From assembly GCA_945877425.1 (NCBI GenBank), contig CAMCRZ010000005.1, positions 1 through 64,000 on the forward strand: a stretch of 64,000 bases of DNA. The letters are read 5' to 3'. Both the position numbers and the translations under genes were made by a program. Below are positions 1-64,000 of the stretch, one piece after another. The notes under the pieces are model-generated. The model ran no database searches. It saw only the letters and a list, made by a program, of their open reading frames with translations, and had not been told where the DNA came from. Each line of letters starts with the position of its first letter. The first letter of the stretch is position 1. Source of the DNA: an uncultured Treponema sp. (GTDB taxonomy: Bacteria > Spirochaetota > Spirochaetia > Treponematales > Treponemataceae).

Positions 1-212
1 TGGAGCTTGTGACCAATACTTTTGGAAAAGACATTGTAGTCGGCGTTGAATGCATTTTTACCTGGTACTGGGTTGCAGATTTCTGTGCGGAGCGTGGAAT
101 CGATTTCGCGCTGGGACATGCCTATTACATGAAATCAATCCACGGAGGAAAAACAAAAAGTGATAAAATCGATTCAGAAAAAATTGCAAACATACTTCGC
201 GGAGGTATGTTC
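1..212 (+). pseudogene. IS110-family transposase, N-terminal fragment
   Basis: The reading frame enters from the window edge and contains GVE, then about 35 residues later GGKTKSDKIDSEKIA, the pattern of the DEDD (RuvC-like) catalytic domain of IS110 transposases. After GGMF, where the family normally continues into further catalytic and C-terminal domains, the frame runs into the left end of another insertion sequence and stops within four codons. Only the N-terminal part of the roughly 300-400 residue protein is left and no continuation is seen beyond the inserted element, so it is not functional as it stands. The upstream part lies outside the window. Family assignment is from motif recognition. 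Confidence 0.75.
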
Positions 213-1897
213 CGGGACCACTGAAAAAGTCCATGAAGCATCAAGAAGTTTAAGAATTTACAAACATCGCAGAAAAAAGTAAAATTTCAAAGGTGGTGTT
301 TGTATGCTAAACAATCAAAGTGAATTAAATTTCAGTCCTTATTCAGATCTTTACGATAAGCTTATTCCAGAAAATCACTTATTCAGGCAAATAAAGGAAC
401 TTGTTGACTTTTCGTTTATTCGGGAAGAATTGAAAAATAAATACTGTCTGACAAATGGAAGGACAGCAGAAGATCCAGTGAGAATGTTCATTTATCTGCT
501 TTTAAAATGCATAAACCCTCTCTCTGATGTAGATCTGGTAGAACGAGCACGATACGATTTATCTTATAAATTTTTACTTGGAATAAATCCCGAAGATGAT
601 GTAATAGACTCTTCATCCCTTTCAAAATTCAGAAAACTGAGGCTGCAGGATTCAGAGCTTTTAGATATGTTGATTGAAAAGACCTGTCAGATAGCAATTG
701 AAAAAGGAATAATGAAATCAAAATCTATTATCATTGACTCAACTCATACAAAATCACGATACAATAATCATCCAATCAGGGAAGTTTTAAAGGAACAGTC
801 AAAAAAATTACGACATGCAGTTTACGAAGCTGATGAAAAAACAAAGAAAATGATGCCTAAAAAAAATGCAGAAGATTCAATAGAGAAAGAAATTGAATAC
901 TGCGAAATTCTTGTAAAAACAATTGAAGATATGCCAGTTGTTCCAAATCTTCCAGCCGTAAAAGAAAAACTCAATCTATTAAAAGAGACCATGGAAGATA
1001 CCAGGGAAGAACTTTATAAATCAAAGGATGAAGATGCTAAAATCGGGCACAAAACAAAGGATAGTTCTTTCTTTGGCTACAAAACACACATTGCAATGAC
1101 TCCTGAACGAATTATCTGTGCAGCAATCGTTACAAGCGGAGAAAAGCCTGACGGACAAGAGCTTCCCGAACTAGTAGAAAAAAGCCGAAAGAATGGAATC
1201 AAGGTTGAAAATGTTATCGGAGACAGGGCATATTCAGGAAAAGATAATCTGGATCTGGCAAATCAGACAGATAAAGATGGAGAAGAAAATTTCAGATTGA
1301 TTTCAAGATTAAATCCTGTAATTACAGACGGAAACAGAAAGGAAGAAGAAAATGGATTCATTTATAACAAAGATGCTGAAACTTACCAGTGTAAAGCTGG
1401 ATTTCTTGCGGATTCAATGAATATAATAAAAGACAGACGAAAAGGTCGCAACATAAGATATTCATTTAATTTTTCAAAAATAAAATGTGAAAACTGTCCA
1501 TATAAAGATGAATGTCATCCAAGAAAAAATAGAGGGAAAAATTTTACAGTCACAATAATGTCTGAAACTCACAAAAAGCAGAAAGAATTTCAGGAAACAA
1601 AAGATTTTAAGGAACTCTCTAAAGAGCGTTACAAGATTGAAGCAAAAAACAATGAACTAAAAAATGTTCATGGTTACGATCGAAGTGTCGGCAATGGCCT
1701 TTATGCAACTAAAATTCAAGGTGCCTGTGTAATCTTTGTCACGAATTTAAAGCGAATAACGACTCTTATGAATGAAAAATAAGAAAAAATAGTCCTTAAA
1801 AAATTTATACCTTACAAAAATAAAATCAGGTATAACAGAATTCTAGTTTATTCAGTTTTTTTAGTAAAAAAAACTGAAACTTTTTCAGTGGTCTCGG
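212..1897 (+). mobile_element. IS1182-type insertion sequence, apparently complete
   Basis: A transposase gene is bounded by 19-bp inverted repeats: 212-230 and the reverse complement of 1879-1897 agree at 18 of 19 positions (core GACCACTGAAAAAGT). The element is about 1.69 kb, a usual size for IS1182. Its left end lies directly against the IS110 fragment, so it inserted into or next to an older element. No clear target duplication is visible. An intact transposase and well-matched ends suggest recent activity. Confidence 0.8.
304..1782 (+). CDS. IS1182-family DDE transposase
   Basis: This 492-residue protein has the layout of IS1182/IS5-like transposases: an N-terminal domain with SSSLSKFRKLRL, then three catalytic blocks. 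IIIDSTHTKSRYN supplies D145, GDRAYSGK supplies D307 and YKIEAKNNELKN supplies E446. Between the last two lies a Cys cluster (KCENCPYKDECH), as in other IS1182 proteins. A good ribosome-binding site (AAAGGTGG, 288-295) precedes the ATG. The frame is open throughout and all three acidic residues are present, so the enzyme is probably active. It is the only gene of the element bounded by the inverted repeats at 212-230 and 1879-1897. Confidence 0.9.
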   Translation: MLNNQSELNFSPYSDLYDKLIPENHLFRQIKELVDFSFIREELKNKYCLTNGRTAEDPVRMFIYLLLKCINPLSDVDLVERARYDLSYKFLLGINPEDDVIDSSSLSKFRKLRLQDSELLDMLIEKTCQIAIEKGIMKSKSIIIDSTHTKSRYNNHPIREVLKEQSKKLRHAVYEADEKTKKMMPKKNAEDSIEKEIEYCEILVKTIEDMPVVPNLPAVKEKLNLLKETMEDTREELYKSKDEDAKIGHKTKDSSFFGYKTHIAMTPERIICAAIVTSGEKPDGQELPELVEKSRKNGIKVENVIGDRAYSGKDNLDLANQTDKDGEENFRLISRLNPVITDGNRKEEENGFIYNKDAETYQCKAGFLADSMNIIKDRRKGRNIRYSFNFSKIKCENCPYKDECHPRKNRGKNFTVTIMSETHKKQKEFQETKDFKELSKERYKIEAKNNELKNVHGYDRSVGNGLYATKIQGACVIFVTNLKRITTLMNEK

Positions 1898-2001
1898 GCT
1901 TGCTTGCGGCAGGGATTGGAGCCCCTTTAGTTGACTTAACAAAAAGACGGAGTTTTTTTGTTAAGTCAATGAGCGTGAGCGAAGGGCGGAAAGCCCGGTT
2001 T
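1897..2001. repeat. Folded non-coding element with long hairpin
   Basis: The sequence just right of the insertion sequence is rich in nested complementarity. A perfect 15-bp hairpin has arms 1931-1945 (TTGACTTAACAAAAA) and 1955-1969 with a 9-base loop. A second stem is GGGC-GGAAA-GCCC at 1984-1996. CGGGCT at 1895-1900 can also pair with AGCCCG at 1992-1997, closing the whole segment. No coding potential is seen. It may be a dispersed intergenic repeat, a small RNA or the remnant of a non-autonomous element. Only one full copy is in this window. Confidence 0.5.
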
Positions 2002-2056
2002 TTGTGGAACGGAACGAAGTAGAGTGGAACAAAAAGCCGCCCGAATGGAAAATATC

Positions 2057-4573
2057 TTACGTTTCAAAAATGGTTTTTGTGCCTGCTTTAATTTTTATTT
2101 TTCCGTTGCTGTAGATAAGCTTGCCTTTCTTGGTTTCAATCTTCTTTACGCCGAAATACTCTTCTTCCAGCTTTTCATTCTCTGCTGTTTTATGGAAGAT
2201 AATTTTACATTCAAGTTCCTGCTCACCGTTTTCAAGTGCTTCTGCTGCCTGGGTTTCAAAATTCTGCAGTTCAAGGATTAAGATTTGTTCCGGTTCTCCT
2301 GCTTCGTTTTGGGTAAAAAGCACATAGCCCGGATAAAGCGGTATGTCTGTTATGCGTAAAAGTGTTGCCGATTTTTCCTGCTGTATGGCTGTTCCTTTGT
2401 AAGTGTTTTCCAGATTAAGTGCCGTAAAATATTCTGCATAGCTGTTTTTGTACTGCTCAGGATTTTCTGCTGTCTGATGTTTTTCCAGCTGCTCAAGGAT
2501 TTTTGTGTACTTTTCTGCACGCTGCAATGTAAGGCTTATTACGTGGGGATAAATTACGCTCATATATTCGTAGCTTGTGCCGTAATTGTCTGCGTTGGCG
2601 CTGAAGATGTCGCTTGAATACATTGATACTGTTTTGATTTTAGGAAAGTCTATCTGGTTAAGGAATGTAATTGACAGTACTAAATCTGCAAGGTTCCATT
2701 CCCAGCGTGATTTGTTTGTATTGTGCTTGTATGCGTTAAAGACTTCCAGCTGACCTTTTAAAAGTTTTGCATAACGTTTGTTGCTTTCTATAATGTTTTT
2801 AAGCGGTTCAACATCATTCTGGGTGTAGACTTCTTTTTCTAAAATAAGGTTTTCTGATGAGTTAAATGCTTTTACTGTTGGTTCTTCGTATAGATAAAGT
2901 GCTTTTAATGTACGCGGATTTCCTGACGAGCCGATTTTATCAAGGAAGATTATAAACTTTTCTTTTTTAGCGAATACTCCGCTGTCAGTCTGCCAGTTAA
3001 GTTCAAGATAATTTTCTGTGGCTGAACTTTTTATGCTGAATGTTTTTCTGTTAAAGTCTTCAAACATCTTCTTTAATATAGAAGAAAACTCTTCATGTTT
3101 ACAGTTAAGATCCTGTTCGGTGAATTCCGGTGTAATAAAGTAGTTTCTTGGCACTCCGTCTTTTCCAGGATTAAAGCGAGGCATATAAGTCCACATTTCC
3201 ACGTTGTAGAATTTTATCTTTTTTGATTCAGTCCATCCGTCTTTCGCCATTGTAAAGGTAAGAGTAAACTTTCCTTCGTTTGTAAGTGTAAAATCTTCTA
3301 CTTGAACTGTTAAGTTTTCTACTGCCTTGCCGTCTACGTAAGCGCTTCCTTTAAAGGCGTATTCTGCTGGAGCTCCCCATTCGCTTGTTCCGCCTAAGAA
3401 ATCATGTTCTGAAAAATAAAGGCTGACTTTTTCAAACTGCCACTGTGTGTCGAAAATCTGCTTTGTGTAAAATCCTGTGTTGCCTTCTGAGTCAAGTCCT
3501 GCTACTCTAAGTTCACGAGCCTGATTTCCCTGTCCGTTCTGATGAATTGATATGTATTTTGTAAGACGGGCTTTTCCTTCAAGCTTTATGTCCGGCTGCC
3601 TGTACCAGTCTTCTGCCGGAAGTGCCCAGTTTTCGTAGTTTGAGCGATATTCACTGCCGCTGTACTTTGATTCAAAGGGTTCGTATGTGTACTTGAAGAA
3701 CATGGGATCGCAGCCCATTGTGTCGAAGTCAATTAATCTTGTGTACATTGTACCTTTGTCGCCGATGATGAAATTCGTAGATGCTGAATTGCTTAAATTT
3801 ACTGCTATAAACCTTCCGTTTTCAGGTGTTAAAAATGATTTTGAAAGATCTGCCGGAAGTCCTGAATCTGTAAAACGAATTTCATTTCCGCTTTCTGTTA
3901 AAAAGTAGATTGTTTCAAGACCCATTGTTCCGTAGTGATGCTGGTTTCCAAAAATGTCTTCGTGCCACAAAACGTCTTTACGGCGTGCGCCCATTGCCCA
4001 TGCACGATTATTTTTTGCAAGTACGCCTTGCTTAAACACTACGCTTTCCGGCCAGCCGAACAAATAAATCCATGTAAAAGGCTTTACGTAAAAAGGACTG
4101 GCTGCACTTTTGCGTACTTCTTTTTCTGTGTAAGTTCTGTAAAGTCTTCCCTGTTCATCGAATACAAAAACGCAGTTTGAGTCGCCAAAGATCTCAGTGA
4201 CAAATTCTGCACCTTCTGGAAGTCCTGTCTTGCAATAACGCTGCCACATTGTTTCATCTTTTGCTTTATACAGAAGTTTGCCGCTTCGAATCATAAATTC
4301 GTAGCCTTTTGTAAATGTCTGTGTTCTTGTTTTTATGTAAATGTGTTCAGGATAATTGCCGTTGATGTTTTCTTCCATTGATACGTCCTGCAGGAAAACT
4401 GACGGAGGCGAATTTAAGGAAGTTTCAACTTTTTTGTAGAATTTTGCATCTTCGGAAACTGATGCGTATACGGCTTGCGGTGTTTTGCATGACGAAAAAA
4501 TTGATGCTGATAAAAAAAGATAAACTGTTACAGCAAGAAAGTTAATAGAAAAGATTTTCCAAACTTTTTTCAT
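2057..4573 (-). CDS. Large exported lipoprotein, function unknown
   Basis: This is an 838-residue protein with a positively charged start (MKKVWK), a hydrophobic segment and a spirochaete-type lipobox ending SIFSSC, so Cys29 would be lipidated after signal peptidase II cleavage. The first half is rich in short beta-prone stretches and aromatic residues, and the C-terminal third has several helical, charged segments. I do not recognise a domain. An AAGGA-type ribosome-binding site precedes the ATG. It lies upstream of, and is read towards, the mobile scar at 1-2056, and is separated from pgsA by only about 60 bases, so the two might be cotranscribed. It is likely anchored in the periplasm or outer membrane. 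Confidence 0.7.
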   Translation of the reverse strand: MKKVWKIFSINFLAVTVYLFLSASIFSSCKTPQAVYASVSEDAKFYKKVETSLNSPPSVFLQDVSMEENINGNYPEHIYIKTRTQTFTKGYEFMIRSGKLLYKAKDETMWQRYCKTGLPEGAEFVTEIFGDSNCVFVFDEQGRLYRTYTEKEVRKSAASPFYVKPFTWIYLFGWPESVVFKQGVLAKNNRAWAMGARRKDVLWHEDIFGNQHHYGTMGLETIYFLTESGNEIRFTDSGLPADLSKSFLTPENGRFIAVNLSNSASTNFIIGDKGTMYTRLIDFDTMGCDPMFFKYTYEPFESKYSGSEYRSNYENWALPAEDWYRQPDIKLEGKARLTKYISIHQNGQGNQARELRVAGLDSEGNTGFYTKQIFDTQWQFEKVSLYFSEHDFLGGTSEWGAPAEYAFKGSAYVDGKAVENLTVQVEDFTLTNEGKFTLTFTMAKDGWTESKKIKFYNVEMWTYMPRFNPGKDGVPRNYFITPEFTEQDLNCKHEEFSSILKKMFEDFNRKTFSIKSSATENYLELNWQTDSGVFAKKEKFIIFLDKIGSSGNPRTLKALYLYEEPTVKAFNSSENLILEKEVYTQNDVEPLKNIIESNKRYAKLLKGQLEVFNAYKHNTNKSRWEWNLADLVLSITFLNQIDFPKIKTVSMYSSDIFSANADNYGTSYEYMSVIYPHVISLTLQRAEKYTKILEQLEKHQTAENPEQYKNSYAEYFTALNLENTYKGTAIQQEKSATLLRITDIPLYPGYVLFTQNEAGEPEQILILELQNFETQAAEALENGEQELECKIIFHKTAENEKLEEEYFGVKKIETKKGKLIYSNGKIKIKAGTKTIFET

Positions 4574-4633
4574 TGTTTTGATTATCCTTAAAAAACTTTT
4601 TTATTGATTTTGTCAGGCGCTTTTATGCAAGTG

Positions 4634-5248
4634 TTATATTAATTCTTTTATAACTGAACCGAAATTTTTCAGATAATCAACAAAGCTTACATATGCTAAG
4701 AGTACGCATATTCCAAAGAAGAACCAGCCTATGTAAAGGAAAACCGGCATTGCTTCCTGAATTCCCAGAATTGAAACTAAACCTGTGCGTACAAGTGATT
4801 CCTGTGCCAATGCAACAAAACAGCTGATTACATAGAATACAGTTTTAAGTTTTCCGCCTTTTCTTGCTGCGATTGCCGTGCCTTGTTTAGCTGCAACCAT
4901 TCTCAAGAAATTCTGTCCGAATTCCCTGAAGAAAATCAAAACGTAGAGGATAACAGGCAAATATCCTGAAAAGACAAAACACGTAAACATTGAAAGGTGA
5001 AGAAATACGTCTGCGAAAGGATCAAATAACTTGCCGAAATCACTTACTTCGTTATATTTACGCGCAAAATGTCCGTCGAGATAATCTGTAAGTTCTGCCA
5101 TTGCCAGAAGCGGTATGCTGAGTGCAACTGATATTATAGGAATAATTGTTCCGTTCCGACAATCTAACCATTCCGGAATAAAATATATTAAAATCAACAA
5201 AGGTGCTGCGATTACACGGGATAATGTCAATCTATTTGAAACTTTCAT
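4634..5248 (-). CDS. pgsA: CDP-alcohol phosphatidyltransferase (PgsA-like)
   Basis: This membrane enzyme of phospholipid synthesis most likely makes phosphatidylglycerol phosphate from CDP-diacylglycerol and glycerol-3-phosphate. The 204-residue protein carries the complete family motif D-x2-DG-x2-AR-x8-G-x3-D-x3-D at residues 55-80 (D55, D58, G59, A62, R63, G72, D76, D80), which binds the metal ions and the CDP head group. About five hydrophobic segments follow, as expected. Length is normal for PgsA. Other CDP-alcohol transferases share the motif, so the acceptor is inferred. There is no Shine-Dalgarno; a -10 box ends six bases before the ATG, so the message is probably leaderless. Confidence 0.85.
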   Translation of the reverse strand: MKVSNRLTLSRVIAAPLLILIYFIPEWLDCRNGTIIPIISVALSIPLLAMAELTDYLDGHFARKYNEVSDFGKLFDPFADVFLHLSMFTCFVFSGYLPVILYVLIFFREFGQNFLRMVAAKQGTAIAARKGGKLKTVFYVISCFVALAQESLVRTGLVSILGIQEAMPVFLYIGWFFFGICVLLAYVSFVDYLKNFGSVIKELI

Positions 5249-5254
5249 ATTTAA

Positions 5255-5283
5255 AATATAAGGTTTTATTTCCTTTCTGTCTA
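5255..5283 (-). promoter_or_regulatory. Leaderless promoter of pgsA
   Basis: Read on the minus strand: -35 TAGACA (5278-5283), a 17-base spacer, -10 TATATT (5255-5260), then six bases to the ATG at 5248. No Shine-Dalgarno is possible in this distance. Confidence 0.6.
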
Positions 5284-5338
5284 TAATTACAAAAAATATC
5301 TTTTAAATCGAATCTTAAAATTATGTTATTTCAAACCC

Positions 5339-6169
5339 TTACTGATGATACATTTTAAACTCCTGCACTATGCTTACTGCTGATTTTATTTCGCAACTCG
5401 GGCATATTTTTGCTGATATCTGTATTGCTTTTTCTACTGCGACGTGACTGTCTGCAACTCCCTGAAGTGTTATGACTGTTCCGTCTAAGTTTATATCAGC
5501 GTGGAGGAAGTTTATGTTGAGTTTGTGTTCAAATACAAGCTTGTTCACTAAAGTCTGTGCTTTTAAAAGATTTTGAATTCTCTGTTTGCCTGCTGATTCT
5601 TTTTCCGGCGTTATGTATGTTTTCAGCAGTGATTCGATTATCTGTACGCTTTGTGTTACGTCTAAAAGTGCGGTGTTCAGTGTCAAAAGGTAATGGTGTG
5701 ACTGTTCGTTATCTATATTGAAGAAACTTTTGTGAAATCCTTTGCGGTTAGTGTCACTTTCGTTGATGCGTCCCTGTGCCTGTTTATCTGTCCAGTTGAA
5801 TTCTTTTTTCAGGCGTTCAAGGCGAACTGAATCATTTGCAACAAATCTTATTGGTACAAGGTTTTGGATTGTATCTAATATTATGAATGATGCACGTCCG
5901 ATTAAAATGCAGTTTCCGTCTTTTGCTGCGTCAAGTTCTGCCAGCTGAAGGTAATTTAAGTATTCGTCACGATCTTTGGCTAAGCTTGCAAAAAATCCCG
6001 GCTTGCGTTCATCGTATTTGGGAAGTTTGCTTAGAGGAAATCCTAATTCTACTATTTTTGATTCTATCTGCTTGCGGTCTACGAATTTGTATCCAAGTTT
6101 TTCTGCAAGTGATTTTGCTATTTCATCTCCTAATGCTGCTACCTGTCTTGAAATTGTTATTACTGCCAT
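5339..6169 (-). CDS. Cytidylate-kinase-like protein with C-terminal BON-like domain
   Basis: The first ~195 residues follow the cytidylate-kinase-like (AAA_26/Cytidylate_kin2) family: ITISRQ at the start, GRASFIIL for the second conserved block, and an RLERLKKEFNW...NRKGFHKSFF lid region. The phosphate-binding loop is altered: where relatives have a glycine-rich GSGG-type loop after ISRQ, this protein has VAALGDEIA, so ATP binding is questionable. Residues ~200-276 look like a BON domain (INLDGTVITLQGVADSHVAVEKA), normally a lipid- or ligand-binding module of envelope proteins, yet no signal peptide is present. A strong AAGGAGG site precedes the ATG. The substrate is unknown. It sits upstream of pgsA on the same strand but pgsA has its own promoter. 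Confidence 0.7.
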   Translation of the reverse strand: MAVITISRQVAALGDEIAKSLAEKLGYKFVDRKQIESKIVELGFPLSKLPKYDERKPGFFASLAKDRDEYLNYLQLAELDAAKDGNCILIGRASFIILDTIQNLVPIRFVANDSVRLERLKKEFNWTDKQAQGRINESDTNRKGFHKSFFNIDNEQSHHYLLTLNTALLDVTQSVQIIESLLKTYITPEKESAGKQRIQNLLKAQTLVNKLVFEHKLNINFLHADINLDGTVITLQGVADSHVAVEKAIQISAKICPSCEIKSAVSIVQEFKMYHQ

Positions 6170-6471
6170 AGTTTCCTCCTTTTGTGTGCACCTGGATTAT
6201 TATATTATAAACTGTTGTAATTAAATGGTCAAAATTTTTTGTTCTTCGGGAGAAGTGAGCAGGCTTTTCGAGAGGGTCTTTTCAAATAAGTGCAGGCTTT
6301 AACTTTTGCGGCTCACTCTGAAAAAGAAGAGCAGGCGCTTATGTGCAGTGTTCTGGAGTAAGTTGCGGTTTGTGGGCAAGTACGCTGGGGCGGCGGCGCC
6401 TGAACGATATCACCTGCACTTTGTTTCAGCAATACTTGTTTTGTTATATCTGGGGCTATATAATCTAAAAT
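6170..6471. repeat. Non-coding gap holding dispersed repeat copy A
   Basis: There is no gene in this 302-base gap. The central part carries CGAGAGGG (6269-6276) and GGCAAGTACGC (6375-6385), the two landmarks of a degenerate repeat family also seen at about 19598, 26880, 34201 and 36194. The right end holds the Nudix promoter. Confidence 0.5.
6436..6464 (+). promoter_or_regulatory. Leaderless promoter of the Nudix gene
   Basis: -35 TTGTTT (6436-6441), exactly 17 bases, perfect -10 TATAAT (6459-6464), then seven bases to the ATG at 6472. There is no Shine-Dalgarno. Confidence 0.7.
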
Positions 6472-7032
6472 ATGGATGAAAACTTAATATGGACTGAAAA
6501 AGAGCGGCGTGTTGTTTTTGAAACACCTGTTTTTAACGTAACAGAAAGGCTTTCGCAAGGTCCGGACGGTCAGCTAGGAAAATACATTGTAAACGAAGCC
6601 AGCGATTGGGCTATTGTAATGCCTGTTCATAACGGAAATTTTTTAATGGTAAAGCAATGGCGTCACGGTGAAAAAGCTTTAAGCCTTGAGTTTCCAGGCG
6701 GCGTAATTGAAAAAGATGAATTGCCGGTTAAAGGTGCTGAGCGTGAACTTCTGGAAGAAACTGGAGCTGTTGCAGGAAAAATCATTCACTTAGGAAGCTT
6801 AAATCCTAACCCTGCACTTTTTGCAAATCATGTTCATATTTTTTGCGCATTCGATTTGTCTTTTGGAAACAAGCAGAATCTTGATAAAGATGAATTCCTG
6901 AATTGCCTTGAAATGCCTGTTGAAGAAGTTATTGAAAAAGTCGGTTCGCCACAGTTCCAGCACGCACTTATGGCATCGGCAGTAGGTTTGTTTCTTGCAA
7001 AGAAGAATACACTTTTTCCACAGCGGCAATAA
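6472..7032 (+). CDS. Nudix hydrolase, ADP-ribose pyrophosphatase-like
   Basis: The 186-residue protein has a full Nudix box G-x5-E-x7-REUxEExGU at residues 77-99 (G77, E83, R91, E92, E95, E96, G98), which binds the catalytic magnesium. The layout (an N-terminal beta domain with VFETPVFNVTERL, then KQWRHG...LEFPGG) is that of ADP-ribose/NDP-sugar pyrophosphatases of the NudF type, which recycle ADP-ribose or nucleotide sugars. Substrate is inferred. A promoter with a perfect TATAAT ends seven bases before the start codon, so translation is probably leaderless. It ends at a hairpin terminator shared with the convergent LysM gene. Confidence 0.85.
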   Translation: MDENLIWTEKERRVVFETPVFNVTERLSQGPDGQLGKYIVNEASDWAIVMPVHNGNFLMVKQWRHGEKALSLEFPGGVIEKDELPVKGAERELLEETGAVAGKIIHLGSLNPNPALFANHVHIFCAFDLSFGNKQNLDKDEFLNCLEMPVEEVIEKVGSPQFQHALMASAVGLFLAKKNTLFPQRQ

Positions 7033-7074
7033 AAAAGGCCCGGCTAATCTTTTTAAGACTGCTGAGCCTTTTCT
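7033..7074. terminator. Bidirectional terminator
   Basis: Arms AAAAGGC (7033-7039) and GCCTTTT (7066-7072) flank a partly paired 26-base interior. It lies between the convergent Nudix and LysM genes and has A/T tracts on both sides. Confidence 0.6.
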
Positions 7075-7107
7075 GTCAGCCCGAACTTAATCCGGAACAC
7101 TGATTTA

Positions 7108-7800
7108 TTATTTGCCTTGATATGGCGTGTAGTTTATATCAGGACTGTAGACACCGTCACGATATTCTCCTGTTAAAGAAGGAATTTCCATCTTCATTCC
7201 AGGAAGTATAAGGTTAGGATTTTTTGGATCAGGCAGCTCTGATTTGTTTGCTTCGTACAAGTTTTCCCAAAGGAACGGATTGTTGTAAACGTAAGGTCTG
7301 CCGGAAATGTTCCAGAAACAGTCTCTGTCTGTTGCCCAAGGACGAACAACGTAATATTTAGGAAGAGGCGTAATTTCGTAAACACCTGCAAGTGTTTCTA
7401 TTACAAGTTTAGCTGTTGCAGAAGCGTTTTCGTAATCTTCTTTTTCGTAAGCAGCATTTGCCTGTTCCAGATATTTAACTGCAGTTTCGTAAGCCATAGG
7501 AAAGTTTACGTCACCTTTAATTGATTTTACGGCTTCAATACGGTTTTTTGCAAGAGTAATGTTTTTATCAGCACCGTCACGAAGCATCATTTTGCGGATA
7601 AACTCTTCTGAAAGGGCAGCATTTTCTTCTGCTTTTTGAGCGTACTCTTCTGCAAGAACGTATTCACCTGCATCAAGGGCTTTCTGAGCTTTTACAGTAT
7701 ATTCCTGTGCAAGTTTCTGATATGTGTTGTTTTTGTAACTTACAGCAAATGCAGCTGCACTAATTAAAGCGATGGCAAAAACTGATACTATTTTTTTCAT
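7108..7800 (-). CDS. Exported helical protein with LysM-like C-terminus
   Basis: The 230-residue protein begins with a signal peptide (MKKIVSVFAIALISAAAFA). Residues ~25-125 form charged helices with a TPR-like rhythm (AQKALDAGEYVLAEEYAQKAEENA). The C-terminal ~80 residues (YVVRPWATDRDCFWNISG...PNLILPGMKMEIP) fit a LysM-like peptidoglycan-binding module. The start overlaps the upstream lipoprotein stop by four bases (ATGA), so the pair is translationally coupled. I infer a periplasmic, cell-wall-associated role working with the partner lipoprotein; no enzyme motif is seen. Confidence 0.7.
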   Translation of the reverse strand: MKKIVSVFAIALISAAAFAVSYKNNTYQKLAQEYTVKAQKALDAGEYVLAEEYAQKAEENAALSEEFIRKMMLRDGADKNITLAKNRIEAVKSIKGDVNFPMAYETAVKYLEQANAAYEKEDYENASATAKLVIETLAGVYEITPLPKYYVVRPWATDRDCFWNISGRPYVYNNPFLWENLYEANKSELPDPKNPNLILPGMKMEIPSLTGEYRDGVYSPDINYTPYQGK

Positions 7801-8960
7801 TTTTCATCTCCTGCAGCTTCTTCTGTTTCAGCCTTAATTGTTTCCAAAGCCTGTTCTGTTTCAGTTTCCATTTCTTCTACTGAACTTTCAACGCTTTTTA
7901 CAGCATCCTGAATTGCTTTTTCGATATCAGACTTTTCGCTTTTAACAAATTCATCAGAACTTTCTTCTTCGCCTTCAAGAGATTCTTCTACAGCAACAAT
8001 AGAATTTTCTGCTTCCGTAAAATCATCATCTTCAAGAAGTTTAGAATCTTCTGCTTCAATACCTTCAACTGCATCATCACCAAGAGGAGCTTTTGCATCA
8101 GCTTCAACGGCAACTTTTTCACTTTGAGCAACTCTTTCTTTTGCATCATCAATTAACTTCTGGGCAGCAGCACGCTTGTCTTTAATTTCTTCATACAAAG
8201 CTGTAAATGTTTCTTTTGACTGTTTGTAATTTGAATATGCGCCTTCCGGATTTCCAGTTACGTAATTTGAATCACCAGAAGTAAAATTCTTAACTGCAGC
8301 ATCATATTCTGACTTTTTAGAAACGCTTGCCTTAACACTGTCTGCATCTTTCTTTGCCTTAAATGCTTCTGTACGTTCATCTTTTGCAAGTGCACGCCAT
8401 CCTGCTGTAAGAACAAGGTCAAAATTTGCTTCTGCAGCCTGAGCCTGTTTAAGAAGCGACTCACCTGCTGCAATGTTTGCTTCCGGAGCTGCAAGTTCAT
8501 CTAAAACCCTGCAACCTTCGTTGTATGCATTCTGATTGTAAGCAGCAAAATTCAACTCATCAACTTTGTCTTTTTTAGCTTTTGCATTTGTGTAGGCAAG
8601 AAGTGCCTGATAGCGGCTGTCAATATCACTTAATGCTTTTGAATAATCAACTGCCGGGCTGTTTTCTATAAGGGCTTTTGTTGCATTATATTCAGCTTCA
8701 ACTGCGTCAAATGCTGATTTGTTTGCATCTTCAGCACCAGCCTGAATTGCTGCATTTCTGGACTCTTCAACTTTTTCAAGAAGGGATTTATTTTCTTCAC
8801 TGAAATCTTCTACAGGGATTTCTTCCTTAACTTCTTCCACTACGTCTTTTACAACATCTTCTACTGGAGCAGGTTCAGCTTCCGGAGTTGAACCACAAGA
8901 AGCAAATATAATTGCCGTACTTGCAAGGAAGACTGCTGGTAAATGTTTAACTTTTATCAT
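7797..8960 (-). CDS. Acidic coiled-coil lipoprotein
   Basis: The 387-residue protein has a signal peptide and lipobox IIFASC (Cys22). A Pro/Glu/Val-rich linker follows, then about 230 residues of Ala/Lys/Glu helices with repeated KAKKDADSVKAS/EEYNATK-like phrasing, and a very acidic C-terminus ending in long helices. It looks like a periplasmic spacer or scaffold. The ribosome-binding site is GGGAGG. Its stop overlaps the start of the LysM protein, so the two probably act together at the envelope. The function is otherwise unknown. Confidence 0.7.
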   Translation of the reverse strand: MIKVKHLPAVFLASTAIIFASCGSTPEAEPAPVEDVVKDVVEEVKEEIPVEDFSEENKSLLEKVEESRNAAIQAGAEDANKSAFDAVEAEYNATKALIENSPAVDYSKALSDIDSRYQALLAYTNAKAKKDKVDELNFAAYNQNAYNEGCRVLDELAAPEANIAAGESLLKQAQAAEANFDLVLTAGWRALAKDERTEAFKAKKDADSVKASVSKKSEYDAAVKNFTSGDSNYVTGNPEGAYSNYKQSKETFTALYEEIKDKRAAAQKLIDDAKERVAQSEKVAVEADAKAPLGDDAVEGIEAEDSKLLEDDDFTEAENSIVAVEESLEGEEESSDEFVKSEKSDIEKAIQDAVKSVESSVEEMETETEQALETIKAETEEAAGDEK

Positions 8961-9089
8961 TTTTCCTCCCAGAAAAATCTAACTTTTTGCTTTTAATTTA
9001 CTACACATTTAATATAACTTCAATAAAGCAATGTTGTGTTTAAATAGTATTTTTTCTTTGCACTTTTTTGCGGATTTTGTTAAATCAGG

Positions 9090-9098
9090 TGGTATAAT
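9090..9098 (+). promoter_or_regulatory. Extended -10 promoter
   Basis: TGG directly followed by TATAAT (9093-9098) forms an extended -10. No good -35 is present. It lies 28 bases before the small YdbC-like gene, which does have a Shine-Dalgarno. Confidence 0.5.
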
Positions 9099-9126
9099 AA
9101 ATACAGATATTTATTTGGAGAAAAAT

Positions 9127-9351
9127 ATGGAAAGTACAATTAAATCTTCTATCACACAGCATTTCGGAGTTCTTTCGGAAGGTAAAGGCGGATGGAAAAT
9201 GGAGCTTAATCTTGTTTCGTGGAATGACAGAGAGCCTAAATACGATATCCGTTCATGGTCACCTGATCACGAAAAAATGAGCAAGGGCGTAACTCTTACT
9301 AAAGACGAACTTGTTGCTTTAAAAAACATTCTTGGCGGAATGACTCTTTAA
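9127..9351 (+). CDS. PC4/YdbC-like single-strand nucleic-acid-binding protein
   Basis: The 74-residue protein starts MESTIKSS and carries the conserved body of the YdbC family: HFGVLSEGKGGWKMELNLVSWN, then PKYDIRSWSPDHEKMSKGVTLTKDEL. YdbC proteins have the fold of the eukaryotic coactivator PC4 and bind single-stranded DNA. The ATG at 9127 is preferred to an upstream in-frame ATG at 9031, because GGAG (9117-9120) sits six bases before it and the conserved sequence begins there. It stands alone, convergent with holA. Confidence 0.8.
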   Translation: MESTIKSSITQHFGVLSEGKGGWKMELNLVSWNDREPKYDIRSWSPDHEKMSKGVTLTKDELVALKNILGGMTL

Positions 9352-9388
9352 CAATTTAACAGTTTAACAGAAAAAGCAGGCAGAACAT

Positions 9389-10396
9389 TTACTCATACTG
9401 AGCACAGTAAAGTCCGTTTTTTATTACGATGGAATAAATCATCATAATAAGGCGTGTGTCTTCCATTGCAGTTCCGTTTTCCCTTATAGCCATATCTGTT
9501 GCACCAAGAAGTGAAAGTATGCTGGCTGTTACTCCAGGTGACCAGACTGCTGATGCATTTTTGTACCGTGTCTGATTAGTCTTAGAGTCAAGTCTTGCGG
9601 CTTTAAGTTCTGCGGTTGAAGGGACTTTGCCTTTAAAAGTTAAAGCGTGCCATGTTTTAAGCTGACGGAAACAATATGCCAGTCCTGAAATAAGCATTAC
9701 GCTGTTTGACTCTTTTGAAATACGGATTTTGTTCAGGATTTCAACTGCATTTTCAAAACGCTGATTTGGATTTTTGCCCGGTTCGCACATTGAGTCAAAT
9801 AAAGTAAAGGCATTTTCTTCTTTATTGTGAGTTAGAATTTTGTTTACATCAGAGACGGAAACTGTGTGGCTTCTTTCAAAGCAGTACAGGAATTTTGAAC
9901 ATTCTGAACGCAGTGTTTCTGTGTCATTTTCTACCATGTTGAGAATTTCGCTTACTGCATCAGGCGTAATGTTGAAATTGTTTTTCTTAAAGAAGTTTAC
10001 AATCCACTGTTCCTTTTTGTTTTCAAACAATTCAAAAAATTTGCGCTTGTGATTTGAAGGAACTGCTTCGTCAAGTTTTTTGTCTACGGAAAATTCATCT
10101 GTTACAAGAATAAGCGTGTTTGAAGAATTTGAAGCTGCCCAGGAAGTTATCTGCTTGATGTCATCTTTATTTTTTATTTCTTCTGCGTTACAAAGAACAA
10201 TGAAAAGTGCCGAAGAAAAAAGACTTACGTTTTGAAGCTGAGCCACAACATCAGCAACACGGATATCAGAAACGTAATATTTGTATTCGTCAAGAGTTCC
10301 GCTTTGCTTTTTTACAGTCTGCCTTATGTTTTCTATAGCTTCATTTTTTTCGCCTGCTTCCGGTCCTGTAAAAAGATAAATTCCAGTGTCTGCCAT
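9389..10396 (-). CDS. holA: DNA polymerase III subunit delta
   Basis: Delta opens the beta clamp in the clamp-loader complex. The 335-residue protein has the HolA layout: an N-terminal AAA-like domain without a working P-loop (IYLFTGPEAGEKNEAI), the VADVVAQLQNVSLFSSALFIVLCNAEE region, and a C-terminal helical collar with KIRISKESNSVMLISGLAYCFRQL. The sequence is diverged but length and order fit. It is last in the minus-strand run hprK, ptsH, lexA, holA, 15 bases after lexA. The ribosome-binding site is weak (CGGGAA), which suggests coupled expression with lexA. Confidence 0.8.
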   Translation of the reverse strand: MADTGIYLFTGPEAGEKNEAIENIRQTVKKQSGTLDEYKYYVSDIRVADVVAQLQNVSLFSSALFIVLCNAEEIKNKDDIKQITSWAASNSSNTLILVTDEFSVDKKLDEAVPSNHKRKFFELFENKKEQWIVNFFKKNNFNITPDAVSEILNMVENDTETLRSECSKFLYCFERSHTVSVSDVNKILTHNKEENAFTLFDSMCEPGKNPNQRFENAVEILNKIRISKESNSVMLISGLAYCFRQLKTWHALTFKGKVPSTAELKAARLDSKTNQTRYKNASAVWSPGVTASILSLLGATDMAIRENGTAMEDTRLIMMIYSIVIKNGLYCAQYE

Positions 10397-10411
10397 AAGA
10401 TGAAATTCCCG

Positions 10412-11023
10412 TTAGTAAGTGCGTACTATGCTTGTTAAAGTTCCTACAATGTGCACGTCCTGGCAGTAAATAGGCTGAAAGTCAGGATTTTCAGGCTGAA
10501 GGCGGATACGTGACGCTTCCTTGTAAAAACGCTTTAACGTAATGGCATTATCAACTACAGCAACTACAATCTGACCGTCAACTGCAATTTCTGACTGTTC
10601 TATTATTGCAAGATCACCTTCGAGTATACCGGCATTTATCATGCTTGTGCCTCTTACGTGAAGTGCAAAATATGTTTTTCCAGGCTTTACGAAAGGTTCT
10701 GTCAAAGTAACGAATCCATCGAAATTTTCTTCGCTAAGTAAAGGCTTTCCTGCAGCAACTGTTCCAAGAAGAGGCACTTTTGAAACAAAAAGTTCAGGCT
10801 CTTTTTTGCGCTCATCCTTTAACACTTTAAGCGAACGGGAACGACGCTGTGACTGTGTAAGATATCCTTTTCTTTGCAAAGCAGCCACATGATCTTGAAC
10901 AGCCCTGAGAGAAATATCAAAGTGCTCGCCTATTTCCCTTACAGTTGGCGGATATACATTTTCGTCTGTAAAATTGGCAATGTAATCAAGAACTTCTTTT
11001 TGCCTGTCAGTTAACGCTCTCAT
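10412..11023 (-). CDS. lexA: LexA SOS repressor
   Basis: The 203-residue repressor has an N-terminal winged helix (LTDRQKEVLDYI...PPTVREIGEHFDISLRAVQDHVAAL) and a C-terminal S24 self-cleaving domain. The cleavage site is A91-G92 in TVAAGKPL, the nucleophile is S127 in RGTSMINAGI and the general base is K164 in AITLKRF. All parts needed for RecA-stimulated autocleavage are present. A purine-rich AAAGAGA precedes the ATG. I could not see a convincing LexA operator upstream. The position between ptsH and holA places DNA-damage control inside a carbon-control and replication gene run. Confidence 0.95.
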   Translation of the reverse strand: MRALTDRQKEVLDYIANFTDENVYPPTVREIGEHFDISLRAVQDHVAALQRKGYLTQSQRRSRSLKVLKDERKKEPELFVSKVPLLGTVAAGKPLLSEENFDGFVTLTEPFVKPGKTYFALHVRGTSMINAGILEGDLAIIEQSEIAVDGQIVVAVVDNAITLKRFYKEASRIRLQPENPDFQPIYCQDVHIVGTLTSIVRTY

Positions 11024-11060
11024 AACAATTCTCTTTAAAATTTAATGATATAAATACAAA

Positions 11061-11327
11061 CTATTCTTCTTCAAATCTTGATTCAAAAAGGTTAAAGATT
11101 GCATCAGCAGCAGCTTTTTCGTCTGAACCTTCTGTTTTAAGAGTTAAAGTTGTATTGTACCCGGCAGCCATTGTAATAACGCCCATAATTGATTTTGCGT
11201 TTACAGTAGTTGTGTCTCTTTCAAGAATAACTTCTGATTCAAATTTGTTTGCAGTTTGAGCAATTAATGCAGCCGGACGTGCGTGAATTCCTGCTCTGTT
11301 TCTGACCGTTAAAAGTTTTTCTACCAT
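11061..11327 (-). CDS. ptsH: HPr phosphocarrier protein
   Basis: The 88-residue protein has both phosphorylation sites: H15 in AGIHARPAA, the enzyme I site, and S46 in NAKSIMGVI, the site used by HPr kinase. Length and spacing are canonical. The gene follows hprK by 74 bases, and between them a minus-strand extended -10 (TGTTATAAT) plus a GGGAG ribosome-binding site give it its own expression signals. With hprK next door and no sugar-specific PTS genes in the window, the pair probably has a regulatory role as in other spirochaetes and many proteobacteria. That role is inferred. Confidence 0.95.
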   Translation of the reverse strand: MVEKLLTVRNRAGIHARPAALIAQTANKFESEVILERDTTTVNAKSIMGVITMAAGYNTTLTLKTEGSDEKAAADAIFNLFESRFEEE

Positions 11328-11401
11328 AATAAATAGCTCCCAAAAAAATCATTGTAAAATTATAACATGAGGAAAACGAATCTTCCTACAAATTTAAGCC
11401 G

Positions 11402-12391
11402 TTAGTAAGTATCGTCGCTGGTGTAATAATTTGCTGCAGCTTCACCAGTTTCAATCCATTTAAGAACGTTCTGGTTAAACTCTCTTGCAGAAAAATATCC
11501 CATAGATTTAAGGCGTTCATTCATTGCAGCAGCTTCTATAATGATAGGCAGGTTACGCCCTGGTTTTACAGGAACTTCAATAAGCGGAATTTTTACACCA
11601 AGAAGATCTGTAGTAATTTTTTCTGTTCCAAGCCTGTCGTAAATTTTGTTCTGATCCCATGTTTCAAGTTTTACAACAAGCTGAATTTCTTTTTGTTCAC
11701 GAATTGCACCTACACCGTAAAGCTGGGAAATGTTTATAATGCCTAAGCCACGTATTTCCATGTGGTGACTAATCATTTTATTAGCGCCTCTGGCAAGAAT
11801 TGTATTTCCGTTTACACAGCGCATTTCTACAGTATCATCTGCAACAAGACGATGACCTCGTTCAATAAGTTCAAGAGCAGTTTCACTTTTTCCAACACCG
11901 CTGTCACCAATAAGAAGTATGCCTATACCGTAAACTTCTACAAGAACGCCGTGAACTGTTTTTCTTGGCGCAAAAATATTCCCGAAAACACGCAACAGTC
12001 TCTGGGAAAATTCAGAAGATTCAAGATCAGTCTGCAAAATAGCACAGCCAGAAGATTCACCGTACATTAAAAAACGTTCGTCCGGAGTAATGCTGTGTGT
12101 AAAAACTGCACATGGAATTTCGTAAGAGAAAAATTTTTCTATTGTATAGATGTCGTTTTCATTGTAGAGCTTTTGAAGGTAAGCGTATTCTCCCCGACCA
12201 AAAAGCTGAACTCTTTTATACGCAAATGATTCATAAAAACCGGAAAGTGCCAGACCAGGACGATTTATATCAGGAACAGTCAGCATTCTTGAAAGCCCTG
12301 ATCTTCCTGCAATACAGTGAAGGTTTAGAGAGTCGTATCCTTTTAAATCAAGATCAAGAAGATCTAAAACCGTAAATTTTTTATCGGACAT
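11402..12391 (-). CDS. hprK: HPr kinase/phosphorylase
   Basis: The enzyme phosphorylates and dephosphorylates Ser46 of HPr. The protein is 329 residues when started at the ATG at 12391 (MSDKKFTV). It has the N-terminal HprK domain and the C-terminal kinase domain with Walker A GDSGVGKS at 162-169, preceded by the conserved VHGVLVEVYG. An ATG 15 bases upstream is in frame (MYTCH), but the -10 box TATACT at 12398-12403 lies in its coding region and ends six bases before the ATG at 12391. The shorter start is therefore preferred and the mRNA is probably leaderless. It heads the run to holA. Confidence 0.93.
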   Translation of the reverse strand: MSDKKFTVLDLLDLDLKGYDSLNLHCIAGRSGLSRMLTVPDINRPGLALSGFYESFAYKRVQLFGRGEYAYLQKLYNENDIYTIEKFFSYEIPCAVFTHSITPDERFLMYGESSGCAILQTDLESSEFSQRLLRVFGNIFAPRKTVHGVLVEVYGIGILLIGDSGVGKSETALELIERGHRLVADDTVEMRCVNGNTILARGANKMISHHMEIRGLGIINISQLYGVGAIREQKEIQLVVKLETWDQNKIYDRLGTEKITTDLLGVKIPLIEVPVKPGRNLPIIIEAAAMNERLKSMGYFSAREFNQNVLKWIETGEAAANYYTSDDTY

Positions 12392-12397
12392 ATGACA

Positions 12398-12426
12398 AGT
12401 ATACATTCAAAGGTTGATTTATTCAA
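12398..12426 (-). promoter_or_regulatory. Leaderless promoter of hprK
   Basis: On the minus strand: -35 TTGAAT (12421-12426), 17 bases, -10 TATACT (12398-12403), six bases, then the ATG at 12391. Confidence 0.6.
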
Positions 12427-12456
12427 CATTAAGATTTAATATTCAGTAAATTTATT

Positions 12457-12484
12457 TTGTTTCAGTGCATTTTTCTGATATAAA
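12457..12484 (+). promoter_or_regulatory. Promoter of the class I methyltransferase gene
   Basis: -35 TTGTTT (12457-12462), 16 bases, extended -10 TGA-TATAAA (12479-12484). A leader of about 20 bases with GGAG follows. It is divergent from the hprK promoter. Confidence 0.5.
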
Positions 12485-12509
12485 CTTCAGCTGCAGACAA
12501 GGAGCGCTT

Positions 12510-13265
12510 ATGGCTTCAAAAAAAGAATGGTTTGAAAACGAAAATTTCTGGCTAAACTACGGGCCTGTTATGTTTGACGAACAGCATTGGGCAGAAGCAA
12601 AGGGAATAGCCGCCAGATGCAGGGAAATTGCAGGACTTAAAGACGGAAGTTCAATACTTGACGTTTGCTGCGGACCTGGAAGAATTTCCATAGAACTTGC
12701 ACTTGAAAACCTTAACGTTACGGGAGTTGACATAACCCAGCCTTTTTTAGATGCAGCACTTGATATGGCAAAAGACGAAAACGTAGAAATCAATTTTATA
12801 AATCATGATATGCGCACTTTTAAAACAAAAAAGCTTTTTGACGCAGCAATAAATGTTTACAATTCATTCGGTTATTGCGATTCAATTGACGACGACACAA
12901 AGATTTTAAAAAGAGTTGCCTGTTCATTGAAAAAAGGCGGAACTTTTATACTTGAGTGCATAAGCAGGGAAACAGCTGTCCGGCATTTTACGGAAGGTGA
13001 ATGGTTTGAGCGTTCGGGAAAAACTGTCCTTACAAAGTTTGAGCCGACTGGTGCATGGGAAGGCTTGCGTTCTTCCTGGACTTTGATTGACAATAATGAC
13101 GGTTCACGAATGGAGCACACTTTTGTCCAGCGGCTGTATTCTGCAGCAGATTTACGTGACACAATACTGAAATGCGGATTTTCCAGTGCACAGGTTTACG
13201 GCGGATTTGACTTGCGCAATTACGACTACAATGCAGAAACTATGGTTATAGTTGCAAAAAAATAA
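12510..13265 (+). CDS. Class I SAM-dependent methyltransferase
   Basis: The 251-residue protein has SAM-binding motif I (ILDVCCGPGRISIELA) with the acidic post-I residue in VTGVDIT, then FDAAINVYNSFGY for motif III/IV and LKKGGTFILE for the later strand. This is a typical small-molecule methyltransferase fold, but the substrate cannot be told. The start at 12510 is chosen because GGAG (12501-12504) precedes it; an earlier in-frame start at 12465 has no ribosome-binding site and no conserved sequence. It is divergent from hprK and convergent with the isochorismatase-like gene four bases on. Confidence 0.8.
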   Translation: MASKKEWFENENFWLNYGPVMFDEQHWAEAKGIAARCREIAGLKDGSSILDVCCGPGRISIELALENLNVTGVDITQPFLDAALDMAKDENVEINFINHDMRTFKTKKLFDAAINVYNSFGYCDSIDDDTKILKRVACSLKKGGTFILECISRETAVRHFTEGEWFERSGKTVLTKFEPTGAWEGLRSSWTLIDNNDGSRMEHTFVQRLYSAADLRDTILKCGFSSAQVYGGFDLRNYDYNAETMVIVAKK

Positions 13266-13269
13266 GAAT

Positions 13270-13827
13270 TTACTTTTCTTCAAGATATTCCTGAGTAGTC
13301 ATCATTTTTACGTGAAGAGGCTGCAATCCTGAAAGAATAAGTTCAGTTGCCGTTTCTTTAGGTCTGTCTAAACCGGAAACGCCGTCAGTTAAATAAATTA
13401 CGTAAATTCCTTCGTCAATTAAATTTAAAACTGTAGACAAAACGCAGCATTCAGCAACTACGCCTGCAACAACTACACGCTTTGCCTTTTTACATTCAGC
13501 TGCAACTTCAGGAACTGCAAGAGAAGAGTAAACGCTTTTTGTGTACAGCGGAAACTTTTTCAGTGCATCTTTCAGTTCAGGAATCATTTCATTTGCAAAA
13601 CTGTTATTGTTTACGTCAGAATATTTTACGTTATAATCAGCCCACACGTTTAAGGCTTTTTCATCTGCAATAAATCTTGTGAAAAGTGCATTACCGTTAA
13701 ATCTGGGAAAATCAATTATTCTGTTTACATTTGATGCAGCTTTTTCTGTATTCAGACATTCCCACTTTCCGCCTTTTTTGTAAACATTCTGCATATCAAT
13801 TACAAGAAGTAAATCGTCTTTTTTCAT
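13270..13827 (-). CDS. Isochorismatase-family cysteine hydrolase
   Basis: The 185-residue protein has the cysteine-hydrolase triad of this family: D11 in LLLVIDMQNVY, K97 in YTKSVYSS and a Cys in VVAECCVLST (C128 by alignment, with C127 beside it). The usual cis-peptide and strand pattern (RVVVAGVVAECC) are present. Such enzymes include nicotinamidases and N-carbamoyl hydrolases; the residues that would define the substrate are not clear here. Its start overlaps the stop of the small upstream gene by four bases, so the two are cotranscribed. Confidence 0.8.
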   Translation of the reverse strand: MKKDDLLLVIDMQNVYKKGGKWECLNTEKAASNVNRIIDFPRFNGNALFTRFIADEKALNVWADYNVKYSDVNNNSFANEMIPELKDALKKFPLYTKSVYSSLAVPEVAAECKKAKRVVVAGVVAECCVLSTVLNLIDEGIYVIYLTDGVSGLDRPKETATELILSGLQPLHVKMMTTQEYLEEK

Positions 13828-14051
13828 AAGCAGTCTTCTATTATATTCCGCAAGTAACAGCCTTTTACAAAAACATTTGCAACCATATCGTTAAAGTCTT
13901 CGTATTTTTTTCTCTGAAAATATTTTTCGCCAAAATAATACCGCAAAGTTCCGTTTTCTTTTTCTGCAATGATTTCGTAAGTTGTGCCTCTAAAGCTGAA
14001 CTCATAATCTCTGTGAACTTCCAGCAAAAATTGGAAATCGTCAAGTTTCAT
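13824..14051 (-). CDS. Small conserved-looking protein, unknown
   Basis: This 75-residue cytoplasmic protein is rich in charged and aromatic residues (DFQFLLEVHRDYEFSFRGTTYEII...YYFGEKYFQRKKYEDF). It has no signal peptide and no motif that I recognise. It is translationally coupled (four-base overlap) to the isochorismatase-like gene. There is no Shine-Dalgarno; a TAAAAT box ends six bases before the ATG with TTGCAA 18 bases further up, so it is a candidate leaderless gene. Confidence 0.6.
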   Translation of the reverse strand: MKLDDFQFLLEVHRDYEFSFRGTTYEIIAEKENGTLRYYFGEKYFQRKKYEDFNDMVANVFVKGCYLRNIIEDCL

Positions 14052-14057
14052 AAAGTG

Positions 14058-14087
14058 ATTTTAGCTTATTCTAAAGTTTTTTTGCAA
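14058..14087 (-). promoter_or_regulatory. Candidate leaderless promoter
   Basis: On the minus strand: TTGCAA (14082-14087), 18 bases, TAAAAT (14058-14063), six bases to the ATG at 14051. Confidence 0.45.
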
Positions 14088-14139
14088 GTCAGGTTTATTT
14101 TCAGGTTTATTTTATGAAAAAAACTGCCGACACTTAAGT

Positions 14140-14763
14140 ATGGCATCAAAACAAAACAGTTACAGTAAGCCTGATTTCTGGTCTCAAAAAGCATTCAAGG
14201 AAGGTTATCCTGCAAGAAGCGTTTATAAACTTCAGGAAATTGACCAGAAATTCGGAATGTTAAAAAAAGGCTCAGTTGCATTAGATTTAGGTTCTGCTCC
14301 GGGAAGCTGGACAACATGGCTTTTACGGAATTTAAGCGGTTCGGGAAAAGTTGTTTCCTGTGACCTTAATCCGCTGGCAAAAACTGTTACAGCAGAAAAT
14401 CTTGTTTTTTTTCAGGGTGATTTGTTAAGCGAAGAAATACGCACTCAAATAAAGCAGCAGGGACCTTACGATTTAGTTGTATGTGATGCCGCTCCTTTAA
14501 CTACAGGCAACAGGACGATTGATACTTTACGTTCAAAAGGTCTTGTGGAAATGGCTATCTGGTATGCAGATAAGATGCTTAAACCAGGCGGAAACTTTTG
14601 CGTTAAGATTTTCCAGAATGGCGACCAGCAGAAACTTCTTATGAAAATGCGGGAAATTTTTACTTCTGCAAGAGGATTTAAGCCGGAAGCCTGCCGTTCA
14701 GAATCATTTGAAACTTACCTCATAGGATTAAACAAAAAGGTGTGCAACGATGAAAAAAATTGA
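14140..14763 (+). CDS. rlmE: 23S rRNA (uridine-2'-O) methyltransferase
   Basis: This FtsJ/RrmJ-family enzyme methylates the ribose of a conserved 23S rRNA uridine (U2552 in E. coli). The 207-residue protein has SARS-type start SVYKLQEID, the SAM loop ALDLGSAPGSWT at 48-58, and the complete K-D-K-E catalytic tetrad K30, D116, K156, E191. Length is normal. No clear Shine-Dalgarno is visible before the ATG and no well-placed -10 is seen either. It overlaps or abuts the following LysM-M23 gene, so the two are probably cotranscribed. Confidence 0.9.
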   Translation: MASKQNSYSKPDFWSQKAFKEGYPARSVYKLQEIDQKFGMLKKGSVALDLGSAPGSWTTWLLRNLSGSGKVVSCDLNPLAKTVTAENLVFFQGDLLSEEIRTQIKQQGPYDLVVCDAAPLTTGNRTIDTLRSKGLVEMAIWYADKMLKPGGNFCVKIFQNGDQQKLLMKMREIFTSARGFKPEACRSESFETYLIGLNKKVCNDEKN

Positions 14764-14806
14764 GATTTTGAACGGAATGTGCTATAGTAAAAAACTGGAA
14801 TTTAAA

Positions 14807-15763
14807 ATGAAACTTAAGGCGTTTGCTATATATGCCTGCTCTACTTTAGCAGCTGCGGCTGTAGTTGCCGGCGGTACATTTGCATTTATACATTTTCGCA
14901 ATCAGACTTCGGGACAAGGCGGACTTGATACACCGGGTCTGCCTCTTTATGCCGATGCAATTCTTGAAAATGACAAAGACTTGCCTGTTTCGGAAAATTT
15001 TTCTGACCTTGATACGCTGGACAATAAAATCACCTACTTTACTTACAGAGTTAAAAGCGGCGACATGATTGGCATGATTGCAGAAAAGTACGGCGTTACT
15101 CAAGATACAATTATAAGCGTAAACCAGATCCGCTCTTCACGTTTAATTCAAATCGGACAGTATCTGCGCATTCCTTCTGAGCCTGGAATTCTTTATACAG
15201 TTAAAACAGGAAACGAAACAGTTGAATCTATTTCAAAAAAGTATAACGTAGATGCCCAGCGATGTGCCTTACTGAACAATCTTTCTTTAGACGAAGAACT
15301 TTCTGCAGGAAAAACACTTTTTGTGCCGGATGCACTTCTTGACTGGGTAACACGTCAGGAAATTAACGGCGATCTTTTCAAGCGTCCACTTAAAGGCGGA
15401 TATTACATTTCTTCACCATACGGATACCGCAAAAATCCGTTTGATTCTTCAAGAAGAACTTTCCACTCTGGAATTGACATGGCTTGCAAGACAGGAACTT
15501 CAATTTATGCAGCTTTAGACGGAACTGTAACTACTGCAGGCTGGAGCAACACTTACGGAAATTACGTAATCATTACACATCATTCGGGATATAAATCACT
15601 TTACGGCCACATGAGCCAGATTCTTGTAAAAAAAGGCGCTCACGTTACAACAAGCACGGTAATTGGAAAAGTCGGAAGCACAGGATTAAGTACAGGACCG
15701 CACCTACATTTTACTGTTTACAAAAACGGCATTACAGTTAATCCTTCAAGTTTGTGGAATTAA
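14807..15763 (+). CDS. LysM and M23 peptidase domain protein
   Basis: The 318-residue protein has an N-terminal membrane anchor or signal (MKLKAFAIYACSTLAAAAVV). Two LysM modules follow (YRVKSGDMIGMIAEKYGV... and YTVKTGNETVESISKKYNV...) for peptidoglycan binding, and a C-terminal M23 metallopeptidase domain. Zinc ligands are H220 and D224 in HSGID, and H301 in HLHF, with H299 as catalytic partner. It should cleave peptide cross-links in the periplasm. The ATG at 14807 is chosen because the hydrophobic segment begins there; an upstream in-frame ATG (14750) would add 19 residues and overlap rlmE. Confidence 0.85.
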   Translation: MKLKAFAIYACSTLAAAAVVAGGTFAFIHFRNQTSGQGGLDTPGLPLYADAILENDKDLPVSENFSDLDTLDNKITYFTYRVKSGDMIGMIAEKYGVTQDTIISVNQIRSSRLIQIGQYLRIPSEPGILYTVKTGNETVESISKKYNVDAQRCALLNNLSLDEELSAGKTLFVPDALLDWVTRQEINGDLFKRPLKGGYYISSPYGYRKNPFDSSRRTFHSGIDMACKTGTSIYAALDGTVTTAGWSNTYGNYVIITHHSGYKSLYGHMSQILVKKGAHVTTSTVIGKVGSTGLSTGPHLHFTVYKNGITVNPSSLWN

Positions 15764-16506
15764 TAGCGCTGAAGTTTCGTAATCTGATATTTTGAAACCA
15801 TTGGAGTGCCGCGCATAAAAATCGTTTCTTTTTCAATATTCATCATCTGGAAGAAACCAAGTGTGCCGCGCTTATTGTTGGAAGCCAGACCTTTTAACTC
15901 ATAGACAAGCGTATCGTTTATGTAAATGTTTATCTGATTTTCGCTGACTGTTTCAACTTTAATTGTATTGGAAATTGATTTGTCTTTTATAGGATTTGAT
16001 TCTGACGTTGAAAGGATTTGTGCTATTTCAGTCATTTCTGCTTTTATAGGTTCTTTGCCGGTTCCGCCACCGTAATGATAAATTACAATAGTTCCCTGTG
16101 ATGTAAAGGAAATCATGTAGAAACTGCTTTCATCAAGGTTAACGTTCAGCAAAAATCCGTATTCTCCAACAGGCGTACTTTCCGGGTTTTCACATTTAAA
16201 TCTTCCTTCAAAGCCGCATACGTTATAGCCAATGTTCTGGAGGGAAATGTTATTTATGCTGCTTGCAGTTATTGAACTGTCAGCGGAAACGGTGTACTTG
16301 CAAAAATCATAGCCTTCATCATTATCTGCTTCAACTTTACCGGTTTTCTGCAAAATTGTATTTCTTACTTCATCAAAATGATTTTCAACATCAATTGAAA
16401 AAGTTTCCCAGTGAGTAGTGAATTCTTCTTCTGTTTTACAACTTGTAATGCCAGATAATAATAGAAAAATAAGCAGGGCAATAGCTGTGTTACATATTTT
16501 CTTCAT
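15760..16506 (-). CDS. Lipoprotein, function unknown
   Basis: The 248-residue protein has a signal peptide and lipobox SGITSC (Cys23). The mature part is mostly beta-prone (GFEGRFKCE, YGFLLNVNLDESSFYMISFTSQGTIVIYHYGGG, NTIKVETVSENQINIYINDTLVYEL), a pattern seen in concanavalin-like or jelly-roll domains, although I cannot name the family. The ribosome-binding site GGAGG is good. It overlaps the convergent LysM-M23 gene by four bases and lies downstream of a run of larger lipoproteins on the same strand, separated from them by a terminator. Confidence 0.65.
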   Translation of the reverse strand: MKKICNTAIALLIFLLLSGITSCKTEEEFTTHWETFSIDVENHFDEVRNTILQKTGKVEADNDEGYDFCKYTVSADSSITASSINNISLQNIGYNVCGFEGRFKCENPESTPVGEYGFLLNVNLDESSFYMISFTSQGTIVIYHYGGGTGKEPIKAEMTEIAQILSTSESNPIKDKSISNTIKVETVSENQINIYINDTLVYELKGLASNNKRGTLGFFQMMNIEKETIFMRGTPMVSKYQITKLQRY

Positions 16507-16557
16507 CTGTCTAAGCCTCCGCCTGTAAATTATAAAACTTCAAATGATGACTTGAAA

Positions 16558-16599
16558 AGAAAGTCCCGACTTCTTTTGGAAATCGGGGCCTTCTTTTTT
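16558..16599. terminator. Terminator after the large beta-helix-like lipoprotein
   Basis: Arms 16558-16569 (AGAAAGTCCCGA) and 16583-16594 (TCGGGGCCTTCT) pair with two G-U type mismatches around a 13-base loop. T tracts occur on both strands. Confidence 0.65.
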
Positions 16600-16623
16600 C
16601 AACTTCAGCTTTCTTTATTTACT

Positions 16624-19476
16624 TTAGTCAGTAATAGAAATTCTGAATGTTTCAGAGAATGGAGTTGGACTAGTTGCCATGCTTGGTGTTCCAAGTTCAA
16701 AGTAAACCCTTAAGTAGTAATTGTCCGCATTTGTATTTGCAAAGAGTTCGTTTAATACTACAGAGAATTGGTAAGATGCTTCGGTTTCATCACCACTTGC
16801 TACGGCTGTAATGTAATTTACTGTAATCCAACTATTTGCTTCCGCATCAACATTAGAATTTTCATCTTCAGATTCTGCAAGATAAATAATCATAGAACCG
16901 TCTGTCAAATCACTGTTGCCCTTACCGTCTGTAACTGAAGCTTCTTGTTTAAGTGCATTAATAACGAAAGTATCATTTGCAGGATACGTTACAGGATCCT
17001 GTGATTTTACAGTTAAAGTTCCTGTAATTGTTCTTAAAGCAGCATCTCCACTTGCTATATCTGTCTTAGTAAGTACAACAGGTGTCATGCTGATTGTTCC
17101 GGTGTAGTTACCTGCATCGAATGTTGTCTTAACAGAAGTATCCTTAGATTTTACGATTATGCAGCCGTAAGAGCTTGAGCCGACTTCCGTATCAACATCA
17201 AGAACTTTCTTTAAGCCTTGAGTCAGTGCACGAGCATCACTGTTGTAGTAATTACCTGTAGCAGCACTTCCTGCACCTTGTACGGCAAATCTTGTAGCTT
17301 CACTGTATTCAGCAGCATTTGAACTGAAATCTTTTGCATCAGGATCTGCAACAATTACTGAACGGAAGTCTGCAATTGTACCTGATACATCTGTATTTAC
17401 CTGGTGATAAAGATAATTCAATACTGTATGACCGTATCCGCCTGAAGAAGGTGTATTTCCGTCTGACACAACTATGTTTTTAACTGTTGATGTTGCATCT
17501 GTTGAATCCATATAGAATACGCCGTTTCCTGTTACATCTGTCTGTGCTGCATTAAGCTGTACGTAACCAGTTCTAGGAGCGTGTGTTGTCAAGTCAGAAC
17601 AAATAGATGAGTTAGAAAGGTAACAGTCTGCACCAAGTTCAAACTTATCTGTATCTGCTGAACCGTTCCAGTCAAAGTTTACAAGATAAAGTCTTACTCC
17701 GTCTGAGCTTGCTGCGTAAGTACCTAAAGCGTCTAATCCGTCAGATGCACCATTGTTTGCATTTACGAATGTTACGTTCTTGCTTAATGTTGCTCTGTTT
17801 GCTGATTTAAATGCACGGATTGTAAGGTTCATTCCTTTTGCTGCAGCTAAAGCGGCTTGTGCGGCATCGCAAGTTACAGTGTTTCCGCCTAAATCGCTAG
17901 GTAAAACTATACCTTCGTAAGTAGCAGCAATATTTGTAAATGAAACTTCTGCAGGTGCAGCTTCTGCTCCATCAAGAACAATGTTCCAGTCAGTTGCATC
18001 ATTTCCGGCAGCAGATGCTGAATCATAAAGTGCTGCACGTTGAACTATAATTGCGTTAACTGCATCCTGAACTGTTGCAAACGGATTGAACAAAGAACCG
18101 TCTGGTGTACCTGTTGCTGCAGGAAGAGAAGCTCCTGTTCCGCTTACGTAGAATACTGTACGCTGGAATTTAATAACGTCGTTTACTGTAAATGTATAAT
18201 ACTTGCTTTTGTAGTCGTCTGCATCTGTTCCTAAGAAAGAAGTACCGGCTGACATAGTCTGTACTGTATCAGCTGTTTGTGAGTCAGCTTCTGTTCCGTC
18301 AAATACTGCATCTACTTCACTTGCCTGTACCAGTTCTGTTCCTGAATAGAAAGAAGATGTACCAAGGATTTTTGACTTTTGGTTTTTCCATACAGTTAAA
18401 ACGTCGTGTAAAGCAAATACATCGTTCTTTTTTGTTGCATATTCAGATGCTTCTGTGTTAAGGAATGAAATGTCAAGGTCGTATGTACCAACTGCAACGT
18501 ATGGCTTAAACTCTATCTTTTTTCCGCCTAAAGTGGAAACGTCATAAACAAAACTTCCAGATATACCGGCAGCATCACGAGGAGTCCATTTTACTTCAAC
18601 TGCTTTAATAGTGCGGCTGCTTTCGGAAAGAGTTGTGTCTGATGCTGTGTCAGGTAAATCAATTATAATAACTGGCTGACCTGCACCGTCAATTCCTTTT
18701 GTAGATGCTGGAATGACTATGTTGGCAATTTCATTACCTGTTGAACTGTTTTCCCTAAAGATAACGTTTCCGCTATTATCAATGTCAACGTAAATTGCAA
18801 CTGTTCCTTTTATAACTGCATCTTCCTTCAAGCCTTCAATTATTTTTTCACGAACTGCGTAGTAAGTATGCTCGTTGTCGGTATTATATTCACCTATGCC
18901 TGAATCATAATCTTGAAATGTTCCGCTAGATTTATCACCGTAGATTGAATCTTTTGTATGATCTTTAGAGTCAGAAACTTTTTCTTGAGAAATGACTGCA
19001 GGAGATTTGCTTGTGCCGTAAGCTGTAAGGTAATAAAGCTTTTTAACTTTAAGTACAAGCGTAATGTTGTCTGTAATGTTTACGTCTTCTGCATAGAAAG
19101 GTGTAACTACAACTTCACCTGTTTCTATAGACTTTGCTGCTGAACAATCTGCGTCTTCAATGTCGTCCCAAGTATCTGCTGTAGGGCCTGCTCCGTCTGC
19201 AAATGATGTAGAGCCTGTAACTGAAAAATAAAGTTCAGGATTATCAGGCATAACTGTACGATAATTTTTTATCAGACTGTTCAATGAATTCATTTTTAAC
19301 TTAACCCATTGATCTCCATTTTCGTCTGTAAAAACTTCATTTACACTGATTGATGACAAGTCGCCAGTGCGATCCGGAGTGTTACTTCCAAATGACTTTT
19401 CCTTTACTCCAAAAGAGCATCCTAAAAGGAAAAAAACTGTTATTAATGAAAAAAAGTGACAAATATTTTTGTTCAT
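16624..19476 (-). CDS. Large surface lipoprotein, beta-helix-like
   Basis: The 950-residue protein has lipobox FFLLGC (Cys20). The N-terminal half has immunoglobulin-like beta stretches. Residues ~440-480 contain GTPDGSLFNPFATVQDAVNAI, a phrase typical of proteins that lead into a right-handed parallel beta helix, followed by short repeated strand/turn stretches rich in Asn, Asp, Ala, Thr and Ser. Such proteins are often adhesins or polysaccharide-binding surface proteins. The composition (high Ala/Thr/Ser/Asp, low Lys late) fits an exposed protein. A GAGGAG ribosome-binding site precedes it. I do not recognise a named family. Confidence 0.65.
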   Translation of the reverse strand: MNKNICHFFSLITVFFLLGCSFGVKEKSFGSNTPDRTGDLSSISVNEVFTDENGDQWVKLKMNSLNSLIKNYRTVMPDNPELYFSVTGSTSFADGAGPTADTWDDIEDADCSAAKSIETGEVVVTPFYAEDVNITDNITLVLKVKKLYYLTAYGTSKSPAVISQEKVSDSKDHTKDSIYGDKSSGTFQDYDSGIGEYNTDNEHTYYAVREKIIEGLKEDAVIKGTVAIYVDIDNSGNVIFRENSSTGNEIANIVIPASTKGIDGAGQPVIIIDLPDTASDTTLSESSRTIKAVEVKWTPRDAAGISGSFVYDVSTLGGKKIEFKPYVAVGTYDLDISFLNTEASEYATKKNDVFALHDVLTVWKNQKSKILGTSSFYSGTELVQASEVDAVFDGTEADSQTADTVQTMSAGTSFLGTDADDYKSKYYTFTVNDVIKFQRTVFYVSGTGASLPAATGTPDGSLFNPFATVQDAVNAIIVQRAALYDSASAAGNDATDWNIVLDGAEAAPAEVSFTNIAATYEGIVLPSDLGGNTVTCDAAQAALAAAKGMNLTIRAFKSANRATLSKNVTFVNANNGASDGLDALGTYAASSDGVRLYLVNFDWNGSADTDKFELGADCYLSNSSICSDLTTHAPRTGYVQLNAAQTDVTGNGVFYMDSTDATSTVKNIVVSDGNTPSSGGYGHTVLNYLYHQVNTDVSGTIADFRSVIVADPDAKDFSSNAAEYSEATRFAVQGAGSAATGNYYNSDARALTQGLKKVLDVDTEVGSSSYGCIIVKSKDTSVKTTFDAGNYTGTISMTPVVLTKTDIASGDAALRTITGTLTVKSQDPVTYPANDTFVINALKQEASVTDGKGNSDLTDGSMIIYLAESEDENSNVDAEANSWITVNYITAVASGDETEASYQFSVVLNELFANTNADNYYLRVYFELGTPSMATSPTPFSETFRISITD

Positions 19477-19597
19477 AAGTTCTCCTCTTTTTTCAAAATA
19501 TAAAAACCTTAGTGCTTATGTTATTCCAATTTTAATTAAATATCAATCTACGCGGTGGAGTTTATTGCGGATTGATTGCCTGCGAGTTCGCACTTGT

Positions 19598-19632
19598 CGA
19601 GAGGGGCTGGTGAGCAAGTACGCCGGGGCGGT
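19598..19632. repeat. Dispersed repeat copy B
   Basis: CGAGAGGGG (19598-19606) and GCAAGTACGCCGGGGCGG (19614-19631) match copies A and D. It ends exactly at the stop codon of the 680-residue lipoprotein gene. Confidence 0.5.
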
Positions 19633-21674
19633 TATTCCTGTACGTAGACTTCTTCGAATGTGATGTTTTGGGCAGGGACAATAAGTTCTGTGCCGCTTGT
19701 AAGCTTACATTCCATCTTTATGAAAAAGTTCTGGTTGTTTAAATCATCAACGTTTGACTGAGCTATAAACTCCGCAAGATTTATTGCTGCTTCACACTGC
19801 TTTTCTGTAAGTTCAGATTCCGTTACCTGAAGGTTTGTGCCTGATTCACCTACAACATATTCACTGACTTCTTTTTTAAGATTGTCGTTATCAATAAAAG
19901 TGTAGATTGTCTGAGGGCTTTCTTCTACATTCTGGCAAAGCGTAACTTTTAAAGATGCAATTCTTCCGGCAGCCTCTTCATCACCTAAAAGAACTTCTTC
20001 ACCAGTTTCCTTGTCTTTTTCGTAAAGCTTAACTTTTCCTGAAACAGTTCCGTCGTTAAAAAGCCGCACAACTTCTCCGTTAGATTTTGTCTTTACAAGA
20101 ATAATTATATTGTCCTTGTCAAATTCAAACTCGCACCGTAAATCAGAAAGTCCCACTTCAACTTCAACAGGAACACGTCTCCAGTTACCGCTTGTAATAA
20201 TCCAATTTGACTCTTCTGAATCAAGATATTTGTCTTTACGTCCGTAAGCAAAAATTTCGTACAGCGTTTTGTCAACTAAGTAAACATCTTTTTCGTTTTG
20301 AACACAGCCTTCCTGATAATCAGCATATTCATCGTGCTTTAATTCACCGTTGGGGCTTATGTCAAATTTCAAACTGTAAATTTCATAATAAATACTTGCG
20401 TCCTGAATGTTTTTTACAACAGTTCCAACTGCTTTTACAGGAGCAAACATATTCAGCACATTGTATGTTTTTCCATCAGGAATAGGAATTGTAACTGCCC
20501 CTTCATTGTATTTTTTTCCGTTGCAATATGCCGAAGGAGTTTCCAGCCGGAGATATCGGGTGTTCAGTTTAACTTCAGAGCGCAGGCCTTTTTCATCTTC
20601 CAGTGTGATTGTGTAAGTGTGAACAGAATCCCGCTGAGAATAATGACCGTTGTCCCAGATGTAAACAGGATGATTTCCCGGCGTAAAAGATACGGCAGGC
20701 ATTCCGTCATTATAGAAACCGTTATTTTCTGAAATCTTTTTTAAATTTTCAACTAAGCCTGTTTCCTTTTCATTGAAAAAACTTGTAAATGTTTCGTTTT
20801 CAAAATCAATTTCAAGCTCTATGCCTTTTTCAAATTTTTCTGTTCTGTCGCTGTCATTGCAGTCCAAACCTGTAACGTAAATTTTTTTAACGTCACGGTG
20901 AATTCCGTCTTTATTAAAAAGTGCATCCGGCAGATTAAAGCAAATTACATAGTTGCCGTCTGTGTCTGTGCTTTTCCGTGAACTGTCCACCATAATGCAG
21001 CTTCCCTGAACAAAAGGCGGCGGCGTGTTTATGCGGATTTTTGTCTGGTAAAGCGGAATGTTTGCATGAAAATTTTCAGGCTCTTGCGCAGGAACTTCAA
21101 TCATCAGGTCTTCGTAACTTTTTTTCCATGCTTCAACGTATGAGGCAAGTTCTTCATCAGTGTAAAAATCACTTTCAGAAGGTGCATACGTATAATTTTG
21201 CGCAAGAACTCCAAGCTTAGGATTAAAATCTACGCCTGGCTGACTGCGTTCAATTCTGTACAAAAGCTGCTGACCCAATTCGTAAACAACTGTGTCGTCG
21301 TTTATATTTGTTTTACTGTTTGTATACTTAAAAATGTCCTTTTCTATTTCTGTGTAAAAACGGCTGTATTTTTCTATTGTATAGTTGATTTTATCGTCTA
21401 TTTCCGAGCGGAGACAATAATCAATTTTAAGTCCCTGAGGATTTTGAAGCAAAAACGTAATGTCCATGTCGCCGGTAGATGGAATTGAAATGTAACCTTC
21501 ATTGTCTATGTGAACAGTATGACTGAAATGTGTTTCTGCAATTTCAACACGATTGCCCTTATCTTTTAAATAATCAGTAATGGAATCCTGCTGAAAAAAA
21601 CTGCATGATGAAAGAGTTAATGCCAACGTACCGAGAAAAATCAACTGTAAGTTAAAAGTTCTGCTGTTTTTCAA
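19632..21674 (-). CDS. Large lipoprotein, function unknown
   Basis: The 680-residue protein has a signal peptide and lipobox LTLSSC (Cys24). The mature part alternates beta-rich segments with acidic loops (THFSHTVHIDNEGYISIPSTGDMDITFLLQNPQG; HPVYIWDNGHYSQRDSVHTYTITLEDEKG), suggesting several immunoglobulin-like domains. It is translationally coupled to the upstream barrel-type protein (four-base overlap ATGA) and lies ahead of the 950-residue lipoprotein, so the three may form one surface complex. I know no family for it. Confidence 0.65.
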   Translation of the reverse strand: MKNSRTFNLQLIFLGTLALTLSSCSFFQQDSITDYLKDKGNRVEIAETHFSHTVHIDNEGYISIPSTGDMDITFLLQNPQGLKIDYCLRSEIDDKINYTIEKYSRFYTEIEKDIFKYTNSKTNINDDTVVYELGQQLLYRIERSQPGVDFNPKLGVLAQNYTYAPSESDFYTDEELASYVEAWKKSYEDLMIEVPAQEPENFHANIPLYQTKIRINTPPPFVQGSCIMVDSSRKSTDTDGNYVICFNLPDALFNKDGIHRDVKKIYVTGLDCNDSDRTEKFEKGIELEIDFENETFTSFFNEKETGLVENLKKISENNGFYNDGMPAVSFTPGNHPVYIWDNGHYSQRDSVHTYTITLEDEKGLRSEVKLNTRYLRLETPSAYCNGKKYNEGAVTIPIPDGKTYNVLNMFAPVKAVGTVVKNIQDASIYYEIYSLKFDISPNGELKHDEYADYQEGCVQNEKDVYLVDKTLYEIFAYGRKDKYLDSEESNWIITSGNWRRVPVEVEVGLSDLRCEFEFDKDNIIILVKTKSNGEVVRLFNDGTVSGKVKLYEKDKETGEEVLLGDEEAAGRIASLKVTLCQNVEESPQTIYTFIDNDNLKKEVSEYVVGESGTNLQVTESELTEKQCEAAINLAEFIAQSNVDDLNNQNFFIKMECKLTSGTELIVPAQNITFEEVYVQE

Positions 21675-22642
21675 AAACGTGTTACCATTCCTATATTAAT
21701 TTCAAGCTGAGGAAAAAATCCTTTTGTGAAAACAGGCCAGTGTAAAGTTAAACCTGCAGTTCCGCCAAAGTGATTGTAAATGTAAACATTATACGAACCG
21801 CCTGCCACTACATCAGGATATAACCAGTTTGTTGTCTCTGACTTTAAGCCGTTTGAGTATTCAAGAAACATATTGTAAATGTAAAGTATTCCTGCGCCAA
21901 AAAAAATGTTCACTTGATTTCTATTCTTATGGAAAAACTTTAAGCCTAAAGTTAAGTCGCCTGTAATTTTGTCAGCACTTATATTATAACGGTCAGCATT
22001 ACTTTCAAGAAGACTCCATGAACCAAGCAGCCCTAAAGAAAATTTGTGAGTGTCTGACTTTCCTTTAAAAATGTATTCTCCTGAAAAAGACAAGCCTTTA
22101 AAATTAAATCCGGCAAAGTCGTTAAAGTATGATTGCAAAAAATCTTCTGTAAAAGACGGAGAATAAAATGCCGTGTAATTAAGCGAAAAGTTCAGCCGGC
22201 AGTTTGAAGGCAGAAAAGTTCCTGGCAAGCGCAAGTCCTGATCTGTTTTAAGCAGCTGGTTTTCTTCCTGCTGATTTTGCGTGTAGTCTTGATTTTCTGC
22301 GGATGATTTTTCTTCTGTGTCTGAAGTGCTGCCTGCGTTGTTTTTTTCAGAATCATTTTGAATGGAGAAAGAATCATCTTCGCCTTTTATTCCGCCAGAC
22401 CAGTTTTCCTTGTTGTAAAAATCAGGTTTGTTCGGATCCATTTGAGCACCGCCTTGAGTGCCGCTTTCGTTTAAGCCTGAGCTTTCATTTTCATCGGATT
22501 CTTCCTGCTCCAAAGCCGAACCGTTCATAAAGTAAGGGTCATTTTGAATTTTATCTATAGGAATTCCATTTTTACCATAAGCAAACGATGTTATAAGGAG
22601 AAAATTTAAAACTAAATTCTGGAAAATTTTTCTTTTCATCAC
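21671..22642 (-). CDS. Predicted outer-membrane beta-barrel protein with acidic linker
   Basis: The 323-residue protein has an N-terminal signal sequence (residues 1-23). A very acidic, low-complexity linker of about 110 residues (Glu/Asp/Asn/Ser/Gln-rich) follows, then alternating strands from residue ~145 (CRLNFSLNYTAFYSPSF, HKFSLGLLGSWSLL, GDLTLGLKFFHKN, QVNIFFGAGILYIY), ending in MVTRF. A terminal Phe is the usual outer-membrane insertion signal. The ribosome-binding site is AAGGTG. It is the first gene of the lipoprotein run. Role inferred: outer-membrane anchor or channel for the two following lipoproteins. Confidence 0.65.
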   Translation of the reverse strand: MMKRKIFQNLVLNFLLITSFAYGKNGIPIDKIQNDPYFMNGSALEQEESDENESSGLNESGTQGGAQMDPNKPDFYNKENWSGGIKGEDDSFSIQNDSEKNNAGSTSDTEEKSSAENQDYTQNQQEENQLLKTDQDLRLPGTFLPSNCRLNFSLNYTAFYSPSFTEDFLQSYFNDFAGFNFKGLSFSGEYIFKGKSDTHKFSLGLLGSWSLLESNADRYNISADKITGDLTLGLKFFHKNRNQVNIFFGAGILYIYNMFLEYSNGLKSETTNWLYPDVVAGGSYNVYIYNHFGGTAGLTLHWPVFTKGFFPQLEINIGMVTRF

Positions 22643-22706
22643 CTTAACTTCTGCAGGACAATTTATTCAGTCGTTTTATACTAACTTTTTTTACTATAAA
22701 AATAAA

Positions 22707-23786
22707 CTAGTCAAAATTGAATATCTCGTTGTCGAAAATTAAGTCTGATGTTCTGATTTCGTTTCCCTTACAAGATGTGCCTGCCCTTTCAAGACAGTTT
22801 TCCAGTTCCCGAATATTTCCGGGCCAGTCGTATTCGTAAAGTTTTGCAACTGCTTCCATAGAAATAGTTTTTCCAATCCGCCTGCAGTAAGATAAAGCCA
22901 GACTGTAAATGTCCTCTTTGCGATGACGTAACGCCGGAACTTTTATAATAAAAACTGCAATTCTATTCAGAAACTGCTTGCGGAATTTTTTCTGCCTTAC
23001 TCTTTCGGCAAGATCTGCGTCTGTTGCAAAAATCATTCTGGCATCAGTGTAAACGCTTTTTAAACTTCCTGAAGGATAATAACACTTGCTGTCAAGAATG
23101 CTGTAAAGTTTTATCTGAAGGTCGTAATTTAATTCTGCTATTTCATCAAAAAAAATTGTGCCTTTGGAAACAGTTTCAAACAATCCGGGAAAATCTTTTT
23201 CTGCTCCAGTGAATGCTCCTTTTTTAAAACCGAACAAAGTGCTTTCTATTAAGTTTTCATTTAAAACGCTTAGACATACAACTTCGAATTTTTCATGTCT
23301 GCGGCTTGAATTGTTGTGGATAAGATTTGCCGTAAAGTTTTTACCGCTGCCGCTTTCGCCTAAAAGAAGAACCGGCACTGAATTTGATGCGGCTTGCTGG
23401 ACTTTAAGAAGGTATTCTTTTTTTTCAGGATTTATAAAAGCTGTTTTTTCGTTTAGGAAGATTGATTTTTTTGAATTGATTTTTATGAAATGAAGATGTG
23501 GAAAAGCTGAACGCAAAATTGCAAACGGTATATTTTGATTTACAGTAATTAAAACAGAAACCGGCTCTTTTTTCTGTGCTACTGATTTGAACCTGAATAG
23601 AAACTGTTCTTGGGAATAACAGGAAAAATCATCTACACAAAACAGGTGATTTTTGAACTTGACTTTATTTTCCAGAAACCGGCAGACGAACTCTACTGAA
23701 GACAATTCATTTTTAATGCTGTTAAGGCACCAGGCAACTACAGCGGAACTGTTTGTCGCCAAAATAAACTGTTCATTTTGTTCCAC
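22707..23786 (-). CDS. Sigma-54-type AAA+ activator lacking a DNA-binding domain
   Basis: The 359-residue protein has an unrecognised N-terminal domain (1-115) and a sigma-54-interacting AAA+ domain: Walker A GESGSGKN at 143-150, the sigma-54 contact loop GAFTGA at 190-195, Walker B TIFFDEIAEL at 210-219 and WPGNIREL at 321-328. The usual C-terminal Fis-type helix-turn-helix is absent: only about 30 residues follow. It may therefore activate sigma-54 promoters from solution or through a partner. No -24/-12 promoter was seen by eye in the window. It follows the glycosyltransferase gene by eight bases, so it shares that operon. Confidence 0.85.
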   Translation of the reverse strand: MEQNEQFILATNSSAVVAWCLNSIKNELSSVEFVCRFLENKVKFKNHLFCVDDFSCYSQEQFLFRFKSVAQKKEPVSVLITVNQNIPFAILRSAFPHLHFIKINSKKSIFLNEKTAFINPEKKEYLLKVQQAASNSVPVLLLGESGSGKNFTANLIHNNSSRRHEKFEVVCLSVLNENLIESTLFGFKKGAFTGAEKDFPGLFETVSKGTIFFDEIAELNYDLQIKLYSILDSKCYYPSGSLKSVYTDARMIFATDADLAERVRQKKFRKQFLNRIAVFIIKVPALRHRKEDIYSLALSYCRRIGKTISMEAVAKLYEYDWPGNIRELENCLERAGTSCKGNEIRTSDLIFDNEIFNFD

Positions 23787-23794
23787 AGTAGCAA

Positions 23795-24535
23795 TTACTT
23801 ATCTTTCCTGAATAAACGGTACCAGACTAAAGTCAAAATATAAATGAGGTATGGCACAAAATAGACGATTTTAAGGGGATTTCGCATTAGCTCATGAAAG
23901 AATTCAAAACCTTTTTCGAACGTTTTTTTGCTTACTCTTTTTATCCTGTTGCTGCAAATTCCAAGAAAATCATGGTAATAAAGGAAAATGCTTGAGTTAA
24001 ACCGGTCTTTTCTGGAATAAATCCAGCAGTCGTTTTCCTTTACGCCTTCACTTACAATAACAAGACTTGGACAGGCTTTGTACACTGCCTGAATTATATC
24101 ATCTTCAACTGACTTAGGATAATATCCAACGTAACGCCCTACAATCTGAAGGTCGCTAAATGTTCCGTGAATATTTTTTTCTGCCGTCATTAAAGTTTTT
24201 TTTCTTCCGCCAAGCAGGTAAAGTGATTTGTAATGTTCTTCCAATGTTGAAAGTATGTCGATTGTGACGTCGAAAGAATTGTATCTTACAGGAAGTGTTT
24301 TTTTAAGAAACTTTGCACCTTTAATTATTCCTTTTGAAATGGGAAGAACTAAATCAGCATTTCGTACACATTCGGCAAATTTATTTTTTCGCCTTGCTTT
24401 AAGAAAGTCCCATGTGTTCAGGAAAACAATCTGCTTCGGGCCTTTTTTTTCCAGAAGAGTCAGAACTTCTTCGCCGATTTTTTCAGGCTTGCAAACGCTT
24501 ATTCCTACTCCAAGAAGATTTATTTTTTCTGCCAT
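23795..24535 (-). CDS. WecG/TagA/CpsF-family glycosyltransferase
   Basis: The 246-residue protein fits the WecG/TagA family of GT-26 enzymes, which transfer N-acetylmannosamine(uronate)-type sugars to lipid-linked acceptors. The conserved track INLLGVGISV...VFLNTWDF...ADLVLPISKGIIKGAKF and LYLLGGRKKTLMTAEKNI...IVGRYVGYYP is present. A C-terminal hydrophobic segment (IVYFVPYLIYILTLVWYRLF) suggests membrane attachment, common in the family. It begins inside the rsmE gene (16-base overlap). Donor and acceptor are unknown. Confidence 0.8.
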   Translation of the reverse strand: MAEKINLLGVGISVCKPEKIGEEVLTLLEKKGPKQIVFLNTWDFLKARRKNKFAECVRNADLVLPISKGIIKGAKFLKKTLPVRYNSFDVTIDILSTLEEHYKSLYLLGGRKKTLMTAEKNIHGTFSDLQIVGRYVGYYPKSVEDDIIQAVYKACPSLVIVSEGVKENDCWIYSRKDRFNSSIFLYYHDFLGICSNRIKRVSKKTFEKGFEFFHELMRNPLKIVYFVPYLIYILTLVWYRLFRKDK

Positions 24536-25332
24536 AAATTTTTCTCCATTAAAACTGATTGTAATGCTGCCATTCCATAAAGTGCTGCAGTTTCACAGCG
24601 CAGAATATTTGTATTAAAGTGAACTGGTATAAATCCATTTTCTTTAAATAAGTCAATTTCTTCTGGTGTAATGCCGCCTTCTGCCCCGCAAACAATGCAC
24701 GCTGCCTTTATATTTTCACTTTCTGCTGCTTCGTGTAAAGCCTTTGTTTCCTGAGTCTGTTCGTATAAAACAACTGCCAGTTTTTCTTCGTCTTTAAGTG
24801 ATGAAGTTTTTTCTTTCCATAAGCGAACTGCATCCTGTACTTTAAGACAGTTAAAAATTTTTGTGCTTACAGGTGAACCGCTTTGCTGTCTTGCTTCTGT
24901 GACAATTCTGTTCCACCGTTCGTCTTTTCCGTCAGACTTTTTGCAGGCACTTTCCACTGAACTTTTCTGGCAGAATGTACCGTTAACAGGAATAAATCCG
25001 CTTACTCCACATTCAACTGCCTGGCGTAAAATCAATTCCATCTTAGGCGGTTTTGCTGCAAACTGAAAAAGAAAAAATTCAACTTCCTGTGAAAAATCCG
25101 ATTTTGTAACGCCAGTCTTTACGTTTTGTCCTGCAACCTGCAGAATTATTTTTTTTCCGGAAACATCAACTGAAGCAACTGTCATCTGCTGCAGCTCACC
25201 TTCCGGCAGACGCACGTCAATCATGTCGCCTGGAGAACATCTTAAAACTGAACTTAAATAGTGAAACTTTTTTCCTTCAACTAAAAGGCAGCCTCTGTTG
25301 TCAAGGGAAGATTCCGCTATAAACTGTCTCAT
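24520..25332 (-). CDS. rsmE: 16S rRNA (uracil-N3) methyltransferase
   Basis: RsmE methylates U1498 (E. coli numbering) of 16S rRNA. The 270-residue protein has the N-terminal PUA-like domain (HYLSSVLRCSPGDMIDVRLPEG) and a SPOUT catalytic domain with the trefoil-knot signatures: KMELILRQAVECGVSGFIPV, RWNRIVTEARQQSG, CGAEGGITPEEIDLF and HFNTNILRCETAALYGMAAL. Length is normal. It overlaps the stop of the CtpA gene by four bases and the start of the glycosyltransferase by 16, in one tight operon. Confidence 0.92.
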   Translation of the reverse strand: MRQFIAESSLDNRGCLLVEGKKFHYLSSVLRCSPGDMIDVRLPEGELQQMTVASVDVSGKKIILQVAGQNVKTGVTKSDFSQEVEFFLFQFAAKPPKMELILRQAVECGVSGFIPVNGTFCQKSSVESACKKSDGKDERWNRIVTEARQQSGSPVSTKIFNCLKVQDAVRLWKEKTSSLKDEEKLAVVLYEQTQETKALHEAAESENIKAACIVCGAEGGITPEEIDLFKENGFIPVHFNTNILRCETAALYGMAALQSVLMEKNLWQKK

Positions 25333-26813
25333 TTACCTTCCTTGTTTTCGTTTTGCTGCAATTCCATTTCTTTCAGCGTTTTGCTGTTCTTTAAAATTTT
25401 TTCGTATTCAGCAGAATTTTTTGCAATTTCAAGTGCTTTGTTCAGCTGAACGTCGTAATCAAGATCGTAAATTTTTGCAGTTTCAACATTTTCTGATCTG
25501 TTGCGTATAAGTTTTCTAAGGTAAGCCGAATCGCCTGCAAGATTATATTTTTCTGCAAGTGATTTTGAAAATGCCCTGATATCATCTTCCGTAACGGTTC
25601 CTTTATTTTCCACGTATGCTTCAATTTCGCCGGAATTTAAAATTTCAACGTATGCTTTTTCTTCTTCGTCGGAAAGTTCCGGGAATGTAACTTCTACATC
25701 AGGCTCAATTCCTACTCCATCAATGTTGCTGTCGCTTGGTGAATAATATTTTGCAATCGTAAGTTTAAAGCCGTCGTTGTCAAAAAGCTGAGTAGGAACC
25801 TGAACGCTTCCTTTGCCGTAAGTTTTTTCGCCTACTAAAACAGCTTTTTTTGTATCCTTAAGTGCTCCGGCTAAAACTTCACTGGCACTTGCGCTGGCTT
25901 TGTTTACGAGAACGACTACAGGAATGTTTTTTACTTTTGTTTTTGAAGCGCTGGCTTTGTACTGTGCATTCTGATAGCTTATTCTGCTTTTTGTAGAAAC
26001 AATCATTCCTTCGTCTATAAATTTATCTGCAATGTTTACTGCTGTTGATAAAAGTCCGCCGCCGTTGTAACGCAAGTCTATAATCAGTCCTGTGTATGAA
26101 GATGATTTAAAGAAGTCTAATGCTTCCTGAATTTTAGCTGTTGTGTTAACGGAAAATTCTGTCATGCTGATGTAGCCGATGCTGTCTATCATTGCGTACT
26201 TTACTGTAATGTTTTCAATTATTTCCCTTACAAGTGTTACGTCAAATTCGTAAGTTTTTCCTCTGCGGATTGTAACCTGAACGCTTTCGCCAACTGGTCC
26301 TCTAAGTTTGTCTAAAACTTCTTCCATTGTAATTGTTGAAGTGTCTGTACCGTTGATTTTAATAATCAAGTCACCGCTTTTTATGCCTGCTTTTGCTCCC
26401 GGTGAATTTTCAATGGGCATGCTTACATTTACGTAGGCTGGATCTTCTGGTGTTGAAACAGGGCTTTTTGAAATGTAAAGTCCTACGCCGCCAAAGCTTC
26501 CTGTTGTTGTATCTGATATTGCCCTCCAGCCTGCTGTGTCTAAATAAGCTGAATAAGGATCGTCTAAGCTTTCCAACATTCCTTTTACTGCGCCCTGATA
26601 AAGTTTGTTTGCGTCTACTTCATCTACGTAATTTTCCTGAATGTAAAAGTAAAGTTCTTCGATTATGGCAAGGTACTGCTGGTCTTCTGTGGCGTTTCCG
26701 AATTTTGTATTGAATTTCTGCCCGTAACATTGATGTGTAAATGCAGTGCAAATTAAAACTGCGGCAAATATTACTGTAACTTTTTTAATGATTGATTTTA
26801 CTGATTGTTCCAT
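25329..26813 (-). CDS. C-terminal processing protease (S41)
   Basis: The 494-residue protein has an uncleaved-looking signal or anchor (residues ~10-27), an N-terminal helical domain with YVDEVDANKLYQGAVKGMLESLDDPYSAYL, a PDZ domain (~105-190, FGGVGLYI...SPGAKAGIKSGDLIIKING) and the S41 catalytic core. The Ser-Lys dyad is S309 in NKASASASEVLAG and K334 in TYGKGSVQ, 25 residues apart as expected. It acts in the periplasm. TAAAAT ends seven bases before the ATG with TTGTAA 17 bases further up, and there is no Shine-Dalgarno. It heads the operon ctpA-like, rsmE, wecG-like, AAA+ activator. Confidence 0.92.
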   Translation of the reverse strand: MEQSVKSIIKKVTVIFAAVLICTAFTHQCYGQKFNTKFGNATEDQQYLAIIEELYFYIQENYVDEVDANKLYQGAVKGMLESLDDPYSAYLDTAGWRAISDTTTGSFGGVGLYISKSPVSTPEDPAYVNVSMPIENSPGAKAGIKSGDLIIKINGTDTSTITMEEVLDKLRGPVGESVQVTIRRGKTYEFDVTLVREIIENITVKYAMIDSIGYISMTEFSVNTTAKIQEALDFFKSSSYTGLIIDLRYNGGGLLSTAVNIADKFIDEGMIVSTKSRISYQNAQYKASASKTKVKNIPVVVLVNKASASASEVLAGALKDTKKAVLVGEKTYGKGSVQVPTQLFDNDGFKLTIAKYYSPSDSNIDGVGIEPDVEVTFPELSDEEEKAYVEILNSGEIEAYVENKGTVTEDDIRAFSKSLAEKYNLAGDSAYLRKLIRNRSENVETAKIYDLDYDVQLNKALEIAKNSAEYEKILKNSKTLKEMELQQNENKEGK

Positions 26814-26820
26814 GGTGCTT

Positions 26821-26849
26821 ATTTTATTCTATTGTTGATTTTTTTACAA
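26821..26849 (-). promoter_or_regulatory. Leaderless promoter of the S41 protease gene
   Basis: On the minus strand: TTGTAA (26844-26849), 17 bases, TAAAAT (26821-26826), seven bases to the ATG at 26813. Confidence 0.55.
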
Positions 26850-26941
26850 TTACAAAGGGCGGCGGTTGCTGGAGTGACTTTTCTCGTAAAGTATGAGCTT
26901 ACTGGCAAGAACAAGGCGGCGGTATACAAACCGTCAATGTA

Positions 26942-26970
26942 TTGTTAACATTTTCTTTTTAAGTTATTCT
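26942..26970 (+). promoter_or_regulatory. Leaderless promoter of dnaX
   Basis: TTGTTA (26942-26947), 17 bases, TATTCT (26965-26970), seven bases to the ATG at 26978. There is no Shine-Dalgarno. Confidence 0.6.
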
Positions 26971-26977
26971 TTTAGCT

Positions 26978-28777
26978 ATGGCTTATGAAGTAACTGCGAC
27001 TAGAAGAAGGCCGCAAAAATTTGAAGATTTAATCGGACAGGAATTTGTTGCTGAAACTTTTAAAAATTCCATTCAGTCAAATAAAATTGCACACGCTTAT
27101 TTATTTTCAGGACCAAGAGGCTGCGGAAAAACTTCCACTGCACGTATTCTTGCAAAATCATTAAACTGCGAAAACGGTCCTACAGCTGCACCTTGCGGAA
27201 AATGTGCTGCCTGTAAGGAAATTACAGCCGGCTCTTGTCTTGACGTAATTGAAATAGACGGTGCTTCAAACACAAGCGTAAACGACGTCCGCCAGATTAA
27301 AGATGAAGTTTTGTTTCCGCCAAACAGCTGCCGTTACAAAATCTACATAATCGACGAAGTTCACATGCTTTCAAATTCAGCATTCAACGCACTTTTAAAA
27401 ACTATAGAAGAACCGCCGCCATACGCAATCTTTATATTCGCCACAACAGAACTGCAAAAAGTTCCGGCTACAATAAAAAGCCGATGCCAGCAATTTAACT
27501 TCCGCTTAATCCCAATTGAAAAAGTAAAGGAACAGCTTGCACTTGCAGCAAAAGAAATCGGCATAAAGGCAGAAGACGAAGCACTTTACTGGATAGCCAG
27601 AGAAGCAACAGGTTCAATGCGTGACAGCTACACTTTATTTGATCAGGTTGCAGCTTTCAGCGATGGTGAAATCACATTTGAAAAAATCAGGGACAAACTT
27701 GGACTTGTAGGCGTAGACCGCTTGAACGAACTTTTCGGACTTTGCACAAAAGGTGAATCAACGCAAGCCCTTCTTAAAATAGACGAATATCTCCAGAACG
27801 GCGTAAGTATTGAACAGCTTATTTCCAACTGTACGGATTACCTCAGGTCACTTCTCCTCATCAAGAATGGCGTAAAAAAAGAAGCATTGCTTGGACAAAG
27901 TGCAGAACGTTTTTCTCCGGAAGTATTGGCTGCATGGAACAACATTCAGATTGAACGGGCAGTAAGCATTTTCCTGAACTTGTACAGAGACATACGGTAT
28001 TCAATCAGTCCACGGTACGAATTTGAACTTGCCGTAAGCAGATTGTGCTGGTTAAGGGAATACGTAAGCCCTGCCGAAGTAAAGCGTGCAATTGATTTAG
28101 TAAAACCGTTGCTGAACGAAGCAGCTTACCCTAGAAAAATTACAGCGTCTTTAAATGAACAGAAAGGCCCTTTTCCTGAAGGCGGAGCTGAACCGCCTTA
28201 TCAAACAGAAGAGCTGAATGAACAGCAGGAAGGCGAACAATGGAGTAATGTCACCGAAGAAGAAAAAGCTTTTATTGACAAAGAAATAAACGGAAACCTT
28301 ACGGAATACATTTTTGCCGGAAGAAGTTTTTCTTCTCAAAGTGGTGATACAAATCAGAGTGAACCAAAAACCACAGAACAGAACAATCAGACTGAAAATT
28401 CCACAGCTGAAGTTTTGCCGAAAGAAAATGCATTTCCAAAGCAAATTGAACTTTCTGATTTAAACAAAGTGAAGGAAACTATTTCTGCGGATTTTTTTGA
28501 TTCAGAACCTATGATTGCAAATGCACTGCTCCAGACTTTTAACTGGAAACTTGAAGGCGAAAAATTAACAGCATGCACGGAAGGCTCTTACCAGAAAATG
28601 CAGCTGGCACATTCGGCTCCAAAAATAAATGAATACTTAAGCAAACTGTTCGGCAGAAGAATTTATTTTTCAGTTGAACTTGTCGTAAAGCAGACAGAAA
28701 CTGTAAAAGAAAAACTGCCTGTTCAAGTGGAAATTTTAAGAGAAACGTTTAAAGGTTCAGTTTTAGGAATGAACTGA
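26978..28777 (+). CDS. dnaX: DNA polymerase III subunit gamma/tau
   Basis: This is the clamp-loader ATPase. The 599-residue protein has the AAA+ module with Walker A GPRGCGKTS at 45-53, the zinc-binding cysteines C64, C73, C76 and C79, Walker B YIIDEVHML, the sensor FATTELQKVPATIKSRCQQF, and a C-terminal tau-like tail after a low-complexity Glu/Asn/Gln linker (~385-490). Length suggests a full tau. An A7-G run at 27874-27881 in frame A-AAA-AAA-G could slip, but it lies in the clamp-loader collar region, so I do not claim a frameshift product. It is the first gene of dnaX-ybaB-recR. Confidence 0.95.
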   Translation: MAYEVTATRRRPQKFEDLIGQEFVAETFKNSIQSNKIAHAYLFSGPRGCGKTSTARILAKSLNCENGPTAAPCGKCAACKEITAGSCLDVIEIDGASNTSVNDVRQIKDEVLFPPNSCRYKIYIIDEVHMLSNSAFNALLKTIEEPPPYAIFIFATTELQKVPATIKSRCQQFNFRLIPIEKVKEQLALAAKEIGIKAEDEALYWIAREATGSMRDSYTLFDQVAAFSDGEITFEKIRDKLGLVGVDRLNELFGLCTKGESTQALLKIDEYLQNGVSIEQLISNCTDYLRSLLLIKNGVKKEALLGQSAERFSPEVLAAWNNIQIERAVSIFLNLYRDIRYSISPRYEFELAVSRLCWLREYVSPAEVKRAIDLVKPLLNEAAYPRKITASLNEQKGPFPEGGAEPPYQTEELNEQQEGEQWSNVTEEEKAFIDKEINGNLTEYIFAGRSFSSQSGDTNQSEPKTTEQNNQTENSTAEVLPKENAFPKQIELSDLNKVKETISADFFDSEPMIANALLQTFNWKLEGEKLTACTEGSYQKMQLAHSAPKINEYLSKLFGRRIYFSVELVVKQTETVKEKLPVQVEILRETFKGSVLGMN

Positions 28778-28836
28778 TTTACGTTTTTGCTTTATAAAAA
28801 TTATATTTGAATTTATTTAATTTTACGGGAGGAATT

Positions 28837-29142
28837 ATGAATCCGTTTTCAATGTTAAAGGATATGGCTGGAATGAAAGAGCAGCTGGAAAAAGCTCAGG
28901 CTCAAATGCAGGAAATTACGGCAACCGGTTCATCTGGAGGAAATATGGTGCAGCTTACAATCAACGGTAAGTTTGAAATTGTTGACATTCACCTTGACCC
29001 AATCTGCGTAGACAATCGTGACGTTCCTATGCTTCAGGATTTGATAAAGGCAGCTCACCACGATGCAATGTATAAAATTCAGGAAGCTCTTAAAAGTCAG
29101 CTTGGACCTATGCTTGGCGGAATGAATTTTCCCGGACTCTGA
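28837..29142 (+). CDS. ybaB: YbaB/EbfC nucleoid-associated protein
   Basis: The 101-residue DNA-binding protein has the YbaB pattern: MNPFSMLKDMAGMKEQLEKAQAQMQEI, a short Gly/Ser turn, VQLTINGKFEIVDIHLDPICVD, and a C-terminal helix ending in a Gly/Met/Pro-rich tail. The ATG at 28837 is chosen because GGGAGG (28827-28832) precedes it by four bases; an earlier ATG at 28807 lacks conserved sequence. It sits between dnaX and recR, the order found in many bacteria, and is three bases from recR. A spirochaete homologue (EbfC) binds specific DNA in Borrelia. Confidence 0.93.
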   Translation: MNPFSMLKDMAGMKEQLEKAQAQMQEITATGSSGGNMVQLTINGKFEIVDIHLDPICVDNRDVPMLQDLIKAAHHDAMYKIQEALKSQLGPMLGGMNFPGL

Positions 29143-29145
29143 TTT

Positions 29146-29733
29146 ATGAACGCACTTGATGAAGTTACAGAAAGTTTTTCTCGGCTGCCTGGAATTGGAA
29201 AAAAATCTGCTGCAAGAATAGCAAATCATCTTTTAAAAACAGACCAGTCTTTTTTAAACAGGTTTGCCTCTCAGATTCAGACTTTGCAGCAAAAGATAAA
29301 GCCTTGCTCCATTTGCGGAAGCTGGACAGAAAACGACCCTTGCCCTATCTGCAGCGACACTTCAAGAGAACGCAATACGATATGCGTAGTTGAACAGCCT
29401 CAGGACGTTGCAACAATAGAAAATTCTCACGAATACAAAGGACTTTTCCACGTTTTAGGCGGAGTTATAAATCCTCTGGAAGGAATAGGACCTAACCAGA
29501 TAAGGCTTGCTTCTCTTGTAGAAAGAGTAAAAACTGAAAACATACAGGAAGTCATCCTTGCAACAAATCCCACAATCGAAGGCGACACAACTGCACTTTA
29601 CATCCAGCGTCTTCTGGCAGAATCAAATGTTAAGATAACACGTTTAGCCAGCGGACTTCCTGTTGGCGGCGATCTGGAATATGCGGACAAGCTTACACTT
29701 GCAAGAAGTTTCCGCGGAAGAATTTCCCTTTAG
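29146..29733 (+). CDS. recR: Recombination protein RecR
   Basis: RecR helps load RecA onto gapped DNA. The 195-residue protein has an N-terminal helix-hairpin-helix (FSRLPGIGKKSAARIANHL), a Cys4 zinc finger (C54, C57, C66, C69 in CSICGSWTENDPCPIC) and a Toprim domain (ICVVEQPQDVATIENSHEYKG...HVLGGVINPLEGIGP), then a C-terminal Walker-B-like tail (ITRLASGLPVGGDLEYADKLTL). Length is normal. Three bases separate it from ybaB. Confidence 0.96.
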   Translation: MNALDEVTESFSRLPGIGKKSAARIANHLLKTDQSFLNRFASQIQTLQQKIKPCSICGSWTENDPCPICSDTSRERNTICVVEQPQDVATIENSHEYKGLFHVLGGVINPLEGIGPNQIRLASLVERVKTENIQEVILATNPTIEGDTTALYIQRLLAESNVKITRLASGLPVGGDLEYADKLTLARSFRGRISL

Positions 29734-29775
29734 AACCAAGAGACTAAGCATTCAAACGATTAAACGGTTAAACAC

Positions 29776-30495
29776 CTAAACGTTTCTGTTTTTACCGGCA
29801 AGACCTGCAGCTTTAGTGAAAGTTTTTTCAATGTACTGAGCTTCTCCTTCGCTAAGTGCTGCTCTTGATAAAATTCCCTTCCAGAAATTTTCCATATCAT
29901 CTTTTCCCGTAACAGAAAAAAATCCAATCTTTTCAAGAGAACAGGAAATAACGTCAACTGTTTTAGAAAGACGCTGCTGAGTAACTGGCGTATAACCTTT
30001 TTGCTCTTTGCGGCTTGCCCTGAAAAAATGGTAGCACATTATCTGCACTGCATGACTTAAATTCAACGAACCGAATTCTTCGCTGGAAGGAATGTTTATG
30101 CCCACGTTACATTCATCAAGTTCATCATCATTTAAACCTGTGCGCTCGTTCCCGAAAACAACGGCAACTTTTCCGTTTTGATTTTCAACAAGAGAAGTAA
30201 ATTCTTCAGGAAACAAAAGCTTGCCCTTTCTCTTTTTACCTCTGCGCCTTGTTGTTGCAGCTGCAATCGTACAGTCTTTAGTTGCATCAGTTATAGAAGA
30301 ATAAAATTTTGCGTTGTCATAAATTGCTCCTGCGTGAATTGCAAGAACGTGAACTTTTTCTTCATTAATAAGATTTTTATCTGCAACAATCCTAAGCTCG
30401 TGAATTCCACAGTTAGCCATTGCCCTGCAGGCAGCTCCAATATTTCTAGGTTCATCTGGTCTTGCCAGAACAATTACAATATTATCAAGATTCAT
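29776..30495 (-). CDS. TrmJ-like tRNA/rRNA 2'-O-ribose methyltransferase (SPOUT)
   Basis: The 239-residue protein follows the TrmJ/LasT branch of SPOUT enzymes: IVLARPDEPRNIGAACRAMANCGIHELRIV at the N-terminus, VAVVFGNERTGLNDDEL for the SAM knot, and IPSSEEFGSLNLSHAVQIMCYHFF. TrmJ modifies position 32 of tRNAs. A basic loop TTRRRGKKRKGK is notable. The ATG at 30495 is preferred to a TTG at 30510, because a TATAGT box (30502-30507) ends six bases before it and overlaps the longer version; the -35 is poor. Convergent with recR. Confidence 0.82.
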   Translation of the reverse strand: MNLDNIVIVLARPDEPRNIGAACRAMANCGIHELRIVADKNLINEEKVHVLAIHAGAIYDNAKFYSSITDATKDCTIAAATTRRRGKKRKGKLLFPEEFTSLVENQNGKVAVVFGNERTGLNDDELDECNVGINIPSSEEFGSLNLSHAVQIMCYHFFRASRKEQKGYTPVTQQRLSKTVDVISCSLEKIGFFSVTGKDDMENFWKGILSRAALSEGEAQYIEKTFTKAAGLAGKNRNV

Positions 30496-30570
30496 TCTTA
30501 AACTATACAATTTTACATTCTTTTACGCTAGAATAATAAAACTTACTTAAACGTAACAAAAGGGTGATTT

Positions 30571-31257
30571 ATGCTTGAAGGAAAAAAAGCACTTATTATA
30601 GGCGGAACTGGCGGAACTGGTCTTGAAATTGCAAAACTTCTTTTAAAAGAAAATTGCAGCGTTTACATTACAGGGCGTCACTTTCCGGAAATTTTTACTA
30701 CAGAAAAATGGCAGGATTTTAAAAACAAGATTCACTTTTTCCACACAGATTTTTCCAGCCACAACTTTTCGTTTACAGAAGAATTCAACGCTTTTATAAA
30801 AGACACAAATATTTTCTGCTACTGCTTCGGGCCTTTTCTCCAGAAACCCATTCACCTTACAACTGAGAATGAATGGCGGTACCTTTCTTTTTACAACACA
30901 ACTTTTCCGGGAATTCTTCTAAGCAAGCTTCTGCCTTTTATGATTGACACCAGTTTTGGAAGGATTATTTTTTTTGGCGGCACTCGGACTGAAAGTGTTA
31001 AGGCTTACAAAACAAATGCACCTTATGCAGCATGCAAAACAGCGCTTTCTGTTTTAGTAAAATCAACAGCAGCACATTACAGCCAGCACAACATTACCTG
31101 CAACGGAATTCTTCCCGGCTTTACAGACAACCCTCCGCAAAACACAAAAGTTACAGCAAGGGAGTTTCTCGCAAGTCAGGCTCTTTACCTTTTAAAATCT
31201 TCTGAATTGAGCGGCGTACTTTTAAATGCAGACAGAGGCTGGTCACCCTTAAGCTGA
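30571..31257 (+). CDS. Short-chain dehydrogenase/reductase
   Basis: The 228-residue protein has the Rossmann glycine motif IIGGTGGTGLEIA (residues 9-21) and the catalytic Y152-x3-K156 in PYAACKTAL. The usual catalytic Ser, about 13 residues earlier, appears to be replaced (FFGGTRTES). The order and size are those of classical SDRs, which use NAD(P)H. A C-terminal LSGVLLNADRGWS resembles the usual GxxxxVDGG end. The substrate is unknown. A ribosome-binding site AGGGTGAT precedes it and TAGAAT lies upstream as a possible -10. Confidence 0.8.
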   Translation: MLEGKKALIIGGTGGTGLEIAKLLLKENCSVYITGRHFPEIFTTEKWQDFKNKIHFFHTDFSSHNFSFTEEFNAFIKDTNIFCYCFGPFLQKPIHLTTENEWRYLSFYNTTFPGILLSKLLPFMIDTSFGRIIFFGGTRTESVKAYKTNAPYAACKTALSVLVKSTAAHYSQHNITCNGILPGFTDNPPQNTKVTAREFLASQALYLLKSSELSGVLLNADRGWSPLS

Positions 31258-31463
31258 AACTTTATGGCATCACCCGCTTTTCGTGGCTTACCCTCACGGC
31301 CGGTCTTCCGCTACGCTCCAGACTTGCTGCACACCCACTACAATCGGGGCCAGGCTTTTTCCAATTCAATCCACGAGGAAAGAAAAACTGCGGAAAGTGA
31401 TTAACTTTATTGACACTTAAGAAACTTTAGTATTACACTAGTCGTTGCAAAAAGGGTTTTATT
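31258..31463 (+). promoter_or_regulatory. Intergenic region with TTGACA promoter
   Basis: The first 130 bases show no coding signal. TTGACA (31410-31415) and TATTAC (31431-31436), 15 bases apart, form a likely promoter for the following 158-residue gene, which has AAGGG before its ATG. Confidence 0.5.
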
Positions 31464-31940
31464 ATGGAAAGTTCTGCAGTTTTATCTAAACTGATTTCTT
31501 CCTATCAAAAATATTACGATGTAAAAAAATGCAATGAAATTTTTGAATCTACCGCTGAATTCCATTCCTGCAATGAACAGTATTTTCTTGTAAAAGCGGC
31601 AAAAATTTCTCAGTTTGAATCTAACGAATACGTTTTTTTTGCTCAGGAACAAAATCTTACGGCAGAAAAACTTCTCTTTCTTGATGAAAATGCATGGAAA
31701 ACCGGACTTTCAAAAGTAAAAGTTTCCTCTCATCACAGAAATTCTGACGTTACTTTAATTATAGTTGCCCAGACAATTGAACCGGAAGCTAAAAAAAAGA
31801 TACGCAGGCTTCGTCACTATAAATCTTACTGTTTCAGTTTTAAAGGCTGGAGCAGCTACAAAATTATTGCCTATGAAGTTTCTACAGAGAAAATTTTTGC
31901 AAACAAGGCAGGAAATTCTTTGAAGAAACTTTTTAATTAA
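31464..31940 (+). CDS. Hypothetical protein upstream of cstA
   Basis: The 158-residue protein has no signal peptide or membrane span. It has mixed alpha/beta character (ESNEYVFFAQEQNLTAEKLLFLDENAWKTG; NSDVTLIIVAQTIEPEAKKKIRRLRHYKSYCFSFKGWSSYKIIAYEVSTEKIFANKAG). I do not recognise a family. It has a proper ribosome-binding site and a TTGACA promoter, and its 3' end is duplicated downstream in front of cstA, so it and cstA were probably cotranscribed before and after that rearrangement. Confidence 0.6.
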   Translation: MESSAVLSKLISSYQKYYDVKKCNEIFESTAEFHSCNEQYFLVKAAKISQFESNEYVFFAQEQNLTAEKLLFLDENAWKTGLSKVKVSSHHRNSDVTLIIVAQTIEPEAKKKIRRLRHYKSYCFSFKGWSSYKIIAYEVSTEKIFANKAGNSLKKLFN

Positions 31941-32164
31941 AACGGAGGATATAAAAAATGGCATTACTTATCATTATTTCAATATTCCTTGCTTGACGCA
32001 CTGGAATATAAAAAATGACAGCATTACTTATCATTATTGCTGCAATTATGAAGTTTCTACAGAGAAAATTTTTGCAAACAGGGCAGGAAATTCTTTGAAG
32101 AAACTTTTTAATTAAAACGGAGGATATAAAAAATGACAGCATTACTTATCATTATTGCTGCAAT
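31872..32164 (+). repeat. Nested tandem duplication of the gene-end/cstA-start junction
   Basis: The 89 bases at 31872-31960 (end of the 158-residue gene, ribosome-binding site and an ATG) recur at 32047-32135 with one mismatch. The cstA start segment occurs three times: a diverged copy from 31958, a copy at 32006-32046 and the true start at 32124-32164; the last two are identical over 41 bases. The first copy has lost ACA after the ATG and stops after 12 codons (31958-31996). The second runs 27 codons into the duplicated gene end (32015-32098). Confidence 0.85.
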
Positions 32165-34169
32165 CGTGTTGCTTTTTGCCGGATACGTTTTTTACGGTTC
32201 ATGGCTCGCAAAGCAATGGGGCATTGACCCAAGAAGGGAAACACCTGCCAAAACAAAAAAAGACGGTGTTGATTACGTAGAAGCAAAGCCAGCTGTTCTT
32301 ATGGGACATCACTTTTCTTCAATCGCAGGAGCAGGTCCTATTAACGGTCCTATTATGGCAGCTGTATTCGGCTGGGTTCCTGTTTTTTTATGGTGTGTTA
32401 TAGGCGGAATTTTCTTTGGCGGACTTCAGGATTTCGGTTCACTTTTTGCTTCTATAAGACACGACGGAAAATCAGTTGGTGAAATTATTAAGGATTCTCT
32501 TGGAAAATTTGCAAAGAAGCTTTTTATTATTTTTGCTCTTTTAGTTTTAATTCTCGTTATTGCATCTTTTGTAAACGTTGTTGCAGGAACTTTTTATACT
32601 CCAAGTTCAGCAAGCGTAGAAATAACTTCATCTCAATCAGAATATATTGTTTCGCAATCTGTTACAAATGAAGACGGTTCTATAACAGAAAACACAGCAG
32701 TTCTTTCAGCAGCAGAATACATTGGCAAACTTCTTAAAGACGGAAATTCAACTGTAACTGTTTCAGAAAATGAAGGCGTACTTTCTCTTTGCGCAAAAGG
32801 AGATTCTGACGCTCAGGTAAAAAAAGCCATTTCCAATGCACTTTCACTTCTTCCGGAAAGCACTTTTTCTTCTAAAGAAATTGTTTCAGGAAAATCAGGA
32901 CTCATTACATCAACAGCCCCAACTAACAATCAGACTACAGCAATGGTTTCCATCCTCTTTATAGTTCTGGCTGTTTTCTACGGAATTATGACTAACAGAT
33001 TCGGCGTTAAAACTCTCCCTGCTACAATAATCGGAATTGCCTGTATCGTAGGAATTGTATGGCTCGGTCTTAACAAAGGTCTCATTTTAGACAGAAATGC
33101 ATGGATTATAATCATTGGTGTTTACATAGCAGTTGCTTCTCTTATTCCAGTCTGGATTATGCTTCAGCCACGTGATTACCTTTCAAGCTTCCTTCTTTAC
33201 GCTATGATTCTTATTGCTTTAGCTGGTATCTGTGTTTCAGCATTTTTCGGCAGCGCTCGTGGTGTTGGATTTAATCTTCCTGCATTTACAGGATGGCATC
33301 AGTCTATTGGAAATTTGTTCCCTACACTTTTCATTACAGTTGCCTGCGGTGCATGTTCAGGTTTCCACTCGCTTATTGCTTCAGGTACTACTTCTAAACA
33401 GCTTGATGCAGAAAGTCACGCAAAACCAATCGGTTACGGTTCAATGCTTATTGAAAGTGCTTTAGGCGTTATTGCTTTAATTTCTCTTGGCATGGTTTCC
33501 AAAGAATTTATTTCCCAGAATGATGCAGGTCTTTACGTGTTTAAAGGTTCGCCTGCTACTGCTTTCGGAAACGGTATTGCAATTATGTTCGGCAACAATG
33601 ATACTTCCGTTTACAAAACAATCAGTGCACTTCTTACTCTGGCTGTTTCTGTTTTCGCTTTAACTTCCCTTGATTCTGCTACCCGTTTAAGCCGCTTTAT
33701 GTTCAGTGAACTTTTCCTTAAAGAAGATGAACCTACATGGAAAGATGCTAAAAATCCTGTCCGCAAAGTTCTTGCAAATCCATTTTTCGGTACAACTTTA
33801 ATGGTTGTTATAGGATGTATTCTTGGCGGTCTTAAGCTTTCTGCAATATGGTCACTTTTTGGTTCTGCAAATCAACTTCTTGCCGGTATTGCTCTTCTTG
33901 CTGTTGCTGCATGGCTTGGTGAAGCTGGAAAGAACAACAAAATGTTCTTTATTCCAATGGCATTTATGCTCTGTGCTACTTTAACTCAGTTGATTTACAC
34001 TATTACGGCTAAGCTTACTGCTATGGTAAATAAAGTTCCTGATGCAATGCACTGGGGCAACTGGTTCCAGCTTTTATTTGCTTCTGCCATGGCTCTTCTT
34101 GCCATTATTCTTGTTGTTGAAGGAATAAAGACTTTCATCAAACAGGCTGGCGGTAAAAAAGCAGCTTAA
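32133..34169 (+). CDS. cstA: Carbon starvation protein CstA-family transporter
   Basis: The 678-residue inner-membrane protein has the CstA signatures: YGSWLAKQWGIDP, VLMGHHFSSIAGAGPINGPIMAAVFGWVP, GGLQDFGSLFASIRHDGKSVGE, and CGACSGFHSLIASGTTSKQL. Family members import pyruvate or peptides when carbon is scarce. About 15 hydrophobic segments are visible. Residues ~156-268 form a hydrophilic, Ser/Thr/Glu-rich insert between two membrane segments that E. coli-type members lack, probably an extracytoplasmic domain. GGAGG (32119-32123) precedes the ATG. The leader is a triplicated start region. Confidence 0.93.
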   Translation: MTALLIIIAAIVLLFAGYVFYGSWLAKQWGIDPRRETPAKTKKDGVDYVEAKPAVLMGHHFSSIAGAGPINGPIMAAVFGWVPVFLWCVIGGIFFGGLQDFGSLFASIRHDGKSVGEIIKDSLGKFAKKLFIIFALLVLILVIASFVNVVAGTFYTPSSASVEITSSQSEYIVSQSVTNEDGSITENTAVLSAAEYIGKLLKDGNSTVTVSENEGVLSLCAKGDSDAQVKKAISNALSLLPESTFSSKEIVSGKSGLITSTAPTNNQTTAMVSILFIVLAVFYGIMTNRFGVKTLPATIIGIACIVGIVWLGLNKGLILDRNAWIIIIGVYIAVASLIPVWIMLQPRDYLSSFLLYAMILIALAGICVSAFFGSARGVGFNLPAFTGWHQSIGNLFPTLFITVACGACSGFHSLIASGTTSKQLDAESHAKPIGYGSMLIESALGVIALISLGMVSKEFISQNDAGLYVFKGSPATAFGNGIAIMFGNNDTSVYKTISALLTLAVSVFALTSLDSATRLSRFMFSELFLKEDEPTWKDAKNPVRKVLANPFFGTTLMVVIGCILGGLKLSAIWSLFGSANQLLAGIALLAVAAWLGEAGKNNKMFFIPMAFMLCATLTQLIYTITAKLTAMVNKVPDAMHWGNWFQLLFASAMALLAIILVVEGIKTFIKQAGGKKAA

Positions 34170-34178
34170 CTTTTCACA

Positions 34179-34208
34179 AGGGGCTGGCGTTTCTGCAAGC
34201 CCCTCTCG
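34179..34208. repeat. Hairpin after cstA, dispersed repeat copy E
   Basis: Perfect 7-bp arms AGGGGCT (34179-34185) and AGCCCCT (34198-34204) flank a 12-base loop. The right arm continues into CCCTCTCG (34201-34208), the reverse complement of the CGAGAGGG landmark. It may act as a weak terminator of cstA. Confidence 0.5.
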
Positions 34209-34302
34209 TAAAGTAATGTCATTTTTTTTTCATTTTGAACTTGATTTTTACAGAATTTGCGTAACAATCTTTATATAACAAATTTATTTTACAGAGGTTC
34301 TT

Positions 34303-34530
34303 ATGGCAAAAAAATCATCTAAGGGATACTTCGGATTAAACTGGATTGTAAGCGTTATTCTTGCAATTATTCCTGTAACTTCTTTTCTGTTAGGATTTCT
34401 TACACGACTTAACGAAAAAAAATACGTTGCTGCAGTTATCCGTCTGCTTGTAGGATGGAACTTATGGTGGTTCCTTGATTTAATTTGTATGATTTTCACA
34501 GGAAAAATCTGCAGAATTCTTAACTGCTAG
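34303..34530 (+). CDS. Small two-span membrane protein
   Basis: The 75-residue protein starts with lysines and has two hydrophobic stretches (WIVSVILAIIPVTSFLLGFL and AVIRLLVGWNLWWFLDLICMIFTG) separated by a charged turn TRLNEKKYV. I know no family. AGAGG precedes the ATG. A terminator follows. It lies after cstA but is separated by 130 bases and a hairpin, so it may be independent. Confidence 0.65.
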   Translation: MAKKSSKGYFGLNWIVSVILAIIPVTSFLLGFLTRLNEKKYVAAVIRLLVGWNLWWFLDLICMIFTGKICRILNC

Positions 34531-34565
34531 AACAACTTTCTGTTAAAAACAAAAACATTACTAAA

Positions 34566-34616
34566 AAAAATGCCTGAGTCTTACTTAAAAAAGTAAAAGT
34601 CAGGCTTTTTTATTTT
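34566..34616. terminator. Terminator between small membrane gene and phosphofructokinase
   Basis: AAAATGCCTGA and TCAGGCTTTTTT (ending 34611) form the outer stem, with TTACT/AGTAA nested inside. The T tract on the right terminates the plus strand and the A tract on the left terminates the minus strand. Confidence 0.75.
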
Positions 34617-34638
34617 ACTTACACTTTACAAAAGCATT

Positions 34639-36060
34639 TTAGTTTTTCATTGCATTAACTTTTGCAAGACGTTTAAGCGCTTTTTCTTCAGCTGCAATTT
34701 TGTCTGCCTTAAGTTTTTCTGTAACAGTATTGATGTTGTTTACCATATAAATTGGCTGAAGTGTTGCATCAAGACAGTCACGCCACAATGAACTTTCAGG
34801 GTCAACTACATTTCTCTGCAAAGTTGCCATAGCAATCGGAATGTGAACATATTTATCATGAACAAGACCAATTACGATTTTTGTTTTACCAGCCATTGCA
34901 GCATGAACAGCGTTATTTCCTAAACGTTCGCAGTAAATTGAATCGTTGGCAGTTGTAACGGCAGCACGAACTTCATAACTTGGATCAATGTATTTAAGGT
35001 TGATTTGAATGTTTTTCTTTGCAAAGTAAGAGTTTATCTGATCACGTAAGAAAACACCGATGTCGGCAAGCTTTTTGTTTCCAGAAGCGTCAGTTGCATT
35101 TGTTGCTTCAAGAAGTTCCTGTCCGGCACCTTCTGCTACAACAATTACAGCATGACCACGGCGTTCAAGGCGTTCTTCCAGATGATGAAGAAGTCCGTTT
35201 GGTCCGTCCAATTCAAATGGTACTTCTGGAATAAGGCAGAAATTTGCTTCATGGCTTGCAAGTGCTGTTGCTGTTGCAATAAATCCTGATTCACGACCCA
35301 TAAGCTTTACAAGACCGATTCCGCCAATCTGAGACTGAGCTTCCATGTGAACAGAATTTACTGCTTTTGTTGCCTGCTGAACTGCTGTTTCAAAACCAAA
35401 CGAGCGGTCAATAAACTGAAGGTCATTATCAACTGTTTTAGGAATTCCTACTACTGCAACTTTAAGTCCACGGCGCTCAATTTCGTTTCCAATATCAAGT
35501 GAACCACGCTGAGTTCCGTCACCGCCGATAATAAACATCATGTTAATGCCAAGACGTTCAATTGTATCAACTATATCAGTAACTCTGTCTCCGCCACCAC
35601 GACTTGTTCCCAGGAAAGTTCCGCCGATTTTGTGAATATCATCAACTACTGCAGGATTAAGGTCGATAGGTTCATATCCGTTTTCTTCAAAAAATCCCTG
35701 ATATCCAAACTTGAAGCCTTTTATGTGACGAACTCCATAACGATTCCACAAACAGCGGACTATTGCACGCATAACGTCGTTTAAACCTGGACAAAGCCCT
35801 CCGCAAGTACAAATTCCAGCTACAACGTGTTCAGGGTTAAAATAAATATTTTGACGTGGACCGGCTTTTTCCAAATAAGTTGATTTTGGGTCTGATTCTT
35901 CATCATCTTTATTAAAAACGTTTACTTTATTGCGTACAAAAGATGTATCTGCTACATAGTTAGCACGAAAATCTCCATGTTCAATAGAAAGTTCGATTGG
36001 AGACTTTACTTTACACTCTCCTAATGTTTCAACGGTAAAATCGTATTTCATTTTGCCCAT
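34639..36060 (-). CDS. 6-phosphofructokinase, group II
   Basis: The 473-residue protein makes fructose-1,6-bisphosphate. It has [18 protein letters not shown] at ~84-101, GGGDR at 155-159, the donor-site motif GGDGT at 179-183, and the substrate motif PKTVDND at 207-213. Glycine in GGDGT favours ATP as donor, whereas lysine in PKTVDND is seen in both PPi enzymes and the ATP-using long enzymes of plants and trypanosomes. ATP is therefore my preferred guess over pyrophosphate. Long N-terminal extension is normal for this branch. GAGG precedes the ATG, and a TATAAT lies further up. Confidence 0.9.
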
Positions 36061-36348
36061 ATAAAATACCTCAAATAATAAAAGTCACGTCAACAAAACG
36101 CTGTATTATAACATAGCTTAAAAATCACAAAATTTCAATATACGTTGTTTTATTTTAAGAAATTGATGTTCTTGCGAGGAAGTGTGTGGTTTGCGAGAGG
36201 GTCATTGCAGATAAGTGTAAGCCTGCCGGCAAGTACGCCGCAGCCAACCCCATCATTGCAAAAACTACAAGTTTTCATTTGCTTTTATAGCGTTTTTTTT
36301 ATATTTTAAAATCATAAGTATTGCACATCAATTTTTAGAGGTGATTTT
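36061..36348. repeat. Non-coding gap with dispersed repeat copy D
   Basis: CGAGAGGG (36194-36201) followed by GGCAAGTACGCC (36228-36239) matches copies A and B in sequence and order. The rest holds the phosphofructokinase and lemA promoters, and no gene. Confidence 0.5.
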
Positions 36349-36945
36349 ATGAAGAAAATTTTAATCGTTCTTGGAATTATTGCAGTTGTACTTTTCGGCT
36401 GCTACAGTTGCGTTGCAGGCAAATACAACAAAATGGTAGAACTAAACGAAAATGTTGTAAGCAAATGGGCAGATGTTGAAGCACAATATCAAAAACGTTA
36501 CGACCTTGTTCCAAACCTTGTAAACACAGTAAAAGGATATGCATCACACGAAGAAAGCGTTTACACACAAATTGCAGAAAGCCGTTCAAAACTCGGAACA
36601 ACAATCAGCCTTGACTCTTCACAGCTTGACGACGAACAGGCATTCGAAAATTATCAACAGGCACAAAACAACTTTGGCGCAACAGTTTCCAGACTTCTTT
36701 CTTTAACAGAAAACTATCCTGAATTAAAGGCAAACCAAAACTTCCTTGACTTGCAAAGTCAGCTTGAAGGAATTGAAAACCGCATTTCTACAGAAAGAAT
36801 ACGCTACAACGATGCAGTAAAAGAATACAACACCACAATTTCAAAATTCCCAGCAACACTTTTCGCAGGAATGTTCGGCTTTAAGACAAAAGCTTACTTC
36901 AAGTCAGCACAGGAAGCAGCATCGGCACCACAAGTTGAGTTTTAG
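36349..36945 (+). CDS. lemA: LemA-family protein
   Basis: The 198-residue protein has an N-terminal membrane anchor (MKKILIVLGIIAVVLFGCYSC), then the LemA helical body: YNKMVELNENVVSKWADVEAQYQKRYDLVPNLVNTVKGYASHE, and the C-terminal NRISTERIRYNDAVKEYNTTISKFPATLFAGMFGF. LemA proteins have an unusual topology with a short outside N-terminus and helical cytoplasmic part; their function is poorly known. The hydrophobic run ends CYSC, so a lipoprotein reading is possible. It leads an operon with two TPM-domain genes. AGAGGTG precedes the ATG. Confidence 0.93.
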   Translation: MKKILIVLGIIAVVLFGCYSCVAGKYNKMVELNENVVSKWADVEAQYQKRYDLVPNLVNTVKGYASHEESVYTQIAESRSKLGTTISLDSSQLDDEQAFENYQQAQNNFGATVSRLLSLTENYPELKANQNFLDLQSQLEGIENRISTERIRYNDAVKEYNTTISKFPATLFAGMFGFKTKAYFKSAQEAASAPQVEF

Positions 36946-36959
36946 TTTAAGGACTTTAA

Positions 36960-37664
36960 ATGAACCGCAAAACTTTAATAAAAAAACTTAATCTTACGCA
37001 AAAAGATTTAGAAGAAATAAAACTTGCTGTTACAGAAGCAGAAAAATCAACAAGCGGAGAAATTGCTCTGGCTGTTGCCCCGGAAAGCGAAAGTTATGCA
37101 TTCTGGGAACTTCTTGCAGCAGTTTCAGTTTCAGTTTTTCTAGTGTTGTGCCTTTTTCCGTTAAACCAGCAGATTTATTCATGGTTAGGCAGAATTTTCT
37201 GGCAGGCAGAACCATGGTACTTGTGCGGATTTTATCTGGGAATTGCATCACTTATGACAATAGTTTTGTACTTTCTTTTTAACATTCCTTACATTGACAG
37301 CCTGATTATTCCCCAAAGTGCAAAAAATTCAGCCGTAACTAAACGGGCAATGCGGTACTTTACGGAAAGCGGAGTTTACTGCACAAGCGAACATTCAGGC
37401 GTACTCATTTTTGTATCTTACTTTGAAAAGCAGCTGCGCATTATTGCAGACAAAGGACTTACTGAAAAAATCAGCAAAGACTTGTGGAATTTACTAAGCG
37501 ATGAACTTTCCGACTGTTTTGCAAAAGGCAATGTTAAAGAAGGATTTTTAAATGCTGTAGAAAAATGCTCAAAACTTTTAACAGAAAATTTTCCGGCAAA
37601 AAATGAAAATCCAAACGAACTTGGCGATTCCCTTGTTATTCTGGAGGATGAAAAATGGGCATAA
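36960..37664 (+). CDS. Membrane TPM-domain protein
   Basis: The 234-residue protein has a TPM-like domain (the TLP18.3/Psb32/MOLO-1 fold) interrupted by two membrane spans (~46-66 and ~87-108): LEEIKLAVTEAEKSTSGEIALAVAPES at the front, and VYCTSEHSGVLIFVSYFEKQLRIIADKGLTEKI at the back. This split arrangement is common in the middle gene of lemA operons. It overlaps the following TPM gene by ten bases. Function unknown; membrane quality control or assembly is often suggested for the fold. Confidence 0.8.
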   Translation: MNRKTLIKKLNLTQKDLEEIKLAVTEAEKSTSGEIALAVAPESESYAFWELLAAVSVSVFLVLCLFPLNQQIYSWLGRIFWQAEPWYLCGFYLGIASLMTIVLYFLFNIPYIDSLIIPQSAKNSAVTKRAMRYFTESGVYCTSEHSGVLIFVSYFEKQLRIIADKGLTEKISKDLWNLLSDELSDCFAKGNVKEGFLNAVEKCSKLLTENFPAKNENPNELGDSLVILEDEKWA

Positions 37665-38503
37665 TTGCTCCTGAAAAAAAGCAGAAAAAAACATTTCCAG
37701 CTTTACTCATTTTTATTTTTGCAGCCATTGCCATTCCGTTTTTTTCCATTAAGTTCGGAACTAAAACAAAAAGCACTTCTTCTCCGGAAAAAAAATCAGT
37801 TGAAAGCCCTGTGGAAAAAATCAGTACTTCTGCAGGAAATTTAATTGTAAACGACACAGCAGGAATTCTTACGGCACAGGAAAATGCAGATTTAACGGAT
37901 TTCTTAACTAAGCTGAATGCACAAACCGGCGTACAGATTGCTGTTCTTACACTAAACTCTCTGGAAGGACAATCTATAGAAACAGTCAGCCTGAACTATG
38001 CAGAAAAAATGCAGCTTGGTCAGAAAGGAATTGACAACGGCGCGCTTTTGACTATCTCTATGGAAGAAAGGGCAATCCGTATTGAAACAGGATACGGCAC
38101 GGAAGGCGCACTTACAGACGCAAAGTGTTCTCGAATTATACGCAACATTATAGTTCCGGCATTTCAGAAAAATCAGTATGGAAAAGGCATAACTGAAGCT
38201 GTTAAAAATATGGCAGGAATTATCACAGAAGACGAAACGCTTATTTCACCGCAAGTAAGTGATTCAAAAAATGAATCTAATTCTCCAGTAGCAGCTTTTT
38301 CTGTTTTCGGCTTTATAATGATGATTATATTTATTCTGATTATAACGAACCGTCACGGAAGAATTATGTTTTTCCCGTTTTTCTTCGGAAGTTCAGGAAA
38401 CCATCACCACAATAATTTCGGCGGCTTTGGCGGAGGAAGCGGCGGCGGATTCAGCGGTGGAGGCGGACGTTTTGGCGGAGGCGGTTCTTCCGGTCACTGG
38501 TAA
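37655..38503 (+). CDS. YgcG-type TPM-domain protein with Gly-rich tail
   Basis: The 282-residue protein has an N-terminal membrane segment, a TPM domain (LIVNDTAGILTAQENADLTDFLTKLNAQTGVQIAVLTL...IDNGALLTISMEERAIRIETGYGTEG), a second membrane segment (AFSVFGFIMMIIFILIIT), and a C-terminal tail of Gly, Ser and Phe repeats ending SSGHW. This is the standard YgcG layout, and the family usually accompanies LemA as here. GGAGG (37642-37646) lies inside the upstream gene. A strong terminator follows. Confidence 0.88.
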   Translation: MGIIAPEKKQKKTFPALLIFIFAAIAIPFFSIKFGTKTKSTSSPEKKSVESPVEKISTSAGNLIVNDTAGILTAQENADLTDFLTKLNAQTGVQIAVLTLNSLEGQSIETVSLNYAEKMQLGQKGIDNGALLTISMEERAIRIETGYGTEGALTDAKCSRIIRNIIVPAFQKNQYGKGITEAVKNMAGIITEDETLISPQVSDSKNESNSPVAAFSVFGFIMMIIFILIITNRHGRIMFFPFFFGSSGNHHHNNFGGFGGGSGGGFSGGGGRFGGGGSSGHW

Positions 38504-38512
38504 TTTTCTTAG

Positions 38513-38558
38513 CAGCAGAAATCTTTCAGTTAAAGCTGATACTTTTCTGCTGTTTTTT
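38513..38558 (+). terminator. Rho-independent terminator of the lemA operon
   Basis: Perfect 9-bp arms CAGCAGAAA (38513-38521) and TTTCTGCTG (38544-38552) are followed by six T. A small TCAG/CTGA stem is nested inside. Confidence 0.85.
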
Positions 38559-39521
38559 CTAGAAATAATGAGTGTATCTGAACGCAAGACGTTTGAAAAA
38601 CCATTCCTGTCCGCTGTAGTTAAGCAAAGGCTCTTCTTCTTCCTTTGAGTGTTCTTCCATAAAGCTTCTTCTGTTACGGAATTCAGCAAGAATAATCACG
38701 TTGTCTTTTTCAGAAAACTTAAGCTGCACGAACGGACTTATAGTACTTTCTACAAAGCTTCCGTTGTAACTTTCAGCGTATTTTCCAAAATCATCTTCAT
38801 TAAAGTGACCGTAAAATTCTCCCCACAAACCTGCCCTGTAAACAACAAGAGGCATCTGGTAAGCAAGAACAACAGGCACATAATACTGCCAGCCGTTGCA
38901 CTGATTTTTAACAGTCTGCCATTCCCAGAACATTCCGTCGTCAACACCGGTAACACATTTATAACTAATCTGATACGTAATCATTGTAACAATATGCGAC
39001 CACTTTTTCTGAATTATTGCTCCGGTGTCAAACATAAAAGTTCCCTGAAAATACAAATCCATGTACCAGTTTTTAAAAGGCGTCAATTCGTCATAATCAC
39101 AGGTCAAATCGTTGAATTCGCTTAAACCTTCAAAGCTGAACAATTTCCAGCCAGTTCCAAAAGCTGAACCTGCCTTAAACTCAAGAAAAGGCAAAGGAGA
39201 AAAACTCACGGTTACAAGAGGCTTTATTGTTACAGGAGAAATTTCGCAGCCTGATTCCAGAACTACATTTGAATCTTTAACAAGCCAGTGTTCGCCTAAT
39301 GGAGCAGGAATTTTCCAGTCAGCATAAAAAGTAGAACGGAAAAGCAGGCCGTCAAATGCACCGCTGAAATTTTCGTAATGAGAACTGCCGCTTCCAAAAT
39401 CAGTTTCAGGGTAATAAGCTAAATCAGTTACAACTGAAAAAGTCAAATCACTTTCCTTACTGAAAGCAAAAGTTGAAACAGTCAGGGCAACTGCTGCAAG
39501 GAAAAATATTTTTTTACTCAT
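38559..39521 (-). CDS. Predicted outer-membrane beta-barrel protein
   Basis: The 320-residue protein has a signal peptide (MSKKIFFLAAVALTVSTFAFS) and strands alternating hydrophobic and polar residues with many aromatics (LTFSVVTDLAYY, FRSTFYADWKI, VTIKPLVTVSFSPLPFLEFKAG), ending YTHYF. The terminal Phe is the expected barrel signal. No family is recognised. Its promoter is divergent from that of the MinD-like gene; TAAAAT ends nine bases before the ATG and there is no Shine-Dalgarno. Confidence 0.65.
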   Translation of the reverse strand: MSKKIFFLAAVALTVSTFAFSKESDLTFSVVTDLAYYPETDFGSGSSHYENFSGAFDGLLFRSTFYADWKIPAPLGEHWLVKDSNVVLESGCEISPVTIKPLVTVSFSPLPFLEFKAGSAFGTGWKLFSFEGLSEFNDLTCDYDELTPFKNWYMDLYFQGTFMFDTGAIIQKKWSHIVTMITYQISYKCVTGVDDGMFWEWQTVKNQCNGWQYYVPVVLAYQMPLVVYRAGLWGEFYGHFNEDDFGKYAESYNGSFVESTISPFVQLKFSEKDNVIILAEFRNRRSFMEEHSKEEEEPLLNYSGQEWFFKRLAFRYTHYF

Positions 39522-39530
39522 AATGATTTT

Positions 39531-39559
39531 ATTTTACGTGAAAATCACTGTATTTGCAA
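39531..39559 (-). promoter_or_regulatory. Near-leaderless promoter of the barrel gene
   Basis: On the minus strand: TTGCAA (39554-39559), 17 bases, TAAAAT (39531-39536), nine bases to the ATG. The predicted leader is two to three bases. Confidence 0.45.
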
Positions 39560-39572
39560 AATAATTATATAC

Positions 39573-39601
39573 TTGCACTCACAATTTTACGCTGATATAA
39601 T
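39573..39601 (+). promoter_or_regulatory. Leaderless promoter of the MinD-like gene
   Basis: TTGCAC (39573-39578), 17 bases, extended -10 TGA-TATAAT (39596-39601), seven bases to the ATG at 39609. Confidence 0.65.
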
Positions 39602-39608
39602 CGACAGT

Positions 39609-40754
39609 ATGCAGATAATACCAGTTGCCAGCGGAAAAGGCGGTGTAGGAAAAAGCCTTCTCAGTGCAAACCTTGCAATCACTTTAGGAAAAGCCGGAAA
39701 AAAAGTTCTCCTTGTAGACCTTGATTTAGGTGCGTCAAACCTTCACCTTGTTATTGGCCAGCAGTCGCCAAAAGTGGGGCTTGGTACGTTTCTTACAGGT
39801 CAGTCAAAATTTGAAGAACTGATTATAAAAACTGATTACGACAACGTAGACTTTATTGCAGGTGATTCTGAAATTCCCGGACTTACTTCGCTTAAAGTGT
39901 CACAGAAAAATGAGCTTATAAAAAACTTTACCCGTTCAAGCTACGACTACCTTATTTTAGATTTAGGCGCAGGAACTCACCTTACAATTCTTGATATGTT
40001 TCTTCTTTCGCCGCAGGGAATTATAGTAACGGCTCCAACTGTAACTGCAACACTAAACGGCTATCTCTTTCTTAAAAATATTGTTTTCAGGATGATGTAC
40101 AACACTTTCAAAAAAACTTCTCCTGCCTACACTTATCTTGAATCTTTAAAACATGATTCTGCTTCACTGCAAAGGCTTTACATTCCAAAGCTTGTTGAAA
40201 ATCTTGAACGCTCGGATCCTGTTGAAACTGCACTGTTCAAAAAACGAATGAAAGAATTTCATCCACGTCTTATTTTAAATATGATTGACGATCCTAAAGA
40301 TGCAGAGCGTGCTCAGAAAATACGTCGTTCGTGCCAGCAGTATCTTGGTCTGGACATAGAGCATCTTGGAGTAATTTACCGTGACACTACTCAGGACAAA
40401 GCTCTTGCTTCAAGGCTGCCGGTTGTAGTTTACAAGCCTCAGTCAATTATAGGTCAGGCAATTACGCGTATTGCAGAAAAAATCATTCAGTCAGAAACGC
40501 TTACATTTGACGAAGATTACGACATTACGCAAGCTTCCGATACTTCTTTTGAAATTGCAAGCGAAGAAGCAACTGATGACTTTAGCCAGAAAATGGCTTA
40601 TATTGAAGAACTGGCTGGAACCGGAGCGCTTACTTTAGGCGAATTAGCTGAAACTTTAAAACAACAGCAGTTTGAGTTAGACTGTCTGAAAAAAGAAAAT
40701 ACTATGCTTAAGAAAAAACTTCTTGATGCAGCGGCAAAGGGTTACAAAATATGA
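39609..40754 (+). CDS. MinD/FlhG-like P-loop ATPase
   Basis: The 381-residue protein has the deviant Walker A of the ParA/MinD class (ASGKGGVGKSLLSANLAITLG), then VLLVDLDLGASNLHLVIG and YLILDLGAGTHLTILDMFLL. A C-terminal extension of about 100 residues ends in a coiled coil (LKQQQFELDCLKKENTMLKKKL). FlhG-type proteins set flagellar number or place; cell-division and other cargo roles are also possible and no flagellar gene is near. ATG 39609 is chosen: a TTG at 39573 would fall in the -35 box. The stop overlaps lgt by four bases. Confidence 0.85.
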   Translation: MQIIPVASGKGGVGKSLLSANLAITLGKAGKKVLLVDLDLGASNLHLVIGQQSPKVGLGTFLTGQSKFEELIIKTDYDNVDFIAGDSEIPGLTSLKVSQKNELIKNFTRSSYDYLILDLGAGTHLTILDMFLLSPQGIIVTAPTVTATLNGYLFLKNIVFRMMYNTFKKTSPAYTYLESLKHDSASLQRLYIPKLVENLERSDPVETALFKKRMKEFHPRLILNMIDDPKDAERAQKIRRSCQQYLGLDIEHLGVIYRDTTQDKALASRLPVVVYKPQSIIGQAITRIAEKIIQSETLTFDEDYDITQASDTSFEIASEEATDDFSQKMAYIEELAGTGALTLGELAETLKQQQFELDCLKKENTMLKKKLLDAAAKGYKI

Positions 40755-41749
40755 CAAACTTTCTTTACATCAATTATCCTTCGTGGATTCATCCTGTGAT
40801 TTTTCCGAATGTGCCTGTACTTGGTTTAATCCGATGGTATGGCTTAATGTACATTTTTGCTTTTGCAACGGCATACTTTGTTCTTTCAAAATTGCGGAAA
40901 GAAGGTGCGCTGGACACAAGTAATTACAAAGCTTCGGAAGATGATCTGTTCAGCTTTATTGCTTTCGGAATTGTTTTCCTGCTTATTGGCGCAAGAGTTT
41001 TTTCTACATTAGTTTACGACACTTCAGGAGATTACTGGAAAAAGCCGTGGCTTATTTTCTGGCCTTTTGATTCAGACGGACACTTTACAGGTTTAGCAGG
41101 AATGTCTTACCACGGCGGATTTATAGGCGGACTTTTCGGCATGATTTTGTGGTGCATCATTCATAAAAAACCTATGTGGAAGTGGATTGATGCAATGTGT
41201 GTTGCAATTCCTTTAGGCTACACTTTTGGAAGAATAGGCAACTTTATGAACGGAGAACTTTTCGGACGCATTACAACTGCGCCATGGGGAATTGTTTTTC
41301 CTTACGCACAACGATTCAGTGCAAGCGAGCCTTGGGTTGTAGAGTTTGCTAAAAAAATCGGAATGGAAATTCCTTCAAATGCAATTACTGTAAACTTACC
41401 GCGCCATCCGAGCCAGCTTTACGAAGCACTTTTTGAAGGGCTGTTCCTCTGGTCAGTTTTGTGGGTTCTTAGAAAGCACAAGCCTTTCGACGGATTTCTT
41501 GGCGCCTGCTATACAATCGGTTATGGTTTAGTAAGATTTGTTATAGAATATTTCCGTGAACCAGATGCAGATTTAGGATTCAGGCTGAGCAAAGACGGAA
41601 GTGAAGCTCTTTACACAAACACTTCTTTACTGAATATTTCTACCGGGCAGATTTTATGTTTCGGAATGATTTTGTTCGGAATTATCCTGATGATTTCGCT
41701 GTATTTTGTCAGCAGGAAAAGTAAATCTAAAAATCAGATAAAAAAATAA
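40751..41749 (+). CDS. lgt: Prolipoprotein diacylglyceryl transferase
   Basis: Lgt adds diacylglycerol to the lipobox cysteine of prelipoproteins. The 332-residue integral membrane protein has the conserved IRWYGLMYIFAF, the catalytic-region GMSYHGGFIGGLFG, the signature GRIGNFMNGELFGRIT, and RHPSQLYEALFEG. Length is slightly above the E. coli enzyme; an internal segment before YTNTSLLNISTGQILC is longer. It is translationally coupled to the MinD-like gene. It serves the many lipoproteins in this window. A terminator follows. Confidence 0.95.
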   Translation: MTNFLYINYPSWIHPVIFPNVPVLGLIRWYGLMYIFAFATAYFVLSKLRKEGALDTSNYKASEDDLFSFIAFGIVFLLIGARVFSTLVYDTSGDYWKKPWLIFWPFDSDGHFTGLAGMSYHGGFIGGLFGMILWCIIHKKPMWKWIDAMCVAIPLGYTFGRIGNFMNGELFGRITTAPWGIVFPYAQRFSASEPWVVEFAKKIGMEIPSNAITVNLPRHPSQLYEALFEGLFLWSVLWVLRKHKPFDGFLGACYTIGYGLVRFVIEYFREPDADLGFRLSKDGSEALYTNTSLLNISTGQILCFGMILFGIILMISLYFVSRKSKSKNQIKK

Positions 41750-41760
41750 ACGCTTATGAG

Positions 41761-41800
41761 AAAAGCCCCAATCTTGAGTTTTCAAGACTGAGGCTTTTTT
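41761..41800. terminator. Bidirectional terminator between lgt and the AICAR transformylase
   Basis: AAAAGCC...TCTTGA pairs with TCAAGACTGAGGCTTTT around a short loop, with A and T tracts on either side. Confidence 0.75.
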
Positions 41801-41803
41801 ATT

Positions 41804-42976
41804 TTAGTGATGGAAAAGTCTGATTCCGTTAAAGACCATTGCAATGTTGTATTTGTTGCAAACTTCAATTACGTTATCATCACGTACGGAACCGCCTGGC
41901 TGAGCTATAACTTTTACGCCGCTTCTGTGAGCACGTTCAATGTTATCGCCAAACGGGAAAAATGCATCGCTTCCTAAAGCAACGTCTGTGTTTTTTGCAA
42001 TCCATGCTTTTCTTTCTTCACGGGTAAATTCCTGAGGCTTAACTTTAAAGAAATTCTGCCACACTCCTTCTGCAAGAACGTCCTGTGCATCATCACTTGT
42101 GTAAACGTCAATTGTATTGTCTCTGTCGGCACGCTTAATGTCGTCTTTAAACTGAAGTTCCAGCACTTTCGGACACTGACGAAGCCACCATTTGTCTGCC
42201 TTATCGCCTGCAAGTCTTGTACAGTGAATGCGGCTCTGCTGTCCTGCTCCAATGCCTATTGCCTGACCGTCTTTTACATAGCAAACTGAATTTGACTGTG
42301 TGTATTTTAAAATAATCAGCGCAATTTTAAGGTTGTCTTTTTCTTCATCAGTAAGAGATTTATTTTCTGTTACGAAATTTGAAAGCGAATCATCATTTAT
42401 TTTAATAAAATTGTGTCCCTGTTCAAATGTAACTCCAAAGACCTGCTTTTTTTCTGTTTCAGGCGGAATGTAATTTTCATCAATCTGAAGAACGCAATAA
42501 CTGCCCTTTTTCTTTGCCTTAAGGATTTCAAGTGCATCTTCATCGTAAGACGGTGCAATTATTCCATCGCTTACTTCTTTTTTTATAAGCAATGCTGTTG
42601 CTTTGTCACATTTGTCGCTTAAAGAAATAAAGTCACCGAAAGAAGACATTCTGTCTGCGCCTCTTGCACGGGCATACGCACAGGCTAAAGGTGTAAGTTC
42701 CACGTCATCTGTGTAATAGATTTTTTTAAGTGTGTCGCTTAACGGTCTTCCAACTGCTGCTCCTGCCGGAGAAACGTGTTTAAAAGAAGTTGCTGCAGGA
42801 AGCCCTGTTGCTTCTTTTAGTTCTTTTACAAGCTGCCAGCCGTTAAGTGCATCAAGAAGATTAATGTATCCAGGCTTACCGTTTAAAACTGTAACAGGCA
42901 AGTCTCCGTCTTCCATAAAAACCCTAGCAGGTTTCTGATTTGGATTGCATCCGTATTTCAACTGAAGTTCTTTCAT
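41804..42976 (-). CDS. purH: AICAR formyltransferase, stand-alone domain
   Basis: The 390-residue protein makes formyl-AICAR in purine synthesis. It matches the C-terminal domain of PurH (LKYGCNPNQKPARVF at the start, SFKHVSPAGAAVG, LKYTQSNSVCYVKDGQAIGIGAGQQSRIHCTRLA, GSDAFFPFGDNIERA, and IAQPGGSVRDDNVIEVCNKYNIAMVFNGIRLFHH at the end). The N-terminal IMP cyclohydrolase domain is absent, so cyclisation needs another protein. ATG 42976 is preferred to a TTG at 42985, because that TTG lies in the -10 box. Promoter placement suggests a leaderless or one-base-leader mRNA. Confidence 0.92.
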   Translation of the reverse strand: MKELQLKYGCNPNQKPARVFMEDGDLPVTVLNGKPGYINLLDALNGWQLVKELKEATGLPAATSFKHVSPAGAAVGRPLSDTLKKIYYTDDVELTPLACAYARARGADRMSSFGDFISLSDKCDKATALLIKKEVSDGIIAPSYDEDALEILKAKKKGSYCVLQIDENYIPPETEKKQVFGVTFEQGHNFIKINDDSLSNFVTENKSLTDEEKDNLKIALIILKYTQSNSVCYVKDGQAIGIGAGQQSRIHCTRLAGDKADKWWLRQCPKVLELQFKDDIKRADRDNTIDVYTSDDAQDVLAEGVWQNFFKVKPQEFTREERKAWIAKNTDVALGSDAFFPFGDNIERAHRSGVKVIAQPGGSVRDDNVIEVCNKYNIAMVFNGIRLFHH

Positions 42977-42984
42977 GATGTACA

Positions 42985-43013
42985 ACTATAAAGGAATTAT
43001 GCACTTTTGAGAA
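42985..43013 (-). promoter_or_regulatory. Near-leaderless promoter of purH with inverted repeat
   Basis: On the minus strand: TTCTCA (43008-43013), 17 bases, TATAGT (42985-42990), eight bases to ATG 42976. A 7-bp inverted repeat TGCACTT/AAGTGCA (43000-43018) overlaps the -35, so it could be an operator. Confidence 0.5.
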
Positions 43014-43057
43014 GTGCAGGCTTCTTCTTCAAACATGCATTGCAGAAAACTGCAGCA

Positions 43058-43714
43058 TCAGGAGCACAGAAGGGCTTTTACTTCGCTGGTGGAACTGCAA
43101 ATGTAGTCGGCCTTACATTCAGTAAATTCTTCCCTTGTGCCAAATCCCCACAAAATGCCCATGCACTCTAAACCGGCAAGATGAGCACCGTTTACATCGT
43201 AGTGTCTGTCACCAATCATAAGGACTTTGTCTTTTTTGTCAGTTAAATGCTGGGATTCAAGAACGTATTTTATAACATCAATTTTGTTAACCCTTGACTT
43301 TTCTTCCGTATCACTTCCGCCGATAAAATCAAAAAGTTCCGTAAGATTATTTTTTTTAAGAATTTCCCTTGCATAAATTTCAGGCTTGCTTGTTGCAACA
43401 CAAACTTTTTTTCCTGCATTACGCAAAGACTGAATCAAATCAATTACACCGTCGTAAACAGTACAGTCAAACATTCTGCCTTTAGCGTATTCTTTTCTGT
43501 AAACATCGATTGCATTGCGAATTTCACTTTCCGGCAAATGAAGGATATTTGAAAAACTTTCGTAAAGGGGCGGCCCAATCATTTTGTTGTAAAGGGATTT
43601 ATCTATATCAAGATTGTAATATTCAACAACTTTATCAAAAGACTTAAAAACTCCAGGCGAAGTATTAAAAATCGTTCCGTCAAAATCAAAAAGGATATAA
43701 TCAAACTTTTTCAT
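43058..43714 (-). CDS. HAD-family phosphatase, phosphoglycolate-phosphatase-like
   Basis: The 218-residue protein has HAD motif I DFDGTIFNT (nucleophile D11 and D13 region), a helical cap after it, motif II in VCVATSKPEIYA, and motif IV GDRHYDVNGAHLAG. The layout matches Gph/PGP-like phosphatases; the actual substrate is unknown. A perfect TATAAT ends seven bases before the ATG with no Shine-Dalgarno. It shares the strand with purH and ends just upstream of the purH promoter. Confidence 0.85.
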   Translation of the reverse strand: MKKFDYILFDFDGTIFNTSPGVFKSFDKVVEYYNLDIDKSLYNKMIGPPLYESFSNILHLPESEIRNAIDVYRKEYAKGRMFDCTVYDGVIDLIQSLRNAGKKVCVATSKPEIYAREILKKNNLTELFDFIGGSDTEEKSRVNKIDVIKYVLESQHLTDKKDKVLMIGDRHYDVNGAHLAGLECMGILWGFGTREEFTECKADYICSSTSEVKALLCS

Positions 43715-43721
43715 AACGCAT

Positions 43722-43750
43722 ATTATATATTTTAAACAAATTTTTTAACA
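43722..43750 (-). promoter_or_regulatory. Leaderless promoter of the HAD gene
   Basis: On the minus strand: TGTTAA (43745-43750), 17 bases, TATAAT (43722-43727), seven bases to the ATG at 43714. The same TGTTAA at the same spacing occurs before murB. Confidence 0.55.
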
Positions 43751-43913
43751 GTTAAGTTTGTAATTTTCTGTAAATCAAACACTTTTCCGAAAAAATACAG
43801 GTTTATTAAAAAAAATTAAATTAAAACCCAAAACTTGACTAACAAAGTTTTTTTTCATACTATGAGCCTGCACTTTCATCAGTGTTTTATGAAAAAAAAA
43901 TCAATTTTATTAC

Positions 43914-43942
43914 TTGATATTGAAGTATTATTAAATTATCAT
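43914..43942 (+). promoter_or_regulatory. Leaderless promoter of the PilZ gene
   Basis: TTGATA (43914-43919), 17 bases, TATCAT (43937-43942), seven bases to the ATG at 43950. There is no Shine-Dalgarno. Confidence 0.6.
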
Positions 43943-43949
43943 TTGAAAT

Positions 43950-45002
43950 ATGGCTATTGTTACAAGTCAAATCTCTTCCAGATTTTACGAAGAGTATAAA
44001 GATACAGAAATTACTTTTACTAAAGAAATAATTCACGTACTTTCTATGGATCCCAGACAGATTTATATTAAGTGCGCCGGTTCACAATGGCCTTGTATTA
44101 TAAATTCCACGTCTTTTAACTTAGCACGCATAATAATCGGAACAACTGGCGGTGCATTCCAGCAGCTAGCAAAAAAAGACCCTCCTCCTGTAAACTTAAG
44201 GTTTAGTTTTTATTCTCAGGATGGTCAGCCAATAAATTTCTTTGTAGGCGGAAAAGTTAATTCAATTCAGGCTTACAGAGGCGGAAAAGATCTCGCTGTT
44301 GTTACAATAAGCTATACGCAGCGTCCGCCGGAAGATTTAATTCTTAAAATAGGTCACCTTCTTGATGCAAACGTTAATTTTGTCCGCAGAAAAAACGAAC
44401 GCATTGTTGCAACTCCGGAAAATTTAAGAAAACTCGGCATTGAAAAAAAGGAAATTTCCGCTTCAATTGACAACATTACACGCAACTGCATTATTCAAAG
44501 CTTGTCTTTTGGAAGCTGCCAGATTATCCTTATGGGTTTAGCCCAGTTCCTTAAGGGAAAGCCTGTAACCATTAAGTTTGAATTTGAAGATCCACACGAC
44601 GTTATTACAATGACAGGAAGCATTTCCGAAGTTTCTCCTATTAAAAACAGGAAAGATATTGTTTCCGCAACTGTTACATACAATCCTGATTTAATACCTT
44701 TGCCTTATAAACTTCACATAAACAGTTTCCTTATGGTTTTACGCAAGCAAGACAGCAAGGTACGCTTTGAAGGAGAACCGCCTGTTGCTTCTGTTAAAGA
44801 TGCACTTAAAGAGGCAGCCCCTTCCGCAGAGCAAAATCCTGCTAAAGAAGATGCAACTGTTTTCCAGAACGATGAAACTGCAGCCGTAAGTGAAAACGCT
44901 GAAACTTCACAAAATGCAGACCCAACGGAAAATACTAAAGCTGCACAAAATACAGCTGACTCTGCTGAACAAAACGAGCCGGAAAAAACCGATTCAAATT
45001 AA
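43950..45002 (+). CDS. PilZ-domain protein with altered ligand motif
   Basis: The 350-residue protein has an N-terminal PilZ-like domain, then a PilZ domain with the first c-di-GMP motif RxxxR (R147-R151 in RRKNERI). The second motif, normally D-x-S-x-x-G (DLSFGG in close relatives as I recall them), reads S184-L-S-F-G-S189, so the acidic and final glycine positions are both changed. The C-terminal 75 residues are a disordered Ala/Glu/Asn/Thr tail. It may bind c-di-GMP weakly or not at all. The TPR gene follows after 22 bases, so they likely work together. Promoter is leaderless. Confidence 0.8.
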   Translation: MAIVTSQISSRFYEEYKDTEITFTKEIIHVLSMDPRQIYIKCAGSQWPCIINSTSFNLARIIIGTTGGAFQQLAKKDPPPVNLRFSFYSQDGQPINFFVGGKVNSIQAYRGGKDLAVVTISYTQRPPEDLILKIGHLLDANVNFVRRKNERIVATPENLRKLGIEKKEISASIDNITRNCIIQSLSFGSCQIILMGLAQFLKGKPVTIKFEFEDPHDVITMTGSISEVSPIKNRKDIVSATVTYNPDLIPLPYKLHINSFLMVLRKQDSKVRFEGEPPVASVKDALKEAAPSAEQNPAKEDATVFQNDETAAVSENAETSQNADPTENTKAAQNTADSAEQNEPEKTDSN

Positions 45003-45024
45003 AATTTAAAGTATCAGGAAAATT

Positions 45025-46170
45025 ATGAACAGTAACTCATTAGACACAATTTATTTTGTAAAATTACCTAAAGATTTTAAACTTTCAAACAATGCGCTGA
45101 ACATAAATCCGGAAATTCCTTTGCCTGTTCAAAAAAAAGACAGAGATGATTCTGATTCTTTTAATATGGCTGATCTTAGCGAAGAACAGATTCTTGCAGG
45201 AATTCTTACTGTTTTAGCTTACGATACGAAAAACGAAAACCTTGACTATTACAGGGATTTTATTAAAAAAGTCAGGCCTAATCTTAAAAAGGAACTTGCA
45301 GAAGCAGCTATTCTGAAAACTAAAAACGAAGAGTGGGATTTAGCTGAAGAAATCTGGATGTCACTTCACGGGCTTGATCCGGAAGACAAGGCTATTGTTT
45401 TAAATATGGCACTTTTCTTTGATCAGAAAGCAGACAGTTACAGGAAAGGCAATCTTTTTGATGATGCTGACGCTTACGATTCAACGGCTTTAGAATATTA
45501 TAAAAATGCAATGAACAGTTCGCCTGAATTGCCGGACGCATTTTTTAACGCAGGCTTTTTTTACCTTAAGCAGCGTAATTTTAAGGAAGCAAAAAGCTGT
45601 TTTGAAAACTATGTTGCCCTAACTGCTGATTTTAAGGACGATGAACTTGGCGAAAACGGCATTTATAAAAAAGAACGGGCTCAGGAACTTATAAATAAAA
45701 TTTCAAACCGTAATCTGGAAAACGAACGTTTCTACAAGGCAAATGAGCTTATAAAGGAAAACAAGCTAGAAGAAGCTTTAGAACAAATCCGTCTTTTTAC
45801 ACAGGACAATCCTAACGTCTGGAATGCATGGTTTATGATGGGCTGGATTTTCAGAAGAATGGAACGTTACCAGGAAGCAATGCAGGCGTTTACAAAAGCC
45901 CAGGAATTTGAAGGTGGCGATGAAAATCCGGACACTTTAAACGAACTTGCAATATGCCAGATGGAAACAGGCGACTTTAAAGGTGCAAAGGAAAATCTTT
46001 ACAAAGCGCTTTCTATAGACGGCGACAACATAAAAGTTATAAGCAATTTAGGCTACTTAAGTTTAAAAACAGGCGACACAGAAGATGCCAAAGGTTTCTT
46101 TAATACAGTTCTGGAAATAAGCCCTGACGACAAAATTGCCCAATACGAACTTTCAAAACTTAATGATTAA
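45025..46170 (+). CDS. TPR-repeat protein
   Basis: The 381-residue cytoplasmic protein consists of an N-terminal segment of about 40 residues, then helical repeats with TPR spacing (AEEIWMSLHGLDPEDKAIVLNMALFF; YYKNAMNSSPELPDAFFNAGFFYLKQRNFKEAKSCFENYV; WNAWFMMGWIFRRMERYQEAMQAFTKAQEF; NLGYLSLKTGDTEDAKGFFNTVLEISPDD). No catalytic motif is seen. It is the second gene after the PilZ protein and is probably a scaffold. AGGAAAA precedes the ATG. Confidence 0.85.
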   Translation: MNSNSLDTIYFVKLPKDFKLSNNALNINPEIPLPVQKKDRDDSDSFNMADLSEEQILAGILTVLAYDTKNENLDYYRDFIKKVRPNLKKELAEAAILKTKNEEWDLAEEIWMSLHGLDPEDKAIVLNMALFFDQKADSYRKGNLFDDADAYDSTALEYYKNAMNSSPELPDAFFNAGFFYLKQRNFKEAKSCFENYVALTADFKDDELGENGIYKKERAQELINKISNRNLENERFYKANELIKENKLEEALEQIRLFTQDNPNVWNAWFMMGWIFRRMERYQEAMQAFTKAQEFEGGDENPDTLNELAICQMETGDFKGAKENLYKALSIDGDNIKVISNLGYLSLKTGDTEDAKGFFNTVLEISPDDKIAQYELSKLND

Positions 46171-46185
46171 GTTACATTTTCCGTC

Positions 46186-46206
46186 ATGCTGAATTTGTTT
46201 CAGCAT
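46186..46206. repeat. Palindromic intergenic element
   Basis: Perfect 8-bp arms ATGCTGAA (46186-46193) and TTCAGCAT (46199-46206) with a five-base loop sit between convergent genes. I recall near-identical TGCTGAA-loop-TTCAGCA sequences as common intergenic palindromes in many bacteria. Confidence 0.6.
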
Positions 46207-46207
46207 C

Positions 46208-46726
46208 TCATTTTGCTTTTTTATTCAGTTTAGATTCTTTTTGCCATTCAGGCTTGATTTTCGGGATAATTACTTTATCGCCGGTTTTAATGCCTGCTTT
46301 TTCGTACCAGCCTTGAGGAACTTCCAGAGCATAACGCACAGACCTTGAACTGTTTACGCTTGCTGTAGAAAATGGCTTCATATCAAGAAGATCAGTAATT
46401 GTGCCGTCACGTAAAATGTAGGCAATGCTTAAAGGGTGAGGACAGTCTTTCATCCAGAAACTGCGGAAATCATCGTTTTCAAAAACAAACAGCATTCCTG
46501 TCCCTTCTGGAATTTCAGTGCGGTTCATAAAGCCGTAATTGCGCTCTTCGCTGCGGACTGCAACTTCTGCAACAAGCTTAACGGAAGAACCGTCAGTTTT
46601 TTCTATTACAACTTCAGCTTGAGGCAAAAGAAACTTTCGCTTGTCTGTATTACAAGATGCCACTGACTGAATAAAAACTGCCAGACATAAAACAGATATT
46701 AAAAACTTAACTAAAGATTTTTTCAT
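46208..46726 (-). CDS. DUF192-family lipoprotein
   Basis: The 172-residue protein has a signal peptide and lipobox QSVASC (Cys25). The DUF192 core follows: VRSEERNYGFMNRTEIPEGTGMLFVFENDDFRSFWMKDCPHPLSIAYILRDGTI, then YALEVPQGWYEKAGIKTGDKVII. The family is common and small, with no firmly known function. It overlaps the stop of the upstream exported-protein gene by one base, so the two are cotranscribed. Confidence 0.85.
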   Translation of the reverse strand: MKKSLVKFLISVLCLAVFIQSVASCNTDKRKFLLPQAEVVIEKTDGSSVKLVAEVAVRSEERNYGFMNRTEIPEGTGMLFVFENDDFRSFWMKDCPHPLSIAYILRDGTITDLLDMKPFSTASVNSSRSVRYALEVPQGWYEKAGIKTGDKVIIPKIKPEWQKESKLNKKAK

Positions 46727-47283
46727 TATAAGCCTTCCAGAAAATCCTGAGCACGCTGTTCCTGAATTGTCTTATCAACGTAATTTTCTTCAAGAATTTT
46801 ATCGTACACTTTTTTGTCTGTATATTTTAAAGCAAGAGGACGTTCCAGACTCATTATGACATCTTCATCATTCCACTGTGCTTTTTCAGGATTAAAATTT
46901 TCAGGCTCACCGTACTTGCTGCATAATTTTGAAAATATGGAAAAATAATCCATTTTAGAAGTCTTAACGTTAATGGTAATAACGTAAAGCTTTCCTTCAT
47001 AAAACTGAAACCAGCATTTTTCTAAAAAAGAATAAGGTGCAGTTTTTAAAGTATCTGTTTCAATAAGAACATCTTCCTGTCTTGGCAAAAGTGAAACGTC
47101 TCTGTCGCCTCTGTAGCCAAACTGACTGTCTTTTTTAAGTTCAGCCTTTACTTCTTCTACAGTCATGCCAAGCTTTATGTTCCCGTAACCGGACGGAAGT
47201 TGATTTTCCTGCTGAGCAAAAACTTCTGCCGTAAAAATAAAAAGTAAACAAAATAATTTTAATGTTTTACAAGACATTTTCAT
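46726..47283 (-). CDS. Exported protein, unknown
   Basis: The 185-residue protein has a signal peptide (to FAQQ) and a domain that starts GYGNIKLGMTVEEVKAELKKD, a phrase found in many small periplasmic proteins of unknown role, with FQFYEGKLYVITINV and FSKLCSKYGEPENF later. No lipobox is seen. It abuts the cyclic-nucleotide gene (stop and start adjacent), so cyclic-nucleotide protein, this gene and the DUF192 gene form one transcript. Confidence 0.65.
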   Translation of the reverse strand: MKMSCKTLKLFCLLFIFTAEVFAQQENQLPSGYGNIKLGMTVEEVKAELKKDSQFGYRGDRDVSLLPRQEDVLIETDTLKTAPYSFLEKCWFQFYEGKLYVITINVKTSKMDYFSIFSKLCSKYGEPENFNPEKAQWNDEDVIMSLERPLALKYTDKKVYDKILEENYVDKTIQEQRAQDFLEGL

Positions 47284-48486
47284 TTATTTAGCTTCGATTG
47301 CCCTTCTGTTACTCTGCTTGCGGTAAAATGCTGCCTGACGCACAAGTTCTGCTACATCAGGAACATAGATTTTTCCTTCAATAATGCGGACATTCTGGTC
47401 ACGTATGAAAAATTCAATAGGTGTGTTGGCTTCGGAATCAGTGTAGCCGCAAAGTTTAGCTATATCGTTTGGAGTTAAGTCTGTGTTGTAGCCAGTTCCC
47501 TTTGCAACTGTGATTTTCTTTACTTCAATCTGAAGGGCAAGCATATCAACCATCTTTTCACGAGGTTCTTTAAGCTGAGTGTTTACAAGCTGACGATACA
47601 TTGACCACAATCTGTCTGCCAAAGTTGTAGTTAAACGTGCAATAAGCTGTGCCTGAGTTGCAACCATCTGGTCAAAGTTAGAGCGGTTTATTGTCATAAG
47701 CTTGCAGTTTTCGTGAGCAATTGCACAGGCTGAGCGTGGCTTGTTTTCCAGAAGTGCCATTTCCCCGAACATATCACCTTTTTTCAAAAGAGCCAGCGTT
47801 ACTTCCGAACCGTCTACAACTCTTGAAATACGCACTGAACCTTCCTGAATAATAAACATATCAGCACCAGTCTGACATTCGGAAAAAATCATATTGCCTT
47901 TTGCATAAACACGCAGCAAATCCGACGTTGATTCAAGATAAGGAGCATTTACTTTTGGCTTAAGGGCTTTAAAATATTTGACAGCATCATCAATACTCTG
48001 ACCGTTTGGACATTGCTTTAAATACTGATAATAACCGTAAACTGCTGCTTCAAAATTTCCTATCTTCTGAAAATAAGAAGCTGTGGTAAAAAGATGCTCC
48101 GGTGTTTCTATGGAAGTTTTCTTAAGCGTAATTTTAGTAAGGTTGTCGTTAAGACTGCGCATATTTCTTGAAAATGCACGGATAATCTTCATTGCAACAG
48201 ATGTATTGTGAGCAATAAGTTCAGGGTATTGTTCCCGCTTTACAATGATTGCCGTTACATTTGTTACAGCAACTACAGTTTCCGTTTGGGAATGACCTGT
48301 CATACAAGGAATAACGCCTACAAAATCACCTGGTCCAAGCATAACATTTGAATTTCCAGGCAATTGAGTTTCGTGGTAACAACGCACTTTTCCACTTTGA
48401 ATAATGTAAAATCTGTCTGTGGCTGGAGTACCTTCAACTAAAATATAAGAATTTTGTGTAAATGTAACCATTCCAAGCTGTAGCAT
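47284..48486 (-). CDS. Protein with two cyclic-nucleotide-binding domains
   Basis: The 400-residue protein has two cNMP-binding (CRP-like) beta-roll domains: residues ~5-105 (FTQNSYILVEGTPATDRFYIIQSGKVRCY...LGPGDFVG) and ~200-305 (YAKGNMIFSECQTGADMFIIQEGSVRISR...KKGDMFGEMALLENKPRSA). The second has the phosphate-cassette phrase GEMALLENKPRSA. A helical segment lies between, and a CRP-like winged helix follows (DLTPNDIAKLCGYTDSEANTPIEFF). ATG 48486 is preferred: AAGGTGG lies just before it and inside the longer version. It is upstream of murB in other treponemes as I recall. Confidence 0.85.
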   Translation of the reverse strand: MLQLGMVTFTQNSYILVEGTPATDRFYIIQSGKVRCYHETQLPGNSNVMLGPGDFVGVIPCMTGHSQTETVVAVTNVTAIIVKREQYPELIAHNTSVAMKIIRAFSRNMRSLNDNLTKITLKKTSIETPEHLFTTASYFQKIGNFEAAVYGYYQYLKQCPNGQSIDDAVKYFKALKPKVNAPYLESTSDLLRVYAKGNMIFSECQTGADMFIIQEGSVRISRVVDGSEVTLALLKKGDMFGEMALLENKPRSACAIAHENCKLMTINRSNFDQMVATQAQLIARLTTTLADRLWSMYRQLVNTQLKEPREKMVDMLALQIEVKKITVAKGTGYNTDLTPNDIAKLCGYTDSEANTPIEFFIRDQNVRIIEGKIYVPDVAELVRQAAFYRKQSNRRAIEAK

Positions 48487-48605
48487 TTTTACCACCTTAA
48501 CTTTTAACATTAAAACGTAAAGCTTCAGAAAACTTAATTTTCGGAAACATCACTTATATAAAATTGCAAATATGCAGTACTTCCTTTAAAAATCGGCATT
48601 TTAAA

Positions 48606-49556
48606 CTAATTTTTTAAGAAAATAATTTCCGGAACAAGATTAAATCCTGTTTTTTCCTTTACTGTATTTTGTGCAAGCTTAACTAAACTTTCTATTTCGC
48701 TGGATTTAGCATTGCCGTTGTTTATGATGAAATTTCCGTGCCATGAAGCAATCTGAGCATCTCCGCAGGATGTACCTTTCAGTCCGGCTTCGTCTATTAA
48801 AACACCGCTTGGCTTTCCAAAATCATGATTATTGCGGAAAACACTGCCTGCACTTGGCGCCTTGAAATGTCCTTTTGCAATACGGTCCTTTAGGTAAAAA
48901 TCATTCTGCTCAGAAACAGTTTTTACTGCACTTTCTGATTTTTCCAGATGCACGAAACCGTTAAGCTCCACCTGAACAATTACAGCATTTTTTTTCTGAA
49001 AAGGCGAAACTTTATAATCCCAGTCACCGTCTTTTTTGAAATAAGTCTTTACTTCACTGCAGCTGTTAAAGTCAATATAACTCACTGATTTTATAAAAGT
49101 TCCGAAATCTTCTTCGTAACATCGTGCGTTCATAAAAGCTGCACCGCCAACTGTTCCCGGAAGCCCCGAAAATTTTTCTAAACCAGTTATGGTATTTTCT
49201 TCGCAATAAAGCATAAGTTCACTTATTTTAGTACCGGCACCAATTTTTAAAGTTCCGGAAGAAGTAAGGTTTATAAAGTCGAATTTTTCTGTGGAAAGAA
49301 TAACAAAATTCATGTCTTCATCACAGGCAACTACATTACTTCCGCCGCCAATAACAAAAACGCGTATATTGTTTTCAATGCACATTTTAAGAAGCGTAGA
49401 ACATGAAGAAATGTCTTCCGGCATAACGAAAAGTTCAGCCCTTCCGCCAGTTTTCATTGTTGTATGAAAAGCCATACTTTCCTGAAAAAGAACCTTTCCC
49501 TTGAAATTCTGTAACTTCTTGATATTTTCACCTAATTCTCGTATGCTTAAATCCAT
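48606..49556 (-). CDS. murB: UDP-N-acetylenolpyruvoylglucosamine reductase
   Basis: This FAD enzyme makes UDP-MurNAc for peptidoglycan. The 316-residue protein has FHTTMKTGGRAELFVMP, VIGGGSNVV, the FAD-domain GLEKFSGLPGTVGGAAFMNARCYE, and the C-terminal substrate domain with FKAPSAGSVFRN, GLKGTSCGDAQIASWHGNFIINNGNA. ATG 49556 is preferred to 49565, because TATAAT (49564-49569) ends seven bases before it and overlaps the upstream ATG. There is no Shine-Dalgarno for it. Divergent from cysS. Confidence 0.93.
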   Translation of the reverse strand: MDLSIRELGENIKKLQNFKGKVLFQESMAFHTTMKTGGRAELFVMPEDISSCSTLLKMCIENNIRVFVIGGGSNVVACDEDMNFVILSTEKFDFINLTSSGTLKIGAGTKISELMLYCEENTITGLEKFSGLPGTVGGAAFMNARCYEEDFGTFIKSVSYIDFNSCSEVKTYFKKDGDWDYKVSPFQKKNAVIVQVELNGFVHLEKSESAVKTVSEQNDFYLKDRIAKGHFKAPSAGSVFRNNHDFGKPSGVLIDEAGLKGTSCGDAQIASWHGNFIINNGNAKSSEIESLVKLAQNTVKEKTGFNLVPEIIFLKN

Positions 49557-49563
49557 TCCGTTC

Positions 49564-49592
49564 ATTATAATAGTTTTTGAATATTTTTAACA
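49564..49592 (-). promoter_or_regulatory. Leaderless promoter of murB
   Basis: On the minus strand: TGTTAA (49587-49592), 17 bases, TATAAT (49564-49569), seven bases to the ATG at 49556. Confidence 0.6.
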
Positions 49593-49618
49593 GTGCAAAA
49601 TATTACGGAGGCAAACAA

Positions 49619-51145
49619 ATGGCTCTTAACCTTTTTAACACAATGGGTCGCACACTTGAAGAATTTAAACCTATAAGAGAGGGTTTTGTAGGATTTTACG
49701 GATGTGGTCCAACGGTTTACAATTACGCTCACATTGGAAATCTCCGTGCATACGTTTTTCTTGATACGCTTGATAAAACTCTGTCTTATTTAGGATATGA
49801 CATTAAGCACGTTATGAATATCACTGATGTAGGACATTTAACCGGCGACAACGATAACGGTGAAGATAAAATGGTAAAAACTGCGGAAGAACGTCATCAG
49901 TCTGTACTTGAAATTGCAAACTATTACACAGACGCTTTTCTTAAAGACATAGACAGTTTGAATATCCGTCGTCCTGATGTGATTTGTAAGGCAACAGAGC
50001 ATATCGGTGAAATGATTGGTCTTATAAAAAAGCTTGAAGCAAACGGCCACACTTACATGGCTGGAGGAAACCTTTACTTTGACACTTCAACTTTTGCTGA
50101 TTACGGAAAGCTTGCAAACCTTAACCTTGATGAACTGAAAGAAGGCGCAGGCAAACGGAAGGAAGTTGTCATTGATTCAAACAAGCGTCATCCTACAGAC
50201 TTTGTACTCTGGTTTACTAAGTCTAAGTTTGAAAATCAGGCTATGACATGGGATTCACCTTGGGGAAGAGGATATCCTGGCTGGCACATTGAATGTTCTG
50301 CAATGAGCATGAAGTATTTGGGAAAGCATTTTGACATTCACACAGGCGGCGTTGACCATATTCCTGTTCATCATACAAACGAAATTGCACAAAGCGAAGG
50401 CAGTTTTAATGAAAAAGAAAAAGCTGAAGGTCCTTGTGTAAATTACTGGCTTCACAATGAATTCCTTATTCTTGAAGGCGGCAAAATGTCTAAGTCAAAC
50501 GGAAAATTCATTACGCTTCAAACTCCACCAGGCGAAGGAAAAGGTTTTGCCCTTACTGAAAAAGGCTACGACCCTCTTGATTACAGATTTTTCCTTTTAG
50601 GCGGACATTACAGAAAGCCTCTTGTCTTTTCATTTAACGGAATGGATTCAGCTAAAAACGGAAGGGCAGCAATTATTTCAAAAACAGCCAGCCTTGCTTC
50701 TGCAGCAAATATTGTTCTTAAAAAGCCTTTGCCTTATAAAAAAGGTCAGGCTGACAACAGAGAAAATCTTTCGGAAAAAGCAAACGCTTATCTTGATAAG
50801 TTTAAAGCTGCTCTGGAAGACGATCTTTCTACGCCAGTTGCATTAAGTCAGGTAAATCTTGTTCTTAAAGACAGTGATTTGAAACCTCAGGAAGCTATTG
50901 ATTTAATTACACGCATGGACAGTGTACTTAGTCTTGGCATAATTGAAGCAGCATCTAAAATTGCAGGCGGACCGGATCATTCCAGCGACCCTGAAGCAGC
51001 AGAAATAGATGCATTGATTGCAGAAAGAATAAGTGCTAAAAAAGAAAAGAATTTTGCCCGTGCCGATGAAATACGCAACGAACTTACAGCAAGGGGAATA
51101 ACAGTTACAGACACGCCAAATGGACCAGTTTGGACTAGAAAATAA
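49619..51145 (+). CDS. cysS: Cysteinyl-tRNA synthetase
   Basis: The 508-residue class I synthetase has the zinc/HIGH region [29 protein letters not shown] and [20 protein letters not shown] in the active site, and KMSKSNGKF for the KMSKS loop. The C-terminal DALR-like region follows, ending [25 protein letters not shown]. The ATG at 49619 has ACGGAGG before it; an earlier ATG at 49577 has no support. It is followed after 76 bases by the ECF sigma gene. Divergent from murB. Confidence 0.96.
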
Positions 51146-51221
51146 GAATTTTTAGTTTATTCTGCTGATTTTGATTTATAACAAAAATTTTATTTAAATA
51201 TGTAACAAAAAAGAGGAAAAA

Positions 51222-51782
51222 TTGTTTTCTATTAAAAAGAATCACTGTGAACAGGAGCAGATAATCTGCGAAAATCCAGGTGATTTTAAAAAATTATATA
51301 ACTTGACTTTTCAGCTGCTTTTTAAGATTTCTTTGAAAATCGTAAATGATGATGAAGTTGCGGAAGATTTAGTCCACGACTCATATATAAAGGCAAATGA
51401 AAAAAAGATGGTTTTTCCAAGTTTAGACGATGCTAAGTTCTGGCTTATCTGCGTTGTAAGAAATGCTTCACTGAACTACGCAAAACGCAAAACACGGGAA
51501 ATAAATGCTTACCACAAAGCACTTCGGGAAGGAAAAAACCATGCAGACAGTGGAGAAGTTGACCTTTTAAAAAAGGAAACTGTTGAACTTACAAGAGAGG
51601 CTTTAAAAAAGTTGCCTGAAAACTTGCGGGAAGTTCTTATTCTTCGTGAGTATGGCGATATGAACTATAAGGAAATAGGCGAAGCGATTGGAATTTCAGA
51701 GGGGAATGTAAAAGTTAGGGTTTTCCGCGCTCGTGAACAATTATCAAAACTTTTAGGAGAAGATGATGTCTACTTGCCCTGA
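51222..51782 (+). CDS. ECF RNA polymerase sigma factor
   Basis: The 186-residue protein has region 2 (YNLTFQLLFKISLKIVNDDEVAEDLVHDSYIKA) and region 4 (LKKLPENLREVLILREYGDMNYKEIGEAIGISEGNVKVRVFRAREQLSKLL), with no sigma-1.1/3 domains, as in extracytoplasmic-function sigmas. It starts at TTG (51222), with AGAGG before it. It overlaps the anti-sigma gene by 20 bases. T. pallidum has, as I recall, one ECF sigma at the same place after cysS. Targets are not known. Confidence 0.9.
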   Translation: MFSIKKNHCEQEQIICENPGDFKKLYNLTFQLLFKISLKIVNDDEVAEDLVHDSYIKANEKKMVFPSLDDAKFWLICVVRNASLNYAKRKTREINAYHKALREGKNHADSGEVDLLKKETVELTREALKKLPENLREVLILREYGDMNYKEIGEAIGISEGNVKVRVFRAREQLSKLLGEDDVYLP

Positions 51783-52488
51783 AAAAGACTTACACTCAGT
51801 TTACCTTGACGGCGAAATGCCTGAAAGCGTTTTAAAAGTTTATGAAACTCACATTACCGGTTGCGAAAAATGCAAAAAAATCCTTAACAGCTTAAAGAAA
51901 GTAAAGGAAATTTTAGTTCAAGAAAAAGAATCAATTCAGTTTACGCCGAAAGAATTAGACGACAGTTTTTTAAGGTTACAGGCAAAACTTTCTTATACTA
52001 AACACAAAAAATTTATGGAAAAGCGCAGAAGCTTCAAAATGAGATATTTTGTTTCAGGAGCAGCGGCTGCAGCATTTGCATTTCTGTTCATTCCCTTTAT
52101 TGCAAACCGTACAGTAAGCGAATCCAGAGAAACATTTAAGGCTATTGCAAGAACAAAGCTTATTTCACCGGCAAGTGCAGTTATGGCAACATTAAACATT
52201 GACGAAACACTTTGCAGCGACAACTTAAAAAATGCATTTAAAGACACAAATTCCATGCAGGACGTAAATTCCAAGCAGTTGTCACATATTTCACCTTTGG
52301 CAAACCTTTCTGTTATTTCAAGTAAAATAAGCCACAGTTTTTCTGTTAAAAACTTTGCAAGATACGATATTTTTGCTCCTGCTTACGATTATACAGACAG
52401 CGTTCCTTCTTTTGAAAAATACAACAATACAACAAGTTCTTTTGCCGTACCTGTTGCTTATACTACTTACTCAGGCTTTTTAAATTGA
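51763..52488 (+). CDS. Zinc-finger anti-sigma factor
   Basis: The 241-residue protein has an N-terminal ZAS-type zinc motif H30-x3-C34-x2-C37 (YETHITGCEKCKKIL), a linker, one membrane span (MRYFVSGAAAAAFAFLFIPFIA) and a ~120-residue Ser/Asn-rich extracytoplasmic part. It should hold the ECF sigma at the membrane until a stress signal. Two ATG codons (51763, 51766) are possible; AGGAGA (51755-51760) serves either. The gene overlaps both neighbours, so the three proteins are made together. Confidence 0.85.
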   Translation: MMSTCPEKDLHSVYLDGEMPESVLKVYETHITGCEKCKKILNSLKKVKEILVQEKESIQFTPKELDDSFLRLQAKLSYTKHKKFMEKRRSFKMRYFVSGAAAAAFAFLFIPFIANRTVSESRETFKAIARTKLISPASAVMATLNIDETLCSDNLKNAFKDTNSMQDVNSKQLSHISPLANLSVISSKISHSFSVKNFARYDIFAPAYDYTDSVPSFEKYNNTTSSFAVPVAYTTYSGFLN

Positions 52489-54179
52489 AACATCAGGAAA
52501 AAAAATCAGCAAATATTTTCAGACGCTCGCCTTTTGCCAGAACTGTTCTCTACGTTTCCATTCTTGCAGTTATATTTTGCCTTACTGTTTTAATTGGAAA
52601 AACTACACGCCATAAGCCTGAAATTTATTCCGTTACGCCGCAAATTGCTTCACCAGGTGAAACTATAATCATAAAAGGCAGCAATTTTGGCTCTTCAAAA
52701 GGCACTTCTTACGTTGAAATTTCCGGCTCCAAAATAACGGGCAGCTTCTTTAAGTACTGGCACGATAACGAAATTTCCCTTGTTATTCCAGATGAAACTA
52801 AAGACGGACTTTTATTTGTGGGAACTTCTGCAGGAAAATCTCAGCCGGCATTTTTTGCCAACGGAAAAGGCATTCCTGTTGCATTGCGTTCTGACCCTTT
52901 AGTTACAATTCCTGTAATCAATTCAATTACGGAAAGTGCAGCTATTGGAAATGAAATCATCATAAAAGGAAAGAATTTTGGTTCTACAAGAGGCAACTCT
53001 AAAGTTTACTTTCTTGCAAACAGAGATGACGTAAATCCTGAACAGACAAATTCTTCTTCCATTGAAAATTTCATAGCCGCTAATGAAGATGATTTTGACT
53101 ACATTTTCTGGAGCGATGACGAAATTCACGTGTATGTTCCGGACGGAGCTGCTTCAGGTTCAGTTTTTGTAAAAACAGACAAAGGTACAAGCGGAAGCCG
53201 TCACATTACTATTAAAACTGACACTGGAAAAAGAGTTTATTCTAACAAGAGAACTTACGTTGTACAGGTTACGGCGGACATTTCAAATACTTCTGCAGAT
53301 CAGGATTCGTTCATTACGCTTTATATGCCTCGCCCTCAGACTTCTTCCATGCAGCCTTCTGCAACTTTAAACGAATATTTCCCCGAACCACTTATTAAAA
53401 ATGACTCGAAAAACATCATTTATCAGAAATCGCTTAACACAATCATCAACAACAAGCAGCGGTTCAGTCAAAGTTATGTTGTAAGCGTTTACTCTTTTAA
53501 AAATAACATTGTGCCTAAAAACATTGCGCCCTACAAAGACAAAAAGCGTTTTCTTTACACAACCTGCACAAATGCCGATTCCTGCGTGCCTTCTTCAAAT
53601 GAAGCTGTAACGGAACTTGCCGGAGAAATTATCGGTAAGGAAAAAAATCCTTATAATCAGGCAAAACTTATTTACAACTATATGATTGAACATTTTCAGC
53701 TGGAAAAACGTGTGCGCTCAGGAAATATTTCCGTACTTGATTTGATTGCAAAAAAATCCGGTGACGCTTACGACTTTACGATTGTTTACGCAGCACTTTG
53801 CAGGGCTTCAGGTATTCCTGCTGTTCCAATGGGCGGAATTCTTGTGGAAAATAATTCTACGGCAGTTTCTCACTGGTGGTGCGAAATTTACTTTGAAAAC
53901 TACGGCTGGTTTCCTGTAGACATTGCGCTGGGAAAAGGACTTTCGTTTAATGCATTTACGCCTGTTGAAAATCCAAAAGAGTATTACTTTGGAAATTTAG
54001 ACAGCCAGCACATTGCATTCAGCCGGGGATGGAATCAGATAAAGACTTCTCTTCTTAACACCAAAACTGTTTACAGACCAAGAACATACGCATTGCAGTC
54101 GATTTGGGAAGAATCAAGTAATTCAACTTCAAGTTACAGTTCTTTGTGGAATACGCCTGCAATTATCGGTATATACTGA
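52485..54179 (+). CDS. TIG-repeat and transglutaminase-like membrane protein
   Basis: The 564-residue protein has an N-terminal membrane anchor (TVLYVSILAVIFCLTVLIG), two IPT/TIG domains (PEIYSVTPQIASPGETIIIKGSNFGSSKG and PVINSITESAAIGNEIIIKGKNFGSTRG), and a C-terminal transglutaminase-like domain with the triad Cys in AALCRASGIPA, His in VSHWWCEIYF, and Asp in FPVDIALG. The active site faces the periplasm. It could be a protease, cross-linker or peptidoglycan-related enzyme. It overlaps the anti-sigma gene by four bases and may be the sensor or effector of that system. Confidence 0.85.
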   Translation: MKHQEKKSANIFRRSPFARTVLYVSILAVIFCLTVLIGKTTRHKPEIYSVTPQIASPGETIIIKGSNFGSSKGTSYVEISGSKITGSFFKYWHDNEISLVIPDETKDGLLFVGTSAGKSQPAFFANGKGIPVALRSDPLVTIPVINSITESAAIGNEIIIKGKNFGSTRGNSKVYFLANRDDVNPEQTNSSSIENFIAANEDDFDYIFWSDDEIHVYVPDGAASGSVFVKTDKGTSGSRHITIKTDTGKRVYSNKRTYVVQVTADISNTSADQDSFITLYMPRPQTSSMQPSATLNEYFPEPLIKNDSKNIIYQKSLNTIINNKQRFSQSYVVSVYSFKNNIVPKNIAPYKDKKRFLYTTCTNADSCVPSSNEAVTELAGEIIGKEKNPYNQAKLIYNYMIEHFQLEKRVRSGNISVLDLIAKKSGDAYDFTIVYAALCRASGIPAVPMGGILVENNSTAVSHWWCEIYFENYGWFPVDIALGKGLSFNAFTPVENPKEYYFGNLDSQHIAFSRGWNQIKTSLLNTKTVYRPRTYALQSIWEESSNSTSSYSSLWNTPAIIGIY

Positions 54180-54213
54180 TTTTATCATTGCAACTTTTTT
54201 TACTGGAGGAATT

Positions 54214-54945
54214 ATGATTACTAAAGTTTTAAGTGTAGGCGGTTCAATTATTGCGCCAAAAGAGCCTGATATTGATTTTTTAAGTGAATTTGCCAAAATG
54301 ATTTGTGAATGGTTAGGCGAAAATCCTGATGCAAGGCTTATTTTTGTAGCTGGCGGCGGCGGACCTGCACGAATTTATCAGAATGCATATAAAGCTACAG
54401 CCGAAACTTTTTCTGGCAGCACTAAAGATGCACTTTCTTTTGGAAACGAAAATGACCTTAACTATGCATGCGACTGGCTTGGAATTATGGCTACACGTTT
54501 AAATGCACAGCTTCTTAAAACAACTTTCGGACCTTTGTGTACTCAAGACGTTATAATCGATCCAACTAAAGTAAATGATTTTACAGGACGCATTCTTGTT
54601 GCAGCTGGATGGAAACCTGGCTTTTCTACAGACAATGATGCTGTTCTTTTAGCTGAACGCTTTAACGCTGACACTGTTGTAAATCTTTCTAACATTGAAA
54701 AAGTTTACACAGACGACCCTAGGAAAAATCCTGATGCAAAACCAATTGACAATATTTCCTGGGAAGATTTCCGCAAAATGGTTGGCGACGAATGGATTCC
54801 AGGCAAAAACTGTCCTTTTGACCCTATTGCTTCGAAAAAATCAGAGGAACTTAAGCTTAAAGTAATTTGCGCTGCTGGAAAAAATATTCCTAACATTAAG
54901 GCAATTCTTGACGGAAAAAATTACATAGGAACTACGATTGGCTGA
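54214..54945 (+). CDS. UMP kinase, archaeal-type
   Basis: The 243-residue amino-acid-kinase-fold protein phosphorylates UMP. It has KVLSVGGSIIAPKEPDIDFL, the nucleotide loop FVAGGGGPARIYQ, LGIMATRLNAQLL, and STDNDAVLLAERFNADTVVNLSNIEKVYTDDPRKNPDAKPI. These features fit the archaeal-type UMPK branch better than bacterial PyrH (which starts with KRILLKLSGE). Its presence may reflect old transfer. Ribosome-binding site GGAGG is good. It lies one base from the glucosaminidase gene. Confidence 0.85.
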   Translation: MITKVLSVGGSIIAPKEPDIDFLSEFAKMICEWLGENPDARLIFVAGGGGPARIYQNAYKATAETFSGSTKDALSFGNENDLNYACDWLGIMATRLNAQLLKTTFGPLCTQDVIIDPTKVNDFTGRILVAAGWKPGFSTDNDAVLLAERFNADTVVNLSNIEKVYTDDPRKNPDAKPIDNISWEDFRKMVGDEWIPGKNCPFDPIASKKSEELKLKVICAAGKNIPNIKAILDGKNYIGTTIG

Positions 54946-54946
54946 T

Positions 54947-55537
54947 ATGAAAAAAGCACTTTTTCTTTTTACCATTGCACTTTTTATTTTTGCAGGCTGT
55001 ACTTCAACAAGCAACGTAGAGTCTGCAAAAGTTCAGGCTGTTTCCCGAAACCTTACAGACAAAGGCGTAAAAAATCAGGAGCAGCTTTACAACTTTTTCC
55101 TTTCACACAATCCCAATGCTAACAAAAAAACTGTAAAGAAAATTGCATCTCTTTACATTGATGAAGCTGAAACTGAAGGCATTAACAGCGACTGTGCATT
55201 TGTCCAGATGTGCCATGAAACTGGTTTCCTGCGTTTTGGCGGACTTGTTACAAAAGACATGAACAATTTCTGCGGCTTAGGTTCGGAAGGAAACGGCAAA
55301 AACGGTGCTTCTTTTCCAAGTATGAAAATCGGTGTAAGGGCACACATTCAGCACCTGCAGGCTTATGCTACTACGGAAAACAAAAAGCTTAAGAATAAAG
55401 TTGTAGATCCAAGATATTCCTGGCCTCATAAAGCTTATCTTGCACAGACTATTTTTGACTTAACAGGCAAATGGGCAACTGATCCTGAATATGCAGACAA
55501 ACTGGACAAATACCTTTCTGAATTAGAAAAGTTTTAA
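54947..55537 (+). CDS. Glucosaminidase-like lipoprotein
   Basis: The 196-residue protein has a signal peptide and lipobox FIFAGC (Cys18). The rest fits the mannosyl-glycoprotein endo-beta-N-acetylglucosaminidase family: KIASLYIDEAETEGINSDCAFVQMCHETGFLRFGG (the Glu in CHETG is the catalytic acid), NNFCGLGSEGNGK...FPSMKIGVRAHIQHLQAYA. It should cut the glycan strands of peptidoglycan. The ATG at 54947 is chosen for its signal peptide; a TTG at 54938 adds three residues. Confidence 0.85.
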   Translation: MKKALFLFTIALFIFAGCTSTSNVESAKVQAVSRNLTDKGVKNQEQLYNFFLSHNPNANKKTVKKIASLYIDEAETEGINSDCAFVQMCHETGFLRFGGLVTKDMNNFCGLGSEGNGKNGASFPSMKIGVRAHIQHLQAYATTENKKLKNKVVDPRYSWPHKAYLAQTIFDLTGKWATDPEYADKLDKYLSELEKF

Positions 55538-55706
55538 AAGTTTTGTTTTATTCATCATAAAAATTAATTCTTCTCGTAAATTTTTGTAAATTCTAAAAGT
55601 ACGACACTTTTTCAACAAAAGAGTGTCAAATTCTATAATAGCGGTTATAATATTTATAACTGATTTAAATTTCTTTGTTTGACATTCTATAGGAGTTCAG
55701 TTTTAT
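55538..55706 (+). promoter_or_regulatory. Promoter region of the acyl-CoA synthetase gene
   Basis: Two TATAAT boxes (55634-55639, 55646-55651) lie upstream of TAGGAG. An inverted repeat GACACT/AGTGTC (55603-55608, 55622-55627) with a 13-base centre overlaps the expected -35 area and could be an operator. No gene is seen. Confidence 0.4.
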
Positions 55707-57446
55707 ATGGAAACAATTCAAGATTTAGGGAAATACACTTTTCCTGCCTTACTAAAAAATTCTGTTGATAAATTTGCAAATCGTCCGGCACTTTCCTTTG
55801 TAGACGGAACTCCCCTTACTTACAGCCAGATAAACGAAAAAAGTGCTGACTTTTCCAGACAGCTTTTCTCTTACGGCTTAAACTTAAAGGACAAAATTGC
55901 CATATTTGCTTCAGGGCAGCCAAACTGGGGAATAGCTTACTTTGGCATTGTAAACTGCGGAATGATTGCGGTGCCTCTTTTGCAGGATTTTTCTGCTACG
56001 GAAGTATCTTCTATTGTTGACCATTGCGGCGTAAGTGCTTTTATTGTTGAAGAAAAACTGTACGAGCGTATTAAAGAGCTTAAAAACCTTCCGCCTGTTA
56101 TAATTAAACTTGATGATTTTTCCATAATCAGAAACGACAACGGTATAAAGGAAAATTTTTCTGTTCCCCAATACGAAGTTCAGGAAGATGATACTGCTTC
56201 CATTATTTATACTTCGGGAACAACCGGCCGTTCAAAAGGCGTAGAACTTTCCCACAAAAATCTTGTGTGGAATGGAATTCAGGGACAGACATATCATCGT
56301 GTAACTAAAATGGACCGATGCCTTTCTTTTCTGCCTATATCACACGTTTATGAATTTACAATCGGCTTTACAATGCAGATGATGAACGGTTCATGCGTGT
56401 ATTATCTTGGAAAACCGCCTGTTGTAAGTGCATTGCTTCCTGCCTTTAATAAAATTCAGCCTACAATCGTAATTTCAGTGCCGCTTGTTGTAGAAAAAAT
56501 CTATAAAAATGCAGTTGCTCCTGCTTTTGAAAAAAGTGCATTTACACGGACTTTGTATAAATTTAAGGCAGGCAGAAAGTTCCTTCATAAAGTTGCAGCA
56601 AAAAAGCTTAAGAAGAAATTCGGCGGACACATTGTTTTCTTTGGAATTGGCGGTGCTAAAGTTGATCCTAAAGTTGAACGCTTTATGAAAGACGGAAAAT
56701 TCCCGTACGCTGTTGGATACGGTCTTACGGAAACAGCTCCACTTCTTGCAGGAAGCGGAACAAAGTCAACTGTGCCTGGCTGCATAGGTCCTGTTATGGA
56801 AGGCGTAGATCTTAAAATCATAAATGCAGACGAAAAAACCGGTGTAGGGGAAATTGCAGTTAAAGGTCCAAACGTAATGAAAGGCTACTACAAAGCTCCT
56901 GAACTTAATGCAGAAAATTTTACAACAAAAGATGATGAATGTGGCGAAGGATATTTTAAAACCGGTGATTTAGGTCTCTTTGAAAAAAAGAAAGGCAAGC
57001 TTTACCTTACGCTGAAAAGCCGGAGCAAAAATATGATTCTTGGACCAAGCGGTGAAAATATTTACCCTGAAGACATAGAATTTGTTTTAAATCAAAATCA
57101 GTTTGTTTCGGAAAGTCTTGTTGTTGAAGGCGTTGAAGGTCTTGTTGCACTTATTACTCTTGATGAAGAAAAGTTCCAGAAAGAAGCTGAAAACCGTTCC
57201 AAGCTTAACATTCCTAATTTTATGGAAAAAGCCAGCGAGTTTGCCCGTGATATTGCAGCACAGAAAGAAGCAATTCTTGGTGAAATACAGTATTTTGTAA
57301 ACAGCAAAGTAAATAAAAATTCACGCATCAATAAAGTTAAGAAAATTGATTCTTTTGAAAAAACAGCCAGCCAGAAAATCAAGCGGTATCTTTACGATTT
57401 AAAATCAAGTATATTAAAGGACAAGGATTCTAAAAATGAAAATTGA
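55707..57446 (+). CDS. Long-chain acyl-CoA synthetase-like AMP-binding enzyme
   Basis: The 579-residue adenylate-forming enzyme has the P-loop YTSGTTGRSKGVELSHKN, the SFLPISHVYEFTIGF core, GYGLTETAPLLAG, GYFKTGDLGLF and the hinge GLFEKKKGKLYLTLKSRSKNMIL. The C-terminal domain has the catalytic-lysine region NKNSRINKVKKIDSF. It activates fatty acids (chain length uncertain) for lipid synthesis or recycling. It overlaps the following small gene by 11 bases. Confidence 0.9.
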   Translation: METIQDLGKYTFPALLKNSVDKFANRPALSFVDGTPLTYSQINEKSADFSRQLFSYGLNLKDKIAIFASGQPNWGIAYFGIVNCGMIAVPLLQDFSATEVSSIVDHCGVSAFIVEEKLYERIKELKNLPPVIIKLDDFSIIRNDNGIKENFSVPQYEVQEDDTASIIYTSGTTGRSKGVELSHKNLVWNGIQGQTYHRVTKMDRCLSFLPISHVYEFTIGFTMQMMNGSCVYYLGKPPVVSALLPAFNKIQPTIVISVPLVVEKIYKNAVAPAFEKSAFTRTLYKFKAGRKFLHKVAAKKLKKKFGGHIVFFGIGGAKVDPKVERFMKDGKFPYAVGYGLTETAPLLAGSGTKSTVPGCIGPVMEGVDLKIINADEKTGVGEIAVKGPNVMKGYYKAPELNAENFTTKDDECGEGYFKTGDLGLFEKKKGKLYLTLKSRSKNMILGPSGENIYPEDIEFVLNQNQFVSESLVVEGVEGLVALITLDEEKFQKEAENRSKLNIPNFMEKASEFARDIAAQKEAILGEIQYFVNSKVNKNSRINKVKKIDSFEKTASQKIKRYLYDLKSSILKDKDSKNEN

Positions 57447-57807
57447 CAATTTTATCTTAAAAGAAAAAAGCATAATGCGGGAAAATCTTGCTGTAATTCC
57501 CCAAATGAAACTTGATTTTAGAAGAATGAATTTTATGCCTCCGTCTGTAGCAGATAAATTTTCCTGCGTTATAGAAGTTAATTTAATTATTTCTGATACT
57601 AACCAAAACGGAATTGCTTCTGCTAGGATTGCGTTTTTTATTTTTGCTACTCTTGAAGATGAACCTTACGAACAGAATGCCGTTGCCGACAAGCTTTTTG
57701 AAATGCTTAAAACAGTTTACTGGGAAAAAGTAAATTTACTTCTTAAAGAAACAAACCTTCCGCCTGTTCCTTTAAAAAATTTCTTTCCAAAAAAAGAGGC
57801 TGTCTGA
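57436..57807 (+). CDS. Small protein, unknown
   Basis: The 123-residue protein has a beta-rich middle (FSCVIEVNLIISDTNQNGIASARIAFFIFATLE) and ends VNLLLKETNLPPVPLKNFFPKK. The order strand-strand-strand, helix, TNLPP-like end is loosely like SecB chaperones, but the likeness is too weak to name it. It overlaps the acyl-CoA synthetase gene by 11 bases, so it is cotranscribed. Its stop codon lies in the stem of the terminator. Confidence 0.55.
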   Translation: MKIDNFILKEKSIMRENLAVIPQMKLDFRRMNFMPPSVADKFSCVIEVNLIISDTNQNGIASARIAFFIFATLEDEPYEQNAVADKLFEMLKTVYWEKVNLLLKETNLPPVPLKNFFPKKEAV

Positions 57808-57846
57808 TTTACACTTGACTCAACCTGCAAGCTTTTCAGACAGCCT
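57797..57846. terminator. Strong bidirectional terminator
   Basis: Perfect 11-bp arms AGGCTGTCTGA (57797-57807) and TCAGACAGCCT (57836-57846) with a 28-base loop separate the convergent small gene and GH2 gene. Confidence 0.7.
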
Positions 57847-57871
57847 TATTAAACAAAATCAGTTTTGAAAA

Positions 57872-60175
57872 CTAAAGGTTAACTTTTAATACAGCAGGAA
57901 CTAAACCTTCTGCCTTTACTTTTACAGATGCAGTTTTTCCGCTTTCCCCGCGAATGTAGGCAATAAGTTTTCCGTCGTAAGCGTGGCGGTAATTTACGGC
58001 ATATTCTGTAACGTCTGCAAGATTTCCGTTTTCAAGCCCGAAAAGTTCTCCTTCTTCTACTTCAACGTAAACGAGAGGTTCGCTTGCCGGCACATGATTT
58101 CCCATAGAGTCGCAGACTGTTATTTCAAGCTGCTGAACTTCAGTTCCCGGTACAACATCAACTTTAAGAACAGAAGGTGTGCCTGTTGAAACTACTGTGT
58201 CTGCACTGCCGCTTCCTTCTGCTGTAAGTTCGCCTTCTTCATAAGCAACTGTAAATTCAGCGTAACCCTTTTCTACAGAAGATGCTTTTCCTAAACTTTT
58301 TCCATTAAGCTTAAGTTCAACTTCTTTTTCGTTAGTATAAACTGTAACCTGAACTGTTGTGCCGTCAGCGTAATTCCAGCCTGAGTTCCAACTTTCTTCG
58401 CCTTGAACTGTCGTAAAGATTTTGCAGAACTTTTCCTGAGACCACAAGCCTTTTCTAAAATAATACATTGGCTTTTCAAATCCGGCTAAAGTTAAAAGTC
58501 CTGCAGGGCTTCCGTGAACAGGCCAGCCTTTTGCTTCTCCAAGATAATCAATTCCTGTCCAGAGAAATTGTCCTGCAATGTATTCGTTGTCTGTAACTGC
58601 GTGCCATGCTTCTAAAGTGTGGGAATTTTCGCTTCCTACAAACATTTTGTCTGCAAAGCGCTTGTGATCATCAGCGTAAAACTGTTCTTTATAGTTGTAG
58701 CCGATTACATCAAGTGCATCTACTACGCCTGTGTCGCTGGAAAGTTCCGGGAAAGCAAGTGCCATTGTAACAGGTCGAGTTGTATCCCAAAGCTTAACTT
58801 CTTTAGACAGCATTTTTGCAATACCGGCAATTTGTCCTATATCAGGGTGATTAGGATTAAACTGTCTTTCTGCTGCAGGTTTTGATGCATCGTTGTTGCC
58901 TGTCATTTCCTTAAACTTAGGTGAACAGTACGGATCGTTTGGATAGTCAATTTCGTTGCCAATTGAATACATTACTACACAAGGATGATTGCGTCTTCTT
59001 GTAACAAATGCACGGCAGTCTTCTTTGTAGCAGCTTAAAAAGTCGTCTGTAATTCCCTGATGGCTTGGCGGATAAACGTTGTGTCCCTGCCACCATTTGT
59101 TTTTCGGTTCCTGCCATTCGTCGTAAAGTTCGTCCATTACAAAGAAACCAAGTTCATCGCAAAGCTGGTAAAGTTCATCTGAGTGAGGATTATGGCTCAT
59201 ACGAATTGCATTAGTTCCGCCCTGCTGAAGTTTAAGGAGACGTCTTTTCCATACATCTTTCGGAACGGCATTTCCCCAGCAGCCTGCATCTTCATGAACG
59301 CAAACGCCTTTAAACTTGTAAGATTTTCCGTTACAGCTGAATCCTTTATTGGCATCAAATTCAAGAGTGCGGAATCCAACTTGTGCTGTGTAAGAGTCGC
59401 TTTCTACGCCGTCAGTTTTTACTGTTACGTTTAATGTGTAAAGGTAAGGTTCTTCCGGACTCCAGGTGCGTGCATTTTCTATTTCTTTCTGGAAATTTGC
59501 AGTAGAAACTTCCTGAGATGCAGCTGTAAATTTCTGTGTTCTGTTGTAAACGCTTACACCTTCCTTGTCTTTTAAGTCAACTGTAATTTCAGCATTTTCT
59601 GCTTTAGTTCCGCAGTTAACGATTTTTGTATCAACGTAAAGTGATTTGTTGTCTCTTGTGTAAAAGAAAACGCCGTCGTCTGTAAGATGAGTGTTTCCTG
59701 TAACTTTCAAGACAACTGGCCGCATAATTCCGCTTCCTGTATACCAGCGGCAGTCTGCTATATCCTGATGAGAGACACTTACTGCAAGAACATTTTCACT
59801 TCCATCAGTCTTAAGGCTTTCTGTAATGTCTGCTTCAAAACTTGTAAATCCATTTTGATGGTTGCCGAAATAGTAACCGTTGCACCATATTTTTGAATGT
59901 TTATAAACACCGTCAAAGCAAACACGTACACGCCTGCCTTCTATGTTGTCAAGTTTAAAATGACATCTGTACCAGCCAATTCCACCTTGAAGATATCCTG
60001 TTCCGCTGGAATTAGATTTGCTGAAAGGGAATGAAGTTGCCCAATCAAACGGAACTGTAACATGCTTCCACTGTGAATCGTCAAAATCACGTGCCCACAA
60101 ATCTCCGCCTGCAATTCTGCCTTCACTTTCTGTCTGAAGGTGAAAAAGCCAGTTTTTCTTAAGATTAATTTTCAT
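57872..60175 (-). CDS. Glycoside hydrolase family 2 (beta-galactosidase-like)
   Basis: The 767-residue protein has the GH2 architecture: sugar-binding beta domain (NWLFHLQTESEG...WKHVTVPFDWATSFPF), Ig-like domain, TIM barrel with acid/base E408 in YSIGNEIDYP and nucleophile E516 in FVGSENSHT, and a C-terminal Ig-like end. There is no signal peptide, so it acts on imported oligosaccharide in the cytoplasm. ATG 60175 is preferred over 60190 because GGAGAA precedes it and the GH2 start (MKINLKKNW) fits. It is downstream of the ABC operon behind a terminator, with two copies of a shared operator in its promoter region. Confidence 0.9.
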   Translation of the reverse strand: MKINLKKNWLFHLQTESEGRIAGGDLWARDFDDSQWKHVTVPFDWATSFPFSKSNSSGTGYLQGGIGWYRCHFKLDNIEGRRVRVCFDGVYKHSKIWCNGYYFGNHQNGFTSFEADITESLKTDGSENVLAVSVSHQDIADCRWYTGSGIMRPVVLKVTGNTHLTDDGVFFYTRDNKSLYVDTKIVNCGTKAENAEITVDLKDKEGVSVYNRTQKFTAASQEVSTANFQKEIENARTWSPEEPYLYTLNVTVKTDGVESDSYTAQVGFRTLEFDANKGFSCNGKSYKFKGVCVHEDAGCWGNAVPKDVWKRRLLKLQQGGTNAIRMSHNPHSDELYQLCDELGFFVMDELYDEWQEPKNKWWQGHNVYPPSHQGITDDFLSCYKEDCRAFVTRRRNHPCVVMYSIGNEIDYPNDPYCSPKFKEMTGNNDASKPAAERQFNPNHPDIGQIAGIAKMLSKEVKLWDTTRPVTMALAFPELSSDTGVVDALDVIGYNYKEQFYADDHKRFADKMFVGSENSHTLEAWHAVTDNEYIAGQFLWTGIDYLGEAKGWPVHGSPAGLLTLAGFEKPMYYFRKGLWSQEKFCKIFTTVQGEESWNSGWNYADGTTVQVTVYTNEKEVELKLNGKSLGKASSVEKGYAEFTVAYEEGELTAEGSGSADTVVSTGTPSVLKVDVVPGTEVQQLEITVCDSMGNHVPASEPLVYVEVEEGELFGLENGNLADVTEYAVNYRHAYDGKLIAYIRGESGKTASVKVKAEGLVPAVLKVNL

Positions 60176-60196
60176 AAAAAAGTTCTCCATTTACCA

Positions 60197-60210
60197 TGAA
60201 AATGTTTTCA
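60197..60210. promoter_or_regulatory. Palindromic operator 1
   Basis: TGAAAATGTTTTCA: 6-bp perfect arms around TG. Located 22 bases before the GH2 start codon and 50 bases (centre to centre) from operator 2. Confidence 0.6.
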
Positions 60211-60246
60211 ACAATAACGAAATTTAATAGCGAACTTCACTATTCT

Positions 60247-60260
60247 TGAAAAGGTTTTCA
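60247..60260. promoter_or_regulatory. Palindromic operator 2
   Basis: TGAAAAGGTTTTCA is exactly the reverse complement of operator 3 at 63899-63912. The form TGAAAA-NN-TTTTCA resembles LacI-family/cre-type sites. Confidence 0.65.
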
Positions 60261-60271
60261 TATATACCCCT

Positions 60272-60308
60272 AAAAAAGTAGACCAGAGGAAAGATCCTCC
60301 AGTCTACT
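60272..60308 (-). terminator. Rho-independent terminator of the ABC operon
   Basis: Arms 60277-60290 and 60295-60308 pair at 12 of 14 positions around a four-base loop. Read on the minus strand the stem is followed by six T. It lies between the binding-protein and GH2 genes. Confidence 0.85.
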
Positions 60309-60324
60309 GCTTCAAATGAAAAAC

Positions 60325-61899
60325 TTATTTTCCTTCACTTGCGTTAAATTCATCAAGCTGTTTCTGAAGTGCAACAATTACATCATCAATACCAGCATTC
60401 TTTAACTGATCACGGAATTCCTTTACAAGTTCGTCTGTGTTCTTTCCGTTGTAAGTTTTACCGTAACAGATTGGTCCCATGTATGTTGAGAATACGTCTG
60501 AAATGTTGTTTAACTGTGTCTGAATTTCTTCAACGTCCCAAACAATCTGTCCATAAGGATAAGGAATCTTTACTTTGTCGTAAATTTCACAGATTTCTTC
60601 AAACTTGTCCCATGCACCTTTTGAATCTTTGTATTTAAGTTCAAATGCATCGTTGCGTCCCCACCAGAAGTCTGTTACGATAGCGTCTTTGTTTGAATCG
60701 TATCCTTCTGGAGTTTCACGGAGACCTTCTGCGTTAATAACGTACTGTTTTCCTTCAATACCGTAGTTAAAGAGTTTGTAACATTCTTCATCATTGCGGA
60801 GTAAGTCGTAAACAGCAAGTGCGCGGGCCTTATGTTTTGAAGCTTCAGAAATAGCCATAGCACCGTGTGTAATTACCATTTCTGTTAAGTTTCCGCTTTC
60901 TTCACCAAACCAGAAGAAGTTAACATCAGAACCAGGCTGTCTCTTTGCCATTTCTGAGCGAACTGTTGTGTACCATGTTTGTGTGTGGTGCTGATCTACA
61001 GAAGTTAAACCATCGTAGAATTCTTCACGGTTGTCTGATGATGTGTTGTTAAGAACGTTTGCCTTCCAAACTCCAAGATCATCCCATTTTTTCATAAGTC
61101 TTGCATAATCAATAAGTTCGTTGCCTTCCAGAAGCGGACAGTAAACTTTGTTAAGGTTTGATCTGCGAACACCAAACATCTGGTAGTTGTTGATACCGTC
61201 AAGAACTACGAAATCAGACTTAGACTGAATGTATCCTTCTGCGTGATATGTACTTCCCTGTCCAGACGAATCCCAAGGGATAACGCCAGGCTTGTTGTTT
61301 TTAACGTATGTGAAGTATGTTGTAAGATCTTCCCAAGAGTGAACTCCGTCTGCAAGACCAGCTTCTTTTGCCCAGTCCATGCGGTACATAAATCCGTGGT
61401 TAACCCACTGTGTGTATGCATCTTCAGGAATAAGATAGATTTCGTCGTTGTACTTACACATTTCCCAGTGTTCAGCAGGAACTTGTGCGTAAGTCTGTGG
61501 AGCGTATTTTTTAAGCATATCTTCTGGAATTGATGAGAATGCACCGTTTTTAGAGTTATTCCATGCATCAAGCCAGTCTGAAGCAGTTCCAACTAAGTCT
61601 ACAGAACCGTCCATTTTAGAAAGTCTTAAATTGTAAACTGTCTGATAATTTGTCCAAGGTACATAAGAAATTTCAAGTTCAGCGTTTACTTTTTCTGTAA
61701 GAATTTCGTTGAGCTTTTCAAGCATTTCTTTAGTAGCATTGTTTGTCGGCGGGTTACCGGTTGTCATGTAAACAATTTTTACATGTTCAGAATAGTCGTC
61801 TTCTTCCCAAGCTGAAGCATTTCCGCCGCAAGAAGCGAGCATTCCAACTGAAGCGAGAGAAGCAAGAGCGAGACCCATACTTTTAATAATTCGTTTCAT
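60325..61899 (-). CDS. ABC sugar-binding lipoprotein
   Basis: The 524-residue protein has a signal peptide and lipobox GMLASC (Cys24). The mature part fits the family-1 extracellular solute-binding proteins of LplA type (KIVYMTTGNPPTNNATKEMLEKLNEILTEKVNAELEISYVPW; TDFWWGRNDAFELKYKDSKGAWDKFEEICEIY, C-terminal DUF3502-like part). It captures an oligosaccharide or similar sugar for the two permeases upstream. GGAGG precedes the ATG. No ATPase gene is in the window; such transporters often use a shared MsmX-type ATPase. Confidence 0.9.
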   Translation of the reverse strand: MKRIIKSMGLALASLASVGMLASCGGNASAWEEDDYSEHVKIVYMTTGNPPTNNATKEMLEKLNEILTEKVNAELEISYVPWTNYQTVYNLRLSKMDGSVDLVGTASDWLDAWNNSKNGAFSSIPEDMLKKYAPQTYAQVPAEHWEMCKYNDEIYLIPEDAYTQWVNHGFMYRMDWAKEAGLADGVHSWEDLTTYFTYVKNNKPGVIPWDSSGQGSTYHAEGYIQSKSDFVVLDGINNYQMFGVRRSNLNKVYCPLLEGNELIDYARLMKKWDDLGVWKANVLNNTSSDNREEFYDGLTSVDQHHTQTWYTTVRSEMAKRQPGSDVNFFWFGEESGNLTEMVITHGAMAISEASKHKARALAVYDLLRNDEECYKLFNYGIEGKQYVINAEGLRETPEGYDSNKDAIVTDFWWGRNDAFELKYKDSKGAWDKFEEICEIYDKVKIPYPYGQIVWDVEEIQTQLNNISDVFSTYMGPICYGKTYNGKNTDELVKEFRDQLKNAGIDDVIVALQKQLDEFNASEGK

Positions 61900-61955
61900 A
61901 TAAATCCTCCAATTTATTTTCTACAAAACTTAATTCTAAACTAGGAAAGGCAAAA

Positions 61956-62903
61956 TCAGCCTTTTACAGCACCAACTGTAATACCTGCAATAAAGTATTT
62001 CTGTACGAAAGGATAAACAAGAACAACCGGACCTGTTGCAATAACAGCTGTTGCCATTTTTAATGTTTCCTGTGGAAGTGTAACTGTAATCATATTTCCG
62101 GCAGGTGAATTCTTTAAAGCGGCACTTCCGGAGATTATGTTGTAAAGGTAATATTGCAAAGGAAGATAATCTTTCTGGTTCAGGAACAGTGATGACTGAT
62201 ACCATTCGTTCCAGTATCCTAAAGCAAGGAACAATCCGATTGTAGCAAGAGCAGGCTTCAACATAGGAAGTATAAGCTTTACGAAAATAGTAAAGTCTCC
62301 GGCACCGTCAATTTTTCCTGCTTCCGTCAGTTCATAAGGAACAGACTTAACGTAGTTTTTCATCAGGATTATAAGCCATGGCGACATCATGAGAGGCAGA
62401 AGAACAGCCAGATAATTTCCGTCAAGGTGATAGTATCTCGTCATCAAAAGGTAATATGGAGCAAGACCTGCGCTAAAAAGGCTGGCAAAATAGATGAAGA
62501 ATGAAATTCCGTTTCTAAGAGGGAAGTCGTGGCGGTTAAGTGCATAACCTGTCATTGAGATGATTCCCAGACCAATAAGTGTTCCAATCAAAGTCATTCC
62601 GATTGTAACGATATAACTTCCAAGGATGAATTTTGGCGTAACGAAAATCTGTTTGTAAGCGTCAAATGAAAGTCCGATTCTGGAAATAACTCTTCCTGTT
62701 TCTTCAAACTGAACTTTACCAAGGTTGTTTAACACTGGAACTCTTGGAAGAAGGGAAAATCCATTTGTACGGGCAACAGTTTCTGAAGTGAAAGATGTTC
62801 CGATTATCAAAAGGAAAGGCAATATGCAGACTATAGAAAATAGAACTACAACTACCATTGCAAATTTTTCAATAAAATAATCTGATGTTGTTTTCTGTGA
62901 CAT
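61956..62903 (-). CDS. ABC sugar permease, LplC-type
   Basis: The 315-residue inner-membrane protein has six hydrophobic segments and the EAA loop EAGKIDGAGDFTIFVKLILPMLKPALATIGLF, which contacts the ATPase. The C-terminus VQKYFIAGITVGAVKG is typical of this carbohydrate permease subfamily (MalG/LplC). It follows the other permease by 15 bases. Substrate is inferred to be a sugar handled by the GH2 enzyme. Confidence 0.93.
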   Translation of the reverse strand: MSQKTTSDYFIEKFAMVVVVLFSIVCILPFLLIIGTSFTSETVARTNGFSLLPRVPVLNNLGKVQFEETGRVISRIGLSFDAYKQIFVTPKFILGSYIVTIGMTLIGTLIGLGIISMTGYALNRHDFPLRNGISFFIYFASLFSAGLAPYYLLMTRYYHLDGNYLAVLLPLMMSPWLIILMKNYVKSVPYELTEAGKIDGAGDFTIFVKLILPMLKPALATIGLFLALGYWNEWYQSSLFLNQKDYLPLQYYLYNIISGSAALKNSPAGNMITVTLPQETLKMATAVIATGPVVLVYPFVQKYFIAGITVGAVKG

Positions 62904-62918
62904 ATTTTCCCCCGCAAA

Positions 62919-63872
62919 TTAGAACAATGAATAGTCCGGTTCAATTTTCTTGATTATACTGTTACAGACCATAACAATTATAAATCCAACTATAGACTGA
63001 TAGAAACCGACCGCCGATGCATACGAGAAGTTGTAGTTAGAACCCATTGTTGAACGGTAAACGAATGTTTCAAGAATATCAGTTGTAGGATAAAGAACAG
63101 AGTTGCTGCCGACAATATTCCAGAACAAACCGAAGTTACCTTTTACGATTCCTCCCATTGCAAAGAGAAGAAGGATTACAAGTGTAGGCTTAAGCATTGG
63201 AAGTTCAATGTAGCGGATTCTCTGGAAAGCATTTACACCGTCAATACGAGCAGCTTCAATTGTTTCCTGATCGATTCCCATGATTGTTGCAAAGTAAACG
63301 ATTGTGTTGTAACCGGTACACTGCCACAGCTGAATCATAACGATGATTGGCGGCCAGGCTTTTGCATTATCATAAAAGTTGTACTGTTCAAGATGAAGTG
63401 CTCCAAGAATACCGTTAAGGAATCCTGTAGGGTAGCTGAAAATGTTATATACGATAAGACCGACAAGAACTGCTGAAATAAAATAAGGAAGAAGCATGAT
63501 TGTCTGGGTTACTTTTTTAAACCATTTGTGTGTGATTTCGTTGATAAGAATTGCCATGAACATTGCGACAAAGTTATCAAGAATAAGGAACGTAAAGTTG
63601 TAAAGGATTGTATTCTTTGTTAAATCAAAAAGTTTTCCTGATTGATAAAGAAATTTGTAGTTATCAAGTCCTACGAACTTACTTCCAAAAATACCTGTTT
63701 TATGCTTGTAATTAACAAATGCAACCCAAATACCCGGAAGCGGTGCATAGCTGAATGCAATAAAGAAGATTATTGCAGGAATACACATTATCATAAGAGT
63801 TTTGTGTTTTCCACATTCGTTTAAGTAACGTCTCACTTTTGTCTGAGACTTTTTTGTTTTAACTTCTCTCAT
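62919..63872 (-). CDS. ABC sugar permease, LplB-type
   Basis: The 317-residue inner-membrane protein has a basic N-terminus, then FIAFSYAPLPGIWVAFVNYK, FVGLDNYKFLY, and the EAA loop EAARIDGVNAFQRIRYIELPMLKPTLVILLLF, ending VCNSIIKKIEPDYSLF. This is the MalF/LplB subfamily with six predicted spans. It is first in the operon LplB-type, LplC-type, binding protein. AAGGATG precedes the ATG. Operator 3 lies 26 bases upstream of its start, in the leader. Confidence 0.93.
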   Translation of the reverse strand: MREVKTKKSQTKVRRYLNECGKHKTLMIMCIPAIIFFIAFSYAPLPGIWVAFVNYKHKTGIFGSKFVGLDNYKFLYQSGKLFDLTKNTILYNFTFLILDNFVAMFMAILINEITHKWFKKVTQTIMLLPYFISAVLVGLIVYNIFSYPTGFLNGILGALHLEQYNFYDNAKAWPPIIVMIQLWQCTGYNTIVYFATIMGIDQETIEAARIDGVNAFQRIRYIELPMLKPTLVILLLFAMGGIVKGNFGLFWNIVGSNSVLYPTTDILETFVYRSTMGSNYNFSYASAVGFYQSIVGFIIVMVCNSIIKKIEPDYSLF

Positions 63873-63898
63873 AAATTCATCCTTAATTATTTTATTTA

Positions 63899-63912
63899 TG
63901 AAAACCTTTTCA
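63899..63912. promoter_or_regulatory. Palindromic operator 3
   Basis: TGAAAACCTTTTCA: perfect 6-bp arms, reverse complement of operator 2. It is placed between the likely -10 (GATAAT on the minus strand) and the ribosome-binding site of the permease gene, where a repressor would block transcription. Confidence 0.65.
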
Positions 63913-64000
63913 TAAAAATATTATCACTCAACACTTGATTTGTAAAGTAGAATTTTATTTAATTTTGACTTTTTTTAACAGTTTTGTATCAAATCTTAAA

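Follow-up and report, generated by a model that had tools for sequence, protein, structure and literature searches.

The window is the whole stretch of DNA that was analysed, 64,000 nucleotides from an uncultured Treponema sp. The three genes discussed here lie on its minus strand throughout, exactly where the first-pass annotation had put their reading frames. In the direction of transcription the order is barrel, LIP680, LIP950. The features of the locus are:

21671..22642, minus strand: A-type barrel protein, GTG start, 323 aa, with a signal peptide, an acidic linker and a predicted C-terminal barrel
21674..22240, minus strand: barrel domain, residues 135-323, the segment used for the structure model
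19632..21674, minus strand: LIP680, predicted lipoprotein, TTG start, 680 aa
19477..19631, minus strand: LIP680/LIP950 spacer of 155 bases, containing a piece of a dispersed repeat
16624..19476, minus strand: LIP950, predicted lipoprotein, ATG start, 950 aa, with an Ig-like region (read by eye) and a beta-helix-type entry motif
16565..16587, minus strand: terminator-like hairpin after LIP950, 9 pairs and then T-rich, a possible end of the unit

The barrel and LIP680 genes do overlap as had been claimed: the stop of one and the start of the other share four bases (TTGA), overlap lengths being a function of the first possible start codon. The hairpin is weak evidence for a terminator since the region holds 7 terminator-like sites against 6.7 in shuffles. 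Promoter-like sites in the region show no excess over shuffles. We rejected lip248 (15760-16506) as a fourth member, as a terminator-like site precedes it and no match to it is displayed in the relatives compared. We also rejected a link to the upstream sigma-54-type gene because no such match lies beside the barrel of a relative, G001.

Both LIP680 and LIP950 are predicted lipoproteins by their sequence, each with a signal peptide that ends at a lipobox cysteine (LSSC at 21-24 and LLGC at 17-20, respectively). The barrel protein has an ordinary signal peptide. Its linker is as acidic as was first suggested, with 26 D/E against 8 K/R in residues 25-146, a net charge of -18. The idea that the rest is a barrel also holds up in an AlphaFold2 model, where the last 189 residues fold into 8 antiparallel strands (pLDDT 71.5, pTM 0.64; one of five models was confident). 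Compared with known folds, this model finds OmpA, OmpW and NspA at Z 16-17, so we treat the domain as a predicted eight-stranded outer-membrane barrel. The Slam surface-lipoprotein translocon, which consists of a TPR domain and a Slam-type barrel, was rejected as an identity for it: there is no such Pfam or NCBIfam match and the predicted barrel has 8 strands.

The statement that none of the three proteins has a recognised family is correct for Pfam and NCBIfam, where nothing scores over a curated cut-off, but it overlooks a treponeme-wide family that we found here. A profile built from the main, B-type branch of this family, with no A-type rows in it, matches the window barrel at 46.7 bits, against 2.6 bits for the next of 150 window ORFs and 9.8 for the best of 2000 shuffles. 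Profile alignment of the A-type barrel domain with the family gives an hhalign probability of 98.9% over 170-172 columns, covering the barrel domain alone. By homology, then, this domain belongs to a treponeme-wide superfamily that includes TP0483 of Treponema pallidum. In a tree the A-type barrels form one side of a branch with 100/100 support (7 of 7 rows), on long branches. No relative turned up in viral contigs, which were scanned with the B-type barrel alignment and with each of the three window proteins.

The main branch is encoded in an operon of a nucleotide cyclase, a FecR protein, a barrel with fn3/TIG-like domains (a label that rests on Pfam matches under cut-off) and often a giant lipoprotein. 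A FecR-type gene is directly upstream of the barrel or fused to it in 40 of 43 B-type loci, and 39 of these have the cyclase too. A lipoprotein-like gene comes next downstream in 29 of the 43, and in 10/20 of the genus-spread set L106-L127. These loci are a non-random sample: L056-L069 came through matches to the window proteins, L106-L127 from the genus spread and a named scan, L133 via its FecR gene, and L173-L187 as A-type loci or via barrel or LIP680 matches. The 43 remain from 45 rows after two from L056 were dropped (its FecR frame and an fn3-like frame that had been split off). The count leaves out L119, whose barrel frame was lost in gene picking, as well as L110 and L179, which are copies of L127 and L055. 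A contig profile search with the B-type alignment found 2 loci, in T. socranskii and T. putidum. We do not take the fused FecR-barrel frames of L185 and L121 as proof of one complex; a signal-peptide-like stretch sits at each junction, so they could result from misassembly or have products that are cleaved.

The window locus shares one feature of this family, a giant or LIP680-kind lipoprotein gene next downstream of the barrel. The fn3/TIG-like N-terminal domains were not found in the window barrel, where the rest of the protein is the acidic linker, and no cyclase/FecR operon lies beside it. The window genome (92% complete) has no FecR match, and its sole barrel match is the window barrel itself. 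Sequence comparison thus places the window barrel outside the TP0483-type proteins, in a distinct barrel-only branch within the superfamily.

The lipoproteins can be connected to the family as well. Over its first ~490 residues LIP680 shows homology to the giant treponemal lipoproteins behind B-type barrels, namely to their N-terminal 400 residues (hhalign probability 100, E 8e-44, 385 columns), which identifies it by homology as a shorter version of these family-barrel partners. It aligns with its G001 counterpart at 44% identity; its single-sequence AlphaFold2 model (pLDDT 34) was discarded. Three of the giant partners were scanned, and LRR_5 is above cut-off in two of them and Pectate_lyase_5 ('adhesive') just under in two. 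The beta-helix entry motif reported for LIP950 is present at about residues 443-477 and is conserved in all 4 rows of the LIP950 alignment (three genomes). LIP950 has no beta-helix-type match in Pfam. Among 10 frames sharing the entry-motif region, Beta_helix matches one (under cut-off) and Chlam_PMP two (one above cut-off). A PDB search with the LIP950 sequence gave no match, and one with its alignment gave three weak matches, all within the N-terminal 53 positions. LIP950 is probably an adhesive or stalk partner.

It had been suggested that the same gene order be sought in other treponemes, with scattered genes counting against a complex. We surveyed 200 genomes of the genus. A long LIP950 match (>500 profile positions) occurs in 4, each time preceded by genes of the A-type barrel and LIP680 kinds; the window genome, G001 and G095 are in the profile (first found with single proteins) and G241 is independent. 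LIP950 is therefore not scattered, but LIP680-like genes also occur elsewhere. A barrel is directly upstream in 9 of 27 LIP680-like loci of other genomes and none is directly upstream in the other 18, just 275-304 upstream bases being visible in 2 of the 27. These 27 are the rows with loci among 34 outside the window and G001 cluster; the other 7 were left out. A-type barrels occur in 8 of the 200 genomes (the window, G001, G095 and G103 are in the profile; G240, G241, G246 and G262 are independent). Five of them have a LIP680-type gene as the next one downstream: the window, G001, G095, G240 and G241. It was not seen in G103 and G246, where other genes come next, or in G262, where the sequence stops within the barrel gene. 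Barrel and LIP680 genes also overlap by 4 bases in G240 and G241, and G241 keeps the same order at 23-28% identity. The LIP680-type gene of G095 encodes a 307-residue protein detected by profile only, and G001 has a 287-residue protein between LIP680 and LIP950. The cluster is directly behind a recR-type gene in G001, G103 and G262 and elsewhere in the others. The barrel, LIP680-type and LIP950-type genes are together in several diverged genomes.

The T. pallidum member of the family was identified as TP0483 by its published fibronectin-binding peptides. It matches the B profile at 60 bits and not the A-type one (hhalign probability 0.1), and it went undetected in the B-type search. It is thus tied by homology to the window barrel only via the larger family. 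Fibronectin binding by TP0483 is reported in the available text of PMC4368718. Peptide 274-289 of TP0483 aligns to strand 3, loop 2 and strand 4 of the model, and peptide 316-333 to loop 3 and strand 6, so that the binding peptides coincide with predicted extracellular loops 2 and 3. The location of TP0483 is disputed. The accessible portions of PMC5421087 and PMC6685089 class it as an outer membrane protein, that of a review (PMC10118025) states that Tomson and colleagues found outer-membrane evidence lacking, and that of a T. pallidum OMP modelling paper (PMC8407342) does not mention it. The portions of the open-licence literature available to us gave no account of the barrel-lipoprotein module, nor of TP0483 as an eight-stranded barrel.

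We believe, with somewhat better than even confidence, that the products of the locus form a surface complex at the outer membrane, in which the barrel anchors or displays LIP680 and LIP950 is the adhesive partner. The barrel and the two lipoproteins probably form a surface attachment complex because the lipoproteins stay beside the barrel in several relatives. The earlier suggestion of a surface or adhesion machine is plausible as to adhesion since the barrel domain is homologous to the family of TP0483, a fibronectin-binding protein. The barrel would lie in the outer membrane, its acidic linker on the periplasmic side. It would bind LIP680, its overlapping and probably translationally coupled neighbour, and either anchor it or display it on the surface. 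LIP950 would form an extended adhesive partner, and the ligands of the loops and lipoproteins may be carried by host cells or by neighbouring ones. Since the protein lacks the fn3/TIG-like part and no FecR gene was found in the genome, the most likely role of the module here is attachment with no cyclase relay.

The barrel might instead be a dedicated export aid with no ligand role of its own, LIP680 being threaded through it or carried by it to the outer leaflet. Overlapping genes and a conserved pairing would suit this, as would the precedent of RcsF, which according to the available text of PMC4942254 is oriented across the membrane when complexed with E. coli barrels, its lipid end being at the cell surface. 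However, the lumen of an eight-stranded barrel is small for a 680-residue protein, going by general knowledge of OmpA-type barrels, and TP0483 has no same-strand downstream neighbour, yet its binding peptides map to its barrel domain. We consider this unlikely. We are slightly more doubtful that the proteins face the periplasm, the barrel being an envelope tether or signalling piece and both lipoproteins sitting on the inner leaflet with no adhesion. The review's finding on TP0483 and the FecR proteins encoded with B-type barrels favour it, but the OmpA/OmpW-like model, the LRR_5 and Pectate_lyase_5 matches of the giant partners, the coincidence of binding peptides with loops and the two papers that class TP0483 as an outer membrane protein all argue against it. 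Mere neighbourhood, in which surface proteins that act independently share an island flanked by conserved genes, agrees with the differing settings of the cluster and the 18 LIP680-like loci without a barrel, but it is very improbable given the order kept in G241 and the separate pairing in the B-type operon.

The surface complex we prefer may be part of a wider picture, which we offer tentatively and hold to be less likely than its negation. In treponemes an eight-stranded barrel would hold a giant surface lipoprotein, and the two would act as a trans-envelope contact sensor, the periplasmic fn3/TIG-like and FecR/Ig-like parts controlling an inner-membrane nucleotide cyclase. TP0483 would be a remnant of it in the syphilis agent, genuinely an outer-membrane barrel and exposing its ligand-binding peptides as surface loops. 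In the window locus, an offshoot on this view, the pair of barrel and lipoprotein would have turned into an adhesion complex that stands alone and has a beta-helix-type partner. The analysis places three unnamed proteins in a branch of a barrel-lipoprotein module spread across the treponeme family. The disputed TP0483 gains a structural reading, with fn3/TIG-like domains and a barrel in which the mapped fibronectin-binding peptides lie on loops 2 and 3, and a nucleotide-second-messenger route from the treponemal surface is predicted.

The window protein can be compared with several known systems. It resembles OmpA/OmpW/OprG-type barrels in its predicted eight-stranded fold (Z 15-17 over ~160 residues), but identity is 8-12%, Pfam and NCBIfam matches to these families are absent, and the window linker is N-terminal. 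The LIC11435 family (NCBIfam NF047756) matches the fn3/TIG-like part of two of three B-type barrels scanned, at 57 and 42 bits, but this is far under its curated cut-off of 380, and neither of the A-type barrels of G001 and the window gave a match. TP0483 is alike in that its C-terminal part falls in the same barrel superfamily via the B-type profile and loops 2 and 3 correspond. It differs in having fn3/TIG-like N-terminal domains of its own and in lying behind cyclase and FecR genes (which we take to be TP0485 and TP0484) with no gene adjoining downstream on its own strand and no lipoprotein gene next, whereas the barrel protein of the window carries an acidic linker and has lipoprotein genes for neighbours. 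Unlike the window pair, RcsF, a small protein, is not encoded beside the barrels it partners. TP0126, TP0479, TP0698 and TP0733 of T. pallidum are also eight-stranded treponemal barrels according to the available text of PMC8407342, but they are described as single-domain. As a comparison of how the parts might work, RcsF with OmpA and other barrels likewise pairs a lipoprotein with an outer-membrane barrel, according to the accessible text of PMC7553776 and PMC4942254.

The three genes lie on the minus strand in the order barrel, LIP680, LIP950, and checking the open reading frames gave the same positions and order as the first-pass annotation. The features of this region are as follows.

21671-22642 (-), the barrel gene, 323 aa, with a signal peptide, an acidic linker and a C-terminal barrel
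19632-21674 (-), LIP680, a lipoprotein gene
16624-19476 (-), LIP950, a lipoprotein gene
22707-23786 (-), directly 5' of the barrel gene, a sigma-54 activator-type AAA+ protein, 359 aa
19606-19631 (-), a 26-base piece with three more genomic copies at 92% identity
14750-15763 (+), near the cluster, an M23 peptidase-like protein with LysM-like segments, as we read its sequence

The claim that none of the three proteins has a recognised family holds as far as Pfam and NCBIfam go, which give nothing above the curated cut-off for any of them. The barrel stop and the LIP680 start have four bases in common, which suggests translational coupling; the gap between LIP680 and LIP950 is 155 bases. The other copies of the 26-base piece have longer flanks in common with one another, so a dispersed repeat extends into this spacer. 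A terminator-like hairpin follows LIP950 and a promoter-like site precedes the next lipoprotein gene, and both are equally common in shuffled sequence. Pfam sees an AAA domain, its lid and no further domain in the AAA+ protein, and a sigma-54 activator-type match was not found beside the barrel in a relative's genome, G001.

AlphaFold2, given residues 135-323 of the window barrel and two relatives, returned eight antiparallel strands (pLDDT 71.5, pTM 0.64; remaining four models 35-51). The model aligns over 152-165 residues with OmpA (Z 17.0 for 1bxw, and 17.4 for another entry, which is a model too), OmpW (Z 16.7) and NspA (Z 16.4). The linker, residues 25-146, is acidic, with a net charge of -18.

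Searching 118 genomes of the genus with the barrel gave its closest relatives and weak matches, mostly to frames of about 400-470 residues. We call window-like proteins, with the barrel only, A-type, and those behind the weak matches, the main branch, B-type; the latter have an N-terminal half that we label fn3/TIG-like, where Pfam TIG and Y_Y_Y matches stay below cut-off. The C-terminal barrel is common to both (hhalign 98.9%, 172 columns). With a profile from B-type sequences only, the window barrel scores 46.7 bits; the runner-up among 150 window ORFs reaches 2.6, and the top score among 2000 shuffles is 9.8. Within the treponeme family, 130 of 195 genomes match a combined profile whose 16 rows include the window, and the matches reach 13 of the 20 genera; part of them cover the N-terminal half only. 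A tree built from 35 barrel domains separates the seven A-type rows from the others by a branch supported at 100/100, though the tool flags long branches. At one locus (L056:8024-10164, +) the barrel protein is split over two frames, one fn3-like and one a short N-terminus plus barrel.

The B-type barrel belongs to an operon. A FecR-type protein is directly upstream of it, or fused to it, in 40 of the 43 loci read, which are not a random sample, and in 39 of these 40 a cyclase precedes the FecR-type protein. Where both are separate the two frames overlap by 29-38 bases (34 of 37 loci). Pfam on three loci finds FecR and Guanylate_cyc above cut-off in all three and HAMP in one; the FecR protein appears to have Ig-like repeats, for which Pfam matches are below cut-off, and the cyclase product is probably cAMP. 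Two genera have the FecR and barrel genes as a single open frame (L185:5512-9747, -; L121:4561-8685, +); where the two parts meet, a stretch resembles a signal peptide. The fn3/TIG-like part at two loci (L107:7369-8577, +; L112:7818-9059, +) matches the LIC11435 family (NCBIfam NF047756) below cut-off. We take that name to point to Leptospira, and the operon may thus predate the treponemes.

A lipoprotein-like gene is next downstream of the barrel in 29 of the 43 loci; within the genus-spread set the share is 10 of 20. Three of the giant lipoproteins often encoded there were scanned: LRR_5 is above cut-off in two and Pectate_lyase_5 just below in two. A LIP680-type profile (four proteins) matches 15 giant lipoproteins over their N-terminal 400 residues, with probability 100 and E 8e-44. 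By this alignment LIP680 is a short form of the giant lipoprotein, so each gene of the barrel-LIP680 pair has its homologue in the pair of barrel and giant lipoprotein that the cyclase operon encodes. A barrel does not always accompany a LIP680-like protein: it is directly upstream in 9 of 27 loci read. Genome G132 has both a full operon (L107) and a barrel-giant lipoprotein pair without cyclase or FecR behind a ClpA-type gene (L106:7687-12360, +), so such pairs can stand outside the operon.

A-type barrels are present in 8 of 200 genomes of the genus, many of them drafts (the window, G001, G095, G103, G240, G241, G246 and G262; the profile was built from the first four). A LIP680-type gene comes next in five of the eight, that of G095 being a 307-residue protein recognised by profile only; G103 and G246 have other genes there, and the G262 sequence stops inside the barrel gene. 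Four of the 200 have a LIP950-type match that spans over 500 of the 911 profile positions: the window, G001 and G095, from which the profile was built, and G241, where a contig end cuts the match. In all four LIP950 lies behind the barrel and LIP680-type genes. G241 keeps this order at 23-28% identity, and G001 has two LIP950-type copies and, between its LIP680-type and LIP950-type genes, a gene for a 287-residue protein. In a further 14 genomes the match lies at the entry motif and spans no more than about 180 positions. Near a dnaX-type gene, G103 encodes a 976-residue lipoprotein (L055:14741-17671, -) with, in our reading, an entry-type motif and GGG..N-type repeats; a Pfam match was not found. 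The barrel is directly behind a gene read as recR in G001, G103 and G262; that gene is 6.5 kb off on the opposite strand in the window. FecR genes are also present in five of the eight A-type genomes (G001, G095, G103, G241, G262), so the two modules often coexist; FecR was not found in G240 (73% complete), G246 (57%) or the window genome (92%), which has a single barrel match.

Homology, co-occurrence and the predicted barrel fold are the support so far for reading these genes as a complex. The barrel would anchor or display LIP680. LIP950, whose motif we read as a beta-helix entry, would be an extended adhesive protein, and barrel loops and lipoproteins would bind ligands. In the main branch contact might be relayed to the cyclase by way of the barrel's fn3/TIG-like part and the FecR protein; the window type is, as far as can be seen, without this relay.

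The fibronectin-binding peptides of TP0483 of Treponema pallidum are published (excerpts of PMC4368718, PMC5421087). At E 0.001 the alignment of B-type barrels finds nothing in one genome of the treponeme family, G137 (1,139,633 bases). G137 has a FecR homologue, and the gene behind it, read from an internal Met, gives a protein of 374 residues that contains both peptides (residues 274-289 and 316-333), so this protein is TP0483. Its neighbours are presumably named TP0484 and TP0485. Map positions for TP0484 and TP0486 in an excerpt of PMC2408589 roughly agree with these names. Excerpts of PMC5421087 and PMC6685089 place TP0483 among the outer membrane proteins, the former also naming another fibronectin-binding protein, TP0155, with LysM plus M23 architecture, a combination also read at 14750-15763 of the window. 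Excerpts of a review call the structure of TP0483 little known and cite one group as having found no evidence for an outer-membrane place (PMC10118025), and those of a paper on T. pallidum outer membrane protein models do not mention it (PMC8407342). TP0483 is unmatched by the A-type profile, and its residues 35-372 match the B-type profile (60 bits; hhalign 98.5%). In a joint alignment its peptides land on strand 3, loop 2 and strand 4, and on loop 3 and strand 6, of the window model, where the peptide-bearing loops would point outward if, as we assume, the N-terminus is periplasmic.
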